Shown: positions 1 through 64,000 of the stretch, one piece after another
How positions within the stretch are numbered: position 1 is the first letter of the stretch
How the letters are laid out: each line of letters begins with the position of its first letter
NCBI RefSeq assembly: GCF_002954445.1
Contig: NZ_MQWA01000001.1
Location: 2,814,512 to 2,878,511, forward strand
DNA length: 64,000 bases
Direction: 5' to 3'
Source of the DNA: Rubritalea profundi
Lineage (GTDB): Bacteria; Verrucomicrobiota; Verrucomicrobiia; Verrucomicrobiales; Akkermansiaceae
Made by a program: the position numbers and the translations under genes
Notes under the pieces: model-generated
The model's input: the letters and a program-made list of their open reading frames with translations, nothing else
The model's database searches: none
Told to the model about the DNA's origin: nothing

Positions 1-10
1 CTTGTGTCTA

Positions 11-99
11 GAATCTATATGGAATAGAGGATAGAAGCATCTTCCTTTTTTATTAGACTGTCTTTTTCTTGTGTCTTTTTCTTGTTTTCTTGGCGCGTT
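11..99. repeat. Direct repeat copy A
   Basis: Starts gaatctatatggaatagag, continues with atagaagcatct and a T-rich tract, and ends in tttcttgg-c-gcgtt. The same order of blocks recurs about 178 bases downstream. Copy A is longer because its CTTGTGTCTTTTT tract is expanded. Function unknown; it may be a relic of a duplicated intergenic segment. Confidence 0.7.
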
Positions 100-188
100 A
101 GAAATATCTGTAAACCTCTCGTATTCAGCGATTTATATCAAGTCGATTCGTGCTCTATAGAACCTTATAGGAGGATCATCATTTTGCA

Positions 189-265
189 GAATCCATATGG
201 AATAGAGTATAGAAGCATCTCTCTTCTTTATTATGTCTGTCTCTTTCTTGCTTTCTTGGGGCGTT
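189..265. repeat. Direct repeat copy B
   Basis: Starts gaatccatatggaatagag, then atagaagcatct, a T-rich tract and tttcttgggg-cgtt. It matches copy A block for block with scattered substitutions and a net deletion in the T-rich part. Confidence 0.7.
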
Positions 266-356
266 GAGGATGAGGTCGCGCCAGAGGGGGGCAGCTGGCA
301 GAGCTTGAAGCAGCTCGGTGTTGACCTGTGGTAAATCCTCTGTGTAGCTTGGCACT

Positions 357-779
357 ATGAGCAAAGCGCAGCACATCATGCTAGGAAAAGGTTTGGCAGA
401 TTTACCGTTCGGAGCCACCCGCGACGAGGTGAGTGCTATATTTGGTGAGCCAGAGGAAGTGGATCAAATCGATCTTGGTGACGAAGAATCGATCGCATGG
501 CATTATTGGAACCTCGGGATTTCACTCAATTTTGATGAAAGCGAGAACTACCAGCTTTGTACGATCGAGGTCGCTAGCCCAGAGGTCACACTTTTTGGCA
601 AGCAGCTCATCGGCCTGAAGCGTGATGAAGCCGTTGCCTTCCTAGATGGGCAAAATATTGGAGCCTCAAAACCTGAAACGAGCCGTGGAGTTATGTACGA
701 AGATGTAGAGTTATATCTCTGGTTCAACGGTGGGGAACTCGCCGAAATCCAGTGGGGACCGATCGAAACTGATCTGTAG
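357..779 (+). CDS. Small acidic cytosolic protein, unknown function
   Basis: A 140-residue protein that I do not recognise. It has no signal peptide or membrane segment and is acidic, with alternating hydrophobic strands. Residues 9-31 (LGKGLADLPFGATRDEVSAI, then FGEPEE) resemble the repeated 'G-x-x-FG-x-x-x-x-E' pattern of small immunity-like or chaperone-like alpha/beta proteins, but this is only a resemblance. ATG at 357 gives the longest form; ATG at 378 (MLGKGL) is a plausible alternative, and neither has a Shine-Dalgarno sequence. It stands alone upstream of the IS element on the same strand. Codon use looks like that of its neighbours, so I take it as a real gene. Confidence 0.65.
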   Translation: MSKAQHIMLGKGLADLPFGATRDEVSAIFGEPEEVDQIDLGDEESIAWHYWNLGISLNFDESENYQLCTIEVASPEVTLFGKQLIGLKRDEAVAFLDGQNIGASKPETSRGVMYEDVELYLWFNGGELAEIQWGPIETDL

Positions 780-1003
780 TAGAGCGAAGTTCGCAGTTTT
801 TAGACTGGAGCAATAATCAATCTCAATCGCGAAAGATGAAAAATTCTCAAAAGCAGCCAAACTCGTAATCAATAGTCGCCTCCTCTGGGCAGCTGTGGCT
901 TGATACAGCTCTGCTGCAGGGGCAGACCGATGACAGCGGTGGGGTATCATCGTCGTGCCTTGGCTAGCTTGAAATCCCTTCCAGCGTAACAGCGCTAGTT
1001 GCC
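780..1003. other. Noncoding segment left of the IS insertion
   Basis: No gene seen on either strand. Together with 2434-2597 it would have formed one intergenic region between the gene at 357-779 and recA before the IS inserted. Short self-complementary stretches (for example gcagctgtggcttgatacagctctgc near 898-923, shown here as gcagctgt and acagctctgc) suggest RNA structure, but I cannot assign an RNA family. Confidence 0.4.
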
Positions 1004-1013
1004 GGAGGTTTCC
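1004..1013. repeat. Target-site duplication, left copy
   Basis: GGAGGTTTCC, repeated exactly at 2424-2433 on the other side of the IS element. A 10-bp duplication falls within the usual range for the IS4 family. Confidence 0.9.
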
Positions 1014-2423
1014 CATTGGCGTCAACCTAAGTCGTAACTTATTTATCTAAAGATAAATACATAAATAAATGTATGTTTATTCTTGACGTGAGGCCAGATC
1101 ACGCATGCTTGGCATGTCCAAATTTAAGAAGCGTGATGGTGGAAATGTTGTAATCGAACATTATCTTGGTGACCTTGAATCAATTGCCAAGAGTGTGGGA
1201 TTTATCGAACGAGAAAGTGAGCACTTTTCGGCAGAAGGATTCTTGCGATCACTTTTTAGATCACTCGAAGATGGAAAGGCCTCGTTACGAAAATTGGCCA
1301 GTCGCATGGCGACTATAAATAATAACTCGCTATCAAAGCAAGCTCTCTGGAAGCGTATTAAGAAAGACTCTTGCCCTGATTTTTTACAAGCAGTATTGGA
1401 CAAAGTAAATGGACAACAAACTCCAGAGAATCTCAGCCCCCGCAACTCGAAGTGTAAAAGGCTTATTGTCCAAGATTCCACACAGATACGGAGTCACAAA
1501 AAGAATCATAAACATTATGCTGGAACTTCTAACAAGTCGACGCGGATATCTTGTGCGAAGATTGATCTCACGATGAACTTTTTGACCAACGACATCCTGC
1601 TAATCCAAGAATCTAACGGCAAAGAGCAAGATCGAACACTAGGGAGGAACCTGTTACCACTGCTTGAGAAGGGTGACATGAAAATTAGAGATTTAGGTTA
1701 TTCAGCTTTGGAGTCATTTAAGTATGCCGAGGGTATTGAGGCGCTCTGGATGAGTCGTTTACATGGTCAAATAAAAGTCTGGATCGAAGATGGGAATACT
1801 TTAGAAAGCCTCCTTTCAACGACTTTAAAGAGTACGTTAGATATACATGTACGTATTACCGCGCATGGCCACACTTGCCGTTTAGTCGCGGTGAGATGTA
1901 GTAAGGAAACTGTGGACCGCAGACGAGCGAAGCGGAAAGAAAAAGGAGATACAAAGAGGAGGAAGCGTAGATCCAATGGAGACCTTCGAGAGCAGTGGAG
2001 CCTTTACATCACAAACATCCCAGAGGAACAGCTAAGTACCCATGAGGTCATCTCATTTTATGAACAACGTTGGGCCATAGAGATTACGTTTCGAGCCCTA
2101 AAGGGTGCAAGTAACATGCAAAAAGCAATGAGAAGTCCGACTAACAAGAATCATTTGCAATTGATTCTGAAAGCCGCTCAAATCTTAGCTTTACTGACAT
2201 CAAAGGTCCAAGCGGTGGTAGCTGCACACCATAGTATAGAACGGTGTAAATTGAGCATCGAGAAGTTCATGGACTGGATGCTTTCATGTTTATCACAACT
2301 TGACTCCATGAATATTGCGTATCCATACCGACTGAGGGAGTTGTCACATGAAGTTCGAATAAAAGGTAAGACTTTAGCCCAGAGAAGGATAGGTCACCTT
2401 AAGTGCTTAGGTTGACGCCAATG
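1014..2423 (+). mobile_element. Intact IS4-family insertion sequence, 1410 bp
   Basis: The ends are perfect 18-bp inverted repeats: CATTGGCGTCAACCTAAG at 1014-1031 and its exact complement at 2406-2423. They are flanked by identical 10-bp direct repeats, GGAGGTTTCC. Because the flanking bases also pair, the inverted repeat could be drawn as 20 bp with an 8-bp or shorter duplication; 18+10 fits the family best. The single transposase gene fills the element and stops 8 bases before the right end, inside the repeat. Perfect repeats, an exact duplication and an open transposase frame indicate a recent insertion that may still be active. The target is the noncoding region upstream of recA. Confidence 0.95.
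1105..2415 (+). CDS. IS4-family DDE transposase
   Basis: A 436-residue transposase catalysing cut-and-paste movement of the surrounding element. The catalytic triad is visible: Asp124 in IVQDSTQIR, Asp196 in IRDLGYS and Glu326 in the YREK signature, which is exact (Tyr319-x2-Arg322-x3-Glu326-x6-Lys333 in YEQRWAIEITFRALK). Residues 270-292 form a very basic insertion (RRRAKRKEK, then KRRKRRS) within the beta-strand insertion typical of this family. ATG at 1105 gives MLGMSKFKK; ATG at 1114 is equally possible. The AT-rich leader at 1040-1085 contains near-repeats of ATAAATA and may hold the promoter. No frameshift or internal stop was seen, so the enzyme should be functional. Confidence 0.95.
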   Translation: MLGMSKFKKRDGGNVVIEHYLGDLESIAKSVGFIERESEHFSAEGFLRSLFRSLEDGKASLRKLASRMATINNNSLSKQALWKRIKKDSCPDFLQAVLDKVNGQQTPENLSPRNSKCKRLIVQDSTQIRSHKKNHKHYAGTSNKSTRISCAKIDLTMNFLTNDILLIQESNGKEQDRTLGRNLLPLLEKGDMKIRDLGYSALESFKYAEGIEALWMSRLHGQIKVWIEDGNTLESLLSTTLKSTLDIHVRITAHGHTCRLVAVRCSKETVDRRRAKRKEKGDTKRRKRRSNGDLREQWSLYITNIPEEQLSTHEVISFYEQRWAIEITFRALKGASNMQKAMRSPTNKNHLQLILKAAQILALLTSKVQAVVAAHHSIERCKLSIEKFMDWMLSCLSQLDSMNIAYPYRLRELSHEVRIKGKTLAQRRIGHLKCLG

Positions 2424-2433
2424 GGAGGTTTCC
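2424..2433. repeat. Target-site duplication, right copy
   Basis: GGAGGTTTCC, identical to 1004-1013, directly after the right inverted repeat of the IS element. Confidence 0.9.
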
Positions 2434-2597
2434 TTTAGTATGAAGGTAGGGTCGACCATCGCTCTACTCGAAGCGAACGACAGGAGCTAGGAAGTTACTG
2501 AGAGTTCGTGAATCAAGCATGTACAGTCTGAGAGGTCTCAGAAAGAAGCCTTTGGAGTGATTAGTCTGCCGACTCAATTTTAAGTAAGTCTAAAAAA
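2434..2597. other. Noncoding segment between IS element and recA control region
   Basis: No gene seen. It contains a short hairpin, TCTGAG-AGGT-CTCAGA, at about 2528-2543. The sequence AAGCATGTA just before it recalls a tmRNA block, but the tRNA-like 3' end is absent. Possibly part of a structured RNA cut by the IS, or the distal recA leader. Confidence 0.35.
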
Positions 2598-2611
2598 TGT
2601 TCTTTAGAACA
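2598..2611. promoter_or_regulatory. Putative LexA (SOS) box of recA
   Basis: TGTTCTTTAGAACA, a palindrome of the form TGTTC-N4-GAACA, lies 97 bases before the recA start codon. From memory this is the LexA-binding pattern described for Verrucomicrobia, distinct from the E. coli and Bacillus boxes. I found no second copy by eye in the window. Its position suggests LexA represses recA here; lexA itself is not in the window. Confidence 0.75.
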
Positions 2612-2707
2612 CATTTTGTGTTGACCGCGAATACGGTGAGGTGCAGTCTGAGTGTATCAAGACAACCAATTATTACCGTGTCTGCACAACCTGAACTTAT
2701 TACTCAT

Positions 2708-3754
2708 ATGTCTACAAAAGAATCCGCTGCTCAAGAAAAGGCCAACGAAAAGCTATTAGAAGCACGCAAGAAGAATCTCGATTTAGCGCTCACGCATATT
2801 CAAAAGGAATTTGGTGAGACAGCGATCATGCGTTTGGGCGATGCGGGCTGTGTCGACGTCGACGTCATCCCGACAGGCAACCTTCTCATTGACCGAGCTC
2901 TCGGAGTCGGAGGTTTCCCGAAAGGTCGTATTATTGAAGTGTTTGGGCCTGAGTCATCAGGTAAAACAACGCTGACATTGACAGCGATCGCGCAGGCTCA
3001 AAAGCAAGGTGGTCTCGCGGCATTTATTGATGTGGAGCACGCGCTCGATCCTCAATACGCACGTCGTCTTGGGGTGAATCTAGATGACCTTCTTATTTCT
3101 CAGCCATCTTCAGGTGAGGAAGCATTGCAGATTTGCGAGACTTTGGTCCGTTCGAATGCAATTGATGTGATCGTGCTCGACTCGGTGGCTGCTTTGGTGA
3201 CCAGGCAAGAACTGGCAGGTGAAATCGGAGATTCCACTGTCGGTGCGCAAGCGCGCTTGATGAGTGCCGCAATGAGAAAGCTCACGAGCTTCATCTCCAA
3301 GGCAAACACCGTGTGTATCTTCACTAACCAGATCCGTGAGAAGATCGGCGTGATGTTTGGTAGCCCAGAAACCACTCCTGGTGGTCGTGCGCTAAAATTC
3401 TTTGCTTCGATGCGTGTAGATATTCGCCGGATTGGTCAGATCAAGTCAACTGATGGAGTAGTGCAGGGCAACCGCACGAAAATCAAAGTGGTAAAAAATA
3501 AGGTAGCCCCACCATTCAGGGAAGCTGAGTTCGACATCATGTATAACGAAGGTATTTCTTCAGTGGGCTCACTCCTCGATTTAGCGATAGAGTACAATAT
3601 CATCCTCAAGCGTGGCTCTTGGTTCTCCTATAATGGTAACCAGCTAGCCCAAGGCCGCGATGCAGCTAAGACAGCCCTTAAGGAAAATGAAGAACTCTAT
3701 ACTGAGCTGGAAGATTTGGTGAAAGCCGAGCTAGCAATGCGTAAAGACAAGTAG
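2708..3754 (+). CDS. recA: Recombinase RecA
   Basis: RecA forms nucleoprotein filaments on single-stranded DNA, drives homologous strand exchange and triggers LexA self-cleavage. From ATG 2708 the product is 348 residues, the normal size, beginning [16 protein letters not shown]; the frame stays open upstream to 2597, but that stretch overlaps the SOS box and has no RecA-like residues, so I reject the longer form. The Walker A motif GPESSGKT is at residues 80-87, the Walker B segment is [10 protein letters not shown], and the DNA-binding loop region reads [22 protein letters not shown] (shown as [10 protein letters not shown] plus PETTPGG). The acidic C-terminal tail expected of RecA is present. 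It is monocistronic, with its own terminator. Confidence 0.97.
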
Positions 3755-3771
3755 ACTAATTAGGAATTTTT

Positions 3772-3810
3772 TGGGTCGTTCACATGGTGTGGACGGCCCA
3801 TATTTTTTTT
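3772..3810 (+). terminator. Rho-independent terminator of recA
   Basis: Stem TGGGTCGT / ACGGCCCA (8 pairs, one G-T), with further pairing inside the loop, followed by TATTTTTTTT. It starts 18 bases after the recA stop. Confidence 0.9.
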
Positions 3811-3870
3811 AAGTTGGCTTGGCGAGTATGATTATCGACATACCTCTATAGGATTTTTAGAGCTTAGTGT

Positions 3871-4050
3871 GTGGAGGCAAATCTGACTGGAAAGAACTAC
3901 GATGCGATAGCTGAGAGGTGGTGTGAGCAACATAGGGGCTCGGGATATGGAGTCAGGCAGTTAGAGAGAGCACTGAGTTTTGTGAAAAAACGAGGTTGGG
4001 CGTTGGATGTGGGATGCGGTAGTAGCGGTCGCTTTATCAGCGTGAGCTAG
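3871..4050 (+). pseudogene. Truncated class I SAM-dependent methyltransferase
   Basis: A GTG-initiated frame of 59 codons reads M-EANLTGKNYDAIAERW and ends in WALDVGCGSSGRFISVS before TAG at 4048-4050. ALDVGCGSSGRF is the SAM-binding motif I of class I methyltransferases, and the preceding helix (NYDAIAERWCEQ) matches the usual N-terminus of this group. Everything after motif I is missing: the sequence runs straight into the 3' end of the convergent DUF3472 gene. It is therefore only the first quarter or so of a methyltransferase gene, probably a deletion remnant left when the flanking segment was rearranged. It cannot fold as an active enzyme. Confidence 0.75.
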
Positions 4051-4097
4051 ACTTAGCTCTTGCGTGGGGGAGTGGAGACTGAGTTGTTCGATTGGGA

Positions 4098-4958
4098 TTA
4101 GGCATCCGTCAATTCCTTCGGGAGGACTTTGATCGATTTTTTTTGCGCTGGGGTGGTTTCGATAGTGCTCCAAAGCTTAGAAGTTGCTTGGTTGGTTGTT
4201 CCGCCAGTTTGGAGGAAGAATCCATGACTGATTTGACCTGCATCGACATTTTTAGATGGGGTGCTGTCGCCGGTGAAGCGTGCTTTTGGCATTGGTCGCC
4301 AAGTCTTTGCGTCAGTTGATGCCCAGGCATTGGTGTAGCTTGCTTTACGGACAACTGTTGCTGATTGGTAGTTGCGGAGGAAGTCTTCGACGAAGGAGTA
4401 GATACCGTTACCAAGTTGCTTGCCTTTGGCTAATGTCTGGAACTCAGTCATCAGCTGCCAACCCTTGGTTTTGTTGTTATAAAAGTAGCCAGTATAACGG
4501 GTCGTGGTGTCGTTGACACGAATCGACTTCACTAAGAAGCTGACTTTTTCTCTAATTTGCCAATCGTAGTCGTAAAAGCTCTGACCGCCAGAGCCTTCAC
4601 TACTGAAGCGCACGTCATCACCCTTACGGATGAGTTTTACTCGCATATTTTCCGGAACATTTTTTGAAATTCGGCCATTTTTGTGTTCCAAGACGGAGAA
4701 GATGATGACTTTCTTACCATTGGCGAGTTCTTGCATTCCAAGGTGTCCCATATGAAATCCTAGGGCACAAAAGTACGTGCCGGGTGAGGACTTCTCTACA
4801 CTGAGGTCGATATAAGCGTAGCATGGGTCATCGACTGATTTTGTGTAGCCTAAGTGGATCGACCTACACTGGCGCTTAACTAGCTCTTCTTTGCTAATTG
4901 CCTGAGAAGTAACAGCGAGGGTAAGGCTGAGTATGGCTGCGGTGATTGTTTTCAGCAT
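4098..4958 (-). CDS. Secreted DUF3472-domain protein
   Basis: 286 residues from the preferred ATG at 4958, which opens directly into a signal peptide (MLKTITAAILSLTLAVTSQA); the frame extends to 5006, but those 16 residues would spoil the signal. The mature protein has the pattern of the DUF3472 family: a beta-rich domain with an aromatic-rich SFYDYDWQIREKV block, YTGYFYNNKTKGWQL, and a second half with NAWASTDAKTWRPMPKARFT. This family is known from Bacteroidetes, Planctomycetes and Verrucomicrobia, is exported and is of unknown function; carbohydrate-related roles are guesses. It follows gdhA on the same strand with a 50-base gap. Its 3' end abuts the methyltransferase remnant. Confidence 0.75.
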   Translation of the reverse strand: MLKTITAAILSLTLAVTSQAISKEELVKRQCRSIHLGYTKSVDDPCYAYIDLSVEKSSPGTYFCALGFHMGHLGMQELANGKKVIIFSVLEHKNGRISKNVPENMRVKLIRKGDDVRFSSEGSGGQSFYDYDWQIREKVSFLVKSIRVNDTTTRYTGYFYNNKTKGWQLMTEFQTLAKGKQLGNGIYSFVEDFLRNYQSATVVRKASYTNAWASTDAKTWRPMPKARFTGDSTPSKNVDAGQISHGFFLQTGGTTNQATSKLWSTIETTPAQKKSIKVLPKELTDA

Positions 4959-5008
4959 TCTTATTGTACTGGCGAAACAGGCCATATCTTCCATCTTTAT
5001 GGACAAAA

Positions 5009-6360
5009 TTAGATTGCTCCATAGGCAACCATAGCATCAGCAACCTTCACAAACCCTGCAATGTTGGCGCCTTTGATATAATCAATAGTACCGTGAACTT
5101 CTAGACTGTGGCGGAGACATTTCTGGTGAATACCGGCCATGATGCCCTTGAGTCTGGTGTCTACTACTTCGTGGGACCAAGCAATGCGTAGGGCATTCTG
5201 ACTTTGTTCTAAGCCTGAGACCGCAACACCACCAGCATTTGCAGCTTTGGCTGGGCCAAATATGACGCCGCCTTGTTGTAGTGTTGTCACACCGTCGGCT
5301 GTCGTGGGCATGTTGGCTCCTTCGATGAGAACGTGCAGACCATTGGCGACCATTACTTTAGCATCGGCTTCATCGACTTCGTTTTGAGTCGCGCAGGGGA
5401 GAGCGTAGTCGGCTTTCACTGCCCATGGGCGTTTACCTGGGTGAAACTCGCAGCCAAACTTGTCAGCGTACTCGTGGATTCTACCGCGGCGTACTTCTTT
5501 GAGATCTTTAAGGAATTCGAGTTTTTCACCACTGATGCCATCAGGGTCGAAAATGAAGCCTGATGAATCGGAGGCTGTGAGAGCCTTGCAGCCTAGCTCT
5601 TCTAACTTTTCAATAGCGTAAAGTGCGACGTTGCCTGAACCGGAGATAATGGCTGATTTTCCTTCGAGCCCTTCACCACGGTGTTGGAGGATTTCCCTTA
5701 GGAAGTAGACAGCTCCATGGCCGGTGGCTTCCTTTCGACCAACGCTGCCGCCAAAGGAGAGGCCTTTACCGGTTAGGACTCCGGCAAAGCGATTGTTGAG
5801 TCTTTTGTATTGGCCAAATAGGTAGCCGAGTTCACGTCCACCGACGCCTATGTCACCAGCTGGGACATCCGTGTCTTCTCCAATGTGACGTTGGAGTTCG
5901 GTCATCATCGCGTGGCAAAAACGCATGACTTCCGCGTCGGTTTTTCCTTTTGGGTTGAAATTAGATCCACCTTTGGCCCCACCCATCGGCAGACCTGTGA
6001 GGGAGTTTTTGAAGGTTTGTTCGAAACCCAAGAATTTGAGAGTGTCGAGGTCGACATCTTTGTGGAAGCGCAGCCCACCTTTGTAGGGGCCTATGCTGTT
6101 ATTGAACTGCACTCTCCAAGCTCGGTTGGCGCGAACGTTGCCAGCATCATCCATCCATGTGACGCGGAATGTGATAATGCGGTCTGGCTCAGTCATGCGC
6201 TCTAGGATGCTAGCGTCTCTGTATTTCTTAGAATCATAGACGAGGGGCATAACACTCTCGACGACCTCGTGGACAGCTTGGTGGAAGTTGGGTTCAGCTG
6301 GGTTGCGGCGGATGAGCCTTGCATAAAACAGTCGAGGTCACAGAATTCTTTTTTAGTCAT
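5009..6360 (-). CDS. gdhA: NADP-type glutamate dehydrogenase (one-base frameshift near 6317)
   Basis: Interconverts 2-oxoglutarate plus ammonium and glutamate; the main ammonium-assimilation route when ammonium is plentiful. The long frame (5009-6250) starts inside the protein at MPLVYDSKKY. Upstream, ATG at 6360 opens MTKKEFCDLDCFMQG, and the remaining N-terminus (LIRRNPAEPNFHQAVHEVVE) lies in the next frame. Adding one C to the CC run near 6317 joins them into 450 residues, the family's usual length. Landmarks: GPYKGGLRFH, the catalytic lysine region PMGGAKGGSNF, DVPAGDIGVGGRE, and the dinucleotide fold GSGNVALYAIEKL. The break is most likely a sequencing error; if real, a truncated 413-residue protein would lack an N-terminal helix region. 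Ammonium transporter amt at 29 kb is in the same physiological circle. Confidence 0.93.
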
Positions 6361-6468
6361 GGCAGGTAAGAGTAGAGTTGTTGGATATTATTCTAGAAAT
6401 ATCCTAATTCAGCCTAAGTCATGCGCCAAGGATCATCTGCTAGAGACTTCGGATGTGCCTGAAATGCT

Positions 6469-6926
6469 CTATTGCTGAGTAAAAGCTTGCTCGTAGGAGC
6501 CGCGAACTGAGCCTCTCAATAGTACGATAAATGTGAATACGCCAAGGATGGTTCCAAAGGGCATTTGCTGGCAGTTGATCCCAGCGACGACGAGAGAGAA
6601 TGTACGATTTTTACGCAGAGCGAGGAATCTGGCAGAGAGTGCATTTAGAACTGCTATCCCTACCGCAATGAATCCCATGAGAACATACATCCAGACGAAA
6701 TAATCAAGAAACACAACTGGTGAGAAAGCGATCTCAGATTCTGTGTTTTTTCTATTTCGCTGAGGAAATGAGGATTGCGAAAGACGCTACTCATAATGAA
6801 GTAATGCAAGCCGAGGAAGAGGATGCCTAGAGCTGAGAATCCTCCAAGAATGTAATGGAAAATGACGAGTAGCTTTAGCTGGTCGTTGTCGTTCTTCTGA
6901 ACGGGTGTGGGAGGAGGCGGTGTCAT
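6469..6926 (-). CDS. Four-helix membrane protein, unknown function (one-base frameshift near 6746)
   Basis: Two overlapping minus-strand frames join into one 152-residue protein if one A is restored in the A run at 6746-6751. The N-terminal part has MTPPPPTPVQKNDNDQLKLL followed by two membrane helices; the joined sequence then reads SEIEKNTESEIAFSPVVFL and continues with a third helix, a basic loop ARFLALRKNRTFSLVVAG and a fourth helix ending FTFIVLLRGSV. The loop-and-helix block around RNRTFS and PFGTILGVFTFIVL is one I recognise from uncharacterised membrane proteins of Verrucomicrobia and Planctomycetes. It is the last gene of the aroK-prenyl synthase cluster, 8 bases after the small membrane gene. 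Confidence 0.75.
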
Positions 6927-6934
6927 GTGGGGGA

Positions 6935-7075
6935 TTATTTTAAAAATGAATGGGCGAATATTGCAGTGCCGGTGACCCAGAGAAAACAGGCGGCGAAGAG
7001 ACCAGTAATCCCAAAAAAGGCGGCCACAAATCCAGCTAGGATAATGAGGCCGCCGATGAGTCTTCCTTTAGACAT
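6935..7075 (-). CDS. 46-residue membrane protein
   Basis: A short open frame between the prenyl synthetase and the four-helix protein: ATG at 7075, stop TAA at 6935-6937. The product begins MSKGRLIGGLIILAGFVAAF and continues FGITGLFAACFLWVTGTAIF, so it consists of one or two hydrophobic helices with a basic N-terminus (positive-inside). Spacing of 12 bases from the upstream stop and 8 bases to the downstream start supports a real, co-transcribed gene. Function unknown. Confidence 0.65.
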   Translation of the reverse strand: MSKGRLIGGLIILAGFVAAFFGITGLFAACFLWVTGTAIFAHSFLK

Positions 7076-7087
7076 GATGGGTGAGTT

Positions 7088-8094
7088 TTAGCTGCGGCAC
7101 TTGTTGATCAAGTCTTCGAGGTAGCCGGTGATTTCTAACAGCCCTTTGGTGTAGTTATTGTCTTCTAGGCAATTGAGGTTGTCTCTTGCTTCATCGAGCA
7201 TCTCAACTGCGGTGTCGAGTGAGGCCTCAATAGATGCAGTGTAGGCTTTGGCTCCTACTAAGCCTTCAAAGTCGAGCGGTTGCTGGTCTTTGATGTTCTT
7301 TTTAAGCAGCTTCTTCGTGCTGTTGGGAGCTGTTTCTAGCAGATTGAGAAGAGGCAGTGTGAGCTTACCTTTTTCTAGGTCGGTGCGCAGAGTCTTGCCA
7401 ACTTGGTCTTCGGAGCCGACGAGGTCGAGGCAGTCGTCGTAGATCTGGAAGGCGGTGCCTAGCTTGAGGCCGTAGTCATAGACTTTTGCTTCGGTTTCAG
7501 CATCCGCACCTGAGAGTGAGGAAGAAATGCCGGCTGATGCGGCAAAGAGCGCGCCCGTTTTCATAGCGATGATGCGGAAGTATTCTTGCTTTGTCAGGCC
7601 GAGGTCAAATCGGCGTTGCGTCTGAATGACTTCGCTTGGCAAACTTCGCGTGAAGCTGTGCCGACCTTGCGGCAGATGTCGATGCTACCGAACTCTGTGG
7701 CGAGTAGAAGAGCGTGAGAGAATAGAGCGTCACCTAGTAGGACCGCCATTCCGTTGCCCCATTTGGCATTAGGTGTGGGCGTTTTACGGCGAGTATCGGC
7801 TTCGTCGATGATGTCATCGTGAACCAGAGTGGCCATATGAATGAGCTCAAAAATGACGCCAATCTTGAGGTTGTCGTCAGATATTTTTCCTAGTGCGCCA
7901 CCTGCGAGGATGGCGAGGGCTGGACGAATGCGCTTGCCGCTCGTGTTACAGATGTAGTCGATGTATGGCTCCACTTCAGAGTCAAAAGCTTTGACCTGCT
8001 CAGAGATCTGCTTTTCTACCTGTTTGATTTCCTTGCGGACGAGATCGAATGCGATGCGTCCTTTTGAGTCAGAAAATGATTTTAGGCGTGCCAT
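7088..8094 (-). CDS. Trans-polyprenyl diphosphate synthase (one-base frameshift near 7634)
   Basis: Makes the long all-trans isoprenoid diphosphate used for the quinone side chain (here presumably menaquinone, since menD is present). Two frames overlap: the first carries the FARM-type Asp motif (LVHDDIIDEADTRRK, Asp93-Asp94) and ends after REVCQ; the second carries the second Asp-rich motif IYDDCLDLVG. Restoring one G in the CAAGGCGAAG context near 7634 reads REVCQGEVIQTQRRF, the normal family sequence, and gives 335 residues, the usual length of octaprenyl/solanesyl synthases. Chain length cannot be read from the sequence with confidence. Follows aroK by 93 bases on the same strand. An essential enzyme, so the break is probably an artefact. 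Confidence 0.9.
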
Positions 8095-8187
8095 GTGGTA
8101 TGTGTGGTGCGGAAAGAGCTTTGGCGGGGTAATAGAGAGAGCTGGGATTCTTCACACTCGGAGCTTAGATGCAACCGTAATCGTGTC

Positions 8188-8745
8188 TTAGCTGTGTCCA
8201 AAAAAGTATCGGGCACTCTCGAGAATGCCATGCGCTGTCTCCGCGATATTGAGGCCTGATGTTTGCAGGCGTAGGTGAGAGACTTCTCTGTAAATGGCAT
8301 TGCGCTGGTTGAGCATCTTTTCGATGGTTTCGCGAGGATTCCCGGTTTGCAGTAATGGTCGCTTACTATTGCGCGATGTGCGCTCCAGTAGAGTGTCGGT
8401 ATTCGCATCGAGCCAGACCACGTAACCGAGTTCGCGTAAGAGCGGGCGATTTTGTTCTTTTATCGGTAGTCCACCGCCAGTGGCGATGATGTGGTGGGTG
8501 ACTCCGTCGCTGATGAGTTGATCGACTGCTTGAGTCTCGCAATTGCGAAAATAGCTCTCGCCTCTAAGTGAGAAAATGTCTGCCACGCTGAGTTTCTCAA
8601 GTTCTTCGATTTTACTGTCGGTATCGATCAGCGGGTAGCTGAGTAACTTACCCAACTCGCGGCCGATGGTTGATTTTCCCGAACCCATAAAGCCAACGAG
8701 GATAATATTCCTAGCAGGCATGGTGTTCGTTGTTTCTGCATTCAT
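8188..8745 (-). CDS. aroK: Shikimate kinase
   Basis: Phosphorylates shikimate at O3 in the common aromatic pathway, feeding chorismate to aromatic amino acids and to menaquinone (menD at 57 kb). 185 residues; Walker A GFMGSGKST near residues 18-26, the shikimate-binding DTDSKIEE and FR/GGG elements (ESYFRNCE and ATGGGLP), and the lid arginine region NSKRPLL. ATG at 8745 gives MNAETTNTMPARNII; Met9 is an alternative start. First gene of the minus-strand cluster with the prenyl synthetase. Confidence 0.95.
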   Translation of the reverse strand: MNAETTNTMPARNIILVGFMGSGKSTIGRELGKLLSYPLIDTDSKIEELEKLSVADIFSLRGESYFRNCETQAVDQLISDGVTHHIIATGGGLPIKEQNRPLLRELGYVVWLDANTDTLLERTSRNSKRPLLQTGNPRETIEKMLNQRNAIYREVSHLRLQTSGLNIAETAHGILESARYFFGHS

Positions 8746-8808
8746 AGCGCGAGTGTAGGAAAGATTGTTAGCATGACCAGAACGGAGATGACCTAAATGG
8801 CGCTCAGT

Positions 8809-9627
8809 CTAGCTCAGACGAATCATATCCTTGATGAATTGCTTCCACAGGAAACAAAGTCCACGGAAGGAATAGCGAAATTTACCATTGTCAGTGATGG
8901 TGATGATACCGGTGTCGAGGTTGTGGCGGATTTGAACACGCATGTCATTCTCTACTTCTTCGTTGAGGATGTCGGGGTCAGGCATCATGAGGTTGTCAAA
9001 CGATCCACCCTTCTTTTTTATAAAGTGTTTATGGGACTCGAGCGATTGCTCAAGCGAGCAATGACGGCATGCAATCTGGTTCCAGGCCACAGCTGGGGAG
9101 TTCTTTAAAGTAGATGAGAATGGGAAATTACTAGTGCGGTAGATTTTACCATCACAAGCACGGGATGAAATGGTGACGTACGAAAAGGCAACATTCGTTT
9201 GTTTGCAGAGGCAAACTGTGACAACGGTTCGTTCTTCTGGGTGCCAAAAGAAGCTGTAATGTTGGGCTGAGCCGGCCCAGTCCCAGCTGTAGTCTGAGCT
9301 GTGTTCGAAATCGAGGGTTTCTAGTTCGTCGATATTATGTGCGGCTTCTGGAAATTGCTGGAGCCTTGGACTTCTTTCCTCATTGAGGTGATTCTCTAGC
9401 GGTAGTCGCAGCTTGCGAACCCTCGTGCCTAGCTCGATCCATGGGAGGAAAAACCAGACGAAGATAGAGGCGATCGAGAGTGGGATGTTTCCCGATATAA
9501 AGTAGACGACGGTCCCACTAGCGAGCAGGTAGACGAGCGCACCGATCTTTCTGAAGATGCGGCGGCGGCAGGAACGAAGGGCCATGCCGATGAGGATGAT
9601 ACCAATAACTGTAAGGGATTCGTGCAT
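8809..9627 (-). CDS. Membrane-anchored protein, unknown function
   Basis: 272 residues that I do not recognise. Residues 1-65 hold two or three hydrophobic helices (MHESLTVIGIILIGMAL, then ALVYLLASGTVVYFISGNI and SIASIFVWFFLPWI). The remaining 200 residues are soluble, probably cytoplasmic, with aromatic-rich strands (YSWDWAGSAQHYSFFWHPEE) and a CRHC pair. No catalytic motif is evident. It lies upstream of aroK on the same strand with 63 bases between, and divergent from the carbonic-anhydrase-like gene. Confidence 0.6.
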   Translation of the reverse strand: MHESLTVIGIILIGMALRSCRRRIFRKIGALVYLLASGTVVYFISGNIPLSIASIFVWFFLPWIELGTRVRKLRLPLENHLNEERSPRLQQFPEAAHNIDELETLDFEHSSDYSWDWAGSAQHYSFFWHPEERTVVTVCLCKQTNVAFSYVTISSRACDGKIYRTSNFPFSSTLKNSPAVAWNQIACRHCSLEQSLESHKHFIKKKGGSFDNLMMPDPDILNEEVENDMRVQIRHNLDTGIITITDNGKFRYSFRGLCFLWKQFIKDMIRLS

Positions 9628-9752
9628 AAATATGGAGTTACCTTCCGCTGAGGGAGTGGGAGGAATGGCATAGATTCGCCCAGAAATAGGTCAAGAGCAA
9701 GGGAAGTGTAGAAAATCATTGTGAGAATGCAGATGCGCCATAGATTGAGGGC

Positions 9753-10268
9753 ATGGCGATTGAGTCTTATGAGGAGTTTTTACCGGAGGTGCATTCAAGT
9801 GCATTTATTGCAGCTAGCGCTGATTTGATTGGTCGTGTGACTATTGGTGAGGAAGCGAGTATTTGGTATAATACGACATTGCGAGGTGACATTAATGAGA
9901 TTGTGATTGGGCCGCGTTCGAACGTGCAAGACAATGCCGTGATTCACCTTTCGGATGATTTTGGGACTTACATAGGTGAATATGTAACTGTCGGTCACGG
10001 GGCGATTGTCCATGCGGCCACAGTGAAGGATGAAGTTCTTATTGGTATGGGTTCCTGCATTTTAGATGGAGCCGTCATCGGCGAACGCTCGATCATCGGA
10101 GCGAATGCTCTGGTTACCAGTGGTGTTGTGATTCCCCCAGGTTCACTCGTAATGGGCTCACCAGCTAAAGTAGTGAGAAGTCTGGATCTAGTGGATCAAG
10201 CAAAAGTGAGGCATTGGGCTGAAAAGTATGTAATCCAGTCTCGTAAATACCTCGCTCGCTCAATATAA
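9753..10268 (+). CDS. Gamma-carbonic anhydrase family protein
   Basis: 171 residues with a left-handed beta-helix built from hexapeptide turns (IGRVTIG, IGEYVTVG, IGERSIIGANALV). Two histidines of the zinc site are visible in VGHGAIVHAATV, and a third candidate is in AVIHLSDD. The fold and the QDNAVIHLS/GHGAIVHA blocks match the YrdA/CaiE/PaaY branch of the gamma-carbonic anhydrases. Many members of this branch have no proven anhydrase activity, so the reaction is uncertain. The next gene starts 12 bases downstream, suggesting co-transcription. Confidence 0.85.
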   Translation: MAIESYEEFLPEVHSSAFIAASADLIGRVTIGEEASIWYNTTLRGDINEIVIGPRSNVQDNAVIHLSDDFGTYIGEYVTVGHGAIVHAATVKDEVLIGMGSCILDGAVIGERSIIGANALVTSGVVIPPGSLVMGSPAKVVRSLDLVDQAKVRHWAEKYVIQSRKYLARSI

Positions 10269-10280
10269 AGAGCAAAGATT

Positions 10281-10730
10281 ATGCCAGCAGATGTAGTGAG
10301 AGTTGAGCCGGTAGCGCTCATGCCAACCCAAGCCGGATGCGCCGTTTTCCTCGGTGACGGGGAGAAGGTGATTGTCTTTTATGTAGATCCTTCAATCGGA
10401 GCGTCTATTAATATGGCCTTGGCAAATGAGCCGGCGCCCAGGCCACTGAGCCACGACCTTTTTACCGATACTCTAAAGGCGATGGGCGCGCGTATGATGC
10501 GTGCGTTGGTTGTAAAAGTGGAAGGTGAAGTGTATTTTGCCCGGCTTTTCCTAGAGGCCCAAAATGAAGTGATGGAGCGCAAAGTTATCGAGCTCGATGC
10601 TCGTCCAAGCGACTGCATTGCAATGGCCGTGCGCTGTGGTGCTCCTCTGTACTTTTTAAAAGAGATCTGGGATAATCTAGAAGATATGTCTGAGGTTCTA
10701 GCGAGAATGCGAGCCGAAGATGGCGGGTGA
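10281..10730 (+). CDS. Bifunctional nuclease-like (DUF151) protein
   Basis: 149 residues covering the DUF151/BFN domain, named after plant proteins with reported DNase and RNase activity. Family hallmarks: RPLSHDLFTDTLKAMGARM and the C-terminal RKVIELDARPSDCIAMAVR block with the conserved Asp-Ala-Arg-Pro-Ser-Asp. Bacterial members are widespread, and their physiological role is not settled. No signal peptide. Second gene of a short plus-strand cluster after the carbonic-anhydrase-like gene. Confidence 0.88.
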   Translation: MPADVVRVEPVALMPTQAGCAVFLGDGEKVIVFYVDPSIGASINMALANEPAPRPLSHDLFTDTLKAMGARMMRALVVKVEGEVYFARLFLEAQNEVMERKVIELDARPSDCIAMAVRCGAPLYFLKEIWDNLEDMSEVLARMRAEDGG

Positions 10731-10792
10731 GCTATCAGTCGTGTAAAATTGAGGGTGGATTATTTGTAGGCTAACACCTATACCAGCATGCG

Positions 10793-11626
10793 ATGAATAC
10801 GCTTATTGCCGCAATTGATATGTCCGTCCTAGCAGCTCAAGGAGCTGACTGGGGAGTTAAAATTCTATTGGCTCTGATCACTCTAGCCGTCGGCTGGAAG
10901 GTGGCGGGGTGGATCGCTATTTTAGTTGGAAAACAGCTCGATAAAAAAGGTGTGGATCCAACGATCAAACCTTTTATTTGCACACTGATATCGACTTTAG
11001 TGAAGGTGGGTGTGGCTATTTCAGCCATTGAAACCGTTGGGATTCAAGCAACTTCTTTCGCTGCCATTTTCGCAGCAATGGGTCTAGCTATTGGTATGGC
11101 TCTCAGCGGTACATTACAGAATTTCGCTGGCGGTGTGATGCTTCTTATCTTCCGTCCATTCAAGATTGGCGATGTGATAGAGTCTCAAGGGTTCACTGGT
11201 TGCGTGAAAGAAATTCAGATTTTTCAGACGATCCTGTTGACTCCTGATAACAAGATGATCCACCTGCCGAACGGTAAGGTTTCTAACGATTCAATGGTGA
11301 ACTATTCCACGATGCCCGAGCGCCGTGTGGATTTTACTTTCGGGATTGGTTATGGTGACGACATCGACCAAGCGCGCGAAGTGCTGAAGTCGGTCATTGC
11401 TGCAAATACAGAAATAATCACCGAACAAGAGGGGCGCGAGCCATTTATTGTGGTGGGTGAGTTAGCTGATAGTTCAGTGAATTTTACGGTTCGCGTATGG
11501 GTGAAGGCTGCCGATTATTGGGGTGTGAACTTCTCGATCATTGAGAATGTGAAGAAGGCCTTTGATCAAGCAGGAATCTCTATCCCATTCCCGCAGCAAG
11601 ATGTGTACATGCACCAGGCTAACTAA
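10793..11626 (+). CDS. mscS: Small-conductance mechanosensitive channel (MscS family)
   Basis: 277 residues, the length of E. coli MscS. Three N-terminal membrane helices; the third, glycine/alanine-rich, is the pore helix (AAMGLAIGMALSGTLQNFAGG). It is followed by the beta domain (FRPFKIGDVIESQG) and the C-terminal alpha/beta domain (VDFTFGIGYGDDIDQA). Releases solutes through the inner membrane during hypo-osmotic shock. The N-terminus could start at Met1 (ATG 10793) or Met10. A strong terminator follows directly. Confidence 0.93.
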   Translation: MNTLIAAIDMSVLAAQGADWGVKILLALITLAVGWKVAGWIAILVGKQLDKKGVDPTIKPFICTLISTLVKVGVAISAIETVGIQATSFAAIFAAMGLAIGMALSGTLQNFAGGVMLLIFRPFKIGDVIESQGFTGCVKEIQIFQTILLTPDNKMIHLPNGKVSNDSMVNYSTMPERRVDFTFGIGYGDDIDQAREVLKSVIAANTEIITEQEGREPFIVVGELADSSVNFTVRVWVKAADYWGVNFSIIENVKKAFDQAGISIPFPQQDVYMHQAN

Positions 11627-11646
11627 TTTTAAGAAAGCTCTAAACT

Positions 11647-11685
11647 AAAATGGCCTCACAGCGAATATGCTGTGAGGCCATTTTT
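11647..11685. terminator. Bidirectional terminator between mscS and the M50 protease gene
   Basis: A perfect 12-bp stem, TGGCCTCACAGC / GCTGTGAGGCCA, with loop GAATAT, preceded by AAAA and followed by TTTTT. It can serve both convergent transcripts. Confidence 0.93.
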
Positions 11686-11704
11686 ATAGTAAGAATGTGA
11701 AATG

Positions 11705-12337
11705 TTAGCTCTTAGTTTGCTGCCACGCTTGGTAATTCTGGTAAGCGAACATACCCATGAAGAGGGACGCTATGTAATATCCTATGTAGATTGCTACCAC
11801 TCCTATGAGTGCGGCGATGATAATCCCAGTTAGGTGAACGCCAGCTTTGCGGCGAGGGCCCATGATAGCGCCCAGCATTTGACCTCCGTCAAGAGGAAGG
11901 ATGGGGAGGCAGTTGAATATTGCCCATATTACACTGATGAGAACGAAGGTTCCAATGAAGTGTGAGAGCATGTTCCCAGCTAGTCCAAGATAGGGGGAGA
12001 TGAAAAAGACTGCTATCGCGACTAGAATTTGACTTCCTGGGCCTGCTGCGGTCACTAAGAATGACTGCTTACGGTTTAAGATGCCAGCTGGGTAGGTCGC
12101 GTAGCCACCGAAGTTGGAAAGCACGACTTGAGTTGGCAGCTTATAGTGCTTGATCATCAGAGCATGGCCCATCTCGTGAATGAGTAGCGAGAGGAAGCCT
12201 GCTATGACAAACATTGCCAGCATAAGTAGGTCTGCGCTTGAACGAGGGTCATAACGCATGAGACCTAAGAATCCCATTGTGAGCCAAAAAATAGGCTCCA
12301 CTCGGATCGGTATACCAAAGAGTTTAAATTCGATCAT
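11705..12337 (-). CDS. Site-2-protease-like M50 metalloprotease
   Basis: 210-residue polytopic membrane protein. The zinc motif HEMGH is at residues 54-58 within a membrane helix, and the third ligand lies in LPILPLDGGQ (Asp150). This is the compact rhomboid-like 'SpoIVFB/YUP8' type of intramembrane protease without PDZ or CBS domains. Substrate unknown; relatives process anti-sigma factors or other membrane proteins. Its start lies 4 bases after the leuA stop, so it is translated from the same message as leuA, although no functional link is obvious. Confidence 0.88.
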   Translation of the reverse strand: MIEFKLFGIPIRVEPIFWLTMGFLGLMRYDPRSSADLLMLAMFVIAGFLSLLIHEMGHALMIKHYKLPTQVVLSNFGGYATYPAGILNRKQSFLVTAAGPGSQILVAIAVFFISPYLGLAGNMLSHFIGTFVLISVIWAIFNCLPILPLDGGQMLGAIMGPRRKAGVHLTGIIIAALIGVVAIYIGYYIASLFMGMFAYQNYQAWQQTKS

Positions 12338-12341
12338 AGCG

Positions 12342-14030
12342 TTATCCGTGGAGGAGGTTGTAGGCGCTTACGAGGGCTTTGAGGCCAGCCATCTCGATAG
12401 ATGGGTCGACGCCGCAGCCCCAGAGTATTCCGCTGTTTTCATTTGAGCGAAGCTGGATGTAGGCAGCTGAGTCAGAGTCTGAGCCGCCACGGATCGCGTG
12501 CGAACGGTAGTCTGTGAGAGTGAAGTCCTTGAGACCCGCCGTTTCGAGCGCGTGCACAAAGGAGTTGATCGGGCCGTTGCCCTCGCCAGAGATTTCTTTT
12601 TCAGTTCCATCGACTATGATGCATGCGTGGCAGAGAACTTGGCCTGCGGCAGCTCTGTTGTGGTCGAGTTCGTATTCTATCAACTGCAGCGGCTGAGAAA
12701 CATTAACGAAGTGCTCGAAGAATGCTTCGCGGATCTCAGAGGCATCGAGTTCCTTACTCTGTGAGTCAGCTAGCTCGTAAATGCTCTTTCCTACCTGTGG
12801 GTGCATGGTCTTAGGTAGATCAAAGCCGTGCTCGCGATCAAGGATGTAGGCTACGCCGCCTTTGCCTGACTGTGAGTTGATGCGGATGATCGCCTCGTAG
12901 GAGCGTCCGATATCCTCCGGGTCGATGGTGAGGTAGGGGACTCCCCATGCTAGATCAGCTTGTTCAGTGCGTTCTTTTCTGCGGCGGTCGAGGCCTTTCT
13001 TGATGGCGTCTTGGTGAGATCCAGAGAACGCCGTGAAGACGAGTTCGCCAGCATAGGGCGAGCGGTCAGAGACAGTCATGCGTGTGACTCGCTCGTAAAC
13101 TGCCCGGATGGATGATAGATCGCTGAAGTCGAGACCTGTTGGGATTCCATGGGAGTTCATGTTGAGAGCCACGGTGACGATGTCGAGGTTGCCAGTGCGT
13201 TCGCCATTGCCAAAGAGAGTGCCTTCTACACGGTCAGCGCCAGCCATGAGGCCGAGCTCAGTTGCTGCGGTTCCAGTTCCTCGGTCGTTGTGGGTGTGCA
13301 ATGAGACTGAGAGCGCGCCGCGCTTAGCCAAGTTTCGGCACATCCATTCGATCTGGTCGGCATGGATGTTAGGGGTGGCCCACTGGACGGTGTCCGGTAG
13401 GTTGATGATCATTTTCTTCTCGGGGGTCGGCTGCCAGATGTCGATGATCGCATTGCAGCATTCGACCGCGAAATCTAACTCGGTATCGGAAAAGGATTCT
13501 GGGGAATACTGGAGGACGATTTCAGTTTCTGGAATCGTAGGGGTAAGTTCTTTGACTAACTCGGCTCCGGCCACAGCGATGTCACGGATCTGCTCGCGTG
13601 AGGCGTCGCTAAAGGTGACGCGGCGCTGGAGTGGGGAGGTCGAGTTGTAAATGTGCACGATGGCGCGCTTAACTCCCTTGATTGCTTCAAAGGATCGGCG
13701 AATGAGGTGCTCGCGAGTTTGAACGAGGATCTGGATAGTCACATCTTCTGGGATGCGGTTTTCCTCAATCAAACGACGACAGAAGTTGTATTCAGTGTCA
13801 GCGGCAGATGGGAAGCCAATCTCGATTTGTTTAAAACCAATTTGGCAAAGAAGGTCGAAGAATTCGAGTTTTTCTTCGATGGTCATAGGCTGGGGTAGAG
13901 CCTGGTTTCCATCGCGGAGGTCGACAGAGCACCAGATCGGAGCAGAGGTGATCTGCTGGTCTGGCCATGTACGGTCGGTCAAATTTACGGGGGGGAATGG
14001 GCGGTACTTGCTAATGTTGTCTGGTTTCAT
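12342..14030 (-). CDS. leuA: 2-isopropylmalate synthase
   Basis: First committed enzyme of leucine synthesis: condenses acetyl-CoA with 2-oxoisovalerate. 562 residues, the long form found in Actinobacteria and fungi. The catalytic barrel carries SVDLRDGNQALPQP (metal-binding Arg-Asp) and the HxH metal ligands in SLHTHNDRG; GNGERTGNLD and YAGELVFTAFSGSHQD are also characteristic. Residues from about 430 form the C-terminal regulatory domain that binds leucine in homologues, so feedback inhibition is likely. No leader-peptide attenuator was evident in the short upstream gap to trmB. The M50 protease gene follows 4 bases later. Confidence 0.96.
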   Translation of the reverse strand: MKPDNISKYRPFPPVNLTDRTWPDQQITSAPIWCSVDLRDGNQALPQPMTIEEKLEFFDLLCQIGFKQIEIGFPSAADTEYNFCRRLIEENRIPEDVTIQILVQTREHLIRRSFEAIKGVKRAIVHIYNSTSPLQRRVTFSDASREQIRDIAVAGAELVKELTPTIPETEIVLQYSPESFSDTELDFAVECCNAIIDIWQPTPEKKMIINLPDTVQWATPNIHADQIEWMCRNLAKRGALSVSLHTHNDRGTGTAATELGLMAGADRVEGTLFGNGERTGNLDIVTVALNMNSHGIPTGLDFSDLSSIRAVYERVTRMTVSDRSPYAGELVFTAFSGSHQDAIKKGLDRRRKERTEQADLAWGVPYLTIDPEDIGRSYEAIIRINSQSGKGGVAYILDREHGFDLPKTMHPQVGKSIYELADSQSKELDASEIREAFFEHFVNVSQPLQLIEYELDHNRAAAGQVLCHACIIVDGTEKEISGEGNGPINSFVHALETAGLKDFTLTDYRSHAIRGGSDSDSAAYIQLRSNENSGILWGCGVDPSIEMAGLKALVSAYNLLHG

Positions 14031-14086
14031 GACGGTGCCTAGGCTGAAGCTAGGAGTGATAAGTGTGAAGTGGAAAGTGGTGAGTG

Positions 14087-14701
14087 CTACTCAGGTTTGC
14101 GGAAGCGGGCGCGTTCGATGACTTTGCCCTCGGCCTCCCACTGGAGTTGAAAGTCGGTCTTTGGGTAAAAGAAGGCGTCCTCCGGCCACTCAAGTCGTTC
14201 GAGTTTTTGGAAGGTTTTTAGTTCCTCTTCGACCCATTCAAAGTATTCTGGGTGATCGGTTTTGAAGCGAAATTCTCCACCCGGCTTGAGCGCTTTATAG
14301 AGAGCTTCGAGAAAGCCTTGTTGGACAAGACGGTTTTTGTGGTGGCGCGCCTTTGGCCATGGGTCAGGGCAAAGTAAGTGGACTCGGTCGACGGAGTTCT
14401 CTGGGAATAACCATTCGATCACATACTTTGACTCGAGTCGGAGTACTTTACAGTTAGCTAGTTTTCCTTGCGTAGCTTTGCGGCAAACGCGTTTTACGCG
14501 GCCGAGTAAACGCTCAACTCCAAGGAAGTTGCGATCGGGATGGTGAGCAGCCATGCCGATGATGAACGAGCCGTCGCCACTGCCGAGGTCAAGCTCGAGT
14601 GGTTGATCGTTGTCGAAGATTGTTGAGGGATCGAGTTTCGCGAAATAATCATTCGGCATGAACTCGCATTCCACTGGCTGGCGCTGCTGCTCAGATTTCA
14701 T
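14087..14701 (-). CDS. trmB: tRNA (guanine-N7)-methyltransferase
   Basis: Methylates G46 in the tRNA variable loop using SAM. 204 residues; SAM motif LDLGSGDGSF near residues 38-47, then GVERLLGRVKRVCRK, and the TrmB signature LLCPDPWPKARHHKNRLVQ. C-terminal FRFKTDHPEYFEW is typical. It precedes leuA on the minus strand with a 56-base gap containing the repeated GTGTGAAGTGGAAAGTGG type of low-complexity sequence seen elsewhere in the window. Confidence 0.96.
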   Translation of the reverse strand: MKSEQQRQPVECEFMPNDYFAKLDPSTIFDNDQPLELDLGSGDGSFIIGMAAHHPDRNFLGVERLLGRVKRVCRKATQGKLANCKVLRLESKYVIEWLFPENSVDRVHLLCPDPWPKARHHKNRLVQQGFLEALYKALKPGGEFRFKTDHPEYFEWVEEELKTFQKLERLEWPEDAFFYPKTDFQLQWEAEGKVIERARFRKPE

Positions 14702-14819
14702 CGCGGCAGTCTGCTAAGAGAATTTCGGATATGCAAGGCTAGGAAAGGTGAATTTCTATTCTGAATCATTGAGTTTTCCCTTTGCCTGAAGAAGCTATGG
14801 AGCTAGGTCTTATACGCTC

Positions 14820-14897
14820 ATGAAATACCCGATCCTCCCAACTCTGTGTTTTATTCTTCTGCTTGCAAGTTACTGTGCCGCATTTGTCTTAGGTTAG
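14820..14897 (+). CDS. Possible 25-residue hydrophobic peptide
   Basis: An ATG-initiated frame encodes MKYPILPTLCFILLLASYCA followed by AFVLG and a stop. It has the composition of a small single-pass membrane peptide. It sits in the divergent gap between trmB and the TPR gene, with a plausible promoter side, but nothing else supports translation. Confidence 0.3.
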   Translation: MKYPILPTLCFILLLASYCAAFVLG

Positions 14898-14952
14898 TCT
14901 GGATATCGGCGGTTGCGCTGGACTGAGGAGTTGTGCTAGCGTCGTGCTTGAG

Positions 14953-15414
14953 ATGAATGAGGAACGGTGCTTAGCTGCTGCGGAAGGTTACTTGCAATTA
15001 GAGATGCCTGTTGAGGCTGTATTGGAAATTGAGCGCCTACCTGTGAATGTGCGACAAGGTGTGCATTCTTCCGAGCTTGAGCTTGCTGCCCAAATGATGC
15101 AAAAGCATTGGAATCGCGGCGCAGAGTTAGCTAGCCTTCTTTGTGCGCTGAAGCCAAGCAAGCGCGCCTACTTTTTACACGCGGCCTATTGTTTGCATGA
15201 AACGGGCGATACGCTGGCAGCCAAGAGCTTCTTGATGAGTGGGCCTAAGAGTTTGATGAAGGATGCGCTCTTTCATTACAATATGGCATGTTATTGTGCT
15301 GTGCTAGGGGATGTAGAAGAGGCGAGTCGCCATCTGATACCGGCTTTAGAGTTGGATCCTGCACTGAGAAAAATAGCATTAAGCGATGAGGATCTTAAGG
15401 GAATTACGTTCTAA
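14953..15414 (+). CDS. TPR-like helical repeat protein
   Basis: 153 residues from ATG 14953 (a GTG at 14944 would add three). The protein is wholly helical with degenerate tetratricopeptide repeats, clearest in DALFHYNMACYCAVLGDVEEASRHLIPALELDP, summarised as HYNMACYCAVLGD plus ALELDP. No signal peptide. TPR proteins mediate protein-protein contacts; the partner is unknown. Monocistronic as far as can be seen; fusA follows after 166 bases. Confidence 0.75.
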   Translation: MNEERCLAAAEGYLQLEMPVEAVLEIERLPVNVRQGVHSSELELAAQMMQKHWNRGAELASLLCALKPSKRAYFLHAAYCLHETGDTLAAKSFLMSGPKSLMKDALFHYNMACYCAVLGDVEEASRHLIPALELDPALRKIALSDEDLKGITF

Positions 15415-15580
15415 CTGGCGTGCCCAGCATAGGTCTGTTTGCTCAGAGTTACTTACATTAGCTGGAGATTTGTTATTTTTTTAAGAAATTGGCATAGAGT
15501 GATTGCCAAATGATCTGTGGCGATATATGCAACGCTGCAAGTAACTCGGCACAAAGTCGAAACACGAAAGGACCATTCTT

Positions 15581-17665
15581 ATGGCTACAGATCTATCAAA
15601 ATACAGAAATATCGGAATCTTCGCTCACGTTGATGCGGGCAAGACCACAACAACAGAGCGCATCCTAAAACTCACCGGTAAGGTACATAGAACTGGTGAA
15701 GTTCACGATGGTGAAGCTACCACTGACTTCATGGAGCAAGAGCAAGAGCGTGGAATCACGATCCAATCTGCAGCTACTTCATGTTTCTGGGACGATCACC
15801 GTTTCAACATCATCGATACTCCTGGACACGTAGACTTCACTGTAGAAGTTTACCGTTCGCTTAAAGTTCTCGACGGTGGCGTTGGAGTTTTCTGCGCATC
15901 TGGTGGAGTTGAGCCACAGTCTGAGACAAACTGGCGTTATGCTAACGAATCAGCAGTTGCTCGCGTTATCTTTATTAACAAGATGGACCGTGTTGGTGCT
16001 GACTTCCTCGGTGTCGTCGGACAAATCAAAACTATCCTCGCGGCTAAGCCACTCATAATGGTTCTTCCTATCGGATGTGAGACTGAGCTCAAGGGCATTG
16101 TTGATCTCATCACGCGTAAAGCATGGGTATGGGATGATTCAGGTCTTCCTGAGAATTACGAAGTTCAAGACGTGCCGGCCGACATGGTTGAGCAAGTTGA
16201 GGAGTACCGCGCGGAGCTTATCGAGACTGCTGTTGAGCAGGACGACGACCTCATGGAAGCTTACCTCGAAGGTGAGGAGCCAAGCTTCGAAGACCTCAAG
16301 AGATGTATCCGCAAAGGAACTATCGCTCTCGATTTCTTCCCTACTTACTGTGGATCAGCATTCAAGAACAAGGGGATCCAGAACGTGCTCAATGGTGTTG
16401 TTGACTACCTTCCTTCCCCTACTGAGGTTCCACCACAGCCAGAAGTTGACGAAGAGGGTACAGAGACTGGCGAATTCGCTATCGTGACACCAGACGCACC
16501 ACTTCGTGCTCTTGCATTCAAGATTATGGATGACAAGTACGGCGCTCTCACATTCACTCGTATCTACTCAGGTAAGATCAGCAAGGGTGATACAATCCTT
16601 AACACTTTCACGGGCAAGACTGAGCGTATTGGTCGTCTTGTAGAGATGCACGCAGACGAGCGTATCGAGCTTGACTCAGCACAAGCTGGCGACATCGTCG
16701 CTCTCGTAGGTCTCAAGAATGTTCAGACTGGTCACACTCTCTGTGATAAGGCGCATCCTGCGACTCTCGAGCCAATGGTTTTCCCTGAGCCTGTGATTTC
16801 AATTGCTGTTACTCCTATTGATAAAGTGAACGCTGAGAAAATGGGTATAGCTATCGGTAAGATGGTTAAAGAGGATCCTACTTTCCTCGTTGAAACTGAC
16901 GAAGAGACTGGTGAGACAATCCTTAAAGGGATGGGTGAGCTTCACCTCGACATTAAGGTAGACATTCTCAAGCGCACACACGGCGTTGAAGTAACAGTGG
17001 GTGCTCCACAGGTTGCATACCGTGAGTCCATCACTAAGACAATCAAGGACAGCTACACGCACAAGAAGCAGTCCGGTGGTTCTGGTCAGTATGGTAAGAT
17101 TGATTACACGATCGAGCCTGGTGAAGTCGGAACAGGTTTCCTCTTCGAGTCCAAAGTTGTTGGCGGTAATGTTCCTAAGGAATTCTTCCCAGCTGTTGAG
17201 AAGGGTTTCCGCACTTCAATGGTTGCTGGTGTTCTCGCTGGCTACCCAATGGAAGATGTTAAGGTAACTCTTACAGATGGTGGTTGCCACGCAGTTGACT
17301 CCTCTGCTGTAGCGTTCGAAATCGCAGCTAAGGCGGCGTACCGTGCATCTATCCCTAAGGCTGGCCCTCAGATTCTTGAGCCAATCATGAAGCTCGACGT
17401 GTTCACTCCTGAGCTGAACGTCGGTGACGTGATCGGAGATCTTAACCGTCGCCGTGGAATGATCCAGTCTCAAGACACAACGCCTACAGGTGTTCGCGTT
17501 AAGGCTGAGGCTTCCCTTTCTGAAATGTTTGGTTACATCGGTGATCTTCGTACAATGACATCTGGTCGTGGTCAGTTCTCTATGGAGTTCTCACATTACG
17601 CTCCGTGTCCACGTAACATTTCCGAGAAGGTGATCAAAGAAGCCGCTGAGCGTAACGCTAGGTAA
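15581..17665 (+). CDS. fusA: Elongation factor G
   Basis: GTPase that translocates tRNA and mRNA on the ribosome. 694 residues. G1 motif AHVDAGKTT near residues 15-23, switch region [11 protein letters not shown]3 DTPGHVDF, G4 NKMDR; domains II-V follow in order, ending in the domain V block [20 protein letters not shown]. Complete and without anomalies. Unlike the E. coli str operon, rpsL, rpsG and tuf are not adjacent. Codon use is strongly biased toward GGT/CGT/AAG codons, as expected for a highly expressed gene. A terminator follows. Confidence 0.98.
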
Positions 17666-17685
17666 TTTCTCCTAAATATAATTTC

Positions 17686-17725
17686 AAAGCGGCCAGTGGG
17701 TTTATCCTGCCGGCCGCTTTTTTTG
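17686..17725 (+). terminator. Rho-independent terminator of fusA
   Basis: Stem AAAGCGGCC / GGCCGCTTT (9 pairs) followed by TTTTTTTG. Confidence 0.9.
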
Positions 17726-18073
17726 TTCGTCTCAATGATATGTCGTTGAGCTGGCTGTGACTTATATCGATCTGGTCGATGTTTCCTTCGGTATAATCAA
17801 TTATGACTTTTGGATGATTGCTGCTATAACTCGGGGTGTCGGTGAAGTCCGACCTTGTGTGTGTCTGGTGACGGCCTGCTGCTTTTTTGAGGTGGTGGGC
17901 CGTCTCTATTTTTGGATGGAATATAAAAAATGGGGGTAGTTATCGCTTTCCGCTTGCCGATTGGGAAATTGTGCGTTAAAGCCCCCGCCCGACTCGGTGT
18001 TTGTAACGCAATCTCCGTTCGGTCTGTAGCGCTTAAGCTAAGCTATTAAAAACAACCAGCTGACCCGCAAATT
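17726..18073 (+). other. Gene-free leader of the shortened spc operon
   Basis: About 350 bases without a credible gene; a 60-codon frame at 17757-17939 has an unnatural composition and no homologue I recognise. The region must hold the promoter of the rplE-secY operon. I could not identify an S8- or L5-binding hairpin with confidence. Confidence 0.4.
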
Positions 18074-18640
18074 ATGAAACCATCAATGCAAACATACTAT
18101 CAGGAGAAGGTAGTGCCTGCGCTCAAAGAAGAGCTCGGATGCACTAACCCTCACCAGGTGCCTGGTTTGGAGAAGATTGTCGTGACCACTCACTGTGGCC
18201 GCGCAACTGATCGCAAACAGGCTGTTGAAGACTCCGTTGAGGAGATCTCAAAAATCACAGGCCAAAAGCCTAGTGTATCTTACGCTAAAAAATCTGTAGC
18301 GAACTTCAAGGTTCGTGAAGGTGAAGCAGTGGGCGCACGTGTTACCCTTCGTGGTGCTAACATGTGGGAATTCCTCGATCGCTTCATCCACATCACTGCT
18401 CCTAACATTCGTGATTTCCGCGGTATTTCACCAAAGAGTTTCGACGGTCAAGGTAACTACGCAGTAGGTGTCTCAGATCAATCTATTTTCCCTGAAGTTG
18501 AACTTGATAAGATCAAGCGCCAGATCGGTTTCGACCTGATCTTCGTAACTTCAGCTACAACTGATGATGCAGGCCGCGCACTTCTACGTGCACTCGGTAT
18601 GCCATTTCGCGAGAACAAGAAAGAAGCTGCAACAGCTTAA
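18074..18640 (+). CDS. rplE: Ribosomal protein L5
   Basis: Large-subunit protein that binds 5S rRNA and contacts the P-site tRNA. 188 residues, usual length. Family blocks: QTYYQEKVVPALKEELG, ITGQKPSVSYAKKSVANFKVR, and the C-terminal FDGQGNYAVGVSDQSIFPE. First gene of the run; rplN and rplX, which precede it in most bacteria, are absent upstream. S8 follows after only 39 bases, so rpsN (S14) is not present at its usual place. Confidence 0.97.
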   Translation: MKPSMQTYYQEKVVPALKEELGCTNPHQVPGLEKIVVTTHCGRATDRKQAVEDSVEEISKITGQKPSVSYAKKSVANFKVREGEAVGARVTLRGANMWEFLDRFIHITAPNIRDFRGISPKSFDGQGNYAVGVSDQSIFPEVELDKIKRQIGFDLIFVTSATTDDAGRALLRALGMPFRENKKEAATA

Positions 18641-18679
18641 TTCGCATAACTAAAACATTTAAAACAAAGGAATAATATT

Positions 18680-19081
18680 ATGGCAGTTCTTAGCGACCCA
18701 ATTTCCGATTTTCTTACCCGTCTGAAGAATGCTTCAGCAGCAGGTAACGAAAAATTCTCAGCCCCTTACAGCAGAATGAAGCAAGACATTGCAGGCATCC
18801 TCGTTGAAGAAGGTTACATCTGGAAGGCTGAAGTCTCTGGTGAAGGTATTGATAAAATCATCACAGTGACAGTAAAGTACTCAGATGCTGGTAAAGCAGT
18901 TATCACAAACCTTAAGCGCGTATCTAAGCCAGGTCTCCGTCAGTATGTCGGTGCCAGCGAAGTTCCACGTGTTCTTAATGGTCTTGGCATCTCCATCCTC
19001 TCAACACCTAAAGGGTTGTTGTCTGGTGCAGCGGCAAAGAAGCAAAACGTAGGTGGCGAGCATCTCGCTAACATTTGGTAG
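18680..19081 (+). CDS. rpsH: Ribosomal protein S8
   Basis: Small-subunit primary binder of 16S rRNA helix 21 and, in E. coli, the translational repressor of the spc operon. 133 residues; begins LSDPISDFLTRLKNASAAG and ends with the conserved ISILSTPKGLLSG and GEHLANIW. The preceding sequence AAGGAATAAT provides one of the few reasonable Shine-Dalgarno matches in the window. Confidence 0.97.
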   Translation: MAVLSDPISDFLTRLKNASAAGNEKFSAPYSRMKQDIAGILVEEGYIWKAEVSGEGIDKIITVTVKYSDAGKAVITNLKRVSKPGLRQYVGASEVPRVLNGLGISILSTPKGLLSGAAAKKQNVGGEHLANIW

Positions 19082-19106
19082 TCCCTAACTTTAGAAATAT
19101 AACATT

Positions 19107-19646
19107 ATGTCAAGAGTAGGACTCAAATCAATCACACTTACCGATAAGGTCACAGTAACTGAGACAAAAGGTCTCGTTGTTGTAGAAGGCCCTAAAGGTA
19201 AGCTCGACTTCCAACTTCCAAGAGGCATCGGCTTCTCTGCAGAAGGAAACGAAGTAACAATCACTCGCGCTGACGAAAGTCGCCAAGTTCGTGCACTTCA
19301 CGGCACTGCGCGTAGTCTTGTCAACAACATGATCATCGGTGTATCCACAGGTTACTCCAAAGATCTTGAACTCGTCGGTGTTGGTTTCCGTGCAAAGTTA
19401 GCGGGCAAAGCCCTCGACCTTAGCCTCGGTAAATCTCACCCAATCCTCCACCCAATTCCAGAAGGTATCAAAGTCACTGTTGACGGCACTACTAAGCTGA
19501 AGGTTGAGGGTATAGATAAGCAGGCAGTAGGTCAGTTCGCAGCAGAAGTTCGCGCGTACTACAAGCCTGAGCCGTACAAAGGTAAGGGTATTCGCTATGT
19601 TGGTGAATACGTTCGTCGTAAGGCTGGTAAGTCTGTTGGTAAGTAA
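19107..19646 (+). CDS. rplF: Ribosomal protein L6
   Basis: Large-subunit protein near the factor-binding site. 179 residues with the two repeated alpha/beta domains; C-terminal signature PEPYKGKGIRYVGEYVRRK is present. Starts 25 bases after rpsH, in the canonical order. Confidence 0.97.
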   Translation: MSRVGLKSITLTDKVTVTETKGLVVVEGPKGKLDFQLPRGIGFSAEGNEVTITRADESRQVRALHGTARSLVNNMIIGVSTGYSKDLELVGVGFRAKLAGKALDLSLGKSHPILHPIPEGIKVTVDGTTKLKVEGIDKQAVGQFAAEVRAYYKPEPYKGKGIRYVGEYVRRKAGKSVGK

Positions 19647-19686
19647 TTCGAGCCAACAAATATTAATCTCAAACTGAATTCATACA

Positions 19687-20043
19687 ATGAGCAAACTCAA
19701 TCGTAAATCAGTCCGCCAGCGCATTCACTTCCGTATCCGTAAAAAAGTTATGGGAACAGCTGAGCGTCCACGTCTCGCAGTTAACTATTCTAACCAGCAC
19801 CTTTATGTGCAGGTAATCGACGACGAAGCAGGCAACACACTCACAGCAGCATCTTCCCTTGATAAGTCAATCGAAGGTGCAGCTTCTAACGTAGCTACTG
19901 CAGCTAAGGTTGGTGCACTCATCGCTGAGCGCGCCAAGGAGAAGAACATCGAAGCAGTCGTTTTCGACCGCGGTGGTCATCTCTTCCATGGTAAAGTCAA
20001 AGCGCTTGCTGAAGCAGCACGCGAAGCTGGACTTAAATTTTAA
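19687..20043 (+). CDS. rplR: Ribosomal protein L18
   Basis: Binds 5S rRNA together with L5. 118 residues; [20 protein letters not shown] and the C-terminal [20 protein letters not shown] are typical. rpsE starts 14 bases downstream. Confidence 0.97.
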
Positions 20044-20057
20044 TCAACCACTAAAGC

Positions 20058-20798
20058 ATGTCTGAAAATAAAGAAAACGCAGCAGCTACTCCAGCAGCAG
20101 CAACTCCTGCAGCAACTCCAGTTGCAGCAACTCCAGCAACAACTACTGGCGCTCCTTCACAGGATCGTGGTGGTCGTGGTCCTGGCGGTCGCAGTCAAGG
20201 TGGCCCTGGTGGTCGTGGTCAAGGTGGCCCTGGTGGTCGCGGTCAAGGTGGTCGTGGTGGTCGTGGTGGTCGTGGTGGTCGTCCTCAGCGTCAAGCTCCT
20301 CCAAAGCCAACTACCGAAGATGGTGTTGAACTTGTCGAGAAGGTTGTATTCATCAACCGATGCGCTAAAGTTGTCAAAGGTGGACGTCGCTTCTCCTTCT
20401 CCGCTCTTATGGTTTCCGGCACACACGAAGGTCGTGTTGGCGTAGGTTACGGTAAGGCTAACGAAGTGATCGACTGCATCAAGAAAGCTGCAGAAGATGC
20501 AAAGCGGCGCATCAAGCGTTACGCTATCGTTGATGGCACTATCCCACACGAAGTATACGCTGAATTCGGCGGCGGTAAGGTTCTCCTTAAGCCGGCTTGC
20601 CCAGGTACTGGTGTTATCGCTGGTGGTGGTGTACGTGCAGTCTGTGAAGCAGTCGGCATCAAAAACGTTCTCGGAAAGTCACTCGGCTCAAACAACCACG
20701 CAAACGTAGTGAAAGCTACTGTTGCTGCACTAGCTCAACTTCGCACTCGCGATGAGGTTCTTGCATCACGTGGTAAGCTCAAGCCAAAGTCACTCTAA
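20058..20798 (+). CDS. rpsE: Ribosomal protein S5 with a long RGG-rich N-terminal extension
   Basis: Small-subunit protein at the mRNA entry site, important for decoding fidelity. 246 residues against about 165-175 in most bacteria. The core begins near residue 88 ([21 protein letters not shown]) and is complete through [13 protein letters not shown]. The extra N-terminus has two parts: residues 8-34, an Ala/Thr/Pro stretch of ATPAA units, and residues 35-80, an RGG-box-like tract built from [10 protein letters not shown] and GGRGG units. Such tracts bind RNA in eukaryotic proteins; here the role is unknown. The DNA is internally repetitive (GGTCGTGGT and GGTGGCCCTGGTGGTC). The frame is continuous into the core, and there is no better internal start, so the extension is probably translated. 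Confidence 0.95.
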
Positions 20799-20860
20799 TT
20801 TAAACTGAGGTAGACGTTCTTCATTGGACGGCTACTTTCTAACCATAGAAATTTAAGATA

Positions 20861-21300
20861 ATGAATCTTCACACACTTAAAACTAATCCTGGCTCCAAGC
20901 ACCGCATCAAGCGTCTTGGTAAGGGTGAAAGCTCTGGCTTGGTAAAACATCAGGTAAGGGTCACAAGGGTCAAAAGGCTCGCTCAGGTTCCGGCGTTCGC
21001 GTTGGTTTCGAAGGTGGTCAAATGCCTATTCACCGTCGTCTTCCTAAGCGCGGTTTCAACAACGTCCGTTTCGCGGACAAAGTTGTTGTCGTAAACACTG
21101 CTCACCTCCAGAAATTCTTCGAAGAGGGTGACACTGTAAATGAAGAGTCACTTCGCGCAAAGGGCCTTGTAAAAGGTGCTTTCGATCAAATCAAAGTACT
21201 CTCTAACGGCAATCTCAGCAAGAAGCTTACAGTTTCTGTTGACGCTCTTAGTACCTCCGCAAAGGAAAAAATCGAGAAAGCTGGCGGCACTGCTGCTTAA
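20861..21300 (+). CDS. rplO: Ribosomal protein L15 (one-base frameshift near 20941)
   Basis: Late-assembling large-subunit protein. The frame starts MNLHTLKTNPGSKHRIKRLG, goes out of phase after GESSGL, and the remainder (FEGGQMPIHRRLPKRGFNN onward) lies in the next frame. Adding one G to the GG at 20941-20942 restores GESSGLGKTSGKGHKGQKAR, the normal Gly/Lys/Arg-rich stretch, and a 146-residue protein of standard length. A mutation like this in a ribosomal protein would be very harmful, so an assembly error is likely; a programmed frameshift is possible but lacks a slippery site. rpmD (L30), which usually precedes L15, is absent. Confidence 0.95.
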
Positions 21301-21345
21301 CGCTCCTCGATCATCTAGGTGTTTTACATCTATTTTAAACTTTAT

Positions 21346-21373
21346 GTGAGGAAGCGCTTGCGCGCTTCCTCAC
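21346..21373 (+). terminator. Perfect 12-bp hairpin between rplO and secY
   Basis: GTGAGGAAGCGC-TTGC-GCGCTTCCTCAC: 12 uninterrupted pairs, followed by TTCTTTATA. The U-tract is interrupted, so it may attenuate rather than fully terminate, or act as an RNase processing site within the operon. Confidence 0.75.
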
Positions 21374-21409
21374 TTCTTTATACAAGCCGCCCCTCAATCT
21401 AACTAAATT

Positions 21410-22912
21410 ATGATTTCCGCATTTGCGAATACTTGGAAGGTAGCAGAGCTACGTGAACGCATCATTTACGTACTCGTAATGATCGTTATAGTCCGTCTTG
21501 GTGTACACATCACACTCCCTGGCGTTGACGCTGGAGTGATCGATCAACACATGAAAAATATCGCTGAAAAAGGCGGTAGTAACAATGGCCTGCTCGATAC
21601 CATGGCAACTATCTTCTCCGGTGGTGGTCTGCAGAAACTTGGCCTCTTTGCGCTAGGTATTATGCCATACATCTCAGCATCTATCTTGATGCAGCTCATG
21701 ACAGCTGTTATGCCAAAGCTTTCAAAGCTTTCGCGTGAAGACGGCGGTCGTCAGAAGATTAATCAATACACACGATTCATTACGATTATCATCGCGATAG
21801 TACAAGGTGGTTTCCTTGGACGTCAGATATCAAGCAATCCTGGCTCACTTCCATTCTTCAGTGGTATTGCAGATGTGGGTAAGCTGGTACCTAACCCAGG
21901 CTTTACCTTTATTGTGATTTTCACACTCACTGTAGTGACTGGAACACTCCTGCTTATGTGGATTGGTGACCAAATGACTGAAAAGGGAATCGGTAATGGT
22001 ACTTCGATCATTATTACGATCAACATCATCTCATCTCTCCCGACGGCGTTGGCCCTTCTTTGGAAATCACTCATCAGTGGTGGTACTCCAGCAGGTGCGG
22101 CTTTTGTTGTATTCCTCTTTGCCTTCCTTATCTTCGTGGTCGCTGCAACTATTGCGATTACTCAGGCCCAGCGCCGAATCGCTATCCAGTACGCCAAGCG
22201 TGTGGTTGGACGCAAGCAATACGGTGGTCAGACTCAGTATCTGCCGCTCAAGTTGAACTACGCAAATGTGATGCCAATCATCTTCGCAACAGCGATTCTT
22301 GGAATTCCGACAATGATTGCAAACCAGATGTTCCCGTCTGCTAGTTGGGCTTTGACACTGAATAAGGTTCTTTCGTACGACAGCATTTGGTATTATGTGA
22401 TCGCTGGTATTATGATCTTCTTCTTCTCTTATTTCTGGGTGGCAACAATGTTCCAGCCATCTGAGATTTCAGAAAACCTCAAGCGCAGTGGTGGTTATAT
22501 CCCGGGTATTCGCCCAGGTGAGCCAACTGCCAAGTTCCTCGACTTCACGATGACTCGTCTCACCTTTGCTGGTGCCATCTTCCTTACCATCATCTTTGCA
22601 ATGCCGTTCGCAGTGTCACAGATGCCTACGCTTTTCTCCGCAGATCCATTGAATCCGATGATTACCGGTTTCTTCGGTGGTACTTCTCTGCTCATCATGG
22701 TGGGTGTGATCCTCGATATTATGCGCCAAGTTGAGACTCAGCTTCTCCAGCGCAACTACGATGGCTTCCTCCGTCAAGGTAAGCTCAAAGGAGCTGTTGA
22801 TCGCCGTAATAAGCAACTCGCAGCAAGAAGCAGCAATAACATGCTCTACCTTATAGTAGTCGTAGCATTGCTCTTCATCCTCGGGATTGTAGCTCTTTCA
22901 ATGAAGCCGTAG
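21410..22912 (+). CDS. secY: Protein translocase subunit SecY
   Basis: Central channel of the Sec translocon in the inner membrane. 500 residues, longer than E. coli SecY (443), with ten predicted membrane helices. Characteristic blocks: LGIMPYISASILMQLMT, the cytoplasmic loops AQRRIAIQYAKRVVGRKQYG and ENLKRSGGYIPGIRPG, and the TM10 region. The extra length lies mainly in the first periplasmic loop region (residues 40-65) and the C-terminal end, where a last helix follows DRRNKQLAARSSNN. It is followed by a terminator and then adk. Confidence 0.97.
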   Translation: MISAFANTWKVAELRERIIYVLVMIVIVRLGVHITLPGVDAGVIDQHMKNIAEKGGSNNGLLDTMATIFSGGGLQKLGLFALGIMPYISASILMQLMTAVMPKLSKLSREDGGRQKINQYTRFITIIIAIVQGGFLGRQISSNPGSLPFFSGIADVGKLVPNPGFTFIVIFTLTVVTGTLLLMWIGDQMTEKGIGNGTSIIITINIISSLPTALALLWKSLISGGTPAGAAFVVFLFAFLIFVVAATIAITQAQRRIAIQYAKRVVGRKQYGGQTQYLPLKLNYANVMPIIFATAILGIPTMIANQMFPSASWALTLNKVLSYDSIWYYVIAGIMIFFFSYFWVATMFQPSEISENLKRSGGYIPGIRPGEPTAKFLDFTMTRLTFAGAIFLTIIFAMPFAVSQMPTLFSADPLNPMITGFFGGTSLLIMVGVILDIMRQVETQLLQRNYDGFLRQGKLKGAVDRRNKQLAARSSNNMLYLIVVVALLFILGIVALSMKP

Positions 22913-22940
22913 TATCCGATACTAAGTAACCACTTTCAAT

Positions 22941-22974
22941 GGCCGCTAGGATTCAAAACCCTGCGGCCTTTTCT
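22941..22974 (+). terminator. Terminator after secY
   Basis: Stem GGCCGC(TAGG) / (CCT)GCGGCC with an A-rich loop, followed by TTTTCT. It separates secY from adk. Confidence 0.75.
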
Positions 22975-23036
22975 ATCAATAGGGCAAGCAACTCGCTTGC
23001 TGAGTTTATTTTCTAGCAAAAGATTAATCTCTTATT

Positions 23037-23666
23037 ATGCGCCGCATCGTTCTCATAGGGCCACCAGCGAGTGGTAAAGGCACTCAGTGCCGGCGGATTC
23101 AAAATCTTCTGGATGTTCCAACCTTGGGAACAGGGAAGTTGTTGCGCAAGGAGGTCGAGTCCGGTTCTAAGCTAGGACTTGAGGTGGAAGATTATTTAAA
23201 CCGTGGAGCTTATGTTCCAGATGCTTTGATCATGGAATTGGTCAAAGCTTGGATGGCGAAGCGCTCTGAGTCGGGCTGGTTGCTAGATGGCTATCCTCGA
23301 ACATTGGCTCAAGCTGAAGCGCTGGAATCGGATGCTTCCTTTCAGGCTCCAACTTTAGCAATTGCGCTGGATGTTCCTCAGCATGAACTTGAGCAACGCA
23401 TTATCAGCCGCCGTGAGTGCGCCGACTGTGGGGCTACGGTCTCAGTAAGTTCTCCTGACGAACTAAACTGTAATGACTGCAATGGTGAATTAGTGTCACG
23501 ATCCGACGATGATTTGGAGAATTTCCGCAGGCGCTACGCAAACTATAGCGAACTCACGCAACCACTATTTGACTACTATGCTGCGAAAGGTAAGTTGCTA
23601 TTAGTTAATGGCAGTGCTAGCCCAGAGGACGTGTTCTGTGTAATCAATAACCATCTCTCTGAGTAA
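23037..23666 (+). CDS. adk: Adenylate kinase with zinc-finger lid
   Basis: Interconverts ATP+AMP and 2 ADP. 209 residues; P-loop GPPASGKGTQC at residues 8-18, AMP-site LLDGYPRTLAQAE, and a lid holding four cysteines (CADCGATV and LNCNDCNGEL), which should bind structural zinc as in Gram-positive enzymes. RRYANYSELTQPLFDYY is the usual C-terminal block. Lies in the standard secY-adk-map order. Confidence 0.95.
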   Translation: MRRIVLIGPPASGKGTQCRRIQNLLDVPTLGTGKLLRKEVESGSKLGLEVEDYLNRGAYVPDALIMELVKAWMAKRSESGWLLDGYPRTLAQAEALESDASFQAPTLAIALDVPQHELEQRIISRRECADCGATVSVSSPDELNCNDCNGELVSRSDDDLENFRRRYANYSELTQPLFDYYAAKGKLLLVNGSASPEDVFCVINNHLSE

Positions 23667-23725
23667 AATAGCCCCCCTGCAGAGCTCTCTAAGTTCTGAC
23701 TAAAATTTTAAACCAACCTATTTCC

Positions 23726-24538
23726 ATGGCGAAGCGCAAAACAAACAAGAACAGGATCCCAATTAAGTCACCTCAAGACATCAAAGAAATGCGTGTTGCT
23801 ACTGAGACGGCGAGTGAGATCCTGCAAGCTACAGCGAAGTTTATCGAAGCTGGTAAGACGACGAGTGAAGTCGATCTCTATGCCGCAGAGTTGATCAAAG
23901 AGCACAATTGTATTTCGGCATTTCTCGGTTACCGAGGGTTTCCAGGTAATATTTGTATCTCACCGAACGAAGAAGTGGTGCACGGAATTGGCTCTGATCG
24001 TGTGATCAAAGATGGTGATATTATTAGTATTGATGTCGGAGTGGTTAAAAATGGCTGGATCGGCGATAATGCAACAACCGTTCCTGTCGGCAATGTCGAT
24101 GAGGAGGTTAAGCGTTTGCTCGCTGTAACTGAGCAATCACTTTACGAGGCGTTAGCCTTTGCCAAAGATGGTGAATACCTCGCTGATCTATGTGGTGCAG
24201 TTGCTGAGTATGTGAAACCTTTCAACATGGGAGTAGTGAAGGAATTCGTTGGTCACGGTGTTGGGAAAGAGCTTCACGAAGAGCCGCAAGTGCCGAACTA
24301 CCGTCCTCTGGGACGTAGCCCACGCCTCAAAGAAGGTATGGTGCTCGCTATCGAGCCAATGATCAATGCGGGAACTCCGCGGGTTAAAGTGCTCAGTGAT
24401 GGTTGGACAGTCATCACCGGTGACAAGAAATATTCGGCTCATTTCGAGCACACTGTGTGTGTTGGAAAACATGGACCAGACATCCTCACTGCTCGTCCAC
24501 GTGAAGCCACTCCTGAGCTTCTTGGAATCACTTTATAA
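23726..24538 (+). CDS. map: Methionine aminopeptidase, type I
   Basis: Removes the N-terminal methionine from nascent proteins; two-metal enzyme. 270 residues. Metal ligands are seen in ISIDVGVVKNGWIGDNA (two Asp), EFVGHGVGKELHEEP (His), VLAIEPM (Glu) and AHFEHTV (Glu). The N-terminal basic stretch MAKRKTNKNR precedes the IKSPQDIKEMR start of the domain. infA and rpmJ, which often follow, are absent. Confidence 0.96.
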   Translation: MAKRKTNKNRIPIKSPQDIKEMRVATETASEILQATAKFIEAGKTTSEVDLYAAELIKEHNCISAFLGYRGFPGNICISPNEEVVHGIGSDRVIKDGDIISIDVGVVKNGWIGDNATTVPVGNVDEEVKRLLAVTEQSLYEALAFAKDGEYLADLCGAVAEYVKPFNMGVVKEFVGHGVGKELHEEPQVPNYRPLGRSPRLKEGMVLAIEPMINAGTPRVKVLSDGWTVITGDKKYSAHFEHTVCVGKHGPDILTARPREATPELLGITL

Positions 24539-24627
24539 GAGTCTATTTCTGTGAGTGATGAAATGAGAATGGAATTGTTATTTTTCCATGTTGTCTCATC
24601 ACTCTAGAATATTGTAGAATATTCCAA

Positions 24628-26805
24628 GTGAGACAGATGAAGAGAGTTCAAAGCGCATTTCCGTCATTATTCCGATGGGGGGTGCTGACTTCTCTTTTTT
24701 TGTTTACAGCCATCCTACCGGCGCAAAGCCAGTTGGTGAGTAATGCGCTGGAGCCTGCACTGGAGCTGGGTGCTCCAGTCAAGCGCTCAGCAGATCTAGC
24801 CGCGATCCAAACGCGGCCAAATGCAAGGACGATGACTCTGTCGATCCCTGCCCTGCGTGGTCAGATTTTAGATAGGTATGGCAATCCATTAGCTCAGAAC
24901 AAGGTCGTATGGTATCCTGCATTGCAGTTCCAGCAATTCGAGAACGCCGACCGAGATTTTGTTGTAGCATGGGGTCGTGAGCGGATTGCAAAGGCTAATG
25001 AAATCTTTGGTATCAACTGGACAGTCACAGACGATGATCTGTGGCAGCATTATCGACAGCGTCGCTGGCTAGCTATGCCGTTCACCCATGTGGTGGAAGC
25101 CGAGCGAAAGCTGTTATTGGATCCTCAACTTATTGACGGTCTTGTACTCCATCCTATTTATCAACGGTATTACCCACAGGGAGATCTAGCAGCGCACATG
25201 ATCGGATACGTTGGTTCTAAAGGGAAGTTAGAGAAGGGGCCAATCAATTATGGCGATCCTATTTTTGAATTCACCGAAGGCCGTGCAGGCTTTGAAAAAC
25301 TCTATGATGAGCAACTCACTGGTATTCCTGGGCTGAGAAAATTACAGTTCGATTCCTCAGGAGCGGAAGTGCTACGTGAAGATAAGCGGGCGCCTCAGCA
25401 AGGTGGAACAGTGGTCACTACACTTGATCTTGAGTGGCAGAAGAGAGCTGAAGAAGTTCTCGCAAAGCACGCACACAAAGGGGCATTGGTAATTATTGAT
25501 GTGCGCACAGGTGAACTTGTGGCTATGGCGTCTAGACCGTCCTATGACCTCAACACCTTTGTTCCATTTATTACCTCTAAAGATTACGACGCACTTCGAG
25601 AAAATCCGGACGCGCCGTTGTTTGCACGTGCCTACCAGGCCGAGTATCCACCGGCGTCTACATTCAAGGCGGTGGTGGCTCTCTCGGCATTACAAAATGG
25701 TGTGTTAGACCGCTACACCCAGATCAATACGCCTGCGTTTATTCAGTTGGGAAAGCACCAGATGTGGAACTGGTCGAAAAAACCTGAGGGCCTGATGAAT
25801 ATTGTTAAAGGACTGTATCGCTCCAATAACCCATTTTTTATTCAAGTTGGTATCGCAACGCGACATCAAAATATTGTGAGGACCGCTGAACAATTAGGCT
25901 ATGGCCGCAAAACGGGACTTCCCTTGGTTGGTGAGAAAACCGGCTTATTGCCGAGTGATGCATACATGCGAAAGCATCACAAACGGCGAATGACCGATGG
26001 AGACACGGCGAATATGTCCATTGGGCAAGGGGTGCTTCTGGCGACTCCGCTGCAGGTGGCACTTGGGATGGCGGGCATCGCCAATGGCGGAAGGCTGCCT
26101 AAACTCCAGCTTGTGCGGCAGGTGCAAGATGCGAACGGACGGATCATTTCTTATAACCGTGCTGAACCACGACAGCTGATGAATATGAATGCTAGCGATG
26201 TGTCGCTGGTGCAAGAAGGTCTGATGAGGGTTGTCAATGATCCCGCCGGCACAGGTAAACGCGCTGCTCTGAGCTACACCATCGTCTGTGGCAAGACTGG
26301 TACAGCGCAGTGGGGGCCTGAAGATAAAAAGCAGTATCTCGGTTGGTTTACAGGTTTTTTCCCCTTGGATAATCCCAAATATGCCTTTGCAATGGTTTAC
26401 GAAGGACGCCCAGGTGAGAAGGTCGGTGGTGGTAGTAAAGCAGCTCCAATGGTGGCGAGTTTCTTCGAGCCAATTAAAGAGGATGTCATGTTTCGCGTTA
26501 ATCCTCCAGTGAAAGCGATGATTATTCTAGAAGATGAGCCTGTGGCTGTTCCTGATGATCTAGGTGTGCCAGGACGTGCAACGATTATCGACGAAGCAGC
26601 AGCTCTTCCAGATGCACCGCCCGCACCAAGAGCTGTGCTGGTGGAAGATGAAACTATCATCTTTCCCGATGTGGCACCACGTGCCGTGCCGGTTGAACCA
26701 GAAGTCGATGTACCTGATTTGCGACCGCTGCCTGAAGGGGTAATAGAGCGACCAGAGACTCCAGCTCAACCGAGTGGTCCTGGAGCTCTGATTATTGAAG
26801 AATAA
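24628..26805 (+). CDS. mrdA: Penicillin-binding protein 2 (peptidoglycan transpeptidase)
   Basis: Class B PBP that cross-links peptidoglycan, normally with RodA during cell elongation. Up to 725 residues from GTG 24628; ATG 24637 is the likely start. One N-terminal membrane helix (RWGVLTSLFLFTAILPA) is followed by the dimerisation domain (LRGQILDRYGNPLAQN) and the transpeptidase domain with SxxK at 344-347 (PASTFK), SNN at 399-401 and KTG at 556-558. After about residue 625 comes an unusual Pro/Val/Asp-rich periplasmic tail with a repeating V-x-D/E-x-x-x-x-P-D pattern (VLVEDETIIFPDVAPRAVPV). mreC and rodA are not adjacent. Follows map on the same strand after a gap of about 90 bases. Confidence 0.93.
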   Translation: MRQMKRVQSAFPSLFRWGVLTSLFLFTAILPAQSQLVSNALEPALELGAPVKRSADLAAIQTRPNARTMTLSIPALRGQILDRYGNPLAQNKVVWYPALQFQQFENADRDFVVAWGRERIAKANEIFGINWTVTDDDLWQHYRQRRWLAMPFTHVVEAERKLLLDPQLIDGLVLHPIYQRYYPQGDLAAHMIGYVGSKGKLEKGPINYGDPIFEFTEGRAGFEKLYDEQLTGIPGLRKLQFDSSGAEVLREDKRAPQQGGTVVTTLDLEWQKRAEEVLAKHAHKGALVIIDVRTGELVAMASRPSYDLNTFVPFITSKDYDALRENPDAPLFARAYQAEYPPASTFKAVVALSALQNGVLDRYTQINTPAFIQLGKHQMWNWSKKPEGLMNIVKGLYRSNNPFFIQVGIATRHQNIVRTAEQLGYGRKTGLPLVGEKTGLLPSDAYMRKHHKRRMTDGDTANMSIGQGVLLATPLQVALGMAGIANGGRLPKLQLVRQVQDANGRIISYNRAEPRQLMNMNASDVSLVQEGLMRVVNDPAGTGKRAALSYTIVCGKTGTAQWGPEDKKQYLGWFTGFFPLDNPKYAFAMVYEGRPGEKVGGGSKAAPMVASFFEPIKEDVMFRVNPPVKAMIILEDEPVAVPDDLGVPGRATIIDEAAALPDAPPAPRAVLVEDETIIFPDVAPRAVPVEPEVDVPDLRPLPEGVIERPETPAQPSGPGALIIEE

Positions 26806-26816
26806 GTATGCTGTGT

Positions 26817-27496
26817 CTATTCGGCGTTGAGTGACTTATAGAGTGGGCAATTACTGAGTTCCAACTCCACTCCATCACGGTATTTTTCCAAAATTGTTCT
26901 CGAGCGCTTGGCTAGCATGCGCCGCACTTCACGGCGTTTGCCTTTTTCTCTCGGAATGGACATGTCGTCATAGGCAGTCGTTTGGTGGCGCATCCAGGCT
27001 ATGACGGCTGATTCGGCACGTTGCTCGATTGGGATGCGCTGAGTGCGGGCTACTGTGCCGCTGCCGACTGGGACTGCGTGTTCTGCAATCAATTTTGCCA
27101 TCTGGTCCTCTAGTTCGTCGTACTGGAAGGCAAAATTTAGAAATTGTTGGACGGCCGCGGTGAACTCCAACATATAGCGCTCTTGCTCTTTCCCGCGACG
27201 CGCTCTGCCGGCGTCTAACCTCTTCTGGTAGGATGGGTCTTCGCGTTCACCCACAAGTATTTCACGCAGTGCGTTGATACGGGTTGCTGGTGCCCAGATT
27301 CCGCGGGAAAAAAGCTTTCTACCTTTGGGTTCCTTGACGGTCCAGCTGGGTCCATCTTTTTTAATACGGCGTGACAGAGCTGCATCGCCAGGGGGCAGAA
27401 GATCCCAGCCTCTGGGATTTTAAGTTCTTTCCCCTCAAGGCTGACAACGTAACCGGCCTTTTTGCTAGTTCGCACTTCTAGAATCTCGTGTGACAT
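26817..27496 (-). CDS. DUF2293 family protein (one-base frameshift near 27405)
   Basis: The first minus-strand frame begins MSHEILEVRTSKKAGYVVSL and is in phase to IPEAG; the second covers GEREDPSYQKRLDAGRARRG to the end. Adding one G to the GGG (CCC at 27404-27406 on the plus strand) yields one 226-residue protein, reading IPEAGDLLPPGDAALSRRIK and FSRGIWAPATRI across the join. The second half has the DUF2293 signature TAYDDMSIPREKGKRREVRR and VARTQRIPIEQRAESAVIAW. Function unknown; the domain is basic, with a conserved Arg/His-rich core, so nucleic-acid binding is a guess. Convergent with mrdA, whose stop is 11 bases away. Confidence 0.85.
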
Positions 27497-27511
27497 GAGC
27501 TAATTGTGGAA

Positions 27512-28453
27512 TTAGGCATCAGCCATCTCTAGAGCGAGAACGGCGCAGCCTATGATGCCGGCTTCATTAGAGAATTTAGCTGGGATGATTTTTAGGTGGT
27601 CGCGGAAGGGGGCGCTAAGTTGAGCTGCCAGGTGTTTACGCAATGGCGTGAACAGTGTGTTGCCGGCATTGCTGAGACCCCCGCCGATGATAAATGCCTC
27701 GGGATTGAGTAGCCAACAGCAGTTTGCCAAGGTGCAGGCAAGCTTTCGAGCGAAGTCATCCCAGCATGCGATCGCTACCTCACAGCCGGCTGTGGCCGCG
27801 GCATCGAGTGCTGCGGGGGAGCAGTCGTCGATGAATTTTTCGATGCCAGCTTCGAGGTAGGCCCGCTGAGAGTCGATCGCAAATTCATTGTTACCAATGT
27901 AATCTTCGAGAGCGCCCGGATTATTGTAAGCGCCGACTCTGCCATTGTAGTTGATAGATGACTGCCCGAGTTCGCCAGCGACAAATTGTGAGCCGCGTAC
28001 GATTTGGTTGTTCACGATCACTGCGCCGCCCACTCCTGTACCGAGAGTGAGGCAAATGAGATGTTGGTAGCCAGCACCAGCGCCGAGCTTCCATTCGGCA
28101 ATGCCCATCGCGTTGGCATCATTTTCTACCACACATGGAAGACCTGTCTTCTCTGAAAGTAGATCGCGCAGTGGGATGTCGACCCAGCCTGGTACGTTGG
28201 TTAGATTGTGAATTCGCCCGGTGGGGGTGTCTACAAACCCAGGGACTCCACAGCCTATAGCTTTGATGTCGCAGTGCTCTTCTTTGAGTGCGTTGACTTG
28301 GTCGGCAATAGCTTTGATGAGCTCTGTCGGAATTGGATAGTCTTTAGGGATGATCACTGGTGCCTCAGCGATGATCTGCTTGCCGAGAACGACTCCCATT
28401 TTGATTGAGCTGCCGCCAAAATCGATACCAATTGCTTTATCTGTAAATTCCAT
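27512..28453 (-). CDS. ROK-family sugar kinase or regulator-like protein without the zinc motif
   Basis: 313 residues with the sugar-kinase/actin fold: phosphate-1 loop IGIDFGGSSIKMGVV, catalytic-base region VVENDANAMGIAEW, phosphate-2 loop LTLGTGVGGAVIVN and adenosine motif FIIGGGLSNAG. It has no N-terminal helix-turn-helix, so it is a kinase rather than a repressor; glucokinase is the default guess. Most ROK kinases carry His plus CxCGxxGCxE binding zinc; here the equivalent segment reads GELGQSSINYNGRVGAYNNP, with Gln for the His and no cysteines, so zinc binding is lost. Lies 19 bases after coaX on the same strand. Confidence 0.87.
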   Translation of the reverse strand: MEFTDKAIGIDFGGSSIKMGVVLGKQIIAEAPVIIPKDYPIPTELIKAIADQVNALKEEHCDIKAIGCGVPGFVDTPTGRIHNLTNVPGWVDIPLRDLLSEKTGLPCVVENDANAMGIAEWKLGAGAGYQHLICLTLGTGVGGAVIVNNQIVRGSQFVAGELGQSSINYNGRVGAYNNPGALEDYIGNNEFAIDSQRAYLEAGIEKFIDDCSPAALDAAATAGCEVAIACWDDFARKLACTLANCCWLLNPEAFIIGGGLSNAGNTLFTPLRKHLAAQLSAPFRDHLKIIPAKFSNEAGIIGCAVLALEMADA

Positions 28454-28472
28454 GCTGATTGAGTGCTATGAG

Positions 28473-29204
28473 TTAAAATTGTAATGTGGCCGCTCTGCGG
28501 ACTCCTTCTAAGGTAAGAGTGGGTGAGACGTGGTCTATCTCGGGGAGACCTTCAGCTATGAGAGTTGCGTCGCCTCCAGTTGCTACGATGATCGGCTTTT
28601 CTGTCATTTCGCGGGTGATTTTTTTAATGATCTCTTTGATCAATCCACGGTAGCCGAATACCGCGCCGACGAGCATCGCTTCAGTCGTAGATTTACCAAT
28701 TGCGTTGGCGGGTTCAGCGAGCTCTATTTTGGGGAGCAGCGCGGTACGCTTTGAGAGGTTGTCTGTCATTGATGCTAAGCCTGGGGCGATCACGCCTCCC
28801 AAGTAGGTGGCATTTGCTCCAATGGCATCAAAGGTGACAGCAGTGCCTAGATCGATAACAATTGCGGGACTTCCATAAAGGGCGTGGACTCCAGCAGCAT
28901 TAGCAAGCCGGTCCGCACCAATCTGCTCAGGTTTTGGGTAATCGATATGAATGCCCATGTCGGTTTTGTAGTCGAGCTGGTGGAAGGGGAGTTCGCTAAA
29001 GTACTGCGCGATGATGGCAGCCTTTTCCGGAACTACCGAGCAAAGCATTACCGCATCGAACTGTTGATCGATGAGTGTTTTGTCTAACTCTGTGGGGCTG
29101 ATCTCCTTTGTGGGAACTTGCGCCAGCCAGTTGTCCAGCCCATCACGAGTGCCGATGGTGAACTTGGTTCGGGTGTTCGAGTTGTCGATCAGTAGAAAAC
29201 GCAT
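28473..29204 (-). CDS. coaX: Type III pantothenate kinase
   Basis: Phosphorylates pantothenate, the first step to coenzyme A; the type III enzyme is feedback-insensitive to CoA. 243 residues; phosphate loop LLIDNSNTRTKF at residues 4-15, pantothenate-site EQIGADRLANAAG and DLGTAVTFDAIG, and TLTLEGVRRAA at the C-terminus. It forms a unit with the downstream ROK gene. Confidence 0.95.
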   Translation of the reverse strand: MRFLLIDNSNTRTKFTIGTRDGLDNWLAQVPTKEISPTELDKTLIDQQFDAVMLCSVVPEKAAIIAQYFSELPFHQLDYKTDMGIHIDYPKPEQIGADRLANAAGVHALYGSPAIVIDLGTAVTFDAIGANATYLGGVIAPGLASMTDNLSKRTALLPKIELAEPANAIGKSTTEAMLVGAVFGYRGLIKEIIKKITREMTEKPIIVATGGDATLIAEGLPEIDHVSPTLTLEGVRRAATLQF

Positions 29205-29301
29205 ATTCAGGAGTGTTTATCACAACGAATTGCCATGCGCGAGAGCAATAGACAAGCCATTCCTTTGACTTTCAGAAGGCTTGGCTGCCAAATTTGAGCA
29301 A

Positions 29302-29330
29302 GAAAAAGGGAGAGGCTTTCGCCTCTCCCT
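29302..29330 (-). terminator. Rho-independent terminator of amt
   Basis: Stem AGGGAGAGGC / GCCTCTCCCT (10 pairs) with a 4-base loop; read on the minus strand it is followed by TTTTTCT. It lies 29 bases after the amt stop codon. Confidence 0.92.
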
Positions 29331-29358
29331 AGTGCTTATTTAATAGAGTTTTGAGAAA

Positions 29359-30714
29359 TTAGTTAGCTGAATCGTTGTAAGCTGGCACACCGTGCTCCGC
29401 CACGTCGAGGCCTTCGTGCTCTTCTTGCTCGTCAACACGCACGCCCATTACAAGCTTGATGGCGTAGAATACGATGAAGGAAGTGATGAATGCGAATGCT
29501 GAGATAGAGAGTGTACCGATGAGCTGTGCGGAGAAACTGATTTTCTCGCCAGCGAGTGCTTCGCTTCCGAAGATAGCTACAGCTAGAGTTCCCCAGATAC
29601 CACAAACACCGTGAACTGAAATTGCACCTACTGGATCGTCGATTTTTATCTTATCGAAGAATCCAACTGCGAGGACTACGAGAACTCCGCCAACAGCTCC
29701 TGCTGCGAGAGCGTAGAATGGTGGGATACTACCTGCGCCAGCTGTGATGGAAACGAGGCCTGCAAGCATTCCGTTGAGAGCCATGGAGAGGTCTGGCTTC
29801 TTAGTGAGGATCCAAGACAATGCGATAGCTGCAAGGCCTCCAGCGAAACCAGCCATTGCTGTGGTTACGAAAACGTGGGAAACACCTGCCGCATCTGCAG
29901 AGAGCACGGAACCGCCGTTGAAGCCGAACCAACCGAGGAAGAGGAGGAAGACACCAATGTTCGCAAGGGGAAGATTGGATGGAAGGATTGGCTTGATGCC
30001 GTTCTTCGTGTACTTTCCAAGGCGTGGGCCGAGTACGATTACACAAGCAAGTGCTGCGAATCCACCAAAAGCGTGTACGAGGGATGAACCTGCAAAGTCG
30101 ATGAATTGACCAGTTTCAGCAGAGTTTTCACCGCCGAATCCGTTAAGCCATCCGCCACCCCACTCCCATGAGCCGGTAATTGGGTAAATGAATGTTACGA
30201 GAATTGCCGCGAAGATCATGAATGATGTAAGCTTGACTCGCTCAGCAACGGCACCTGAAACGATAGTTGCTGCTGTGGCTGCGAACATAGCCTGGAAAAC
30301 GAAGTCAGACCAGTAAGTGTAGTCTGCATATTCTTTGGTAAGGTTTGCTGTGGCTGCTGCTCCTTCAAATCCACTTTCAATAGGAGATCCCATTGCGAAG
30401 AAGTTACCAGCGGCTTCTTCCCAGCCAGGGTACATGGCATTGAATCCCCAGAGCATGTAGCCTACTGCGCCGATGCAGACTATGAAGACGTTTTTGAACA
30501 TGATGTTCACGGTGTTTTTGCGCTGACACATGCCAGCTTCAACGGAGGCGAAACCGAGGTGCATGATGAATACGAGGGCTGCGGAAATAAGGATCCACAG
30601 GTTATCGATGATGAATTTCACGTCCGCGATGGCCGCTGCAGAATCGTCGCCTGCAAAAGCGGTGCCCATCAGGCCGAGTGAACCAATTGCTGTACTGAGT
30701 AGTAGTTTGTTCAT
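29359..30714 (-). CDS. amt: Ammonium transporter
   Basis: Inner-membrane ammonium channel of the Amt/Rh family. 451 residues: an N-terminal signal-like helix (MNKLLLSTAIGSLGLMGTAF) cleaved in many homologues, then eleven membrane helices. Typical blocks are VFIMHLGFASVEAGMCQRKN, FAGSSLVHAFGGFAALA with the first pore His, FNGGSVL, and HGVCGIWGTLAVAIFG with the second pore His. No glnK/glnB is adjacent, so post-translational control cannot be judged here. Upstream is a CTCCTCCTCCTCC tract near 30807. Confidence 0.96.
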   Translation of the reverse strand: MNKLLLSTAIGSLGLMGTAFAGDDSAAAIADVKFIIDNLWILISAALVFIMHLGFASVEAGMCQRKNTVNIMFKNVFIVCIGAVGYMLWGFNAMYPGWEEAAGNFFAMGSPIESGFEGAAATANLTKEYADYTYWSDFVFQAMFAATAATIVSGAVAERVKLTSFMIFAAILVTFIYPITGSWEWGGGWLNGFGGENSAETGQFIDFAGSSLVHAFGGFAALACVIVLGPRLGKYTKNGIKPILPSNLPLANIGVFLLFLGWFGFNGGSVLSADAAGVSHVFVTTAMAGFAGGLAAIALSWILTKKPDLSMALNGMLAGLVSITAGAGSIPPFYALAAGAVGGVLVVLAVGFFDKIKIDDPVGAISVHGVCGIWGTLAVAIFGSEALAGEKISFSAQLIGTLSISAFAFITSFIVFYAIKLVMGVRVDEQEEHEGLDVAEHGVPAYNDSAN

Positions 30715-30977
30715 AGTATATAGACCAATTTTTTTGTCTAAAACTCAGTGAAGCATCTAGCGTGCCAACTTTGCAAGCGGGGTGATATTTTTTAATAAAT
30801 TAAATTCCTCCTCCTCCTCCCTTATCTTATTTTTTTGGTATTAGACGGGTGCGGTTAACTTCTAGCTGCGACTTTTGGGGATCTTTGACAGAGGCTATGT
30901 CAAGAGGTCATGGAACTGTCGAATGTCGGAATGTCAAAAGTCTAGCTACATTGATTGGTCGAGATTGTGTGAGGGGG

Positions 30978-31913
30978 ATGAATGGCCTTGACGGATTTGC
31001 TTTGGATGGGGAGTCTTTTGACATGTCCGCTGTAGCAGAGCCATTGATCGATTACCTCCGCCAATTAGAGCGTCAGGGGGAGACGCATGTGCATCTGGAT
31101 GGTCGTTCTCGCTTGATTTTAAGGGAGTTCTTTGTGAGGTCGAGGGGTAGGTCAAGTAGTCTAGTAAGCCAACCACAGGCGGCAGCAGTTATTGCTGAGA
31201 CAAAGGTGGAAGAAACCAAGGTGCGCGTTGCTGAGCTGGCTTCCAAGCCCGCAGTCGTTATACCTACGTCGGAAGCTCCTGTACAGCAGGCCCCATTGAG
31301 TAAATCTCTGGAGGGACTGAAACAGCAGATTGCTGAGGATTCGGGCTTGAAATCTCTAGGGACACTGCGTGATAAATTAGTTTTCTCTGAGGGGGAAGTC
31401 ACTTCCGATGTCCTGTTGGTAGGGGAGGCTCCAAGCTATTATGACGAGAGCAATGGTAAGCCATTCTCTGGTCCAGCAGGCAAGAAGATGGGGGCTATTT
31501 TAAAGGCAATGGGACTGAATCGCGAGGAAGTCTATATGACGAATATGGTAAAGTACCGTCCCGCGATGGCGAATCAGACCACTAATACTCGGAAGCCAAA
31601 TGCGGATGAGATTCAGGCGTCGATACGCTATTTGATGGCTGAGATCGAAGCCGTCAAACCTAAGGTCATCATTGTATTAGGCGCGACAGCGGCCAAGAGC
31701 CTGATCGGTGCAGATGTGCCAGTGGCGAATATGCTAGGGCAATTCCATAAAGTGGCTGGGGTGCCAGTCCGTGCCACCTACCACCCGAGCTATCTGCTGC
31801 ACGCAGGCGCGACAGATGAGAAGCGAGCTGTGTGGAAGGATATGCTGGCTGTGATGGAGTTGTTGGAAATGCCGATCAGTGAGAAACAGCGCGGCTTCTT
31901 TAAAAAGAAGTAG
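30978..31913 (+). CDS. Family-4-like uracil-DNA glycosylase lacking all Fe-S cysteines
   Basis: 311 residues from ATG 30978, preceded by GAGGGGG; the frame is open to 30849, but the extra part looks noncoding. Residues 1-60 are a helical region followed by a Val/Pro/Glu-rich linker. The last 200 residues are a UDG superfamily domain: motif LLVGEAPSYYDESNGKPFSG with the following GPAGKKMG, then YMTNMVKYRPAM and the HPSYLL motif near the end. Family 4 enzymes coordinate a 4Fe-4S cluster with four Cys; here KxxRP reads VKYRP (Tyr for Cys), and ASIRYL and LRDKLVF also lack Cys. It should excise uracil or a related base from DNA, but activity is unproven. Confidence 0.85.
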   Translation: MNGLDGFALDGESFDMSAVAEPLIDYLRQLERQGETHVHLDGRSRLILREFFVRSRGRSSSLVSQPQAAAVIAETKVEETKVRVAELASKPAVVIPTSEAPVQQAPLSKSLEGLKQQIAEDSGLKSLGTLRDKLVFSEGEVTSDVLLVGEAPSYYDESNGKPFSGPAGKKMGAILKAMGLNREEVYMTNMVKYRPAMANQTTNTRKPNADEIQASIRYLMAEIEAVKPKVIIVLGATAAKSLIGADVPVANMLGQFHKVAGVPVRATYHPSYLLHAGATDEKRAVWKDMLAVMELLEMPISEKQRGFFKKK

Positions 31914-32276
31914 GCGGGTTATCATACTAGGAATTTTTTTAGACAGAATTTACAAAATTAACAGAATTTCTCATGGGTAGTGCAGACCAACGACATCAGA
32001 AACATCATGGCTTGTCGGAAATTGCAGTGAGTAGCTCCAGTTTAGTAGGCTAATTCTGAAGAATTCTGTCAGTTCTGTCGAGCGCCGCAGGCATCAGCCC
32101 AAGTCCCTCCCCCGTGTAGGAGCCCTGGCTCTGCCTCCGATCGCTTCGTAGTGGATTATTATTCCTAGATCAATCAGACTGAGCATACCATGATGTTCAA
32201 TGGTTCCAGTTTCGATTGAAAAAGCCCCCAACAAGGACTTGTATTGTGCCCTTATCAACAAATAAAATAGACTATA
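31914..32276. other. Repeat-rich region upstream of the flavodoxin gene
   Basis: No gene seen. It contains two ACAGAATT-type repeats: GACAGAATTTACAAAATTAA followed by CAGAATTTCTC at 31941-31973, and the left arm of an inverted repeat at 32048-32128. The final 60 bases (CTTGTATTGTGCCCTTATCAA region) probably include the flavodoxin promoter. Confidence 0.5.
32048..32128. repeat. Left arm of an 82-bp inverted repeat framing the flavodoxin gene
   Basis: The reverse complement reads CCAGGGCTCCTACAC, then a diverged middle, then GCCTGCGGCGCTCGACAGAA, TGACAGAATT and TTCAGAATTA. This order matches 32867-32948 on the direct strand, with about four fifths of positions identical. Confidence 0.85.
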
Positions 32277-32864
32277 ATGACCGCTGAAAATGAAAAATTG
32301 AGTTCCGATGGTAGAGTTTTGATTCTCTATGATTCTGCGAGTGGTAATACCGCTGCGATGGCGCAGCTGGTAGCCGAAGGGTGTAAGGCTGTGGCGGGTA
32401 TCGAGGTCCGCCTACTGAGTATAGATGAGGCTACTGCCGAGGACGTTGTCTGGTGCGATGGGATCGCCGTTGGCAGTCCGACGAATATGGGGTTGATGTC
32501 CTGGAAAATGAAACGCTTTTGGGACGAAACCATGCTCGAAAAGTGGATGAAAATAGATGGTAAAATCGGATGTGCGTTTTCGTCAGCAGGCGGTTGGGGC
32601 GGAGGCTCTGAGATTGCCTGTCAATCGATCCTGTCGGTGTTGATTAATTTCGGGTTCCTAGTCTTCGGGGTCACTGACTACGTGAGTAAGTTGACGACCT
32701 TGCACTACGGCACGATTACGGCACGTGAACCAAGGAGTGAGGAGGCGAAAGAGGCTTGCCGAAAACTGGGTAAGCGACTTGCGGAGTGGGTTGCCGTCTA
32801 TTGCGTCGGCAACAAGAGCGAGCATCCTCTCGAGAAGGATGATGTGCGCTTGTTTCCATCCTAA
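32277..32864 (+). CDS. Flavodoxin-family FMN protein
   Basis: 195 residues. The FMN phosphate loop is LILYDSASGNTAAMAQLVAE, close to the N-terminus; isoalloxazine loops appear as AVGSPTNMGLMSWKMKRFWD and AFSSAGGWGGGSE. The size and the SPTNMG/GGWGGG pattern fit the WrbA/flavodoxin-like NADPH reductase group rather than short electron-transfer flavodoxins. The physiological partner is unknown. It is a lone plus-strand gene whose flanks carry the two arms of an inverted repeat, the right arm beginning 3 bases after the stop codon. Confidence 0.85.
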   Translation: MTAENEKLSSDGRVLILYDSASGNTAAMAQLVAEGCKAVAGIEVRLLSIDEATAEDVVWCDGIAVGSPTNMGLMSWKMKRFWDETMLEKWMKIDGKIGCAFSSAGGWGGGSEIACQSILSVLINFGFLVFGVTDYVSKLTTLHYGTITAREPRSEEAKEACRKLGKRLAEWVAVYCVGNKSEHPLEKDDVRLFPS

Positions 32865-32866
32865 TA

Positions 32867-32948
32867 CCAGGGCTGCTACACTAGGGAGATTATCTAGGTT
32901 GTTGCCTGCGGCGCTCGACAGAATTGACAGAATTTTTCAGAATTAACC
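32867..32948. repeat. Right arm of the inverted repeat framing the flavodoxin gene
   Basis: Reads CCAGGGCTGCTACAC, a diverged middle, GCCTGCGGCGCTCGACAGAA, TTGACAGAATT and TTCAGAATTAACC. It is the inverted partner of 32048-32128. The arms enclose about 740 bp that contain only the flavodoxin gene. Confidence 0.85.
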
Positions 32949-33042
32949 AATGATGGCCGATGCTCTTGCGGTATTTCAGATAGAATGAAAGGTTTCGTCT
33001 TTTTTTAGTTAAGTCTTTTGAGGGGGTCTGGAGGGTTAAGCT

Positions 33043-33585
33043 CTATGGGTCGAAGGAGGGGAGCCCGTCGATGCTGTGTTGGTTTTTCTCGGCTCGGTAG
33101 GCGTCTAACTTTTCAGGTCCTTTCACCTGGCTCCATTTATCAAGAATGTCTCTATTTCCCTTATAGTCATAATAGGGGACGGAGTAGCCACAGGAATCGG
33201 TGACACGGGTCACTTCAATGTGAATGATTACCCGCGTTCCTGGATTCTCTGGGAAGTGTTCTGCCAAATCCTCGAAGCGCGGGTCGCCGGGCAGGTTGAC
33301 TGAACCCGTACCGTGGAGTCTAACAATCTGCGGAGGACCTTCGAAGGCGCAGAACATGATAACGATGCGTCCATTCTCTCGTAGATGGGCGACGGTTTCC
33401 GCACCACTTCCGGTGTAGTCTTGGTAGGCGACTTCTAACGGTCCGAGAACTCGAAATGATTCACCACCTTTTGGAGAATTGTTGATGTGGCCATCAGCAG
33501 CGAGCGGCGCAGTGCCGACAAAAAACATCTGCTGGTTTTCTATCCAAGTGGCCAGCTCAGGAGTGATGTTAGAGTGTAGATTCAT
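33043..33585 (-). CDS. Pyridoxamine 5'-phosphate oxidase-related flavin protein
   Basis: 180 residues with the split-barrel flavin-binding fold: TPELATWIENQQMFFVGTAP, GHINNSPKGGESFRVLGP and YQDYTGSGAETVAHLRENG, followed by RIVIMFCAF. This is the general PNPOx-like family, with members that bind FMN, F420 or heme, so the substrate is open. It is probably not the PdxH enzyme itself, as the PLP-binding C-terminal motif is not seen. It follows the SRPBCC gene on the minus strand with a 14-base gap. Confidence 0.8.
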   Translation of the reverse strand: MNLHSNITPELATWIENQQMFFVGTAPLAADGHINNSPKGGESFRVLGPLEVAYQDYTGSGAETVAHLRENGRIVIMFCAFEGPPQIVRLHGTGSVNLPGDPRFEDLAEHFPENPGTRVIIHIEVTRVTDSCGYSVPYYDYKGNRDILDKWSQVKGPEKLDAYRAEKNQHSIDGLPSFDP

Positions 33586-33599
33586 GAGAATTTTAGTTG

Positions 33600-34058
33600 T
33601 TACTTATCCACCTCACATTGTTGCTTCCAATTCTTGAAAACAAACAGGTGAGGGCGCTTGAGGCCGACCCAGAACATGATTTCTTTGATAGGTCGGAGCC
33701 AGCCTTTGGCGACAAATCGGGTGGTTCTAGTGACCGTGGTTCCTGCAGTTGTTTTGCGTAGAGAAAACTCTTCCTCTATCGAGTCGATACAGGGTCCCCA
33801 GCAATGGTCTGTAGATTCCATGGTGAACCTTAGTTTACTGGGTGGTTCCCATTCTAGTATGCGTTGGAGAACGGTTCCTCTATCTGAAATACAGCGTCTC
33901 TCAGCACCCACGCCGCCGATGGAGTTAGGCAGCTCACAAGCCATCGGTTTTGGTACCCCGAGGCAGAAACACCCTTGGGATGTCATCTCGGAATGAGTCA
34001 AGAGTGGCCAGATGACTTCCTCTTTATTTTCGATCAATTGGCTAGTGGTGACTTTCAT
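33600..34058 (-). CDS. SRPBCC (START-like) domain protein
   Basis: 152 residues with the pattern of a polyketide-cyclase/START-like hydrophobic-ligand cavity protein: an N-terminal strand MKVTTSQLIENKEEVIWPLL, then GVGAERRCISDRGTVLQRIL, EWEPPSKLRFTME and a long C-terminal helix starting PIKEIMFWVGLKRPHL. No catalytic residues can be assigned. Clustered with the PNPOx-like gene and upstream lapA-like gene on the minus strand. Confidence 0.7.
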   Translation of the reverse strand: MKVTTSQLIENKEEVIWPLLTHSEMTSQGCFCLGVPKPMACELPNSIGGVGAERRCISDRGTVLQRILEWEPPSKLRFTMESTDHCWGPCIDSIEEEFSLRKTTAGTTVTRTTRFVAKGWLRPIKEIMFWVGLKRPHLFVFKNWKQQCEVDK

Positions 34059-34081
34059 CGGTGGAGATGGTCAGGGGCAGC

Positions 34082-34324
34082 TTAGTGTTTCTCGATACTT
34101 TTCTGTACGGTTTTGAGTCGTTTACTGATCCGGAAGTATGCGAGCACAAAGCCCGCGAGAGCGCCGAGAATAAAGGTAAGAAAGAGCAAGAATGCTTGGG
34201 GCATTTCAATGCTGGCAAAGAGGATCTGAGTGGTGACTTTCTCTCGGTTTTGGAAAATGATAGTAGCCACCAAAGCGAGGATGAAAATGAGCGAGCCGAG
34301 GCGAATTTTTTTAGCAGTAGTCAT
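34082..34324 (-). CDS. LapA-family (DUF1049) small membrane protein
   Basis: 80 residues with two membrane helices: IRLGSLIFILALVATIIFQN and ALLFL-type helix FLLFLTFILGALAGFVLAYF. NRE after the first helix and the basic C-terminal helix FRISKRLKTVQK are typical of the LapA/YciS group, which in E. coli works with LapB in lipopolysaccharide control. lapB is not adjacent. Starts 66 bases after hemF. Confidence 0.78.
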   Translation of the reverse strand: MTTAKKIRLGSLIFILALVATIIFQNREKVTTQILFASIEMPQAFLLFLTFILGALAGFVLAYFRISKRLKTVQKSIEKH

Positions 34325-34390
34325 AATGATAGGAACGTCTATGGGGATGTGTCGTTAGATTTAGAGTTTACTAACAGTTTGTGAGGTAGG

Positions 34391-35358
<968 letters not shown>

Positions 35359-35408
35359 TCCTGCCGTGGGAGGAATGATGATTGAGTGGGCGGTGAGGTT
35401 CCTGCTGA

Positions 35409-36854
35409 CTACCACTTTTTGATTTCACCTGGGTAGTCAGGATTTTTAAGTGGGAGTGTGGCATTGGTTTCTTTGAGCCATCCATCGAGCTTCTTGTTGA
35501 GCTCTGCGGCGATTTCAGGCTTTGAGGAATAGAGGTTTTTTTCTTCAGATGCGTCGGCTGATAGATCGAAGAGTTCTGGAGCTTTGCCCGAGTAATAGCG
35601 GATGAGCTTGTAGTTACCTAGGCGGACGACTGAGCCCGGCGAGCCACCTTGGTTGCCCCAGTGTGGGTAGTGCCAGTAGAGTGGGCGGTCATTTTGTGGC
35701 TTAAGCAGGCTTTGGCCATCGACGTGGATTTCTTCTAACAATGGTAGATCACATGCGTCGAGTGCTGTCGGAAAAATGTCGGTGCCGACAAAGAATTGGT
35801 CGCTAGAGCTGCCTGGTTTGGTGGTGCCTGGGATACGGATGATTCCAGGGACTTTGGTGCCACCTTCGTAGAGCCAACCTTTGCCAGTACGCATTGGGAA
35901 GTTAGATGTGGCCCAGCCTTCTGATGTCGAGAGCCCGCCATTGTCTGAGGTGAATACGATAAGTGTGTCCTCGTACTTCCCTTGCTTTTTGAGGTTATCG
36001 ATGACTTTCCCTACAGCTTGGTCCATGGCTTCAACCATTGCCGCGTAGATTGCGTGGTCTTGTTTGACCCGCACCTTGCGGGGGGCGTCAAAGGCCCAAA
36101 CTTGTTTGTCTGTGTAGCCGAGCTTTGCAGCCTTCGCTTTGTATTTATCCACGAGATCTTTGCGGCCGATTAGTGGGGTGTGGACGGAGTAGAAGGAGAG
36201 CATCGCGAAGAAGGGTGCGTCGCTGGTATCGTTGATGAAGGTGTTAGTTTCGCTTGCTAGTCTGTCGGGCAGGTGTTCACCATCGGGGCCATCTTTGAGT
36301 CTTGGGTTGCCGTAGGGAGAAAAGTATTTTTTTCCACCATAAGGACCACCGCGCGACCAGCCACCTTTGTTGATATCGAATCCGTGGTCTTCTGGCCAAG
36401 ACCCTTCCTCACCTAAGTGCCATTTACCGGCAAAGAAAGTGCGGAATCCTTTGGCTTTCAGAGCTTCTGGTAGAGTGGTGAGCGCTGGGTCTAATGTTTC
36501 TAGATAGGGAGCTGGGAGGACGGGCATTTTCTTCCAGCGAGCTGGGACTTTTTTGCCTGGGGCTGGGTTAAATCCGCCGAAGTAATCGGTGTTTTTAGTG
36601 CGGGCCGGATGTCTCCCAGTCATTATCGCAGAGCGGGAGGGAGAGCAGACTGGGCATGCTGCATAGGCCTGTGTCAGCTTTAGTGAGTCGGCGCACAGCT
36701 CATCGAGATGCGGGGTGTCATAGAAATCTGAACCAAAGCAGCCGAGGTCACGGCAACCTAAGTCGTCAGCAACGATGAGCAGAACGTTCTTAGGCGCTGC
36801 CAGCAAGCTGCCGCAGAGGCTAAGGGTGAGAGCGAGTGTGAATCTTAGTTTCAT
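35409..36854 (-). CDS. Secreted type I sulfatase
   Basis: 481 residues with a signal peptide (MKLRFTLALTLSLCGSLLAA). Hydrolyses a sulfate ester, probably on an algal or animal polysaccharide. Metal-binding IVADDLGCRDLGCFG follows the signal; the formylglycine motif CSPSR is at residues 70-74, in ACPVCSPSRSAIMTGRHPA, so an anaerobic- or aerobic-type maturase is needed elsewhere in the genome. FFAGKWHLGEEG and IVFTSDNGG are further active-site blocks. The close genomic neighbours are not carbohydrate genes, so the substrate cannot be inferred. Abundant sulfatases are characteristic of marine Verrucomicrobia and Planctomycetes. Confidence 0.95.
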   Translation of the reverse strand: MKLRFTLALTLSLCGSLLAAPKNVLLIVADDLGCRDLGCFGSDFYDTPHLDELCADSLKLTQAYAACPVCSPSRSAIMTGRHPARTKNTDYFGGFNPAPGKKVPARWKKMPVLPAPYLETLDPALTTLPEALKAKGFRTFFAGKWHLGEEGSWPEDHGFDINKGGWSRGGPYGGKKYFSPYGNPRLKDGPDGEHLPDRLASETNTFINDTSDAPFFAMLSFYSVHTPLIGRKDLVDKYKAKAAKLGYTDKQVWAFDAPRKVRVKQDHAIYAAMVEAMDQAVGKVIDNLKKQGKYEDTLIVFTSDNGGLSTSEGWATSNFPMRTGKGWLYEGGTKVPGIIRIPGTTKPGSSSDQFFVGTDIFPTALDACDLPLLEEIHVDGQSLLKPQNDRPLYWHYPHWGNQGGSPGSVVRLGNYKLIRYYSGKAPELFDLSADASEEKNLYSSKPEIAAELNKKLDGWLKETNATLPLKNPDYPGEIKKW

Positions 36855-36885
36855 AGAGAAGTGTGGAGTGTGGCCCTAGCGGTTT

Positions 36886-37905
36886 CTAACGGAATGGTTG
36901 ATTGGGGGCTTCGCCATTTTCGGCGGCGAAGTTGATCGCGTCGCACATGCTCTTCATATCTATGATGTAGAGGACGGCGCTGGCGAGGAGGCCTAAAATG
37001 CTGGTGATGACTGAAGACAAGTAGCAGATAGCCATGGCGAGAAAGGGGCCTTCCGCACCTCTTGGAGCATAGGTGGGCGAGGTGTGCTGGCGGCAGGTGT
37101 TGTTCCACTCCACCGCCCATTTATGGTAAGCGATAAACATCCAGTAAATGTTAAAAAGCGGGATGAACATGAAGCCCACGGCTTGCCCGGGAGTGATGGT
37201 GGTTTGGGTCGGTTGAAGCAGCTGCCAAGCTCGGTGGACATAGACCAAGCCTAAAATGCTCCCAGCAGCGATGATGGCCCAGCCGAGTATGGTGATTCCA
37301 ATAGTTGAAGGAGAGAGGGAGTCAAATGGATTCACCTCGGATGCGGAGTGCCCATAAGAATCTTCCTCAATCAGGACTTCGTCGAAATCGGTGACATCCT
37401 CAGATGCGATGGGTGCCGCAGGTTCTGTCTCAGTAGATGAGGCTTCTTGACTCTGCTCGATAGGCTCTAGCCGCTCAACAGTTTCAAGTTGTTCGATTTC
37501 TTCGTATGCCGCGGTGGCGACATTTGTCATGAGACCGGTAAACATAGCAATGTAGCCGCCAATCATCAGCAGTGTGCCAATGCTGAGAAGTGAAATTAAT
37601 AGACCGAAATTTGCTTTCTTCACCTTCGGCAATGGGTAATCGCCAGCCTGATAGTTTTGGTGAGATGACGCTATTGGTGAACTGTAGGGATTATTAGTGG
37701 GAGTTGCGGAGGCTAAGGGGGGAGGGGAGTTTGGTGAGCCATTTGGTAGGGCTTGAAATTCTCCTAGCGTGTTCGCCATAACCCAGTCGGCCATGCTTTC
37801 TTTCCAGACTAGCGTGTCGGCTGGAAGAGTGGATTGTAGCATCTGCGCGAGCTCAGCCTGAGAGATCGGACCAGCTTGTTGACCGTTGAGTGTGTAGTAC
37901 CACAT
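36886..37905 (-). CDS. GYF_2-domain membrane protein, copy A
   Basis: 339 residues. The N-terminal GYF_2 domain (residues 1-50: MWYYTLNGQQAGPISQAELA, then VWKESMADWV) is a presumed proline-rich-peptide binder. A Ser/Pro/Asn-rich linker follows, then two helices (ANFGLLISLLSIGTLLMIGG), an acidic Glu-rich stretch (residues about 140-170), and a C-terminal block of membrane helices with HRAWQLLQP and FMFIPLFNIYWMFIAYHKW, resembling DUF4328-type proteins. Function unknown. The N-terminal and upstream DNA is nearly identical to that of copy B, so the two arose by duplication, but the membrane parts differ. Confidence 0.8.
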   Translation of the reverse strand: MWYYTLNGQQAGPISQAELAQMLQSTLPADTLVWKESMADWVMANTLGEFQALPNGSPNSPPPLASATPTNNPYSSPIASSHQNYQAGDYPLPKVKKANFGLLISLLSIGTLLMIGGYIAMFTGLMTNVATAAYEEIEQLETVERLEPIEQSQEASSTETEPAAPIASEDVTDFDEVLIEEDSYGHSASEVNPFDSLSPSTIGITILGWAIIAAGSILGLVYVHRAWQLLQPTQTTITPGQAVGFMFIPLFNIYWMFIAYHKWAVEWNNTCRQHTSPTYAPRGAEGPFLAMAICYLSSVITSILGLLASAVLYIIDMKSMCDAINFAAENGEAPNQPFR

Positions 37906-37950
37906 GGGCGGGAGTGTGGAGTGGGAAGTTAGAAGTGTGAAGGAATAAAA

Positions 37951-37978
37951 AAGGCGGCTCGTTGCCGAGTCGCCTTTT
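37951..37978 (-). terminator. Terminator after GYF_2 copy B
   Basis: Stem GGCGGCTCG / CGAGTCGCC with one G-T pair and loop TTGC, flanked by A and T runs (AAAAAA and TTTT). Confidence 0.85.
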
Positions 37979-38004
37979 GAAAAACTGAATGAAATAATGT
38001 GTCG

Positions 38005-39030
38005 CTAAGCAGCGAGGCTACGCTCGCCGTTGTGTAAATAGAGGTAAGCGACGAGGAGGCTGAGCCACGCAACTGGGATGGCCCAGATCAAGCCAACGAG
38101 TAGTGCAATTACACCAGCAAGTACGATGAAGCAATTAATAATGGATAAGCCAATAATGCTCCATTTGTTGTTTCTGGTGAGTTCCGAACTGTATTTAAGG
38201 GAGTCGATGACTCCGAGGTCTTTATCGACGATGGCAGTTTGGTAGAACATGAACCTGGTTGCCAAATAAATGCCAGGAACGATGAAGAAGAGTAATCCGA
38301 CGGCTACCATCAGTCCATAGAGAATGGATGCGCCGATGAGTCTCAATAGTTTTGTGCCACTTTGGCTGAAGAGCTGGCCGACGTTAGCATCTTTTCCTCG
38401 TAAGAGGTTGAGACCAATAAAAGTAAGGCCAAGGCCGAGGAACATCGTGAATGCTTGATTTAAGATGCTCGCTATAGTCGATCCCACGCCAGTTTGTTGG
38501 CTCTGACTGAGGGAATGGAGAAATACGTCTTGTGGTGTCATGCCGTCGGTATTAGGAGTCGCCACAGTTGGGCCGTCTATAGCCGTGCCCAGACCAGATA
38601 AAACACCACTAACGATAGAGGAGATGAGGATGTAGACAAACCAAGTAAGGAATATAGTACCAAAGCATGAAATGGTGGTCTTCCAGGATTTTGAAATGCA
38701 GAAACCAATGTCGAGTGGAATGGGCTCGGCTGGGATTTCATCCGTACCACTGAGTTGCGCGTTCTGGTCTACTACTGTGTTAGGTGCTGCATAGGGGTTT
38801 GCTCCGCTAGTTGGTAGGGTAGGGGCTGGTGTGATACCAGTCGCGTAAGTTGGGGCAGCTGGGGTCGCCTCGATGTTGCGGAAGGCGTCGACGTCTTGGG
38901 CGGGGAGCCAGTCGCCCATACCGTCTTTCCAGACCATTGTGTCGGAGGGAAGAGCGCCATTGAGCATCTGTGCGAGCTCAGCTTGAGAGACTGGGCCAGC
39001 TTGTTGGCCATTGAGAGTGTAATACCACAT
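38005..39030 (-). CDS. GYF_2-domain membrane protein, copy B
   Basis: 341 residues. Residues 1-50 are a GYF_2 domain almost identical to copy A (MWYYTLNGQQAGPVSQAELA). After a Pro/Ala/Thr-rich linker comes a six-helix membrane domain that includes GFCISKSWKTTISCFGTIFL and LIGASILYGLMVAVGLLFFI with PGIYLATRFMF, reminiscent of the DUF975/YciC type of polytopic proteins; that assignment is tentative. It is followed by a terminator and then copy A. The 44 bases upstream of both start codons match at 42 or more positions, indicating a shared promoter or leader. Confidence 0.8.
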   Translation of the reverse strand: MWYYTLNGQQAGPVSQAELAQMLNGALPSDTMVWKDGMGDWLPAQDVDAFRNIEATPAAPTYATGITPAPTLPTSGANPYAAPNTVVDQNAQLSGTDEIPAEPIPLDIGFCISKSWKTTISCFGTIFLTWFVYILISSIVSGVLSGLGTAIDGPTVATPNTDGMTPQDVFLHSLSQSQQTGVGSTIASILNQAFTMFLGLGLTFIGLNLLRGKDANVGQLFSQSGTKLLRLIGASILYGLMVAVGLLFFIVPGIYLATRFMFYQTAIVDKDLGVIDSLKYSSELTRNNKWSIIGLSIINCFIVLAGVIALLVGLIWAIPVAWLSLLVAYLYLHNGERSLAA

Positions 39031-39380
39031 GGCCGGGAGTGTGGAGTGGGAAGTTAGAAGTGTGAAGGAATTAAAAAGCGACTCGTTGCCTGCGACGCCT
39101 CCTAGGAAAGCTGTAATAATTCAATCCAGAAGGCTTGTTCCAAATCTAGCCTCAAATCAGGCAGGGCTGCTGATTGCAGAGTTGTTTGAAAGCTTCCCAG
39201 AATTCTCTGAATTTGTAAGCGAGGCAGTCTAGGGATTTGCTCCGCTGGTAGGAGTAGCTCTAGGTGCTGGTGTGATTCCAGTCGCGTAATACCGCTGAGC
39301 GTAGCAAAAGAGACAACTGTTGTTTTCTTAGGTTTTGGTATGAACGCTTTGCAGAGGAGTGTGGAGTGTGGAATTACGGG
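39031..39380 (-). pseudogene. Decayed third copy of the GYF_2 gene unit
   Basis: Directly upstream of copy B, 39031-39100 repeats the leader and terminator found upstream of copy A (AAAAAGCGACTCGTTGCC against AAAAGGCGGCTCGTTGCC). Then 39231-39290 matches the linker-coding part of copy B (TTTGCTCCGCTNGT-type block, GGTGCTGGTGTGAT, CCAGTCGCGTAA), and 39357-39376 again resembles the GAGTGTGGAGTG leader. No reading frame survives. This is what remains of a third unit of the tandem array after deletions. Confidence 0.6.
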
Positions 39381-39533
39381 CTTGATCATTGATGTGCACG
39401 AAAGTGAGTGCAGTTTAGAAAATCTTGATCACAACGAACAGCTAAACCATCTCCGAGCTCTCGAAATGATTGTTACAAAAGTAAGGTGATTTGAGATTTG
39501 CCACGGGGCTGTAGCTATAGATGATAGTCGACG

Positions 39534-40877
39534 ATGGCTGATACAAAGACACTGAGTGTGACCCGATTAGTGCGCAAGATGCGTAACTTACTAGAGATAG
39601 AGTTAGGTGAGCTTTGGGTCGGAGGTGAGGTGTCAAATATGCGACGCCAGTCGAGTGGCCATCTGTATTTCACTTTGAAAGATGACGGAGCCCAGATGAG
39701 TTGTGTGATGTTTCGCGGCAATGCTAGCCGGGCGAAGGTGCAGCCAGATAATGGAATGCAAGTACGCTTGTTCGGCGAGGTTTCTGTCTATGAGGCGCGA
39801 GGGAGCGTGCAGTTGATTGTACGTCAGGTCGAATCGGCGGGCGAAGGGGAGTTGCAAGCGAAGTTTGAGGCTCTGAAGAGGAAGCTCGATGCTGAGGGGT
39901 TATTTTCAAAAGAACTGAAAAAGCCGATACCGAGCTTTCCTACCAAGGTGGGCTTGATCACTTCGGGCACAGGTGCGGCACTTCAAGATATGCTCAATGT
40001 GCTCGGACGTAGAGCGCCGTGGGTGCAGCCTATCCTTTATCCTGTGCAGGTGCAGGGAGTGGGGGCAGAGCATGGAATAGCCTCCGCTTTAGATCATTGG
40101 AGTCAATGGCAAGAATCTGGTCTGCCTGAGGTCGATGTGATCATCGTCGGGCGCGGTGGTGGCTCACTAGAAGACCTTTGGAATTTTAACGAAGAGGTGG
40201 TGGCGCGCGCGATTGCTGGCTGTACGATCCCTGTGATTTCAGCTGTCGGTCATGAGATTGATTTTACGATAGCGGACTTTGTGGCGGACATGCGAGCTCC
40301 GACTCCGAGCGCTGCTGCAGAGCTGGTGGTGCCTGATGGTGAGCAACTGCAGCACAAGCTCCAGCGTTATCAGTCTGGGATGTTCAGAATTCTTGATGGT
40401 GAAATGCGCCGGTACGAGATGCAGCTACAAGGAATGCGACGCGGGGCGCTGTCGATGTCGGTAGACCGCGTTTTGCGCGAGCCGCTACAGAGAATGCTGC
40501 AGGCGGAAAAGGTGATGGAGGATGCTGCTGAGCGCGGTATAGAGCAGCGCGAGCAACAAGTTGTTTTGATGAAACAGCGCTATGCGACAGTGCATCCAGA
40601 GTTGTTGATTGATGGAAGGCTTGAAAAAGTAGCGCATCGCAAACAATTGCTAAATCAAATCTTAGGGAAACGTTTGGAGAAAATGGAGCAAGCCGTTCTG
40701 AGGCAAAAGTCGATGTTACGAGCATTGGGGCCGGATAGCGCGTTTGAGCGTGGCTTCTCAATCACCATGACTAGCGACGGGAAATTGGTCCGCAGCGTGG
40801 ATGCTGTGGAAAAGGGAGAAACTCTCGTGACCAAGCTCAGTGATGGGGAGCTGGTTTCAGTCGTGAGTAGTGAGTAG
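39534..40877 (+). CDS. xseA: Exodeoxyribonuclease VII large subunit
   Basis: Processive single-strand nuclease subunit, active with XseB. 447 residues; N-terminal OB-fold (LWVGGEVSNMRRQSSGHLYF and TLKDDG), catalytic domain with GLITSGTGAALQDMLNVLGR and VDVIIVGRGGGSLEDLWNFN, VISAVGHEIDFTIADFVADM plus RAPTPSAAAEL, and a long C-terminal coiled coil. xseB is not adjacent. The last codons and the TAG stop fall inside a heptamer tandem repeat, so the C-terminus (VVSSE) is set by repeat DNA. Confidence 0.96.
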   Translation: MADTKTLSVTRLVRKMRNLLEIELGELWVGGEVSNMRRQSSGHLYFTLKDDGAQMSCVMFRGNASRAKVQPDNGMQVRLFGEVSVYEARGSVQLIVRQVESAGEGELQAKFEALKRKLDAEGLFSKELKKPIPSFPTKVGLITSGTGAALQDMLNVLGRRAPWVQPILYPVQVQGVGAEHGIASALDHWSQWQESGLPEVDVIIVGRGGGSLEDLWNFNEEVVARAIAGCTIPVISAVGHEIDFTIADFVADMRAPTPSAAAELVVPDGEQLQHKLQRYQSGMFRILDGEMRRYEMQLQGMRRGALSMSVDRVLREPLQRMLQAEKVMEDAAERGIEQREQQVVLMKQRYATVHPELLIDGRLEKVAHRKQLLNQILGKRLEKMEQAVLRQKSMLRALGPDSAFERGFSITMTSDGKLVRSVDAVEKGETLVTKLSDGELVSVVSSE

Positions 40878-40897
40878 TGAGTAGTGAGTAGTGAGTG
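40863..40897. repeat. Heptamer tandem repeat (GTGAGTA) at the end of xseA
   Basis: Four exact copies of GTGAGTA followed by GTGAGTG. Because the unit is not a multiple of three, gain or loss of units would shift the xseA stop. Short relatives (GTGGTGAGTAGTTAGAA) recur at about 40999. Confidence 0.9.
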
Positions 40898-40899
40898 AG

Positions 40900-40992
40900 G
40901 TTGGCCTTCAGCCAACTGACTTTTGTTGTTACAAACCTAGGCATGCGGCTTCGCCTTTGCCTAGGCTGGTATGATTTTCGCCGTTGGCGAAA
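40900..40992. repeat. Cluster of three consecutive hairpins between xseA and rplI
   Basis: Hairpin 1 GTTGGC-CTTCA-GCCAAC (40900-40916), hairpin 2 with arms CCTAGGCA / TGCCTAGG (40936-40965), hairpin 3 TTTCGCC-GTT-GGCGAAA (40976-40992). They lie in the convergent gap and may terminate xseA transcription, or be mobile palindromic units. Confidence 0.7.
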
Positions 40993-41051
40993 GGGAGTGT
41001 GGTGAGTAGTTAGAATCAGTTGCCAGTTGCCAGAACGGTTCTTGAGGGGGT

Positions 41052-41084
41052 AATAAAAAAGACGCACCGTGTGGTGCGCCTTTT
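41052..41084 (-). terminator. Rho-independent terminator of rplI
   Basis: Stem GACGCACC / GGTGCGCC with loop GTGT; read on the minus strand it is followed by TTTTTTATTA. It is 32 bases after the rplI stop. Confidence 0.9.
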
Positions 41085-41115
41085 AGAAATTGTATTGAGA
41101 AGCGGGTGATTACGC

Positions 41116-41574
41116 TTAAAAAGCTGGAGTCTCAACAGTAACTGTGAGCGTCGCTGTAACGTCAGCAAGAAGCTTAACCTCAACCTTGGTAACACCAGAA
41201 GTCTTGATTGGGCTTGAGAGCTGAAGAGCTTTACGTTCGATGACGATGCCTGCAGCTTCGAGCTTCTTGTGGATGTCGATAGATGTGACAGAACCGAATG
41301 CTTTGCCGCCTTGTCCAACTTCGAGAGCGAAGGTGAGCTTGGTCTTCTTGATCTTAGCAGCTGTGGCTTGTGCAGTGGAAAGTTCAGCAGCTTCGCGCTC
41401 AGCACGTGCTTTTCTGAGTTCTTCTGTGTGAGCAAGGTTTGCTTCAGTCGCTTCGAAAGCCTTGCCCTGTGGGATAAGGAAGTTACGAGCGAAACCAGCT
41501 TTTACTTTTACAACGTCGGCTTCAGCGCCGAGATTGTCGATCTTTGTACGGAGAATAACTTCTGTTGTAGCCAT
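41116..41574 (-). CDS. rplI: Ribosomal protein L9
   Basis: Large-subunit protein with two globular domains joined by a long helix. 152 residues; N-terminal domain TEVILRTKIDNLGAEADVVK and VKAGFARNFLIPQGKAFEAT, then the Lys/Glu-rich helix and the C-terminal GKAFGSVTSIDI block. The usual partners rpsF and rpsR are absent nearby. It lies downstream of mutM's stop side on the same strand, but with a 120-base gap. Confidence 0.96.
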   Translation of the reverse strand: MATTEVILRTKIDNLGAEADVVKVKAGFARNFLIPQGKAFEATEANLAHTEELRKARAEREAAELSTAQATAAKIKKTKLTFALEVGQGGKAFGSVTSIDIHKKLEAAGIVIERKALQLSSPIKTSGVTKVEVKLLADVTATLTVTVETPAF

Positions 41575-41697
41575 AGGAAAATGTTTCGTTAAAATTTGGA
41601 GGGGTGCGAGTGATTAGGTCGTTTGCCCTAGAGAGTCAAGCGGGTTTTATTGTTTTCCAGTAAATTCCCGTCTTATCCTCGCGAATGTGTGTAGGGC

Positions 41698-42513
41698 TCA
41701 CCTTTGGCACTTGGGGCAATAGAAGGTTGATCGCTGCCCTAGAACGATGCGTTTGACTGTGTGTCCACAGCTCTGGCAGGGTTTTCCTTCACGGTCGTAG
41801 ACTGTGAGTTGTTGTTTGAAGTATCCAGGCTGTCCGTCGCTATGGAGAAAGTCTTTGAGCGTGGTGCCACCTTGTTCGATAGAGCGAGCGAGTACAAATC
41901 GGATGGATTCGTAGAGCTTGGTGAGACGCAGCTTGCTGATTTTTTTAGCTGCGCGCTTTGGGGTGATGCCTGCAATGTGGAGAGCTTCGCAAGCGTAGAT
42001 ATTCCCTACGCCGACCACAGTGGTGTTGTCCATGATGTGAAGTTTTATTGCTCGATCACGCTTGGCGCAGGATTGTAGGAATTGAGGTAGAGTGAAGGAG
42101 TCGCTCAGCGGCTCAGGGCCCAGTTTCGCGAGCAGTGGGTGTTTCCGATAATCACCTTCGACCCAGAGGGCGCAACCAAAACGGCGTGGGTCATGGAGCC
42201 GCATTTCTAGTCCATTACTCAGATAGAAGACAAGGTGGTCGTGTTTACGAAGTTCTTCTTTAGAACGTGAGATTCGCAGGCTGCCGGACATTCCTAGATG
42301 GAGAAGTAGGTGATGACCGCTTGTGAATTCGATAAGAATGTACTTGGCGCGTCTTTTAACTGCTGAGACTGTTGAGTTACGCAGAGCATAGATCTCGTCA
42401 GAGACTGGCCACCGTAGGCTTCCATTGTGGACGTCAACATGGGTGATTGTTTGGCCGTCGATGTGTGGGCGGATTCCTCGGCAGGTGGTTTCGACTTCGG
42501 GTAGCTCAGGCAT
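41698..42513 (-). CDS. mutM: Formamidopyrimidine-DNA glycosylase
   Basis: Excises 8-oxoguanine and ring-opened purines with AP-lyase activity. 271 residues; N-terminal catalytic Pro after Met (MPELPEVETTCRGIRPH), the Glu residues of PELPEVE, Lys in LLLHLGMSGSLRIS context, NIYACEALHIAGI, and the zinc finger at the C-terminus (CQSCGHTV and CPKCQR, four cysteines). Complete. Convergent neighbours are separated by ordinary gaps. Confidence 0.96.
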   Translation of the reverse strand: MPELPEVETTCRGIRPHIDGQTITHVDVHNGSLRWPVSDEIYALRNSTVSAVKRRAKYILIEFTSGHHLLLHLGMSGSLRISRSKEELRKHDHLVFYLSNGLEMRLHDPRRFGCALWVEGDYRKHPLLAKLGPEPLSDSFTLPQFLQSCAKRDRAIKLHIMDNTTVVGVGNIYACEALHIAGITPKRAAKKISKLRLTKLYESIRFVLARSIEQGGTTLKDFLHSDGQPGYFKQQLTVYDREGKPCQSCGHTVKRIVLGQRSTFYCPKCQR

Positions 42514-42624
42514 AGGGTATTTGTGCGCTGAACTAGGCAGAATGGCAAGAAATCAGCCTTACAAATTGGCGATGATTTTACAATTGTGTAATACTTGGGG
42601 AGTTTATAGGTTTTCCCCAGCAGC

Positions 42625-44844
42625 ATGGAACATTCAAATTATTTTATTCTCCCAATCATAGCCGCTGGAGCAGTGAGCTTCAGTTCTTGTAACAAGCAAG
42701 AGAGCAACACAGTCACTGACGAAGCGACGGAAACAACGACAGATGTTGTTGCTAAAGTCGAGGAAGCTTTGAAGCCAGCCGTTGAGCAAAAGCCCGATGT
42801 GCTAGAGGTCCTGGCTAAACAAGCGGGCTTTGCTAAATTCCTACCACAGAAGACTGATGCGTTTTGGACACTCTACGACGGAGCTGGTCTTGCTCAAAAA
42901 CTACGTGGCTCCAAACTCGGAAAGTTTGCAGAGACAATGGTTGAAGAACAGGGCGCAAGTATGGATGACCTGCTTACTAATCCAGATTTCCAGAAATTTG
43001 CTGAGATCGCAGGTGAAGAACTCTTTTTTGCCGTCGGCGAAGGCACGGCAGCTCAGGCTGATAACCTTCTCAAAGCATCCGCCGCGAGTAACTTCTATCA
43101 AATGCGTTCGATGGTTGAGTTGTGTGGCAAGATGTTGGGCGATGGCAGCGGTGATATGTCAGGGTTTGATGAAGAATATTTAAAGGATTGGGCTAAAGAC
43201 CCAAAGACACTTGAGTCGTTTAAGCAAGCAAGTATGCCGCCAATGTACCTCGGCTTTAAGGTGAGTGATAAGGATACGCGTGAGTCGTATGTGGCTCAAC
43301 TCCAAGGCTTGGCTGGGATGGCCTTGGGTGCGCAAGTTGAAGATGAAACCATTTTGGAGGCCGCGGACCACGGTGAGTTCAACGGCTTTGCAGTGAAGGG
43401 TGCTCTTTTAGCTGAGATGCTTGAAAAGGAAGAGAAAGAGGAGATGACGGAGGTTCTCGGCGAACAGACGTTCAAGGACTTTAAGGAGGCCGTATCCTCC
43501 AAGAATATAGTGATGCTCGCTGGAACTCATGACGACTACGTTGTGATCTTTATTGGTTCATCAGTGGAGCAACTTAACTTCGCAGCCTCACCAGCTGAGT
43601 CAGTACTGGCAGATAAAGGCATGGAGTTTGCTCAGCAATATGCAGGGGGAAATTTGGTAAGCATGCTCTATATGAGTGAGGAACTCAGTAAGACTACAAT
43701 GAAGTATAGTTCATCGCTAAAAGAACCCGCATTGGGAATTCTGGCGGGACTGAAGGAAACTGATACCTTTGGCGACACTCGTGTGTTAGAGACTCTCCTC
43801 ACTGATCTAGTACAGCGAGAAAAAGATTATTACGCGCCATTCAAAGCTGGACGTTTTGGATCCGTCGCCATGCTCGACGAAGGTTTTAAGGTGGAGAGTT
43901 ACTACGGAGGAAATGCTCCGACCGTGGACCTCAAGGCAAAACGTCGCCTCAGTAAGGTATCAGAAGGTGAAGATGTTATATTCTCGGCTAACTGGGTAAA
44001 TAACCCAGCGCAGACAGAGCTCTCGCTCGAGTACTTAGAGGCGATTGGGAGCACGGGCTATCAAGTTGCAAAACAGATGAGTGGCCTAGAGATAGATAAT
44101 AGCAATTTTGGTGAATTTACAGCTGGGTTCGCAATGTTTGAAGGCGTATTTAAAAAGGAAGTCCTCGATGTGTGGGGAGCTTTACGCGATGACTTAGGTA
44201 AAGGCTTAGGAGCGGAGTCAGCTGTGGTTATCGATTTAAAAGGTGAGCTGCCAACGATGCCAATGATTCCAGAAGCAATGCTGAAACAAGGGAAGGTGCC
44301 ACGTTTTAGTTATCTAAGCACTGTGAGCGACCGTAGCAAAATCGGGCTGAGCTGGGATAAACTTAATACCACCGCTGAGAAGTTGTTGAAGCAGGCTAGC
44401 GCGATGTCAGGTATGGAAATGCCCATGCAGCGACCATTTAAAAGTGAGTCAAGTGGACTGACTAGCTGGACATTCCAAATTCCGTTCACCCACCAAAATT
44501 GTATTCCTAACATCTCCGTGAGCGATGATTTGTTCATCTTTGGCACCTCTTCTGATCAGTCTAGTGAACTCTCAGCTGTGTTCGAAAAAGAGGCAGCTGG
44601 AGCCCCACTTTCAGAAGCTCAGCTAAACTTTAAACCACTGCGTGAACTGAGTCTCAATTGGTTGAATCTAGTGCATGAGCATGGTGCTGACTTGATTGGA
44701 GAAAATGAATTTGAAGAATTGGAGGAAGCTAAACCTTACCTCGAAGCTCTCATAGAAGCTTCTGATGAGATGGAATACATCAGAGTTGAAAATAAGCAGG
44801 AAGGTAACGAAATTCACGGCACGCTCCACTTTAAGACGAAATAG
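42625..44844 (+). CDS. Large exported lipoprotein, unknown function
   Basis: 739 residues. The N-terminus (MEHSNYFILPIIAAGAVSFS, then SCNKQ) carries a signal peptide with a lipobox ending at Cys22, so it is likely lipidated. The mature protein is acidic, Lys/Glu/Leu-rich and mostly helical, with two halves of similar flavour: KTDAFWTLYDGAGLAQKLRG near residue 75 and a later DKLNTTAEKLLKQASAMSGM region. I do not recognise a family; similar large 'FWTxYxGxxLAxxLRxS' proteins occur in Verrucomicrobia as far as I recall. Probable periplasmic or outer-membrane location. Monocistronic, with a strong terminator. Confidence 0.7.
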   Translation: MEHSNYFILPIIAAGAVSFSSCNKQESNTVTDEATETTTDVVAKVEEALKPAVEQKPDVLEVLAKQAGFAKFLPQKTDAFWTLYDGAGLAQKLRGSKLGKFAETMVEEQGASMDDLLTNPDFQKFAEIAGEELFFAVGEGTAAQADNLLKASAASNFYQMRSMVELCGKMLGDGSGDMSGFDEEYLKDWAKDPKTLESFKQASMPPMYLGFKVSDKDTRESYVAQLQGLAGMALGAQVEDETILEAADHGEFNGFAVKGALLAEMLEKEEKEEMTEVLGEQTFKDFKEAVSSKNIVMLAGTHDDYVVIFIGSSVEQLNFAASPAESVLADKGMEFAQQYAGGNLVSMLYMSEELSKTTMKYSSSLKEPALGILAGLKETDTFGDTRVLETLLTDLVQREKDYYAPFKAGRFGSVAMLDEGFKVESYYGGNAPTVDLKAKRRLSKVSEGEDVIFSANWVNNPAQTELSLEYLEAIGSTGYQVAKQMSGLEIDNSNFGEFTAGFAMFEGVFKKEVLDVWGALRDDLGKGLGAESAVVIDLKGELPTMPMIPEAMLKQGKVPRFSYLSTVSDRSKIGLSWDKLNTTAEKLLKQASAMSGMEMPMQRPFKSESSGLTSWTFQIPFTHQNCIPNISVSDDLFIFGTSSDQSSELSAVFEKEAAGAPLSEAQLNFKPLRELSLNWLNLVHEHGADLIGENEFEELEEAKPYLEALIEASDEMEYIRVENKQEGNEIHGTLHFKTK

Positions 44845-44874
44845 CACGTCCAGCATTGATCGCTAAAAAATTCT

Positions 44875-44907
44875 AAAGGCCATGCTAATTCTAGCATGGC
44901 CTTTTTT
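44875..44907 (+). terminator. Rho-independent terminator of the lipoprotein gene
   Basis: Stem AAAGGCCATGCTA / TAGCATGGCCTTT (13 pairs), loop ATTC, followed by TTT. The A-rich left side lets it work for both strands. Confidence 0.93.
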
Positions 44908-44943
44908 ACGGAAGTAAAAGAAAAGGTGAGTTCTCATGCTCTG

Positions 44944-45783
44944 TTAGTTGGGTGCTTCATATACGGCTCGGAAGGTGCCGAGTGTCCGACCGCCGTTGGT
45001 TTTAGGTGCGGCATTGTAAAAGGCATACACTTTGGTGATTCTAGGGAGGGTTTTTATAGATTCCTGCAGAGCAATTTTTGAATCATTGACACCTTTTGCT
45101 ATGAGCGTGATTTTGTTTCTCTGGGCAAGACCCTTGAGGTCGATACGGGTTTGCGAACCTGATTTGAGGGAGAGTTTTTTACCATTACTGATGTGTATGT
45201 TGACTACCTGTTGTGACGTGTTGATTAGTAACATTCGGGTGTCACCTTTGGAGGACCATGTGAGGGGGACGGTAGTAAGCTTTGGATTTTTTTCCCAAAG
45301 AGATCTTTGACCACCGGTGGGAGTTAGGAAAAATAGCGTATTAGTGTTGAGCTCTAGAGGTGGGAGCTTGAGGGCGGATTTAGTGCTTTTGTCAATTGGG
45401 ATACTTGCGAAAAATCTTAGAGTTTTGAGGGGTGGGACATTTCTAAGGGCTCCTTGATTGTTGAACCCAATATCAAATCGGGCCCACTTTGTTTTTCCAT
45501 CTTGTTTGCAGAACAGTTGGGCAGGTGGAGTTGAGTATTTGGGGGCTTCAAGTAGAATCGCTTGTCCGCCAAGAGAGGCTACTCTGCTCCCTGAGTGAAA
45601 GTCATTTTGTTTATTGGGCATTTTATATCGACGCATAGGCTTGGGACCGAGTGCTATAATCGATACTTTAGGTGGGAATAGATCTTTATTAATTGGAGGA
45701 ACTGAAGCTTCTTGGGCAATCAAAGTGTTGGCCATTAAGCAAGTCGTGATGAATGCTGATAGGTGATGTGCTAAAAATGACAT
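44944..45783 (-). CDS. Exported protein linked to the Verru_Chthon-type gene
   Basis: 279 residues with a signal peptide (HHLSAFITTCLMANTLIAQE). The rest is a Pro- and Lys-rich, beta-rich domain (PPKVSIIALGPKPMRRYKMP near the start; TRMLLINTSQQVVNIHISNG later) that I cannot assign. Its start lies 10 bases after the stop of the 1343-residue prepilin-like protein, so they form an operon and may be part of one surface structure. Its leader carries CTAACAAC 6 bases before ATG. Confidence 0.65.
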   Translation of the reverse strand: MSFLAHHLSAFITTCLMANTLIAQEASVPPINKDLFPPKVSIIALGPKPMRRYKMPNKQNDFHSGSRVASLGGQAILLEAPKYSTPPAQLFCKQDGKTKWARFDIGFNNQGALRNVPPLKTLRFFASIPIDKSTKSALKLPPLELNTNTLFFLTPTGGQRSLWEKNPKLTTVPLTWSSKGDTRMLLINTSQQVVNIHISNGKKLSLKSGSQTRIDLKGLAQRNKITLIAKGVNDSKIALQESIKTLPRITKVYAFYNAAPKTNGGRTLGTFRAVYEAPN

Positions 45784-45793
45784 AATATTGTTG

Positions 45794-48700
45794 TTAGATT
45801 TCAGAGCTTGAAAGCCAACGGAATGATTTTACTTTAAATTTCCTTCCATATTTATTGTTTAAATCAGTTAGGCTTCCTTCATTTACAGAGCCACTTGCGA
45901 AGTTGAGCTTAATAGCTGGGTCTGTTGCTAGATTGTTTTGATTGGGAGTGGAGTTGAGTGGTGCGTCATCGATGTAGTTGGGAGTGCGAACGACTACGGC
46001 TTCGATATAGGCTGTCGCTTTGATTTTTGTGCCTTCTAGAGATTCTCCATAGCATCTGATTGTGAATGTGTCTCCTCGGACAGTCATGGCTGGAGCGAGC
46101 GATTCTAGAATGTCTCCTTGTGTTAGGTAACCTGGAGCACCCCATACCTTTGATGGAGTGGCACGGTCGGGATAATCATGCCGAAATTCGAGTTTGTTAT
46201 TATCGTTTTCTGAATTAGTGGCAGCTAGCCAGGGCCCAGTGTTGAAGTTGTCGTTGAGGCCGGTGGTTATTATTGCTGCTTCAATAGTGCCTCTTAGAGA
46301 TTCGGGTTTTGGTCCAGATTCCCCTTCAGGCATTAGTCTACGGTTCACCATGTCTGCTAGTGAGATGAATGGACCACGATTTTTGACTTCTTGGACAATG
46401 GCGGTAGCGAGCGAAGAAACTTCTGAGTCGTCGAGCGATCGGCCACCGAACCAGCCTCCTGCATGATCTGGGTTAGCAGAGCCGGTCAGAGATGTGTTTA
46501 CAGGCTCGGAGAGACGAGAGAATACTGACAGATTTGATCCGCCAGAAACACTGCCATCTCGGAGTGATCGCTTAATTCCTCGAATCCCAGAAAGGAAGGC
46601 TGACCAAGCTGGAACGGAGGTGGAGTTGATATTGAATGCCGATCTATTTTTTAACATATATCCAGCATTCCAGAAGGCGAGGTTCATGCCTTCGCTTGAT
46701 GTTAGTAAATTTCCAAGCGAGTTTTGGAGCTCCTTCGTGTCTGTGTTGAATTGAAATCTGGAGTTGAGGAGGTTCGGTTGATCTAAAGCATTAGCAACAA
46801 ATGCTTTGCCTGTGGTGTCGAGCTGCAGACCTGAAATGAAGTAGCTGTCCCAGATATTCTGATTTGTCTCAAACACGATATCGTAAGCTAACATCTCCTC
46901 GCGAGTATCGATGTTTTGCTGATTTATTGTTACCGATTCAGCTTGGTCACCAATATGGAGTAGGCCATTGGATTTTGGTGGGAATCCTCTTGGGCCGTAG
47001 TTGAATGCCTTCGTATGTGAGCTTCCAATGAGGAGGTCCCACTGGTTTTCAATACTCGAGGGGCGTTTATGCTCGGCTGCTAGAGGGTGAGCTGTTGCTC
47101 CCAGTGGGGCGTGGAGATCCGGTAGGGATGAGCTGATTAGGTAACTCGGGTGCCAGGAATAGGGGCTTAGGTGCGCGTGCCTAAGTTTGCCAATAGACAA
47201 AGCCCCATACACTGAATCTGGTAAATCAAACAGTGCCGCTGAATCAGTTCCTGGGGCATCGGCGGCTGCCAATAATGGAAATTTTGCGTATTGGTCGTTT
47301 TTATTGAGAGTGGCTTGATCGTATGTCGACTGTGGTGAGTGGGGAGAGAGTTGGGTGATCCAAGCTCCTGAGCTTCGAGAGTGCCAACTATTGCTGCAAA
47401 TTGAGGCTGGTGAGCGTGTGCAGATTTGTGGACGCACATTCCAGTTGGCTATGGTTGTTGGGTTGTAGGCGACGTGGCTTGCATTGCTCCAAAATTTCTG
47501 ACGGAGTGGAGGGTTATTCCCTTCGGTATATTCTTCATCGAACCAAAGAAGTTTGGAGCCAATTTGATGGAGTGACGGAGCGTCTTTATAGGGGTTATCT
47601 TTAAAGGATTGAAGCTTACCAAATTGTTGGCCTGAAGCCTTGGAGCTATTGCCGAAGGAGGAACTGTAAAAATAAAATGGGTAAGTTCTAGCTCCTCCAC
47701 TGCCACCATTGATGAACTGGAGCGTAGGATGTTTTGAACTCGCAGCTATTTCCTCTGCTGAAACATTATTGGCACTATTTGAAGCTTTCAGAATGAAATC
47801 AAAATTGTCAGCGGCCACAACCCAGGGTTCATAGTGAATGACTTCCTCCAGCCGGATTTCATCGAGAAAATAGTCAGTGATGCTTTTTGTTCTCTTCGTC
47901 TTTTTACCCACCTCTGGGAAGAAGTCATATTGATAGAATGGGGAGCGTTGCGTTTCGTGGTAGAAATGGGATCCACCTTGAGGTTCCTCAGCACTGAGGC
48001 GGTTTTGGGAAATGTCGTCTGATGAGTATTTTTGGATAAATACTCCTCCTGAAGATACTCCATTCTGGATTTTTGGTGAAAATACCAAGCATGATCCAGC
48101 GGGGAATTTGGTTTTTTCTATAACAAATGCTAGATATCGTGAATGTGGAAAGAGTCCGGGTGTGGAGTCCTTGTTGTCCGTGTCCGAGGCACCGCACTGG
48201 AATCTTAATTTTCCGTCCCATGCTAGTAGAGATTCCTCCTCTGGAAATTTTTTGATAAGGCGAGCGCGTTCGTCCTCGAATGCACCATCTGAACTAGATA
48301 ACTGGAAGTGAAAATTCCCACCAGACCAGAAGAAGTTAGGCATCAATACGAGCATTTCTGGAGATTCTAATTCGACGTTATACGGGTTCCATAAGCAGAC
48401 TCTAGGGATTAGATTGGTTCGGATACGGTTTTCTTTAGAGTTGTTTGTTAGACTGAAGTAAAAGTGGAATCGGGCATCAGTCATGACAGGTTGTAGCTTT
48501 GGATAGTCGCGATGCCAATGTGTCGACTTGAAGGTGTAGCCATCGTTCTGCTCACCGCGCCAGTATTGCGCAGGTCTTTTGCGTAAGGATGAAGGGGGGG
48601 CTGAGGTGTCGACTACGATTGTCCCTTTCTGAAGCCCTAGAGAGTACTTCAATTGCCCCCAGTAACGTAGAGCATCGAAGTTTGGTCCATGCGTTAAATG

Positions 48701-49825
48701 GCGAGTTCCTGGAATAATAGGGTAGCTGCTTTCAAAAGGGAAATCGGCAGTGCTCGCACTTGGCGGTTTGAAACTTAAACTAGGCTGAGCTGGATGGCCA
48801 AAGAGCAGGGGAGTGAGATCCTTCTTTATCCCTCCCAAGATTGGATCTGTGAATAAACCCGAACTATCATCAGTGAAATGGTTGAAATGTGAGGCTAATG
48901 ACTTGGCTGTAGCTTTGGAGTCGTCACTAAAGAGTGCCGCACTCGCGTAGCTTAAAACTGCTGACTCTTTAGATTGTAAACCATTTTCTAGTGAATCAAA
49001 TTCACGATGAACTCCATTTTTGCTATGTTTAGTAGTTGAGTATCCTGTCAGGTTACTCCGTTGAGATGCCGCCAGTTGGGTTTGTGATGGAAGATGTTTA
49101 GGGGGCTTAGTGATCGTAGCTTTCTGGCTATTATCGATTACAGCCCAAGCATAGGCACCACTTCCTGAATTCAGATTAAGTGCTATTTTTTGAACTGCTA
49201 GTTTTTCACGGTTGAATTTGGCTGGGTCATTTTCGGCGAATTCGGATCCGAGTGTTCCTTTTCCTACGAGTGTAATGGAGTTCTCGTCTGTAAGCTGAAA
49301 TTGATGGGCTTGAGAATTATCTCCTCTGAAGCTGGCTAGCCAGATTAGCCGTAGTTCGTCTCTCCATTGATTGTTTTTATAGAGGTCGTTAGAAAACCGC
49401 AAATCAACATAACGATCACGTGCACTATAGGTGAGAGCAGTCGTAGAGTCATCGACATCTTTCCCTACAAGGTGGAGGCCAGAATCAGTTGTATTTCTCC
49501 AAACTCCCAATAAATGAGGGTTTTGGACATCATCTATTTCGGGGGTAGAAGGGTCTGCATCCAGTATAGAGGCATTCGCTGTGATTCTTTGATCTGGACC
49601 AGCGTACTTTTGAAGCTCGCCCAGAGCAATTCCCAACGCCATACGAGCATTTGCTCTAGCCTGCTGCTGGTGAAACCATTGCTTCGAGTGTCTTTTTTCT
49701 ACATTAGCTAGTGAGATGATTGCTAAGCAAATCAAAGCCATGAAGGATAGTAGTGATAAGCTGGAAATTAGCGCAAATCCATACCTAGTGGTGGAATCGC
49801 GTATCGAATAAAAACGTACAAACAT
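45794..49825 (-). CDS. Verru_Chthon cassette protein A-like giant prepilin-type protein
   Basis: 1343 residues. The N-terminus RDSTTRYGFALISSLSLLSF, followed by MALICLAIISLANVEKR, has the Gly-Phe cleavage-type site and hydrophobic helix of type IV prepilins and minor pseudopilins (PilX/GspK-like), followed by QQQARANARMALGIALGELQ. The long remainder is Ser/Asn/Tyr-rich, with many Phe-Pro-Tyr segments, and closes with a domain (VWGAPGYLTQGDILESLAPA, AYIEAVVVRTPNY) known from Verru_Chthon cassette protein A (TIGR02600) as I recall it. In known cassettes three smaller prepilin-like genes (B, C, D) accompany it; here only one exported protein follows. Presumed surface or secretion-related; substrate unknown. 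Lower G+C than flanking housekeeping genes. Confidence 0.75.
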   Translation of the reverse strand: MFVRFYSIRDSTTRYGFALISSLSLLSFMALICLAIISLANVEKRHSKQWFHQQQARANARMALGIALGELQKYAGPDQRITANASILDADPSTPEIDDVQNPHLLGVWRNTTDSGLHLVGKDVDDSTTALTYSARDRYVDLRFSNDLYKNNQWRDELRLIWLASFRGDNSQAHQFQLTDENSITLVGKGTLGSEFAENDPAKFNREKLAVQKIALNLNSGSGAYAWAVIDNSQKATITKPPKHLPSQTQLAASQRSNLTGYSTTKHSKNGVHREFDSLENGLQSKESAVLSYASAALFSDDSKATAKSLASHFNHFTDDSSGLFTDPILGGIKKDLTPLLFGHPAQPSLSFKPPSASTADFPFESSYPIIPGTRHLTHGPNFDALRYWGQLKYSLGLQKGTIVVDTSAPPSSLRKRPAQYWRGEQNDGYTFKSTHWHRDYPKLQPVMTDARFHFYFSLTNNSKENRIRTNLIPRVCLWNPYNVELESPEMLVLMPNFFWSGGNFHFQLSSSDGAFEDERARLIKKFPEEESLLAWDGKLRFQCGASDTDNKDSTPGLFPHSRYLAFVIEKTKFPAGSCLVFSPKIQNGVSSGGVFIQKYSSDDISQNRLSAEEPQGGSHFYHETQRSPFYQYDFFPEVGKKTKRTKSITDYFLDEIRLEEVIHYEPWVVAADNFDFILKASNSANNVSAEEIAASSKHPTLQFINGGSGGARTYPFYFYSSSFGNSSKASGQQFGKLQSFKDNPYKDAPSLHQIGSKLLWFDEEYTEGNNPPLRQKFWSNASHVAYNPTTIANWNVRPQICTRSPASICSNSWHSRSSGAWITQLSPHSPQSTYDQATLNKNDQYAKFPLLAAADAPGTDSAALFDLPDSVYGALSIGKLRHAHLSPYSWHPSYLISSSLPDLHAPLGATAHPLAAEHKRPSSIENQWDLLIGSSHTKAFNYGPRGFPPKSNGLLHIGDQAESVTINQQNIDTREEMLAYDIVFETNQNIWDSYFISGLQLDTTGKAFVANALDQPNLLNSRFQFNTDTKELQNSLGNLLTSSEGMNLAFWNAGYMLKNRSAFNINSTSVPAWSAFLSGIRGIKRSLRDGSVSGGSNLSVFSRLSEPVNTSLTGSANPDHAGGWFGGRSLDDSEVSSLATAIVQEVKNRGPFISLADMVNRRLMPEGESGPKPESLRGTIEAAIITTGLNDNFNTGPWLAATNSENDNNKLEFRHDYPDRATPSKVWGAPGYLTQGDILESLAPAMTVRGDTFTIRCYGESLEGTKIKATAYIEAVVVRTPNYIDDAPLNSTPNQNNLATDPAIKLNFASGSVNEGSLTDLNNKYGRKFKVKSFRWLSSSEI

Positions 49826-50106
49826 AGGAGTATTTCACACATGAAAGAACGTGAATTATGTTAGGTATACGTTAGATTTATATTTATGTCACTTATTTTC
49901 AAAGGAATGTGAAAATATATTCTCGTTAGTAGTTGTTCCGTCGAGGATTCTATCGACCAGTGCAATCGGGGGGGGGAGCCGAGCTCGTATTGGTCGAGCC
50001 AACAACGGCAGGACTATTAGCTGTGACAAGATGATTCTCTAATGAGTGGATAATTGTCGTTTATGATTGCTGAGTTGAAGACTGGAATTATGCTAGCTGA
50101 GACCTT
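49826..50106. other. Divergent promoter region with a G9 run
   Basis: No gene in about 280 bases between the Verru_Chthon-type gene and dgt. It contains GTCGAGGATTCTATCGAC (inverted ends), a run of nine G at 49968-49976 and GAGCTCGTATTGGTCGAGCC. Promoters for both directions must lie here. Confidence 0.5.
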
Positions 50107-51390
50107 ATGGAAAACCGATTTTACACAGCCTTTGATACCGAGAGACTGATTGCTGAAACTCCTCGAGATGATTTTCGGTCGACATTTCAAATCGACAGAG
50201 ATCGAGTTTTACACACTCCTTCCTTTCGTCGGTTACAAAGTAAGACTCAGGTGTTTTGGAGCGGTGAATACGACTTCTATAGGACACGATTGACGCATTC
50301 ACTGGAGGTCGCACAGATTGGTCGCTCGATTTGTCAGTTTCTTAAAAAGAAGTCAGATTTACTGTCTGAAGATTTTTATATTGATGGTGACTTAGTAGAA
50401 GCGATCTGTTTGTCTCATGACTTAGGCCATCCGCCCTACGGCCACGCTGGGGAAATGGCGCTCAACAAATTGATGGGTAAATGTGGAGGATTTGAAGGCA
50501 ATGCTCAGACATTACGGTTACTCACAGAGCGTATATTTTCCTCTAAAAAGACTGGAATGAACCCTTCTAGGGCATTTCTCGATGGTGTGCTCAAATACAA
50601 GACACTTTGGTCCGAGCTGAAATCTGTCAATGGTGGTGAGCTTCCGAAGAATCATTTTATTTACGATCAACAAGTGCAGTACATAGACTGGGTGTTAGAG
50701 GGGCGAGATTTCCCTCTTGAACTCTCCCCAGGGAAGGCGCGAGATGGTTTCAAATCCATAGAGTGCCAAATCATGGATTGGGCCGATGATGTCGCCTATT
50801 CCTTGAACGACTTAGCTGACAGCGTGCGTGCTGGTTTCTTAACTATCGAAAAAATAGAGAGGTGGGCTGATAGTCGACAAGTCTCACGTGAGGTTGGCTC
50901 AGCTGTGGGTGATTTATTGTCGGCCATTCGTGGAGGTATGATTGAGCCGATGGTTGGGCGCAGAATTGGAATCTATTTACAAGCAGTTTCGTTAGAGGAG
51001 AGTATCAACTTTATGAGCGGTACAACTAATCGATACCATTATGACCTAGTGATCGAATCTAAGGTGAAGGCCGAGTCCGAGTTGTTCAAAAAAATGGCTT
51101 ACGAAGTTGTGTTTTTGTCGCCTGAACTGAACCAATTAGAGTATAAAGGAAACCACATGTTAGAACGATTGTGGGGGTTGTTGAGTGAACGTTACCTTAC
51201 GGGTGAAAAGTCTAGCTACAACTTATTGCCAGATGCTATTTCAGAAGAGCTCGATTCAGCTGAGTCACTAGAACTGAAGCAGCGGCTTTTATGCGATTTC
51301 ATGGCAAGTATGACAGATGGTTCGACGAGCAGGCTCTATAAGCGTTTGTTCATCCCAGATTTTGGTTCCATTGGCGATTTAGTTTCTTAG
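50107..51390 (+). CDS. dgt: dGTP triphosphohydrolase-like HD-domain protein
   Basis: Removes triphosphate from dGTP or other dNTPs, tuning nucleotide pools. 427 residues; N-terminal HTPSFRRLQSKTQVF and TRLTHSLEVAQIGRSIC (first His), the HD pair in ICLSHDLGHPPYGHAGEMAL, GGFEGNAQTLRLL, and DWADDVAYSLNDLADSVRAG with the last Asp. Complete set of metal ligands. recQ begins 4 bases after its stop, pointing to an operon for DNA maintenance. Confidence 0.93.
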   Translation: MENRFYTAFDTERLIAETPRDDFRSTFQIDRDRVLHTPSFRRLQSKTQVFWSGEYDFYRTRLTHSLEVAQIGRSICQFLKKKSDLLSEDFYIDGDLVEAICLSHDLGHPPYGHAGEMALNKLMGKCGGFEGNAQTLRLLTERIFSSKKTGMNPSRAFLDGVLKYKTLWSELKSVNGGELPKNHFIYDQQVQYIDWVLEGRDFPLELSPGKARDGFKSIECQIMDWADDVAYSLNDLADSVRAGFLTIEKIERWADSRQVSREVGSAVGDLLSAIRGGMIEPMVGRRIGIYLQAVSLEESINFMSGTTNRYHYDLVIESKVKAESELFKKMAYEVVFLSPELNQLEYKGNHMLERLWGLLSERYLTGEKSSYNLLPDAISEELDSAESLELKQRLLCDFMASMTDGSTSRLYKRLFIPDFGSIGDLVS

Positions 51391-51394
51391 TACG

Positions 51395-53509
51395 ATGAAT
51401 GAGCGTGTGATCAAGCAGCCTATAGAGGCTTTGAAAGAATACTTTGGCTTTGACGGTTTTTTGGACGGCCAAGAGGAAGTCGTCGGGAAAATAATGACCG
51501 GGAGCGACGGACTAGTTGTGATGCCAACTGGTGGAGGTAAGTCGTTATGCTACCAGCTTCCAGCCTTATGTCTCAGGGGAGTGAGTATTATTGTTAGTCC
51601 TCTCATTGCCTTGATGAAGGATCAAGTGGATGGACTGGTGGCGAAAGGGATTCCTGCGACTATGATCAATTCGACCCTCGGGTTGTCAGAGCAAAGAGAT
51701 CGAATCTCGCGTATGCGAGCAGGGGAATACAAGCTGGTGTATGTGGCTCCTGAAAGATTTAAGGTGGAGAGCTTTATCTCTGCTTTGCTAGATATCGATG
51801 TAGCTTTGTTTGCCGTGGATGAGGCTCATTGTTTGAGCCAATGGGGACACGATTTTAGACCAGATTACATGCGTCTGGGCAAAGCTCTAGAGAGAATTGG
51901 TAGGCCGCAGTGCATCGCTCTGACGGCTACGGCGACTCCAGTGGTGCGGCAGGATATGCTCAAGGTGTTAGACCTTCGCTCACCTTTTGAAATTGTGAGT
52001 GGGTTTGCCAGGCCTAATTTATCCCTGATGATCACATCGGTTTCAAAGCATCAGCAAAAATATAAGCGTATCCGAGAAATCGTGAAGCGCTGGAAGACTG
52101 GGATTGTCTATTGTGCGACACGCAAGCGTGTGGACGAGGTTGCAGAAATGCTCCACGACTGGGGGATAAGCTGTATTGCCTACCACGGAGGGATGAGTGA
52201 TGACATGCGTGAGAAGACTCAGAATGTTTTCATCAAAAAAGAGGCGGATGTTGCAGTGGCGACGAATGCCTTTGGTATGGGGATTGACCGATCAGATGTG
52301 AGGTTTGTAATTCACTTTGAGCTACCAGGAAGTGTGGAGGCATACTACCAAGAAGCTGGTCGTGCTGGGCGAGACGGAGAGGCGGCGATCTGTGAGTTGT
52401 TGTTCAACTATGCCGATACCCGGACTCAAGAATTTTTTATTGAAGGAGTGAATCCTAGCTATGCCACGATTTGTAATGTCTACCAACACCTACAGAATCA
52501 AGCTGATGGAGATTTTGAGGTGCATGAGACATTAGATCAAATTAAGTCTGGAGCAGACGTGAAAAATGGCATGGCTGTGGGGAGTGCCATTGGTGCCTTG
52601 ATGCGTAATGGACTAGTGGAGAGGTTTGATGTAGCGGGCTCTCGCGCAAAGGGAACACGGTTACTGAAGCCTGAAGTTCTAACAAGTAAGATTGGGATTG
52701 ATCGGGCAGCGCTGGAAGAAAAAGAACGACGCGATAGTTCGAAGTTAGCTGCGATGGTGGAGTTGTGCTACGCAAGAGTCTGTCGGCAGCAATGGATCAT
52801 GGAATATTTTGGTGAGGCTGACGCCGCAGTCTGCGGTAGCTGTGATGTGTGTCGAAGTAAGTTTGGTAAAGACGCAAGCGAGGGGTCTAGCGCACAGATT
52901 TTAACAATGAGAAAAGCTCTGAGTGGCGTGGCTCGGATGAGTAGGAAAGTAGGAGGAAAGTGGCAAGGGCGCTTTGGACGAGGGCGAATTGTTCAGATGC
53001 TTGTGGGCAGTAAATCTCAGGAGGTTAAAAAAAATAGGCTCGATACTCTAAGTACTTACGGTCTACTCAAACAGAACGGAACTGCTTATCTGAATGAACT
53101 ATTTCACGCGATGCATGATGCGGGATTAGTCTTTACTCAAAAAGGGGAATACCCGTTAGTGAGCATTACGCCTAGAGGAGAATTAATTATGTTGGGTAAG
53201 TCTACGTGCTCGCTGGTTTGGCCGAAGTCGGGCAAAAATCAGAGCGTAGCGACAGCAGATGATGCGCTGGTTTTAGAGGAGGTTGGTTTTGATCCAGAGC
53301 TCTATGAACGCTTAAAAGAAGTGAGGTTTGAGATCGCGAAAACTGAGAATATACCAGCCTATGCCGTGTTCACAGATCAAGCTCTAGAGTCTTTCACTAG
53401 GCTGAGGCCTAAGTCTATGAAATCAGGTCGGACGATTCGCGGCGTGGGCGAAGCAAAAGCTGACCGATATTTGGCTCAATTTATTACGGTGATTCAAACT
53501 TATGGTTAG
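51395..53509 (+). CDS. recQ: ATP-dependent DNA helicase RecQ
   Basis: 3'-5' helicase of recombination and fork repair. 704 residues. Helicase motifs: Walker A VVMPTGGGKSLCYQ at residues 41-54, DEAH in FAVDEAHCLSQWGHDFRPDY, SALTATATP-type ALTATATPVV, AYHGGMSDDMREKTQ, VAVATNAFGMGIDRSDVRFV and QEAGRAGRDGE. The zinc domain has ARVCRQQWIMEYFGE and CGSCDVC. Winged helix and a C-terminal HRDC domain (IPAYAVFTDQALESFTRLRP) complete it. Co-transcribed with dgt. No SOS box was visible upstream of the operon. Confidence 0.96.
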   Translation: MNERVIKQPIEALKEYFGFDGFLDGQEEVVGKIMTGSDGLVVMPTGGGKSLCYQLPALCLRGVSIIVSPLIALMKDQVDGLVAKGIPATMINSTLGLSEQRDRISRMRAGEYKLVYVAPERFKVESFISALLDIDVALFAVDEAHCLSQWGHDFRPDYMRLGKALERIGRPQCIALTATATPVVRQDMLKVLDLRSPFEIVSGFARPNLSLMITSVSKHQQKYKRIREIVKRWKTGIVYCATRKRVDEVAEMLHDWGISCIAYHGGMSDDMREKTQNVFIKKEADVAVATNAFGMGIDRSDVRFVIHFELPGSVEAYYQEAGRAGRDGEAAICELLFNYADTRTQEFFIEGVNPSYATICNVYQHLQNQADGDFEVHETLDQIKSGADVKNGMAVGSAIGALMRNGLVERFDVAGSRAKGTRLLKPEVLTSKIGIDRAALEEKERRDSSKLAAMVELCYARVCRQQWIMEYFGEADAAVCGSCDVCRSKFGKDASEGSSAQILTMRKALSGVARMSRKVGGKWQGRFGRGRIVQMLVGSKSQEVKKNRLDTLSTYGLLKQNGTAYLNELFHAMHDAGLVFTQKGEYPLVSITPRGELIMLGKSTCSLVWPKSGKNQSVATADDALVLEEVGFDPELYERLKEVRFEIAKTENIPAYAVFTDQALESFTRLRPKSMKSGRTIRGVGEAKADRYLAQFITVIQTYG

Positions 53510-53712
53510 TAGGTTTATCCGTGCAGGCTACTGAGAGCTCCGTTCCAAAGCAGTTTTTTTACAGATGTGTGGTGGCTGGCACGCTTGAAACCTACTATTT
53601 CCGTAACTGGGCCATTTTCATTTTATGAGCTTTACTGAATGTTGTGTTAAGCTCAATGCGAGGAAGCCGATTTCCATTATTCTGATATGGAACGCCAGTC
53701 TCATAGCTGAGT

Positions 53713-55362
53713 TTAAATTTTTCTTATGATGAGCACGCTTACATCATCAACAATGTCTTCTCCTCCTGAGTGAGAAACAACTTTTCTGAAAATGGAGTCA
53801 GCTATCTCTTGAGGGCTTAATTTAAGTTCGTCTTGAACCCATTGAATAATGTTTTTTCTTCCTAGCGTTTTCCCAGCTAAACTCTCAACTTCCACAAGTC
53901 CATCGGAGTAAAGAAAGAGGGTGTCGCCAGAATAGAGAGGGAGAGAATGTTCGGTGTAGGACTTTTTATTGAGGAGTTCAGAGGGGAGCAGGCCAAGAGC
54001 TGGCCCGCCTTTGTCAAATACCTCCGTAGCTCCATCGTTACGGTACAAAATGGCGGGTTCTCTCGCAGCCTTTACATACCGCATCGAGCTCGATCCGGCA
54101 TCAATGATGGTGTGAAAGGTGCTAGCAAATCTCCCTTCTGGAAAGAGGTCGTGGACTCGGAGGTTGATCTCGTAAAATGCTTTCGCAATAGATTTCGTAG
54201 ATATGTTTAAGTTCTCTACTAGTTGTGTGTGAAAGATGGAGGCAAGCAAGGCCGATGATACTCCGTGGCCAGACATCTCCGAAAAGGTGACACCTAAGCT
54301 TTGTTGATCTGAGCAAGTGTCAAAGTGAATGTAGTCACCACCTATCGAAGTTGAGGGCTTGCTGAGGAAACCAATCTCGAAACCTTCTAATAATGGAGCC
54401 TTGGTTGGAAGGAATGCTTGATGAGCACTTTGGGCAATCTGAAGCTCCTTGGCTTGGCTGCGCTTATAGTCCCTCAAAGAATCCATTGCTTGGATGGCAG
54501 CTGTGACGTCTGTTGAGACTCCAATTACACCCACGATGTTGTCGTCCTCTCGCATCGGGGAATACCAAGTTTCAAAGGAGCGATCCTCAGTCGTTCTAAT
54601 TTCACTGAAGCTCTCACCTTTGAGCGCTCTTAGAAAGTCACCGACATTTGTGGGCATCTCTCTATGCACTGTTTCAATTGATTTACCAATGATGTTGAGG
54701 GGCTTTTGGTGTAGTTTATTGAGGCCCATTCCTTCGCAAACTGTGAACTTACCTTGGCGGTCTAGTGAGAACGCAATAACAGGTGAGGTTGAGACAACTG
54801 TCTGTAGTCGCTCACGGTTTTCGCTAAGGTCGTTCTCAAGGTGTTTTTGATGCTCTTTGTTAGAGCGTCCAACTCTCACAAGAGTGATGCTGGAAATGAT
54901 CAAAAGGAGAGTGAGGGAAATATATATATAGGTATATATATTAGAATTTTCTCTAATAGTTGTGATATTTCCTATCACCTGCTTGCCGTCGTGGTTGTGG
55001 TGGTAGATTAGATTAGCGCTCTCAATATTTCTAATAAGACCAGTTGATCTGAAAAACTCACGAATTTCTTCAGCTTTGGCCGGGTTACTATATTCTACAA
55101 AATGTGAGTGATCTGGGTGAGTAACGCAGATAGATATAAATTTCCCTTCAGTGGCAATGACTGCTGCATATTTTTGAGCTGTGTCTTCGTCGATATTCCA
55201 CAGGTAACTCGAGAAGAGTTCTCCATAATGCTCCGTGTCATGACCGGCCGAATAGGTGGAGCGGCTTTCATGAATAAGGATGTAGACCCCAAATAGGATG
55301 AGCGCAGCCGTGCTTAGTAAGCAGAGAAATTTAACATAATTGTTAGAATTCTGGGTGTTCAT
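53713..55362 (-). CDS. Membrane PAS-SpoIIE (PP2C-type) serine phosphatase
   Basis: 549 residues: helix 1 (YVKFLCLLSTAALILFGVYI), a periplasmic sensor of about 110 residues, helix 2 (YIYISLTLLLIISSITLVRV), a PAS domain (about 190-295, RLQTVVSTSPVIAFSLDRQG), a short coiled coil (AMDSLRDYKRSQAKELQIAQ) and a SpoIIE-type phosphatase domain (about 330-549). Metal-binding blocks: STSIGGDYIHF, EMSGHGVSSALLAS, LFLYSDGLVEVE, GGEDIVDDVSVLII. The Asp usually found before SGHG is Glu here. Such proteins dephosphorylate anti-sigma-factor antagonists and start partner-switching stress responses; no partner gene is adjacent. The leader carries CTAACAAC. Confidence 0.88.
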   Translation of the reverse strand: MNTQNSNNYVKFLCLLSTAALILFGVYILIHESRSTYSAGHDTEHYGELFSSYLWNIDEDTAQKYAAVIATEGKFISICVTHPDHSHFVEYSNPAKAEEIREFFRSTGLIRNIESANLIYHHNHDGKQVIGNITTIRENSNIYTYIYISLTLLLIISSITLVRVGRSNKEHQKHLENDLSENRERLQTVVSTSPVIAFSLDRQGKFTVCEGMGLNKLHQKPLNIIGKSIETVHREMPTNVGDFLRALKGESFSEIRTTEDRSFETWYSPMREDDNIVGVIGVSTDVTAAIQAMDSLRDYKRSQAKELQIAQSAHQAFLPTKAPLLEGFEIGFLSKPSTSIGGDYIHFDTCSDQQSLGVTFSEMSGHGVSSALLASIFHTQLVENLNISTKSIAKAFYEINLRVHDLFPEGRFASTFHTIIDAGSSSMRYVKAAREPAILYRNDGATEVFDKGGPALGLLPSELLNKKSYTEHSLPLYSGDTLFLYSDGLVEVESLAGKTLGRKNIIQWVQDELKLSPQEIADSIFRKVVSHSGGEDIVDDVSVLIIRKI

Positions 55363-55627
55363 GGAGTAGTTGTTAGGATAGGGAGGTGGATAAGGGAGAT
55401 TGCATCATAAGTCTTTAATTCTATGAGTGACAGTAAAAATGACACAAAATAGCGAAGAAAGGGTAATGTCATCAAGGTCGGAGTCACAGGACTGTTAGTA
55501 AATTGCAAGATCCAGTATGAGGGACAGCTCTAACTATACTGACGCACATCAAGTTTGTGAAATTGAGAATGAGCTGTGAAACTAAAGTAATCGCCTAACA
55601 TGGTGCAGCAGTAGAGCTGGCAAGAGG
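55363..55627. other. Intergenic region without features
   Basis: 265 bases between two minus-strand genes. I see neither gene nor convincing hairpin; it must hold the promoter of the phosphatase gene. Confidence 0.4.
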
Positions 55628-56815
55628 CTAAGGTTGGCTCGGTCCAGCTGAAGCCTTTTTACTACCCCAACGCATACTAGGGCGCTCGATGAAATAGTAA
55701 GCCACAGAGCAGCCTAATAACGTGAGTAGGATGAGTGCTGCAAGCGGAACAAGGTTGATCGGCCAATTGCCCTTGTGTACTCCAAATATTGGAATAATGA
55801 AGTTGTAATGGAGGAAGTAGAGGATGGCTCCATGAAAAAGGTAAATGGAATAGCACATCCCTCCTAGAGTGGCGACTAAGGGCTGGGACAGTAGTGACTT
55901 GAGCAAACGACCTCTGAGTACGCAGGTGAAGGCTATGAGTAGAAGGTAGGCTAACCAAGAATGTGAGCCATTGATTTTGAGCGCGAAAGGAATGAAGAGC
56001 CAAGAGGCGACACCAATTACATCGAACGCCCATGCTGAACAGCTAGAGCTGGGCTTACTTTTCCAAAAGCTTAGGTACAAATCACCAAGAAGGAGACCAG
56101 CGAGGAAGAACTGGAGTTGGCCAACGATTGAATGGGGCCAAATATCTGACGGGAAGTAGTGGTTGAGTTGACCTGAAAGTTTCTGGAACAAAAGAATGCT
56201 ACTCAAAAGAATGATGGCTCTAAGAGCAAATGAACGAAGTTTGAAAACTTTGCATAACAGCGGGGCTAGGAGGTAAAACTGGATTTCAATCTCTAAGGTC
56301 CACGAAACAAATAAAATGGGATTGAGTGAGCCCTGATAGAATAGACCATGAGAGTATAGCATCCCAGCTCCGTAACGTTGCAGGCTGTCAACCAAAGGCA
56401 TTCCTTCCCCAAGCGCAAAAAGTAATCCTAAGGTGAGAGCGATTAAATACGGAAAACCAATTCGGACCATTCTACGCGAGTAGTAGGTCTTGAGGTTTAC
56501 GGGTTTGCGCTCTTCTAGGTAATGTCCAGCAAATGGCAGTGCTAGGACGAATCCGCTGATGACAAAGAAGACCTGCACGCCGAACCAGCCTTGTCCGATG
56601 GCGAAGTTGAGCCAATCCCAGCTCATTGGGAAGTTGATAGTCTGTGGGATAGCATTCGCAAAAAAGAGAATATGGGCGTGGTAGAGCAGCACCGCCATAA
56701 TGGCGACAAATCGGAGACCGTCGATCTCTGGCATATAGCTGCCTGAGCTGGTCACGCGTGAAAACCGAGAGATCATGGCTTTCCATTTTGATGGTGATGA
56801 TTTGGCTTGATTCAC
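55628..56815 (-). CDS. Acyltransferase 3 (OafA/YrhL type) membrane protein
   Basis: 395 residues with about ten membrane helices. MPEIDGLRFVAIMAVLLYHA near residue 28 is the family N-terminal motif with the catalytic His; further hallmarks are GWFGVQVFFVISGFVLALPF and YYSRRMVRIGFPYLIALTLG with FVSWTLEIEIQFYLLAPLL. Transfers acetyl or other acyl groups to extracytoplasmic sugars such as O-antigen, capsule or peptidoglycan. No other glycan genes are near, so the acceptor is unknown. Divergent from menD. Confidence 0.9.
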   Translation of the reverse strand: MNQAKSSPSKWKAMISRFSRVTSSGSYMPEIDGLRFVAIMAVLLYHAHILFFANAIPQTINFPMSWDWLNFAIGQGWFGVQVFFVISGFVLALPFAGHYLEERKPVNLKTYYSRRMVRIGFPYLIALTLGLLFALGEGMPLVDSLQRYGAGMLYSHGLFYQGSLNPILFVSWTLEIEIQFYLLAPLLCKVFKLRSFALRAIILLSSILLFQKLSGQLNHYFPSDIWPHSIVGQLQFFLAGLLLGDLYLSFWKSKPSSSCSAWAFDVIGVASWLFIPFALKINGSHSWLAYLLLIAFTCVLRGRLLKSLLSQPLVATLGGMCYSIYLFHGAILYFLHYNFIIPIFGVHKGNWPINLVPLAALILLTLLGCSVAYYFIERPSMRWGSKKASAGPSQP

Positions 56816-56969
56816 TGAGCGTAGAAAATATTAGCGGATGCTATCGTGGATCTGAACATCGTCCAGTGTGGATACATAAAATCTCTCAAGGGCGAGAGCA
56901 GTACTCTGTTTTTGATTCTCCCGCAGTATTTCAGTTTTCTAAATTGCAAACTTAAGGTAGAGCTAGGGC

Positions 56970-58536
56970 GTGAAAATTGACGCGTTAGGAACATCGGTGA
57001 TTGAGGCCTGCCTGAAGGCTGGAGTGCGGGAATACGTAGTTTGTGCGGGAGCCAGGAACTTGAGTATTGTGGAGGCTTTAGTGAGTAGTGAAGATGCGGT
57101 GATTTGGTCACATTTTGAAGAGCGCTCGGCTGGTTTTTTTGCCTTGGGTCGAACGATGGACTCACGTGAGCCTTGTGCCATTGTTACTACATCAGGGACC
57201 GCAGTGGCCGAGCTCCTGCCAGCGCTTGTAGAGAGCTACTACCAAGGACGGCCACTGGTGGTGATAACTGCAGATAGACCTCCTGAATACCGAGGTACTG
57301 GAGCTCCGCAAGTGATCGATCAGGTCGGAATTTTTTCTAGTTATGTAGGCGGCTGCATGGATGTCACAGAGGCTTGTGAGGGGATGTTTGATGGATGGAA
57401 TGGAAATCTACCGTGGCACATCAATGTCTGCCTTGAAGAAGATGAAATTGCTAGACCAGTCCAAACTAGCTTGGTTGCTTTTGAGAGTAAGCGAGAATTT
57501 TGATGTGAGCCAATTAGTGCATTTTTTTGCAGACTACTGGAAAGGCTTGGTTGTTTGTGTCGGAGGACTGGAGCCAGAAGATCGTGAGGATGTCTTCAAT
57601 TTTTTGAAAGAGGTAAAGCTGCCAGTGATCGCCGATGCGACGTCTGGACTTAGAGAGTTACTAGGGCCTCTTCTGGTGGCCGACCCCGAACGACTGTTGA
57701 GTGAGACTTCGCCACAATTGATTCTCCGGATAGGTGAAGTGCCAGTCGGTAGGTTCTGGCGCGATTTGGAAAAGCAGCCTGAGATTACTGTTTTTTCAAT
57801 CACACGAACAGGCTTCTCAGGTCTGGCTCGTGAGAGCAGTTTGATTCATGGGGAAGTGGGGCGCGTACTCAGAGGTTTAGGTGAAATTGGCGAACTAGGG
57901 GATGCACTCGATATCCTACAGCATTGCCGTCGCCGGTGGGGACAGGTTGATCAATTGCTCGAGATGTATCCTGACAGCGAACCAGGAATGGTGCGAATGT
58001 TGTCAATTTATTCTACCGTGGCAGATAGTATTTACCTTGGAAATAGCTTGCCGATCCGCGAGTGGGGTCAGTTTGCCCAACGTGAATACCCCACTGAAAA
58101 CGTGCGGGCGAATCGTGGGGTCAATGGCATTGATGGCCAGCTGTCTACTTGGATCGGGCTTACTCATGGACTAGATGATGCTTGGTGCGTCGTAGGAGAC
58201 CTTACTGCGCTCTACGATATGTCTGGGCCGTCATTACTCGATGGCTGCGAGGCTAGCGGGCGTGTGATTGTCGTTATCAACAATGGCGGGGGGAGAATAT
58301 TTGAACGTCTCCCTCGGGTGAAGAATATGTCTGAGCCAACCCAGAAAATTGTAGCCAATGCTCATGATTTTAAGTTTAAAGATTGGGCGGCAATGTGGGA
58401 CATGGATTATAAACTGTTTGCCAGTGCGGATGCCATTGAGATTGAGCCAGCGCAAAAGACTTCAGTTGTAGAGTTGGTGCCTTGTGCTAAGCAAACTGCC
58501 GAATTCTGGGACGCCTACGCTCAATTGACCTTCTAA
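56970..58536 (+). CDS. menD: SEPHCHC synthase MenD (one-base frameshift near 57498)
   Basis: Thiamine-diphosphate enzyme of menaquinone synthesis, joining 2-oxoglutarate and isochorismate. The first frame (GTG 56970, MKIDALGTSVIEACLKAGVR) contains the TPP-activating Glu region WSHFEERSAGFFALG and VVITADRPPEYRGTGAPQ; it ends at ESKREF with a stop. The second frame carries the rest, including WCVVGDLTALYDMSG and VVINNGGGRIFERLP, the TPP diphosphate-binding motif. Removing one T from the TTTT at 57498-57501 gives EFDVSQLVHFFADYW across the join and 521 residues. No other men gene is near, as is common. Shikimate kinase aroK and the polyprenyl synthase feed the same product. Confidence 0.92.
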
Positions 58537-58940
58537 AAAAGGAACAGTACCAAAGTCAGTGTCCTAGTTGCTCGTGGATTCTGCATGCTCTGCATGTTCG
58601 CAGTTAAATGATGATGCGCACATTGCTGTTCTTAGTGCGACTGCTGGCGCTTGGTACTTAGTAATAGATGGATTCCTTGGGGGGCGCTTATGGTTGTTTT
58701 GAGCTACTTGAGAGCTCTAGGCCTAGGCATTTTGTTTATGATCCTCTTTTCGTATCTATGACATTTTGAAGCTCATGCAGGAGAAGTGAGAGGGGGCTTG
58801 AAAAGCTTGAGTTTATCTATAGTACTACCTTTTTTTAAATTTTTGTAAAAAAAGTGAAATTATTACGTATAACTAAAAGATAGAGTGTTTTATAAATTTT
58901 CCTCTGGTCATACCGTATTTGAATGTGCTCAAATGCTGTC
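58537..58940. other. Intergenic region with possible small hydrophobic frames
   Basis: About 400 bases after menD without a firm gene. Two short hydrophobic frames follow each other in different phases: MMMRTLLFLVRLLALGT (ATG near 58609) and one containing ALMVVLSYLRALGLGILFMI ending near 58760. They may be remnants of one small membrane protein broken by an indel, or chance. The last 150 bases are AT-rich and probably contain the promoter of the next gene. Confidence 0.35.
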
Positions 58941-59549
58941 ATGAATAAAGTAAACGACATATATGGCCCACTCGCTGTGACTGGCCGCCGTCGTTTTCTT
59001 GGGGCACTGGGTGCATTTGCTGGTACTTGCATGATGTCGATACAAAATGCTAAGGCAGGCTTTTTCTACAGCACCAAGCCGGTAGCTGGAATTCCTCAAG
59101 CATGGGTCAATGAAAAGGGGTCGGATGTATATCGTTATGCCAATTATATCAAAGGCCTACGCCTGAAAAACGTGACGCCTTATATGGTACTAGAGCCACA
59201 TTTTAGAAGTCGTGGTCGTACAAGGAATAGTCTACCTCCTCGCTATATGTGGAGCCGTATTGCTCCGACATTGAGAGTGATTGATGCGATGGCTTCTGGC
59301 ATGAGAGCTCAAGTATCAGAGCTTCTTTCGATTTACCGCAGCCCTACTTACAACCGAGCAGTCCGTGGGCGTAGCCGCTCACAGCACTTGGAGAACCGAG
59401 CTGTAGATGTTCGCTTCAAAGGTGTTTCAGCCTACACAGTTTCAAAGGTCGCACGTAGTATTCGCTCACAGGGCAAATTTGCTGGGGGTGTTGGCCGCTA
59501 TAGTAGCTTCACTCACGTTGACACAAGAGGTCATAATGCCGATTGGTAA
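58941..59549 (+). CDS. Tat-exported M15-like peptidase (DUF882/YcbK type)
   Basis: 202 residues from ATG 58941 (58923 would add six and weaken the signal). The N-terminus carries a twin-arginine signal: TGRRRFLGALGAFAGTCMMS, so the folded protein is exported by Tat. The C-terminal domain has the M15 metal-site pattern SQHLENRAVDVRFKGVSAYT and SFTHVDTRGHNADW (His-x6-Asp and HxDxR), as in YcbK, a peptidoglycan-linked murein-peptidase-like family. LSIYRSPTYNRAVRG is the third block. It probably acts on cell-wall peptides; true activity is unverified. Lone gene on the plus strand. Confidence 0.85.
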   Translation: MNKVNDIYGPLAVTGRRRFLGALGAFAGTCMMSIQNAKAGFFYSTKPVAGIPQAWVNEKGSDVYRYANYIKGLRLKNVTPYMVLEPHFRSRGRTRNSLPPRYMWSRIAPTLRVIDAMASGMRAQVSELLSIYRSPTYNRAVRGRSRSQHLENRAVDVRFKGVSAYTVSKVARSIRSQGKFAGGVGRYSSFTHVDTRGHNADW

Positions 59550-59635
59550 ACAATGATAGGGATCCAAAAATTGGATACTTATCAGACAATCTGAGAATTT
59601 TTGAGTCTCCCGTCAGAGCTCGATAAATCTATTTA

Positions 59636-59730
59636 TACAGAATTATTGCAGAATTCACAAAATGAATACCTGCTGCAAAAGCTACTCATTCTGTAAATTA
59701 TGAGAAATTCTGCAATCCTGTATAAATTCA
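59636..59730. repeat. Long imperfect palindrome with ACAGAATT-type units
   Basis: Left arm TTTATACAGAATTATTGCAG, AATTCACAAAATGAAT; right arm ATTCTGTAAATTATGAGAA, ATTCTGCAATCCTGTATAAA. The arms pair over some 38 positions with a few mismatches around a spacer of about 20 bases. It lies in a convergent gap and shares its ACAGAATT units with the repeats at 31.9 and 32.9 kb. Could act as a bidirectional terminator. Confidence 0.75.
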
Positions 59731-61455
59731 CAAGTTATTGCTCGGCGGCTCTTCACTTAGTAAGTCACTGACGAACTCCAAGTTGAAATCACTCACTAGA
59801 TCATTTGAGTATCTGTGGCTGGAGCAGTAGACGAAGAGCGCTACACCCAATACGAGTATGAGAAAGCTCTGAGCTCCATGCTTGGGTTTTAGAGATGCGA
59901 AGGCTATATCACTGACCACTGGCAACAAAATAGCTGGAATTATCCAGCGGGCATCATATTGATTCATTCGGATTCTAGTCAAGATGAGTGAACCCATAAT
60001 TAATATGAGCGAAGTCACCAGCAAGCATCCTTGCCATTGAGTTGGCTGAAATAGGAGAAAAGCAGTCGCTAGACAGCTAACAACTAGTAATAGAGTGATT
60101 TCGCTAGCAAAGGGTTTTTCCTCCTCTCGAGTTACACGGATTTTCGCGGCCTTTGCTGCGGCGCGCTGAGCTCGAATACGCTGAGAGTTCCGGAGGCTGA
60201 TTCTCTTTTTCCTCTTTGGCCTAGGAGGCATGGCTTCAGCCACTTGAAATTCCTCTTTAAATTCAGGAATTTGCATTGCTGGGGTCCATTCACCGATCCG
60301 TTGTTGGTAGATAAGATCGTTAGAACGAATAAATCCTTCAGCTATGAGTTCGCAAACTTTGGAGAAGGGAACTGGGCCTTTACGGACATCATGAATGGAA
60401 AAGTACCACATGTCCTGTGGACGAACTTGATGGACACGTTCGGCCATAGGAACCATGTTTTGTGGCGTTGTAGACAGATTCGTTCTTTTGCTTTGTTCAA
60501 ACTCTGCTTGAAATTCTGCCTCCTGCTTAGCCGATAGCTTTAGATTTGCTTTCGTGAGAGTTGAAAGCGAATGCTGCATAGAATCATTTAAGCTACTGTC
60601 ATGGGATATTACCGAGAGAGCTTCTTGCACATCAATATCTTCGAGTTGCATTAAGGCATTGAGTGATTCTCTGCAGCTTTCAATGCGGTCATCTTGCTTG
60701 TACTGGATATGTGACTCAAGCCATTGGCAAAATGAGCCAGGGAGTTCTGGTAAATGCTGACGAATCGGAATAAAGTCATTGCTCATGTGCGACGCCATGA
60801 TCACAACGGGAGAATCACCTTTGAAGGGGTATTGCCCAGTAAGAGCGTAGTAGAATATGCAACCAAGTGAGTAAATGTCAGAGGCTTCGGTGTTGATGTT
60901 GGATTCGATGATCTCTGGTGCAATGAAGTGAATAGAACCAACGATATGCTGTGTGCCACTCTTGCTGCTTGATGACTCGTCATGTGGTGGCGACATACCA
61001 AAATCAATAACTGTCGTCTGGTAATTTGAGCGACTCATCTCAGTGAGCATGATATTAGCCGGCTTTAGGTCGCAGTGTAGAATGCTGTGTTCGTGTGCTG
61101 TGGCGATGGCACTGAGCAACTGCGTCGCGACAAAAAGAAATTGTTGAAGATCGAGAGGCGCTTCTTTGACAACAGTATCGAGGGCATCCCCTTCGATAAG
61201 TTCCATGATGATATCGCCACCATTTTCATTTTCAGTAACATCGTATATCGAGACGATGTTAGGGTGCTTTAGTCCAGCGAGGACTTTAGCCTCCGTCAAA
61301 AGTTGCTCTTTGAGTTCATTTTGGCTAGAGGAACTGACAGTTTTGAGTCGCTTGATGACGATGTCGCGATCCAGCTGGGTGTCACGCGCTTGGTAGACGC
61401 ATCCAAAGCCATCTGAGCCCAATTGTTTGATGATTTGATGTCGCTCTTTGTTCAT
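59728..61455 (-). CDS. Ser/Thr protein kinase with GYF_2 domain and membrane tail
   Basis: 575 residues. Kinase domain 1-270: glycine loop QLGSDGFGCVYQA, Lys35 in DIVIKRL, catalytic loop LHCDLKPANIM (Asp129, Lys131, Asn134; Cys replaces the usual Arg, so activation-loop phosphorylation is probably not required), DFG at 151-153, APE in FIAPEII. A helical linker is followed by a GYF_2 domain at 349-398 (MWYFSIHDVRKGPVPFSKVC, IGEWTP), a basic stretch (PPRPKRKKRISLRNSQRIRA) and four membrane helices at 455-550. Kinase and GYF domain are thus cytoplasmic. Last gene of a cluster of exported unknowns; two other GYF_2 proteins lie at 37-39 kb. Confidence 0.93.
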   Translation of the reverse strand: MNKERHQIIKQLGSDGFGCVYQARDTQLDRDIVIKRLKTVSSSSQNELKEQLLTEAKVLAGLKHPNIVSIYDVTENENGGDIIMELIEGDALDTVVKEAPLDLQQFLFVATQLLSAIATAHEHSILHCDLKPANIMLTEMSRSNYQTTVIDFGMSPPHDESSSSKSGTQHIVGSIHFIAPEIIESNINTEASDIYSLGCIFYYALTGQYPFKGDSPVVIMASHMSNDFIPIRQHLPELPGSFCQWLESHIQYKQDDRIESCRESLNALMQLEDIDVQEALSVISHDSSLNDSMQHSLSTLTKANLKLSAKQEAEFQAEFEQSKRTNLSTTPQNMVPMAERVHQVRPQDMWYFSIHDVRKGPVPFSKVCELIAEGFIRSNDLIYQQRIGEWTPAMQIPEFKEEFQVAEAMPPRPKRKKRISLRNSQRIRAQRAAAKAAKIRVTREEEKPFASEITLLLVVSCLATAFLLFQPTQWQGCLLVTSLILIMGSLILTRIRMNQYDARWIIPAILLPVVSDIAFASLKPKHGAQSFLILVLGVALFVYCSSHRYSNDLVSDFNLEFVSDLLSEEPPSNNL

Positions 61456-61491
61456 TCAATTCTAAAGTGATTGGCTCGTTTCAATGAGCAA

Positions 61492-61929
61492 TTATTGGCG
61501 TGGGGGCAATAAGGGAGTTAAAGACCCAGAACTCATACTTGGGTTGAGAGTTTCAGTCTCTCTCTCAGAGCGAAGAGGGCGAAAACTAGCGCTGTGTGTG
61601 TCCAATCGAAACTGCATGGCATTGAGTTCACGGTTGAGCTCGGATTGCTGACTGTGCATGGTTTCTTGTTGCTCAAGAAGCTTGTTTAGCCTGCTCTCCA
61701 ATTGCGAACTGTTGCCAGCATGAGCAGCGATCATAGATGATTGATCAAATAGCTGGCTCGTCCCGCGTAGGGACTCTGATGAATAATAAGCCCCATCAGT
61801 CTGATGCATCATTGGAGAGTGGACGAGAGTCGTTGGCTGGATCGTACCAAGGCTCATTTTGTGATGGAGCGCAACGCCGAGCGTGATACCCGTGATGCTC
61901 GCACATGCGACAGCTAAAATATGATTCAT
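61492..61929 (-). CDS. Membrane-anchored coiled-coil protein
   Basis: 145 residues. One N-terminal membrane helix (MNHILAVACASITGITLGVA), a low-complexity stretch, then a coiled coil (SRLNKLLEQQETMHSQQSEL and NRELNAMQFRLD). It probably projects into the periplasm. No family recognised. Immediately precedes the kinase gene (36 bases) and follows the next unknown by 15 bases, so it is part of the cluster. Leader contains CTAACAAC one base before ATG. Confidence 0.65.
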   Translation of the reverse strand: MNHILAVACASITGITLGVALHHKMSLGTIQPTTLVHSPMMHQTDGAYYSSESLRGTSQLFDQSSMIAAHAGNSSQLESRLNKLLEQQETMHSQQSELNRELNAMQFRLDTHSASFRPLRSERETETLNPSMSSGSLTPLLPPRQ

Positions 61930-61944
61930 CGTTGTTAGATATCC

Positions 61945-62619
61945 TTATTTTGGGAGTGAATCGACCAGAGCTGAGAGGTTTTCAATACTTTGGTCTAAAG
62001 AGTCTCCCGCTTGTTTCAGGTTATTGGTGGCTGTTTTGAGCCGTGCGGAAACACTATGTTCTTGTTGATACCCGCGTTCAGGTTGGTAGCCTGGTTCCCT
62101 TGCTTGAATGACTTTGTTCGATATTTCAGGGACAAGGGTGTAGGGTGTGATACTCAGCGAGAGAGTTTTCCCAGTGCTCAAATTCACTTCAACTGGATAG
62201 GCTTTATTCTGTGGTGCTGGGATATAGCGCCAGCCTCTTGGAGCCTGTTGCATAGGTTTAGGAGCCCACGGACTTATGAGCTTGAAGCCACTATCTTCAG
62301 AGAGTTTTATTTGCTTGGGTATTTCCACTTTTACGACAACTGGCTCATCTTGCTCTGGGAGCCCCAAATCTTCAGGTTGCTCAGGCAAAACTGGATCTTC
62401 AGGCTGAGCTGGTTGTTCAGGCTTATTGAGCTCGTCAGAAGTTTCATCAAGCTCCGGCTCTTCTAGATTCTGATTGTCAGCTACTTCCTCATCGAGGACT
62501 GGGGGACTAAAATCGGTCTCAACAGGCTCCTCGTCTTCGACAATGATAGCGGTTGGAGCATCTTGAGTGAGACCCGTAAGTGGGAGTGCTAGGAGTATGT
62601 AAAAAGGAAAGTACTTCAT
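61945..62619 (-). CDS. Exported protein with acidic Pro-rich linker
   Basis: 224 residues. Signal peptide MKYFPFYILLALPLTGLTQD; residues 25-100 are a Glu/Asp/Pro-rich spacer with repeated PEQPEDxxLPEQ units; the C-terminal half has a small domain (ISPWAPKPMQQAPRGWRYIP, TPYTLVPEISNKVI) and an end helix (LKTATNNLKQAGDSLDQSIE). No family recognised. Its ATG shares bases with the stop of the upstream gene, so translation is coupled. Confidence 0.65.
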   Translation of the reverse strand: MKYFPFYILLALPLTGLTQDAPTAIIVEDEEPVETDFSPPVLDEEVADNQNLEEPELDETSDELNKPEQPAQPEDPVLPEQPEDLGLPEQDEPVVVKVEIPKQIKLSEDSGFKLISPWAPKPMQQAPRGWRYIPAPQNKAYPVEVNLSTGKTLSLSITPYTLVPEISNKVIQAREPGYQPERGYQQEHSVSARLKTATNNLKQAGDSLDQSIENLSALVDSLPK

Positions 62620-63323
62620 TATTTAGAAAGCTTGATGGTTGATGCGCTATTTTCAGAGAGCATGCTAGGATGGCTAGACGATTTCTGGGGGAGTGAAGGG
62701 CTGTCAGCGCGCAGAGCAGCAATTGGTTGTGCGCTCATAAGCAAGCTGTCCCAGGCCAATTGTATATTTTCACCGTCCTGATGAAGTTTTTTAATTTGTG
62801 ACTGATAAATTTTGAGAGCTCGGAGGACTCGTTGAGCCTCATTAGCCTGCTCAGGTCCAAACCTCAGCCCACGCGTTTTATAAATGACGGGCACTTGAAT
62901 AATAATCCGCTCTGAAGATGAGTTACTCTGAGCTGTGATGACGTGCTGAATACGGTCATTGGTTTCTTCAAAACCCACTAATCCTTCAGTGGAGTCACTC
63001 TTCGGCAGTGGAATGTTGGAACTTTTTTCTGCGGCACTGGTTTGTGACAGTCCGCTGCTTACTGGTGTGTCTCCAGGGAGTCCACCACTGTTAAGTTTTG
63101 TAAAACTATTTTGCTCGGGTGCAGATGGCTTACTTGCTTGGGGGGCTGCTGCGTCTGGTTCTTGTCTGGCACTTTCTCCTGAGCCATCTGGGATGGCACT
63201 CACTATTGTCGGTTTGGTGACGTAGAGCCAGCAAAAGAAAACAGCACTGAGAGTGCTGAAGGTCAGTAAATATTTATAAGTGAGTGTGATTTCACTGCTT
63301 GAGTGTGAAGTGGATGTAGACAT
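62619..63323 (-). CDS. Membrane-anchored protein with Ser/Pro-rich periplasmic linker
   Basis: 234 residues. A membrane helix at about 16-36 (YLLTFSTLSAVFFCWLYV) is followed by a long Ser/Pro/Ala/Gly-rich stretch and a folded part near 130-190 (RIIIQVPVIYKTRGLRFGPE, RVLRALKIYQSQIKKLHQDG). No family recognised. Overlaps the next gene's start (ATGA-type coupling at 62619). The design, a membrane anchor plus variable linker plus small domain, is repeated in its neighbours. Confidence 0.62.
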   Translation of the reverse strand: MSTSTSHSSSEITLTYKYLLTFSTLSAVFFCWLYVTKPTIVSAIPDGSGESARQEPDAAAPQASKPSAPEQNSFTKLNSGGLPGDTPVSSGLSQTSAAEKSSNIPLPKSDSTEGLVGFEETNDRIQHVITAQSNSSSERIIIQVPVIYKTRGLRFGPEQANEAQRVLRALKIYQSQIKKLHQDGENIQLAWDSLLMSAQPIAALRADSPSLPQKSSSHPSMLSENSASTIKLSK

Positions 63324-63421
63324 TTGAATGTGTTTCTAGATGAACTAGTGGGGTATCCAGGGGGACGGGAGAATGGACGGTGCTGGCGAGATCGATTGGC
63401 CGAACGCAGAACGCAATATAT

Positions 63422-63904
63422 TTAGCGTTTTACCTGCCCTAGGGCAAGGCGTTTCGCGTAGGTTATCACGACAGTGTCTGAAATCGGGGGGAACTGTGTG
63501 ATTGTCAGTCGAGCTTGAGTCACACTGAGTTGTTTTACAGTGTGGTTGGTGCTATGACTGGCCTGAATTCCAGGCTTGATTGAGATGTTTCCTTGAGCAT
63601 CTTGCTGAGAAATTCCATCGGCACGATAAATCTGATAACTATGATAGGCGTCCGCCACCTCAGATTGATAAAGCCGAATTTCTTGGCCGTTTGAATAGAC
63701 TCGGTATCGAGTATCTGGAAGAGGTATAGTTGTCGACTTACCCTTGCGTACTCGCACCATGGACTTGACTAAATAGACACCAATCAAGTCAAAACCCTCA
63801 GGCTTTACTGCATCCTCAACCACAAGAGCGACTGAGGGAGACGAATAGAGGGGGAGATTGGCGAGACTTAAAAAAGTAAGCGCTAGAAGACAAAATCGGC
63901 CCAT
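63422..63904 (-). CDS. Exported protein, unknown function
   Basis: 160 residues with a signal peptide (MGRFCLLALTFLSLANLPLY, then SS). The mature protein is beta-rich, with TTIPLPDTRYRVYSNGQEIR, EVADAYHSYQIYRADG and a C-terminal strand VVITYAKRLALG. No family recognised. First complete gene of the kinase cluster; 98 bases separate it from the next gene and 29 bases from the upstream partial gene. Confidence 0.62.
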   Translation of the reverse strand: MGRFCLLALTFLSLANLPLYSSPSVALVVEDAVKPEGFDLIGVYLVKSMVRVRKGKSTTIPLPDTRYRVYSNGQEIRLYQSEVADAYHSYQIYRADGISQQDAQGNISIKPGIQASHSTNHTVKQLSVTQARLTITQFPPISDTVVITYAKRLALGQVKR

Positions 63905-63933
63905 AAAACGTTCTATATACTATCCAATTTGGA

Positions 63934-64000
63934 TTATTTGCCAGCGTCCCACACGCTATTGTCACCAGGAGGCGAGGGGTCGTAATCTCCGCTTAAAACA
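63934..64000 (-). CDS. 3' end of a gene running off the window
   Basis: The minus strand reads VLSGDYDPSPPGDNSVWDAG-K before TAA at 63934-63936. The Gly/Asp/Pro/Asn-rich end recalls the C-terminus of type II secretion pseudopilins and type IV pilin-like proteins of this phylum, but 21 residues are too few for a firm call. It is the probable upstream member of the kinase cluster. Confidence 0.45.
   Translation of the reverse strand, partial: VLSGDYDPSPPGDNSVWDAGK

Follow-up and report, generated by a model that had tools for sequence, protein, structure and literature searches.

Inverted repeats beside a flavodoxin-like gene of Rubritalea profundi are most likely two copies, placed by chance, of a new family of MITEs whose ends are of the ISAs1 type

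The stretch of DNA analysed here, referred to as the window, comprises 64,000 nucleotides of the Rubritalea profundi genome (G000; 4.17 Mb, 4 contigs). A uracil-DNA glycosylase (UDG) superfamily gene (30849-31913, plus strand; Pfam UDG 5.4e-33) is followed on the same strand by an open reading frame of 195 aa (32277-32864), whose product is flavodoxin-like (Pfam Flavodoxin_1 E 1e-9, FMN_red 8.9e-7). Within 31500-33500, a single inverted pair was detected (32048-32099 and 32897-32948), whose 52-nt arms are 90% complementary and 797 nt apart; the right arm is followed by a minus-strand PNPOx-like gene. The 20-mer GCCTGCGGCGCTCGACAGAA has exactly two exact matches in the window, one per strand (32073-32092, minus; 32904-32923, plus), and was found in none of 100 dinucleotide shuffles. 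The likeness of the two arms is beyond chance. The initial annotation had described inverted arms sharing a perfect 20-mer, the right one placed just after the flavodoxin stop codon, and both observations are confirmed, the right element beginning 2-4 nt past that stop. Elsewhere in the window (1105-2415), a DDE_Tnp_1 transposase ORF flanked by inverted CCATTGGCGTCAACCTAAG copies represents an insertion sequence.

Each arm belongs to a longer element. The left element (31916-32126, minus strand) is a complete MITE of 211 bp, as judged by TIR alignment and length; it is a member of subfamily B and begins 2 nt past the UDG stop codon (31911-31913). One of its inner arms carries a module iterated in units of 9 bp, GACAGAATT-TACAAAATT-AACAGAATT (31942-31968, plus strand, by pattern match), and the exact match to the module pattern at G000:C1:2846449-2846479 corresponds to window 31938-31968. 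A second inner module, GACAGAACTGACAGAATT (32062-32079, minus strand), is inverted to the first. The piece at 31942-31968, assigned to repeat family D1, marks the opposite end of the left element and is a third related piece beside the two arms. The right element (32869-33022, plus strand) was assigned to subfamily A by alignment with five other A copies and by BLAST. It has kept 154 bp: similarity to the A copies ends at TTTTGAG, and the right inner module and right TIR are absent beyond this point. The flavodoxin-like gene lies between the two elements and is part of neither.

Both elements belong to a family dispersed through the genome. The search for further copies of the 20-mer, proposed in the initial annotation, returned 18 sites genome-wide with at most 3 mismatches, against none for a reversed control, and these sites are mostly single and intergenic, a distribution which that annotation had itself associated with chance pairing. 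BLAST of the R. profundi genome gave 31 matches with the left copy and 19 with the right, some of which cover the short inner module only. The aligned copies share the order of outer TIR CAGGGCTCCTACACTAGGGA, short stretch, motif GCCTGCGGCGCT, module of 9-bp units (GACAGAATT-nACAAAATT-nACAGAATT), middle, inverted module and inverted TIR. The TIRs are ~20 bp long and imperfect, with a near-perfect 17-bp pair in L128. The element is about 200-245 bp long, and the complete copies scored for duplications span 203-256 bp. The copies contain no internal ORF of 90 aa or more; one ORF overlaps the end of L012. Subfamilies A and B have unrelated middles. With TIRs, target duplications, a non-coding interior, a length below ~600 bp and several dispersed copies, the elements constitute a new MITE family. 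Two further repeat arrangements were noticed in passing: a second repeat, about CTTCCTTCGCTCTGAAGCTATGGCGGACAGGTT, adjoins the 20-mer in L010 and L013 of the same genome, and fragments of the element core form mosaics with other short modules (CACGAAAGACGCGAAAC, CCACAGAATACACTGAAATCACGG, CATTCATCATTCACAATTC), connected through CTTGGGTTGAT linkers, in L005-L007 (G000:C1 about 3108600-3115000) and in L131.

Sixteen complete copies, 9 from R. profundi and 7 from relatives, were scored for flanking direct repeats with 0-3 nt of slack on each side; the TIR ends were placed by eye from alignments, and some duplications had been noticed by eye beforehand. Direct repeats of 7-11 bp, mostly 9-10, flank nine of the 16 copies with scores of 6-11, while none of 240 mismatched left/right flank pairings between copies exceeded 4 (0/240 at the copies' score). 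The duplications measure 10 bp in L001, 9 bp in L004, L011 and L012, 7 bp in L010, 11 bp in L125, 10 bp in L126 and, with one mismatch each, 9 bp in L128 and 10 bp in L134; examples are GGAGCTAATC, GGACTTCTA, GTCCACTTG, CTCAGTTTCC and TTTTACAAGG. No scored duplication was found for the remaining seven, namely L008 (which scored 3), L015, L014, the left copy of the window, L124a, L124b and L109. The right copy of the window stood outside this scoring, its far end being absent. Given that the duplications adjoin the TIRs, the TIR-bounded unit is what inserted.

Related copies are present in four of the 12 genomes of the genus, R. profundi included, and among named genomes they were found in Rubritalea and in Verrucomicrobiales MAGs. 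An exact scan with a long pattern returned nothing, a looser pattern returned 8 stretches, and viral contigs returned 0. A scan of 260 genomes of the family for the TIR, allowing 1 mismatch, gave matches in 3 genomes; no transposase ORF was recognised in one of the loci so obtained (L135). In another genus, L132 (G210:C58:2419) is bounded by similar ends that enclose another iterated repeat, with no clear duplication. A MITE of G062 (L159:3425-3646), outside the set of 16 scored copies, has a perfect 10-bp duplication, TTCTGAGTGT, and again a different iterated inner module, GCAGATTTTCGC.... These two elements show the same kind of outer TIR with other inner iterated modules (AACCGCGAAGGC..., CCGCAGATTTTCGC...), and the inner modules look as if they were exchangeable. 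At the window locus itself, the UDG protein has a counterpart in all 12 genomes of the genus at only 41-53% identity, and the flanks of 11 relatives (up to about 1.5 kb on each side) gave no match to the flavodoxin or PNPOx protein; an empty site is therefore unreadable at base level.

Members of the ISAs1 family have CAGGG ends and generate target duplications, in general of 8-10 bp. Table 3 of PMC6305408 lists one published member, ISArsp11, with the IR CAGGGCTGATGCAAAGTCG and a 10-bp DR. The MITE ends begin with CAGGG or YAGGG and the target duplications fall in the ISAs1-like range, and ISAs1 was therefore suspected as the parent. Matches to the ISAs1 profile NF033564 occur in eight of the 12 genomes of the genus. 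The R. profundi genome has 0 such matches, with no ISAs1 transposase left, and holds no transposase-bearing copy with these TIRs. Its TIR pattern (at most 3 mismatches) gave 13 sites, 12 of which are ends of MITE copies already known. A full-length parent in this genome was rejected, the sole new site (L080) sitting among ordinary genes.

In G062, three ISAs1 copies of 1271-1276 bp (L137, L145, L150) are bounded by CAGGGC(T/G)AACTCACTTT and flanked by exact duplications of 10 bp, and L157 and L159 have the ends CACGGTCATCTAGCTAGGGA. An intact ISAs1 of the same genome, L154 (1264 bp, 409-aa open frame, no visible duplication), has the TIR CAGGGTCATCTAGCTAGGGA, which is identical at 15 of 20 positions to the R. 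profundi TIR CAGGGTCACTACACTAGGGA and at 12-15 of 20, ungapped, to the R. profundi MITE TIRs generally, a partial agreement only. The closest-matching remnants are decayed and lie in G022. In L160, TAGGGACTTCACACTAGGGA stands ~52 nt ahead of the point where similarity to the L154 transposase begins (38% over 121 aa), and in L162 a 2-mismatch version of TAGGGACTTCACACTAGGGA stands beside the C-terminal part only, which marks an internally deleted copy. The L160 TIR agrees with the TIR of the G062 MITE at 19 of 20 positions and with the R. profundi MITE TIRs at 14-15 of 20; the present MITE was not found in G022. When the ISAs1 loci (94 kb) were shuffled, five of 20 sets contained one TIR-like match and 15 contained none, so that a TIR match beside ISAs1 coding sequence is unlikely to arise by chance. 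ISAs1 elements with a matching TIR thus occur in the genus (L160 and L162 in G022, L154 in G062) and none in R. profundi, and an ISAs1-family transposon is the likely parent of the MITE on this sequence evidence. Since R. profundi has no NF033564 match, we infer the derivation from ISAs1 and the mobilisation here from relatives. Given the absence of the parent transposase, the copies in this genome are probably relics.

The arms of the window are therefore read, with high confidence, as two independent insertions of MITEs with ISAs1-type ends, the flavodoxin gene being a bystander. The ~20-bp TIRs would have been recognised in trans by a DDE transposase, presumably one of the ISAs1 family, which would have inserted the dispersed copies with target duplications of 9-10 bp. 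Two copies of different subfamilies would then have landed separately and in opposite orientation, one just behind the UDG stop codon and the other just behind that of the flavodoxin gene, where insertion would be tolerated, and the right copy would have lost its far end later.

The inner modules also occur on their own and around another gene. The module pattern was found at 12 places in the R. profundi genome, of which two lie within MITE copies, including the one in the window, at 11 places in G058 and at 9 in three other genera, amounting to five of 60 genomes with 0 matches for reversed controls. Two of the G058 sites flank a GxxExxY gene. Elsewhere in R. profundi, solo modules (T-run and GACAGAATTnACAAAATTnACAGAATT) account for 12 module-only matches with no convincing TIR nearby, one 3-mismatch match being present in L034. 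They are intergenic (L030, L033, L034, L036, L037, L039, L041, L042, L046, L047, L048 and L065), and L047 is the downstream module of a GxxExxY gene, L178.

A search with PF13366 (PDDEXK_3) gave 15 matches in seven of the 12 genomes of the genus (L177-L191), two of them in R. profundi (L178, G000:C1:3324841-3325167; L184, G000:C1:2021848-2022195). The 220 nt before each profile match were compared with the 220 nt around the stop. At 12 of the 15 loci the inverted repeat score was reached by 0 of 200 shuffles and at L182 by 2 of 200; L189 and the partial L183 showed no framing inverted repeat. For 55 window ORFs scored alike, with slightly milder gap costs, scores averaged 10.9, and no more than two ORFs attained 20, namely the insertion sequence with the DDE transposase (1105-2415) and the flavodoxin gene. 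The resulting units of module, GxxExxY gene and inverted module sit between genes. The ACAGAATT module type occupies one shared site in four genomes, with neighbours 73-90% identical; from its flanks, we take this site to resemble the nuoG/nuoH junction. Other types are CACGAATT, CACGGAA, CACAGA, GCTGATT and CAGATTATTTAGATT. In L177 and L180, GCGCCGCAGGC, the motif of the window elements themselves, stands beside the downstream module. No ISAs1-like TIR was found around any of 23 GxxExxY loci. The window has the inner modules with no GxxExxY gene between them, the flavodoxin gene lying outside the module pair.

One orthologous site in six genomes (L177, L180, L181, L182, L183, L184) has both neighbours 74-94% identical and GxxExxY proteins 44-67% identical (L183 partial). 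L180 (G062) and L181 (G009) have the CACGAATT type in common and 63% protein identity. By contrast, L177 (G058), whose neighbours match those of L180 at 93-94% identity, carries the CACGGAA type, and its GxxExxY protein is 52% identical to that of L180. Module sequence thus follows the GxxExxY subtype and not the neighbours, and at this one site gene and modules appear to have been swapped as a unit. A tblastn search of PLSDB plasmids found 8 records with GxxExxY. Inverted modules (0 of 200 shuffles) were present in three (Bacteroides finegoldii, Bernardetia, Sphingomonas), direct repeats instead in three (Persicobacter, Fusobacteria ZRK30, Prevotella nigrescens) and neither in two (Treponema, Gemmatirosa), so that the framing is common and not always inverted. 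A tblastn search of phage records with one query gave no GxxExxY match.

The link between modules and GxxExxY genes is supported as an association, mechanism aside. It is conceivable, though we would not expect it, that the 9-bp-iterated modules serve as the recognition ends for a mobile system not yet described, with GxxExxY, a relative of PDDEXK-type nucleases, as its gene, and that the window elements are gene-less versions captured in ISAs1-type MITEs. Applied to the pair itself, this would make the inner modules, rather than the outer TIRs, what primarily moves: relatives of GxxExxY cassettes that have no gene and were also trapped in such MITEs. The same module type frames L178 in this very genome, the inverted module pairs of the genus loci are beyond what shuffles reach, solo modules exist without TIRs, and an inner-only pair occurs in G058 (L107). 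However, the measured duplications adjoin the ISAs1-like TIRs and not the modules, the solo modules could be debris, and neither a target duplication nor an empty site came to light for modules or GxxExxY cassettes. This explanation of the pair is thus considered unlikely.

It is still less probable that the elements are structured regulatory or terminator elements, kept at gene ends for ending or protecting transcripts. In 12 of the 24 copies tabulated, the 3' end of a gene faces the element at a distance of at most 30 bp, which also fits tolerated insertion behind stop codons, and the full copy L004 folds end to end with z -5.67. For the window copies, however, folding was no stronger than in shuffled sequence (z -0.39 and +0.78), and the target duplications show insertion. 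A simple scan found no terminator-like site in 31800-33100 and three promoter-like matches, all in the repeat itself, and Rfam gave no match at E<=1. A later domesticated role would be compatible with the insertion evidence.

A composite or gene cassette, in which the two elements are the ends of one unit that brought the flavodoxin gene in, is very improbable; the geometry of a cassette had been put forward in the initial annotation. The arms do have the inverted geometry, and flavodoxin homologues are rare, being found in two of 60 family genomes (R. profundi and G032; E<=1e-20) and two of 194 phylum genomes (R. profundi and G340; E<=1e-30). Yet the copies of the window come from separate subfamilies, have dispersed relatives and share no duplication; as the right copy lacks its far end and the left shows no duplication, no outer end remains for a composite. 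Moreover, G032, the one of six genus relatives searched that has a flavodoxin homologue (54%), has no element match at E<=1e-5. With 19 copies (a tally of distinct places) placed at random, an inverted neighbour pair arose in 3.5% of simulations within 850 bp and in 4.9% in adjacent intergenic gaps, the 3500 gaps and exponential lengths of the gap model being assumptions; such a pair is uncommon by chance, but this one was picked after the fact for its looks. REP/BIME elements, finally, are ruled out by size and TIRs. The earlier suggestion of a transposon derivative without transposase, or of repetitive-element copies, holds for each arm singly.

The window pair most likely consists of chance-placed members of the new MITE family, and so resolves into an ordinary kind of element whose ISAs1-type parent can be traced; a pair of inverted arms does not have to be a cassette. 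The by-product on GxxExxY matters more than the pair itself. At most loci examined, matching iterated repeats stand on both sides of these genes, which were met here in several phyla and have no established role. With repeat type covarying with GxxExxY subtype at a fixed site, the role of GxxExxY would become testable, as a nuclease relative, its repeats and a possible substrate can be named. The accessible portions of the literature on GxxExxY, PDDEXK_3, PF13366 and TIGR04256 yielded nothing on flanking repeats, and those on Verrucomicrobia MITEs, ISAs1-related MITEs, Rubritalea transposons and repeat sequences yielded no paper on this MITE family.

Bacterial MITEs in general (MITEAba12, PMC6382973; review, PMC10969869) are short, non-coding, multi-copy elements with TIRs and target duplications. 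The present family is alike in all these respects and differs by subterminal inverted arrays of 9-bp units, the one-sided GCCTGCGGCGCT motif and two subfamilies whose middles are unrelated. With ISAs1-family insertion sequences (NF033564; ISArsp11) it has in common the YAGGG ends and duplications of ~10 bp, and within the genus the L160 TIR agrees at 19 of 20 positions with a MITE TIR; unlike these, the MITE has no transposase gene and measures ~215 bp versus ~1.27 kb. REP elements, characterised in the relevant part of PMC3733652 as palindromes of 20-40 bp, are likewise dispersed intergenic repeats near gene ends, but the MITE differs in its length of about 200-256 bp, its TIRs and its target duplications. 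The GxxExxY loci (TIGR04256 / PF13366) resemble the MITE in their inverted pair of 9-bp-iterated modules of the ACAGAATT type, as well as in the GCGCCGCAGGC motif at L177 and L180, and differ from it by a gene of ~120 aa and by having no ISAs1-like TIR.

Follow-up and report, generated by a model that had tools for sequence, protein, structure and literature searches.

At one edge of the window analysed here, a stretch of 64,000 nucleotides from the Rubritalea profundi genome (G000:C1:2814512-2878511), four small genes lead into the gene of a membrane-bound Ser/Thr kinase. A sequence-only reading had taken these genes for a single envelope-spanning system under the control of the kinase. The locus thus raises two questions: to which machinery do the small proteins belong, and is the kinase a part of it? 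The four small exported or anchored proteins, and a kinase with a GYF_2 domain and four membrane segments, were all found where that reading had placed them. In the direction of transcription, and with pilinB as the gene that enters the window from upstream (window coordinate = coordinate in region L002 + 58488), the features are:

63934..64000, reverse strand: 3' end of pilinB, the second pilin gene of the operon, with its stop at 63934
L002 5446-5859, reverse strand: pilinB complete, 137 aa, prepilin-like
63422..63904, reverse strand: p160, 160 aa, signal-peptide-like start
62619..63323, reverse strand: p234, N-terminal membrane helix, linker, beta hairpin and long helix
61945..62619, reverse strand: p224, signal-peptide-like start, acidic Pro-rich linker, conserved C-terminal domain
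61492..61929, reverse strand: p145, N-terminal membrane anchor, then a coiled-coil-like region
59728..61455, reverse strand: Ser/Thr kinase with GYF_2 domain and four membrane segments, 575 aa

The signal-peptide-like starts of p160 and p224 were judged by eye. In p234 a structure model placed a helix at residues 14-36, followed by a disordered linker (about 80 residues rich in P, S, A and G), and a conserved ALRADSPSLP-like motif lies near the C-terminus. A plain hydropathy scan of this single sequence stayed below its threshold; across the p234 family, 64 of 64 members have at least one hydrophobic segment. The conserved domain of p224 ends in LxxLP. By hydropathy p145 has a single membrane segment, at its N-terminus, and toward its C-terminus a conserved FRVDTHSESFRPLR-type motif. 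We infer from these features that p234 and p145 sit in the inner membrane by their anchors and expose their domains to the periplasm, and that p160 and p224 are probably exported. The stop codon of p234 and the start codon of p224 have one base in common (TAATG), and in the R. profundi tail this is the sole pair with a start/stop overlap.

The genes upstream of the window edge, as read in L002, identify the membrane-anchored unknowns as the last members of a type IV pilus-like operon of 15 genes on one strand. The gene of which only a pseudopilin-like tail had been visible is that of pilinB, whose N-terminus, GVTLIEISLVIG, is prepilin-like. From 5' to 3' the operon in L002 consists of:

PilT-like ATPase, the first gene, 416 aa: a second T2SSE protein (PF00437, 6.5e-39)
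pilinA, 121 aa: PF07963, 7.8e-5, above cut-off
p649: no recognised family
GspM-like protein, 178 aa: weak matches to T2SSM_b and XpsM
p190: frameshifted in this genome (L002 11500-12046)
secretin, 568 aa: PF00263, 1.1e-34, and PF03958, 1.8e-9
p183: no recognised family
GspE/PilB extension ATPase, 564 aa: PF00437, 7.7e-79
GspF/PilC platform protein, 386 aa: PF00482, 1.2e-28
p115: no recognised family
pilinB, 137 aa: N-methylation motif match 0.041, below cut-off, the motif itself being visible
p160, p234, p224 and p145: the last four genes

The kinase gene follows p145 and lies outside these 15 genes. From its size and place the 416-aa PilT-like protein is the likely retraction ATPase, and with such a protein in the operon the machine is probably retractable. 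A prepilin peptidase is encoded elsewhere in the R. profundi genome. No Pfam match was obtained with any of 28 members of the p649 family, and PDB sequence searches returned chance matches only for p649 and for p190, for which sequence comparison gave nothing meaningful. The p190 gene is intact in relatives (e.g. L113), and its frameshift could be an assembly error. Genes for an ABC ATPase, a permease and a protein of about 300 aa adjoin the pilus operon at L002 16836-19085, as they do in most related loci.

The four tail proteins had been described as members of no known family, and this description stands: p160, p234, p224 and p145 gave nothing above cut-off in Pfam or NCBIfam. For p160, p234 and p224 the Pfam scan covered family members; p145 was scanned as the sequence of the window alone and gave just weak coiled-coil matches. 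PDB sequence searches with p160, p234 and p224 returned chance matches only. Verru_Chthon cassettes are verrucomicrobial pilin-related gene sets that also contain unknown small proteins. In contrast to these, the four small proteins carry no prepilin motif (N_methyl) and matched no NCBIfam model, in a release that we take to contain the Verru_Chthon models. Profile searches with the four likewise matched no type II secretion model, so the concern that they might be ordinary parts of either system was not borne out. They may be considered new families by sequence, and a more remote relationship at the level of the fold is possible.

In order to determine how far the tail is conserved, we examined its relatives. 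Within the family, p160 is present in 67 of 145 genomes and in 9 of 16 genera. The gene order is the same in twenty regions, each at most 20 kb long, except in L041 and L049, which contain the tail only. Since p160 has no stretch conserved enough for a profile scan, the central region of GspE was used as query instead; in named genomes it yielded 80 loci, including some from Luteolibacter, Haloferula, Roseibacillus, Persicirhabdus and Rubritalea marina DSM 17716, again with the order kept. Within the family, GspE orthologues share 69-83% identity, compared with about 35% for the next GspE-like proteins. The genes of pilinB, p160, p234 and p145 occur together in 21/21 loci of the first set, which had been selected through a p160 match, and in 54/80 loci of the second. 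Where they do, they stand in order in 73 of 75. Dozens of Akkermansiaceae genomes repeat the operon order, and the operon is a lineage-specific type IV pilus variant that is widespread in this family.

In relatives, start and stop codons overlap as a rule: at pilinB/p160 in 59/77, at p160/p234 in 33/75, at p234/p224 in 47/59 and at p224/p145 in 48/59, counts that are upper estimates because the nearest in-frame start codon was taken. The proposal that the small genes form a conserved set with overlapping reading frames and membrane or export signals was supported, and the set is tied to a pilus-type machine. Among 240 genomes of the order, the GspE orthologue, p160 and p234 mark the identical 29 genomes of family f1 (29/29); the sampled genomes are related by descent, so this match does not represent 29 independent events. 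Beyond f1, p160 and p234 co-occur with GspE in two f6 genomes (G149 and G152). In f6, p160 follows pilinB, and p234-p224-p145 form a cluster of their own elsewhere in the genome. At L041 and L049 the genes pilinB-p160-p234-p224-p145 lie away from the core, which is encoded elsewhere in the same genomes. These separated arrangements show that the co-occurrence goes beyond what linkage alone explains. They also bear on a passenger view, in which the small genes are envelope genes whose place in the operon is a matter of history alone. Their sequence identity of about 30% and their low-complexity linkers would suit passengers, but the exact co-occurrence with the machine in the 29 family genomes, persisting in f6 where the genes are unlinked, and the conserved order and overlaps make this view highly improbable. 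One genome, G156 (82% complete), has pieces of p234 and no GspE match, which may be due to its incompleteness.

Within the taxonomic order the core machine is found in families f1, f2, f4 and f6, and the class sample added one more family, f45, with GspE only. In f2 and f4 the core is kept, and p160 and p234 were not found in the genomes of these two families in the order sample. We therefore call the tail genes an accessory module. The module is not indivisible, since p224 was not found in the Roseibacillus genomes searched. That p160, p234, p224 and p145 are a module of this pilus machine is very probable, and we assign a probability of about 0.7 to the reading that they are an accessory module of the type IV pilus-like machine encoded in the same operon, irrespective of where they dock. 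As to the locus L106, the core extends up to pilinB with none of the four tail genes behind it. In the f4 loci L141-L144, L130 and L132, the genes behind pilinB are the ABC trio, a divergent PilT-like gene and one for a membrane-anchored protein of about 650 aa, the trio occupying the place of the tail genes and recalling PilGHI of Myxococcus.

We also considered a role as cargo or surface adaptors, either for all four proteins or just for p160 and p224, which the machine would export or display as tip, adhesin or glycan-binding proteins in place of minor pilins. The operon encodes two prepilin-like proteins only, a minor pilin set was not seen in it, and different genes stand behind pilinB in f4, all of which would fit such a role. 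An AlphaFold2 model of p160 (mean pLDDT 88) has a small barrel-like domain of 11 strands at residues 37-156, whose best fold match was a chain of a SusCD complex (Z 8.3), followed by barrels of the lipocalin/FABP (fatty-acid-binding) type. However, in this fold search a Z of about 8 is what models that have no true match typically reach, and the assignment of p160 to a fold family or a ligand was rejected because 8.3 is too weak. The membrane anchors of p234 and p145 are also a poor fit to secreted cargo. We regard the adaptor role as unlikely. The model of p234 had no structural match in the fold search.

For the accessory module itself we propose that the four proteins would form a subcomplex in the periplasm, with their long flexible linkers and helical segments as bridges. 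The subcomplex would dock on the platform and the secretin, where it could stabilise or gate the passage of the pilus. The assignment to a periplasmic subcomplex of platform and secretin is tentative, and we place it at somewhat less than even odds.

The kinase gave a different picture. Its residues 8-257 match Pkinase (1.9e-47) and residues 350-399 match GYF_2 (1.6e-9), four hydrophobic segments lie within residues 451-545, and the catalytic motifs HCDLKPAN and DFG are present. If the kinase were an integral part of an envelope-spanning signalling complex that it controls, it should accompany the small genes. Its start lies 36 bases behind p145 in the window, and 27-37 bases behind it across three genomes; in the genus sample the full-length kinase-GYF-membrane protein was found in the four machine-bearing genomes and in none of the others. 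Both results are consistent with such a complex. However, the kinase follows p145 at L002, L033 and L034 only (L113 and L034 being one locus), and in none of the other approximately 70 loci with room for it. Paralogues not linked to the operon occur in G000, G009 and G041, the last of which carries both the operon and an unlinked kinase, and in a kinase tree the operon-linked copies were not resolved as one clade. The kinase as a conserved part of the operon was rejected on these grounds, namely linkage in only three distinct genomes and operon-linked copies not resolved as one clade. With linkage in so few genomes, and with the unlinked paralogues, the evidence does not support a kinase-controlled complex in general, and we consider it very unlikely.

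The kinase is a neighbour confined to the Rubritalea-like genus rather than a component of the system at large. Of the claim that the small genes and the kinase form one conserved system, the first half holds, the tail from pilinB to p145 being kept as a set in order, and the second half fails, as does the idea that the kinase defines the system. Its distribution over the four machine-bearing genomes of the genus sample leaves room for a Rubritalea-specific role. The kinase may regulate the pilus machine in Rubritalea and would be dispensable for the machine elsewhere. The GYF part (residues 312-418) gave a weak NCBIfam match to the gliding-motility protein GltJ, far below cut-off (E 0.042). 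Two tandem relatives of the kinase lie beside respiratory-chain genes in the genome of the window (L174 7328-11091). Just downstream of the kinase, on the opposite strand at window 58923-59549, is a gene for a peptidase M15/DUF882 protein with a twin-arginine-like start, RRRFLGALG.

We compared the operon with described systems. With the type IVa pilus, e.g. the pil cluster of Myxococcus xanthus, it has in common the extension ATPase, the PilT-like ATPase, the platform protein, prepilins and the secretin, and its GspM/PilO-like protein is in the position of PilO. Unlike that cluster, it includes p649, p183 and p115 of no known family, two prepilins only and a new tail module of four families, and p190 resembles PilP/GspC by position and layout only. 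An ABC transporter set beside the cluster has been suggested for PilGHI in Myxococcus (PMC6060248), and the ABC trio stands here likewise. In common with the type II secretion system are GspE, GspF, the secretin and a GspM-like gene, and pilinB is weakly GspG-like, below cut-off. In contrast to that system, a PilT-like ATPase is present, and neither GspC nor GspH, I, J or K was recognised among the operon proteins scanned.

Within the family, the operon can be compared with MUL2 (Amuc_1099-1102), a type IV pilus-like locus whose conservation in aquatic Akkermansiaceae has been described (PMC13174399). MUL2, which lies next to the secretin Amuc_1098, resembles the operon in having a PilM-like or similar-size large protein, two smaller proteins and the secretin. 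Both are type IV pilus-like and occur in the same family, but the loci are separate: we read MUL2-type loci in two g3 genomes, in two others (L164-L167) and in the genome of the window itself (L170). The secretin is mostly 520-690 aa long in the operon, compared with 856-910 aa at MUL2. Amuc_1098 has a length of 907 aa (PMC4960237); g3 is taken to be Akkermansia from its 907-aa secretin and the neighbours of that gene. An alignment of p649 with the PilM of MUL2, using five MUL2 rows only, gave an hhalign probability of 0.3%. With this value and a separate MUL2-type locus in the same genome, orthology between p649 and the MUL2 PilM, Amuc_1101, was looked for and not found. No p649 match was present in G038 or G028, and neither p649 nor a close GspE orthologue was found in the Akkermansia genomes examined. 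In the window's genome the MUL2-type secretin gene appears to be divided between two overlapping reading frames (L170 7737-8843 and 8825-10300), through either a frameshift or an error in the assembly.

In Akkermansiaceae, type IV pili are being investigated for glycan attachment and uptake (MUL2, PMC13174399). The operon described here stands apart from MUL2 as a second pilus operon; it is common among aquatic members of the family, was not seen in the sampled gut Akkermansia genomes, and adds four protein families without a known relative. A description of it was not found in the open-licence literature searched. For cultivable Haloferula, Luteolibacter and Rubritalea it provides a defined gene set with which the role of a second pilus can be probed. 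The fullest version of the proposal, a Verrucomicrobiales pilus distinct from MUL2 in which a periplasmic subcomplex of four new families alters gating or binding and which the GYF-kinase controls in Rubritalea, is doubtful as a whole. Three MAG records titled Akkermansia muciniphila (L099, L100 and L130) carry the pilus operon, while the g3 sample genomes are without it; these titles may be wrong.
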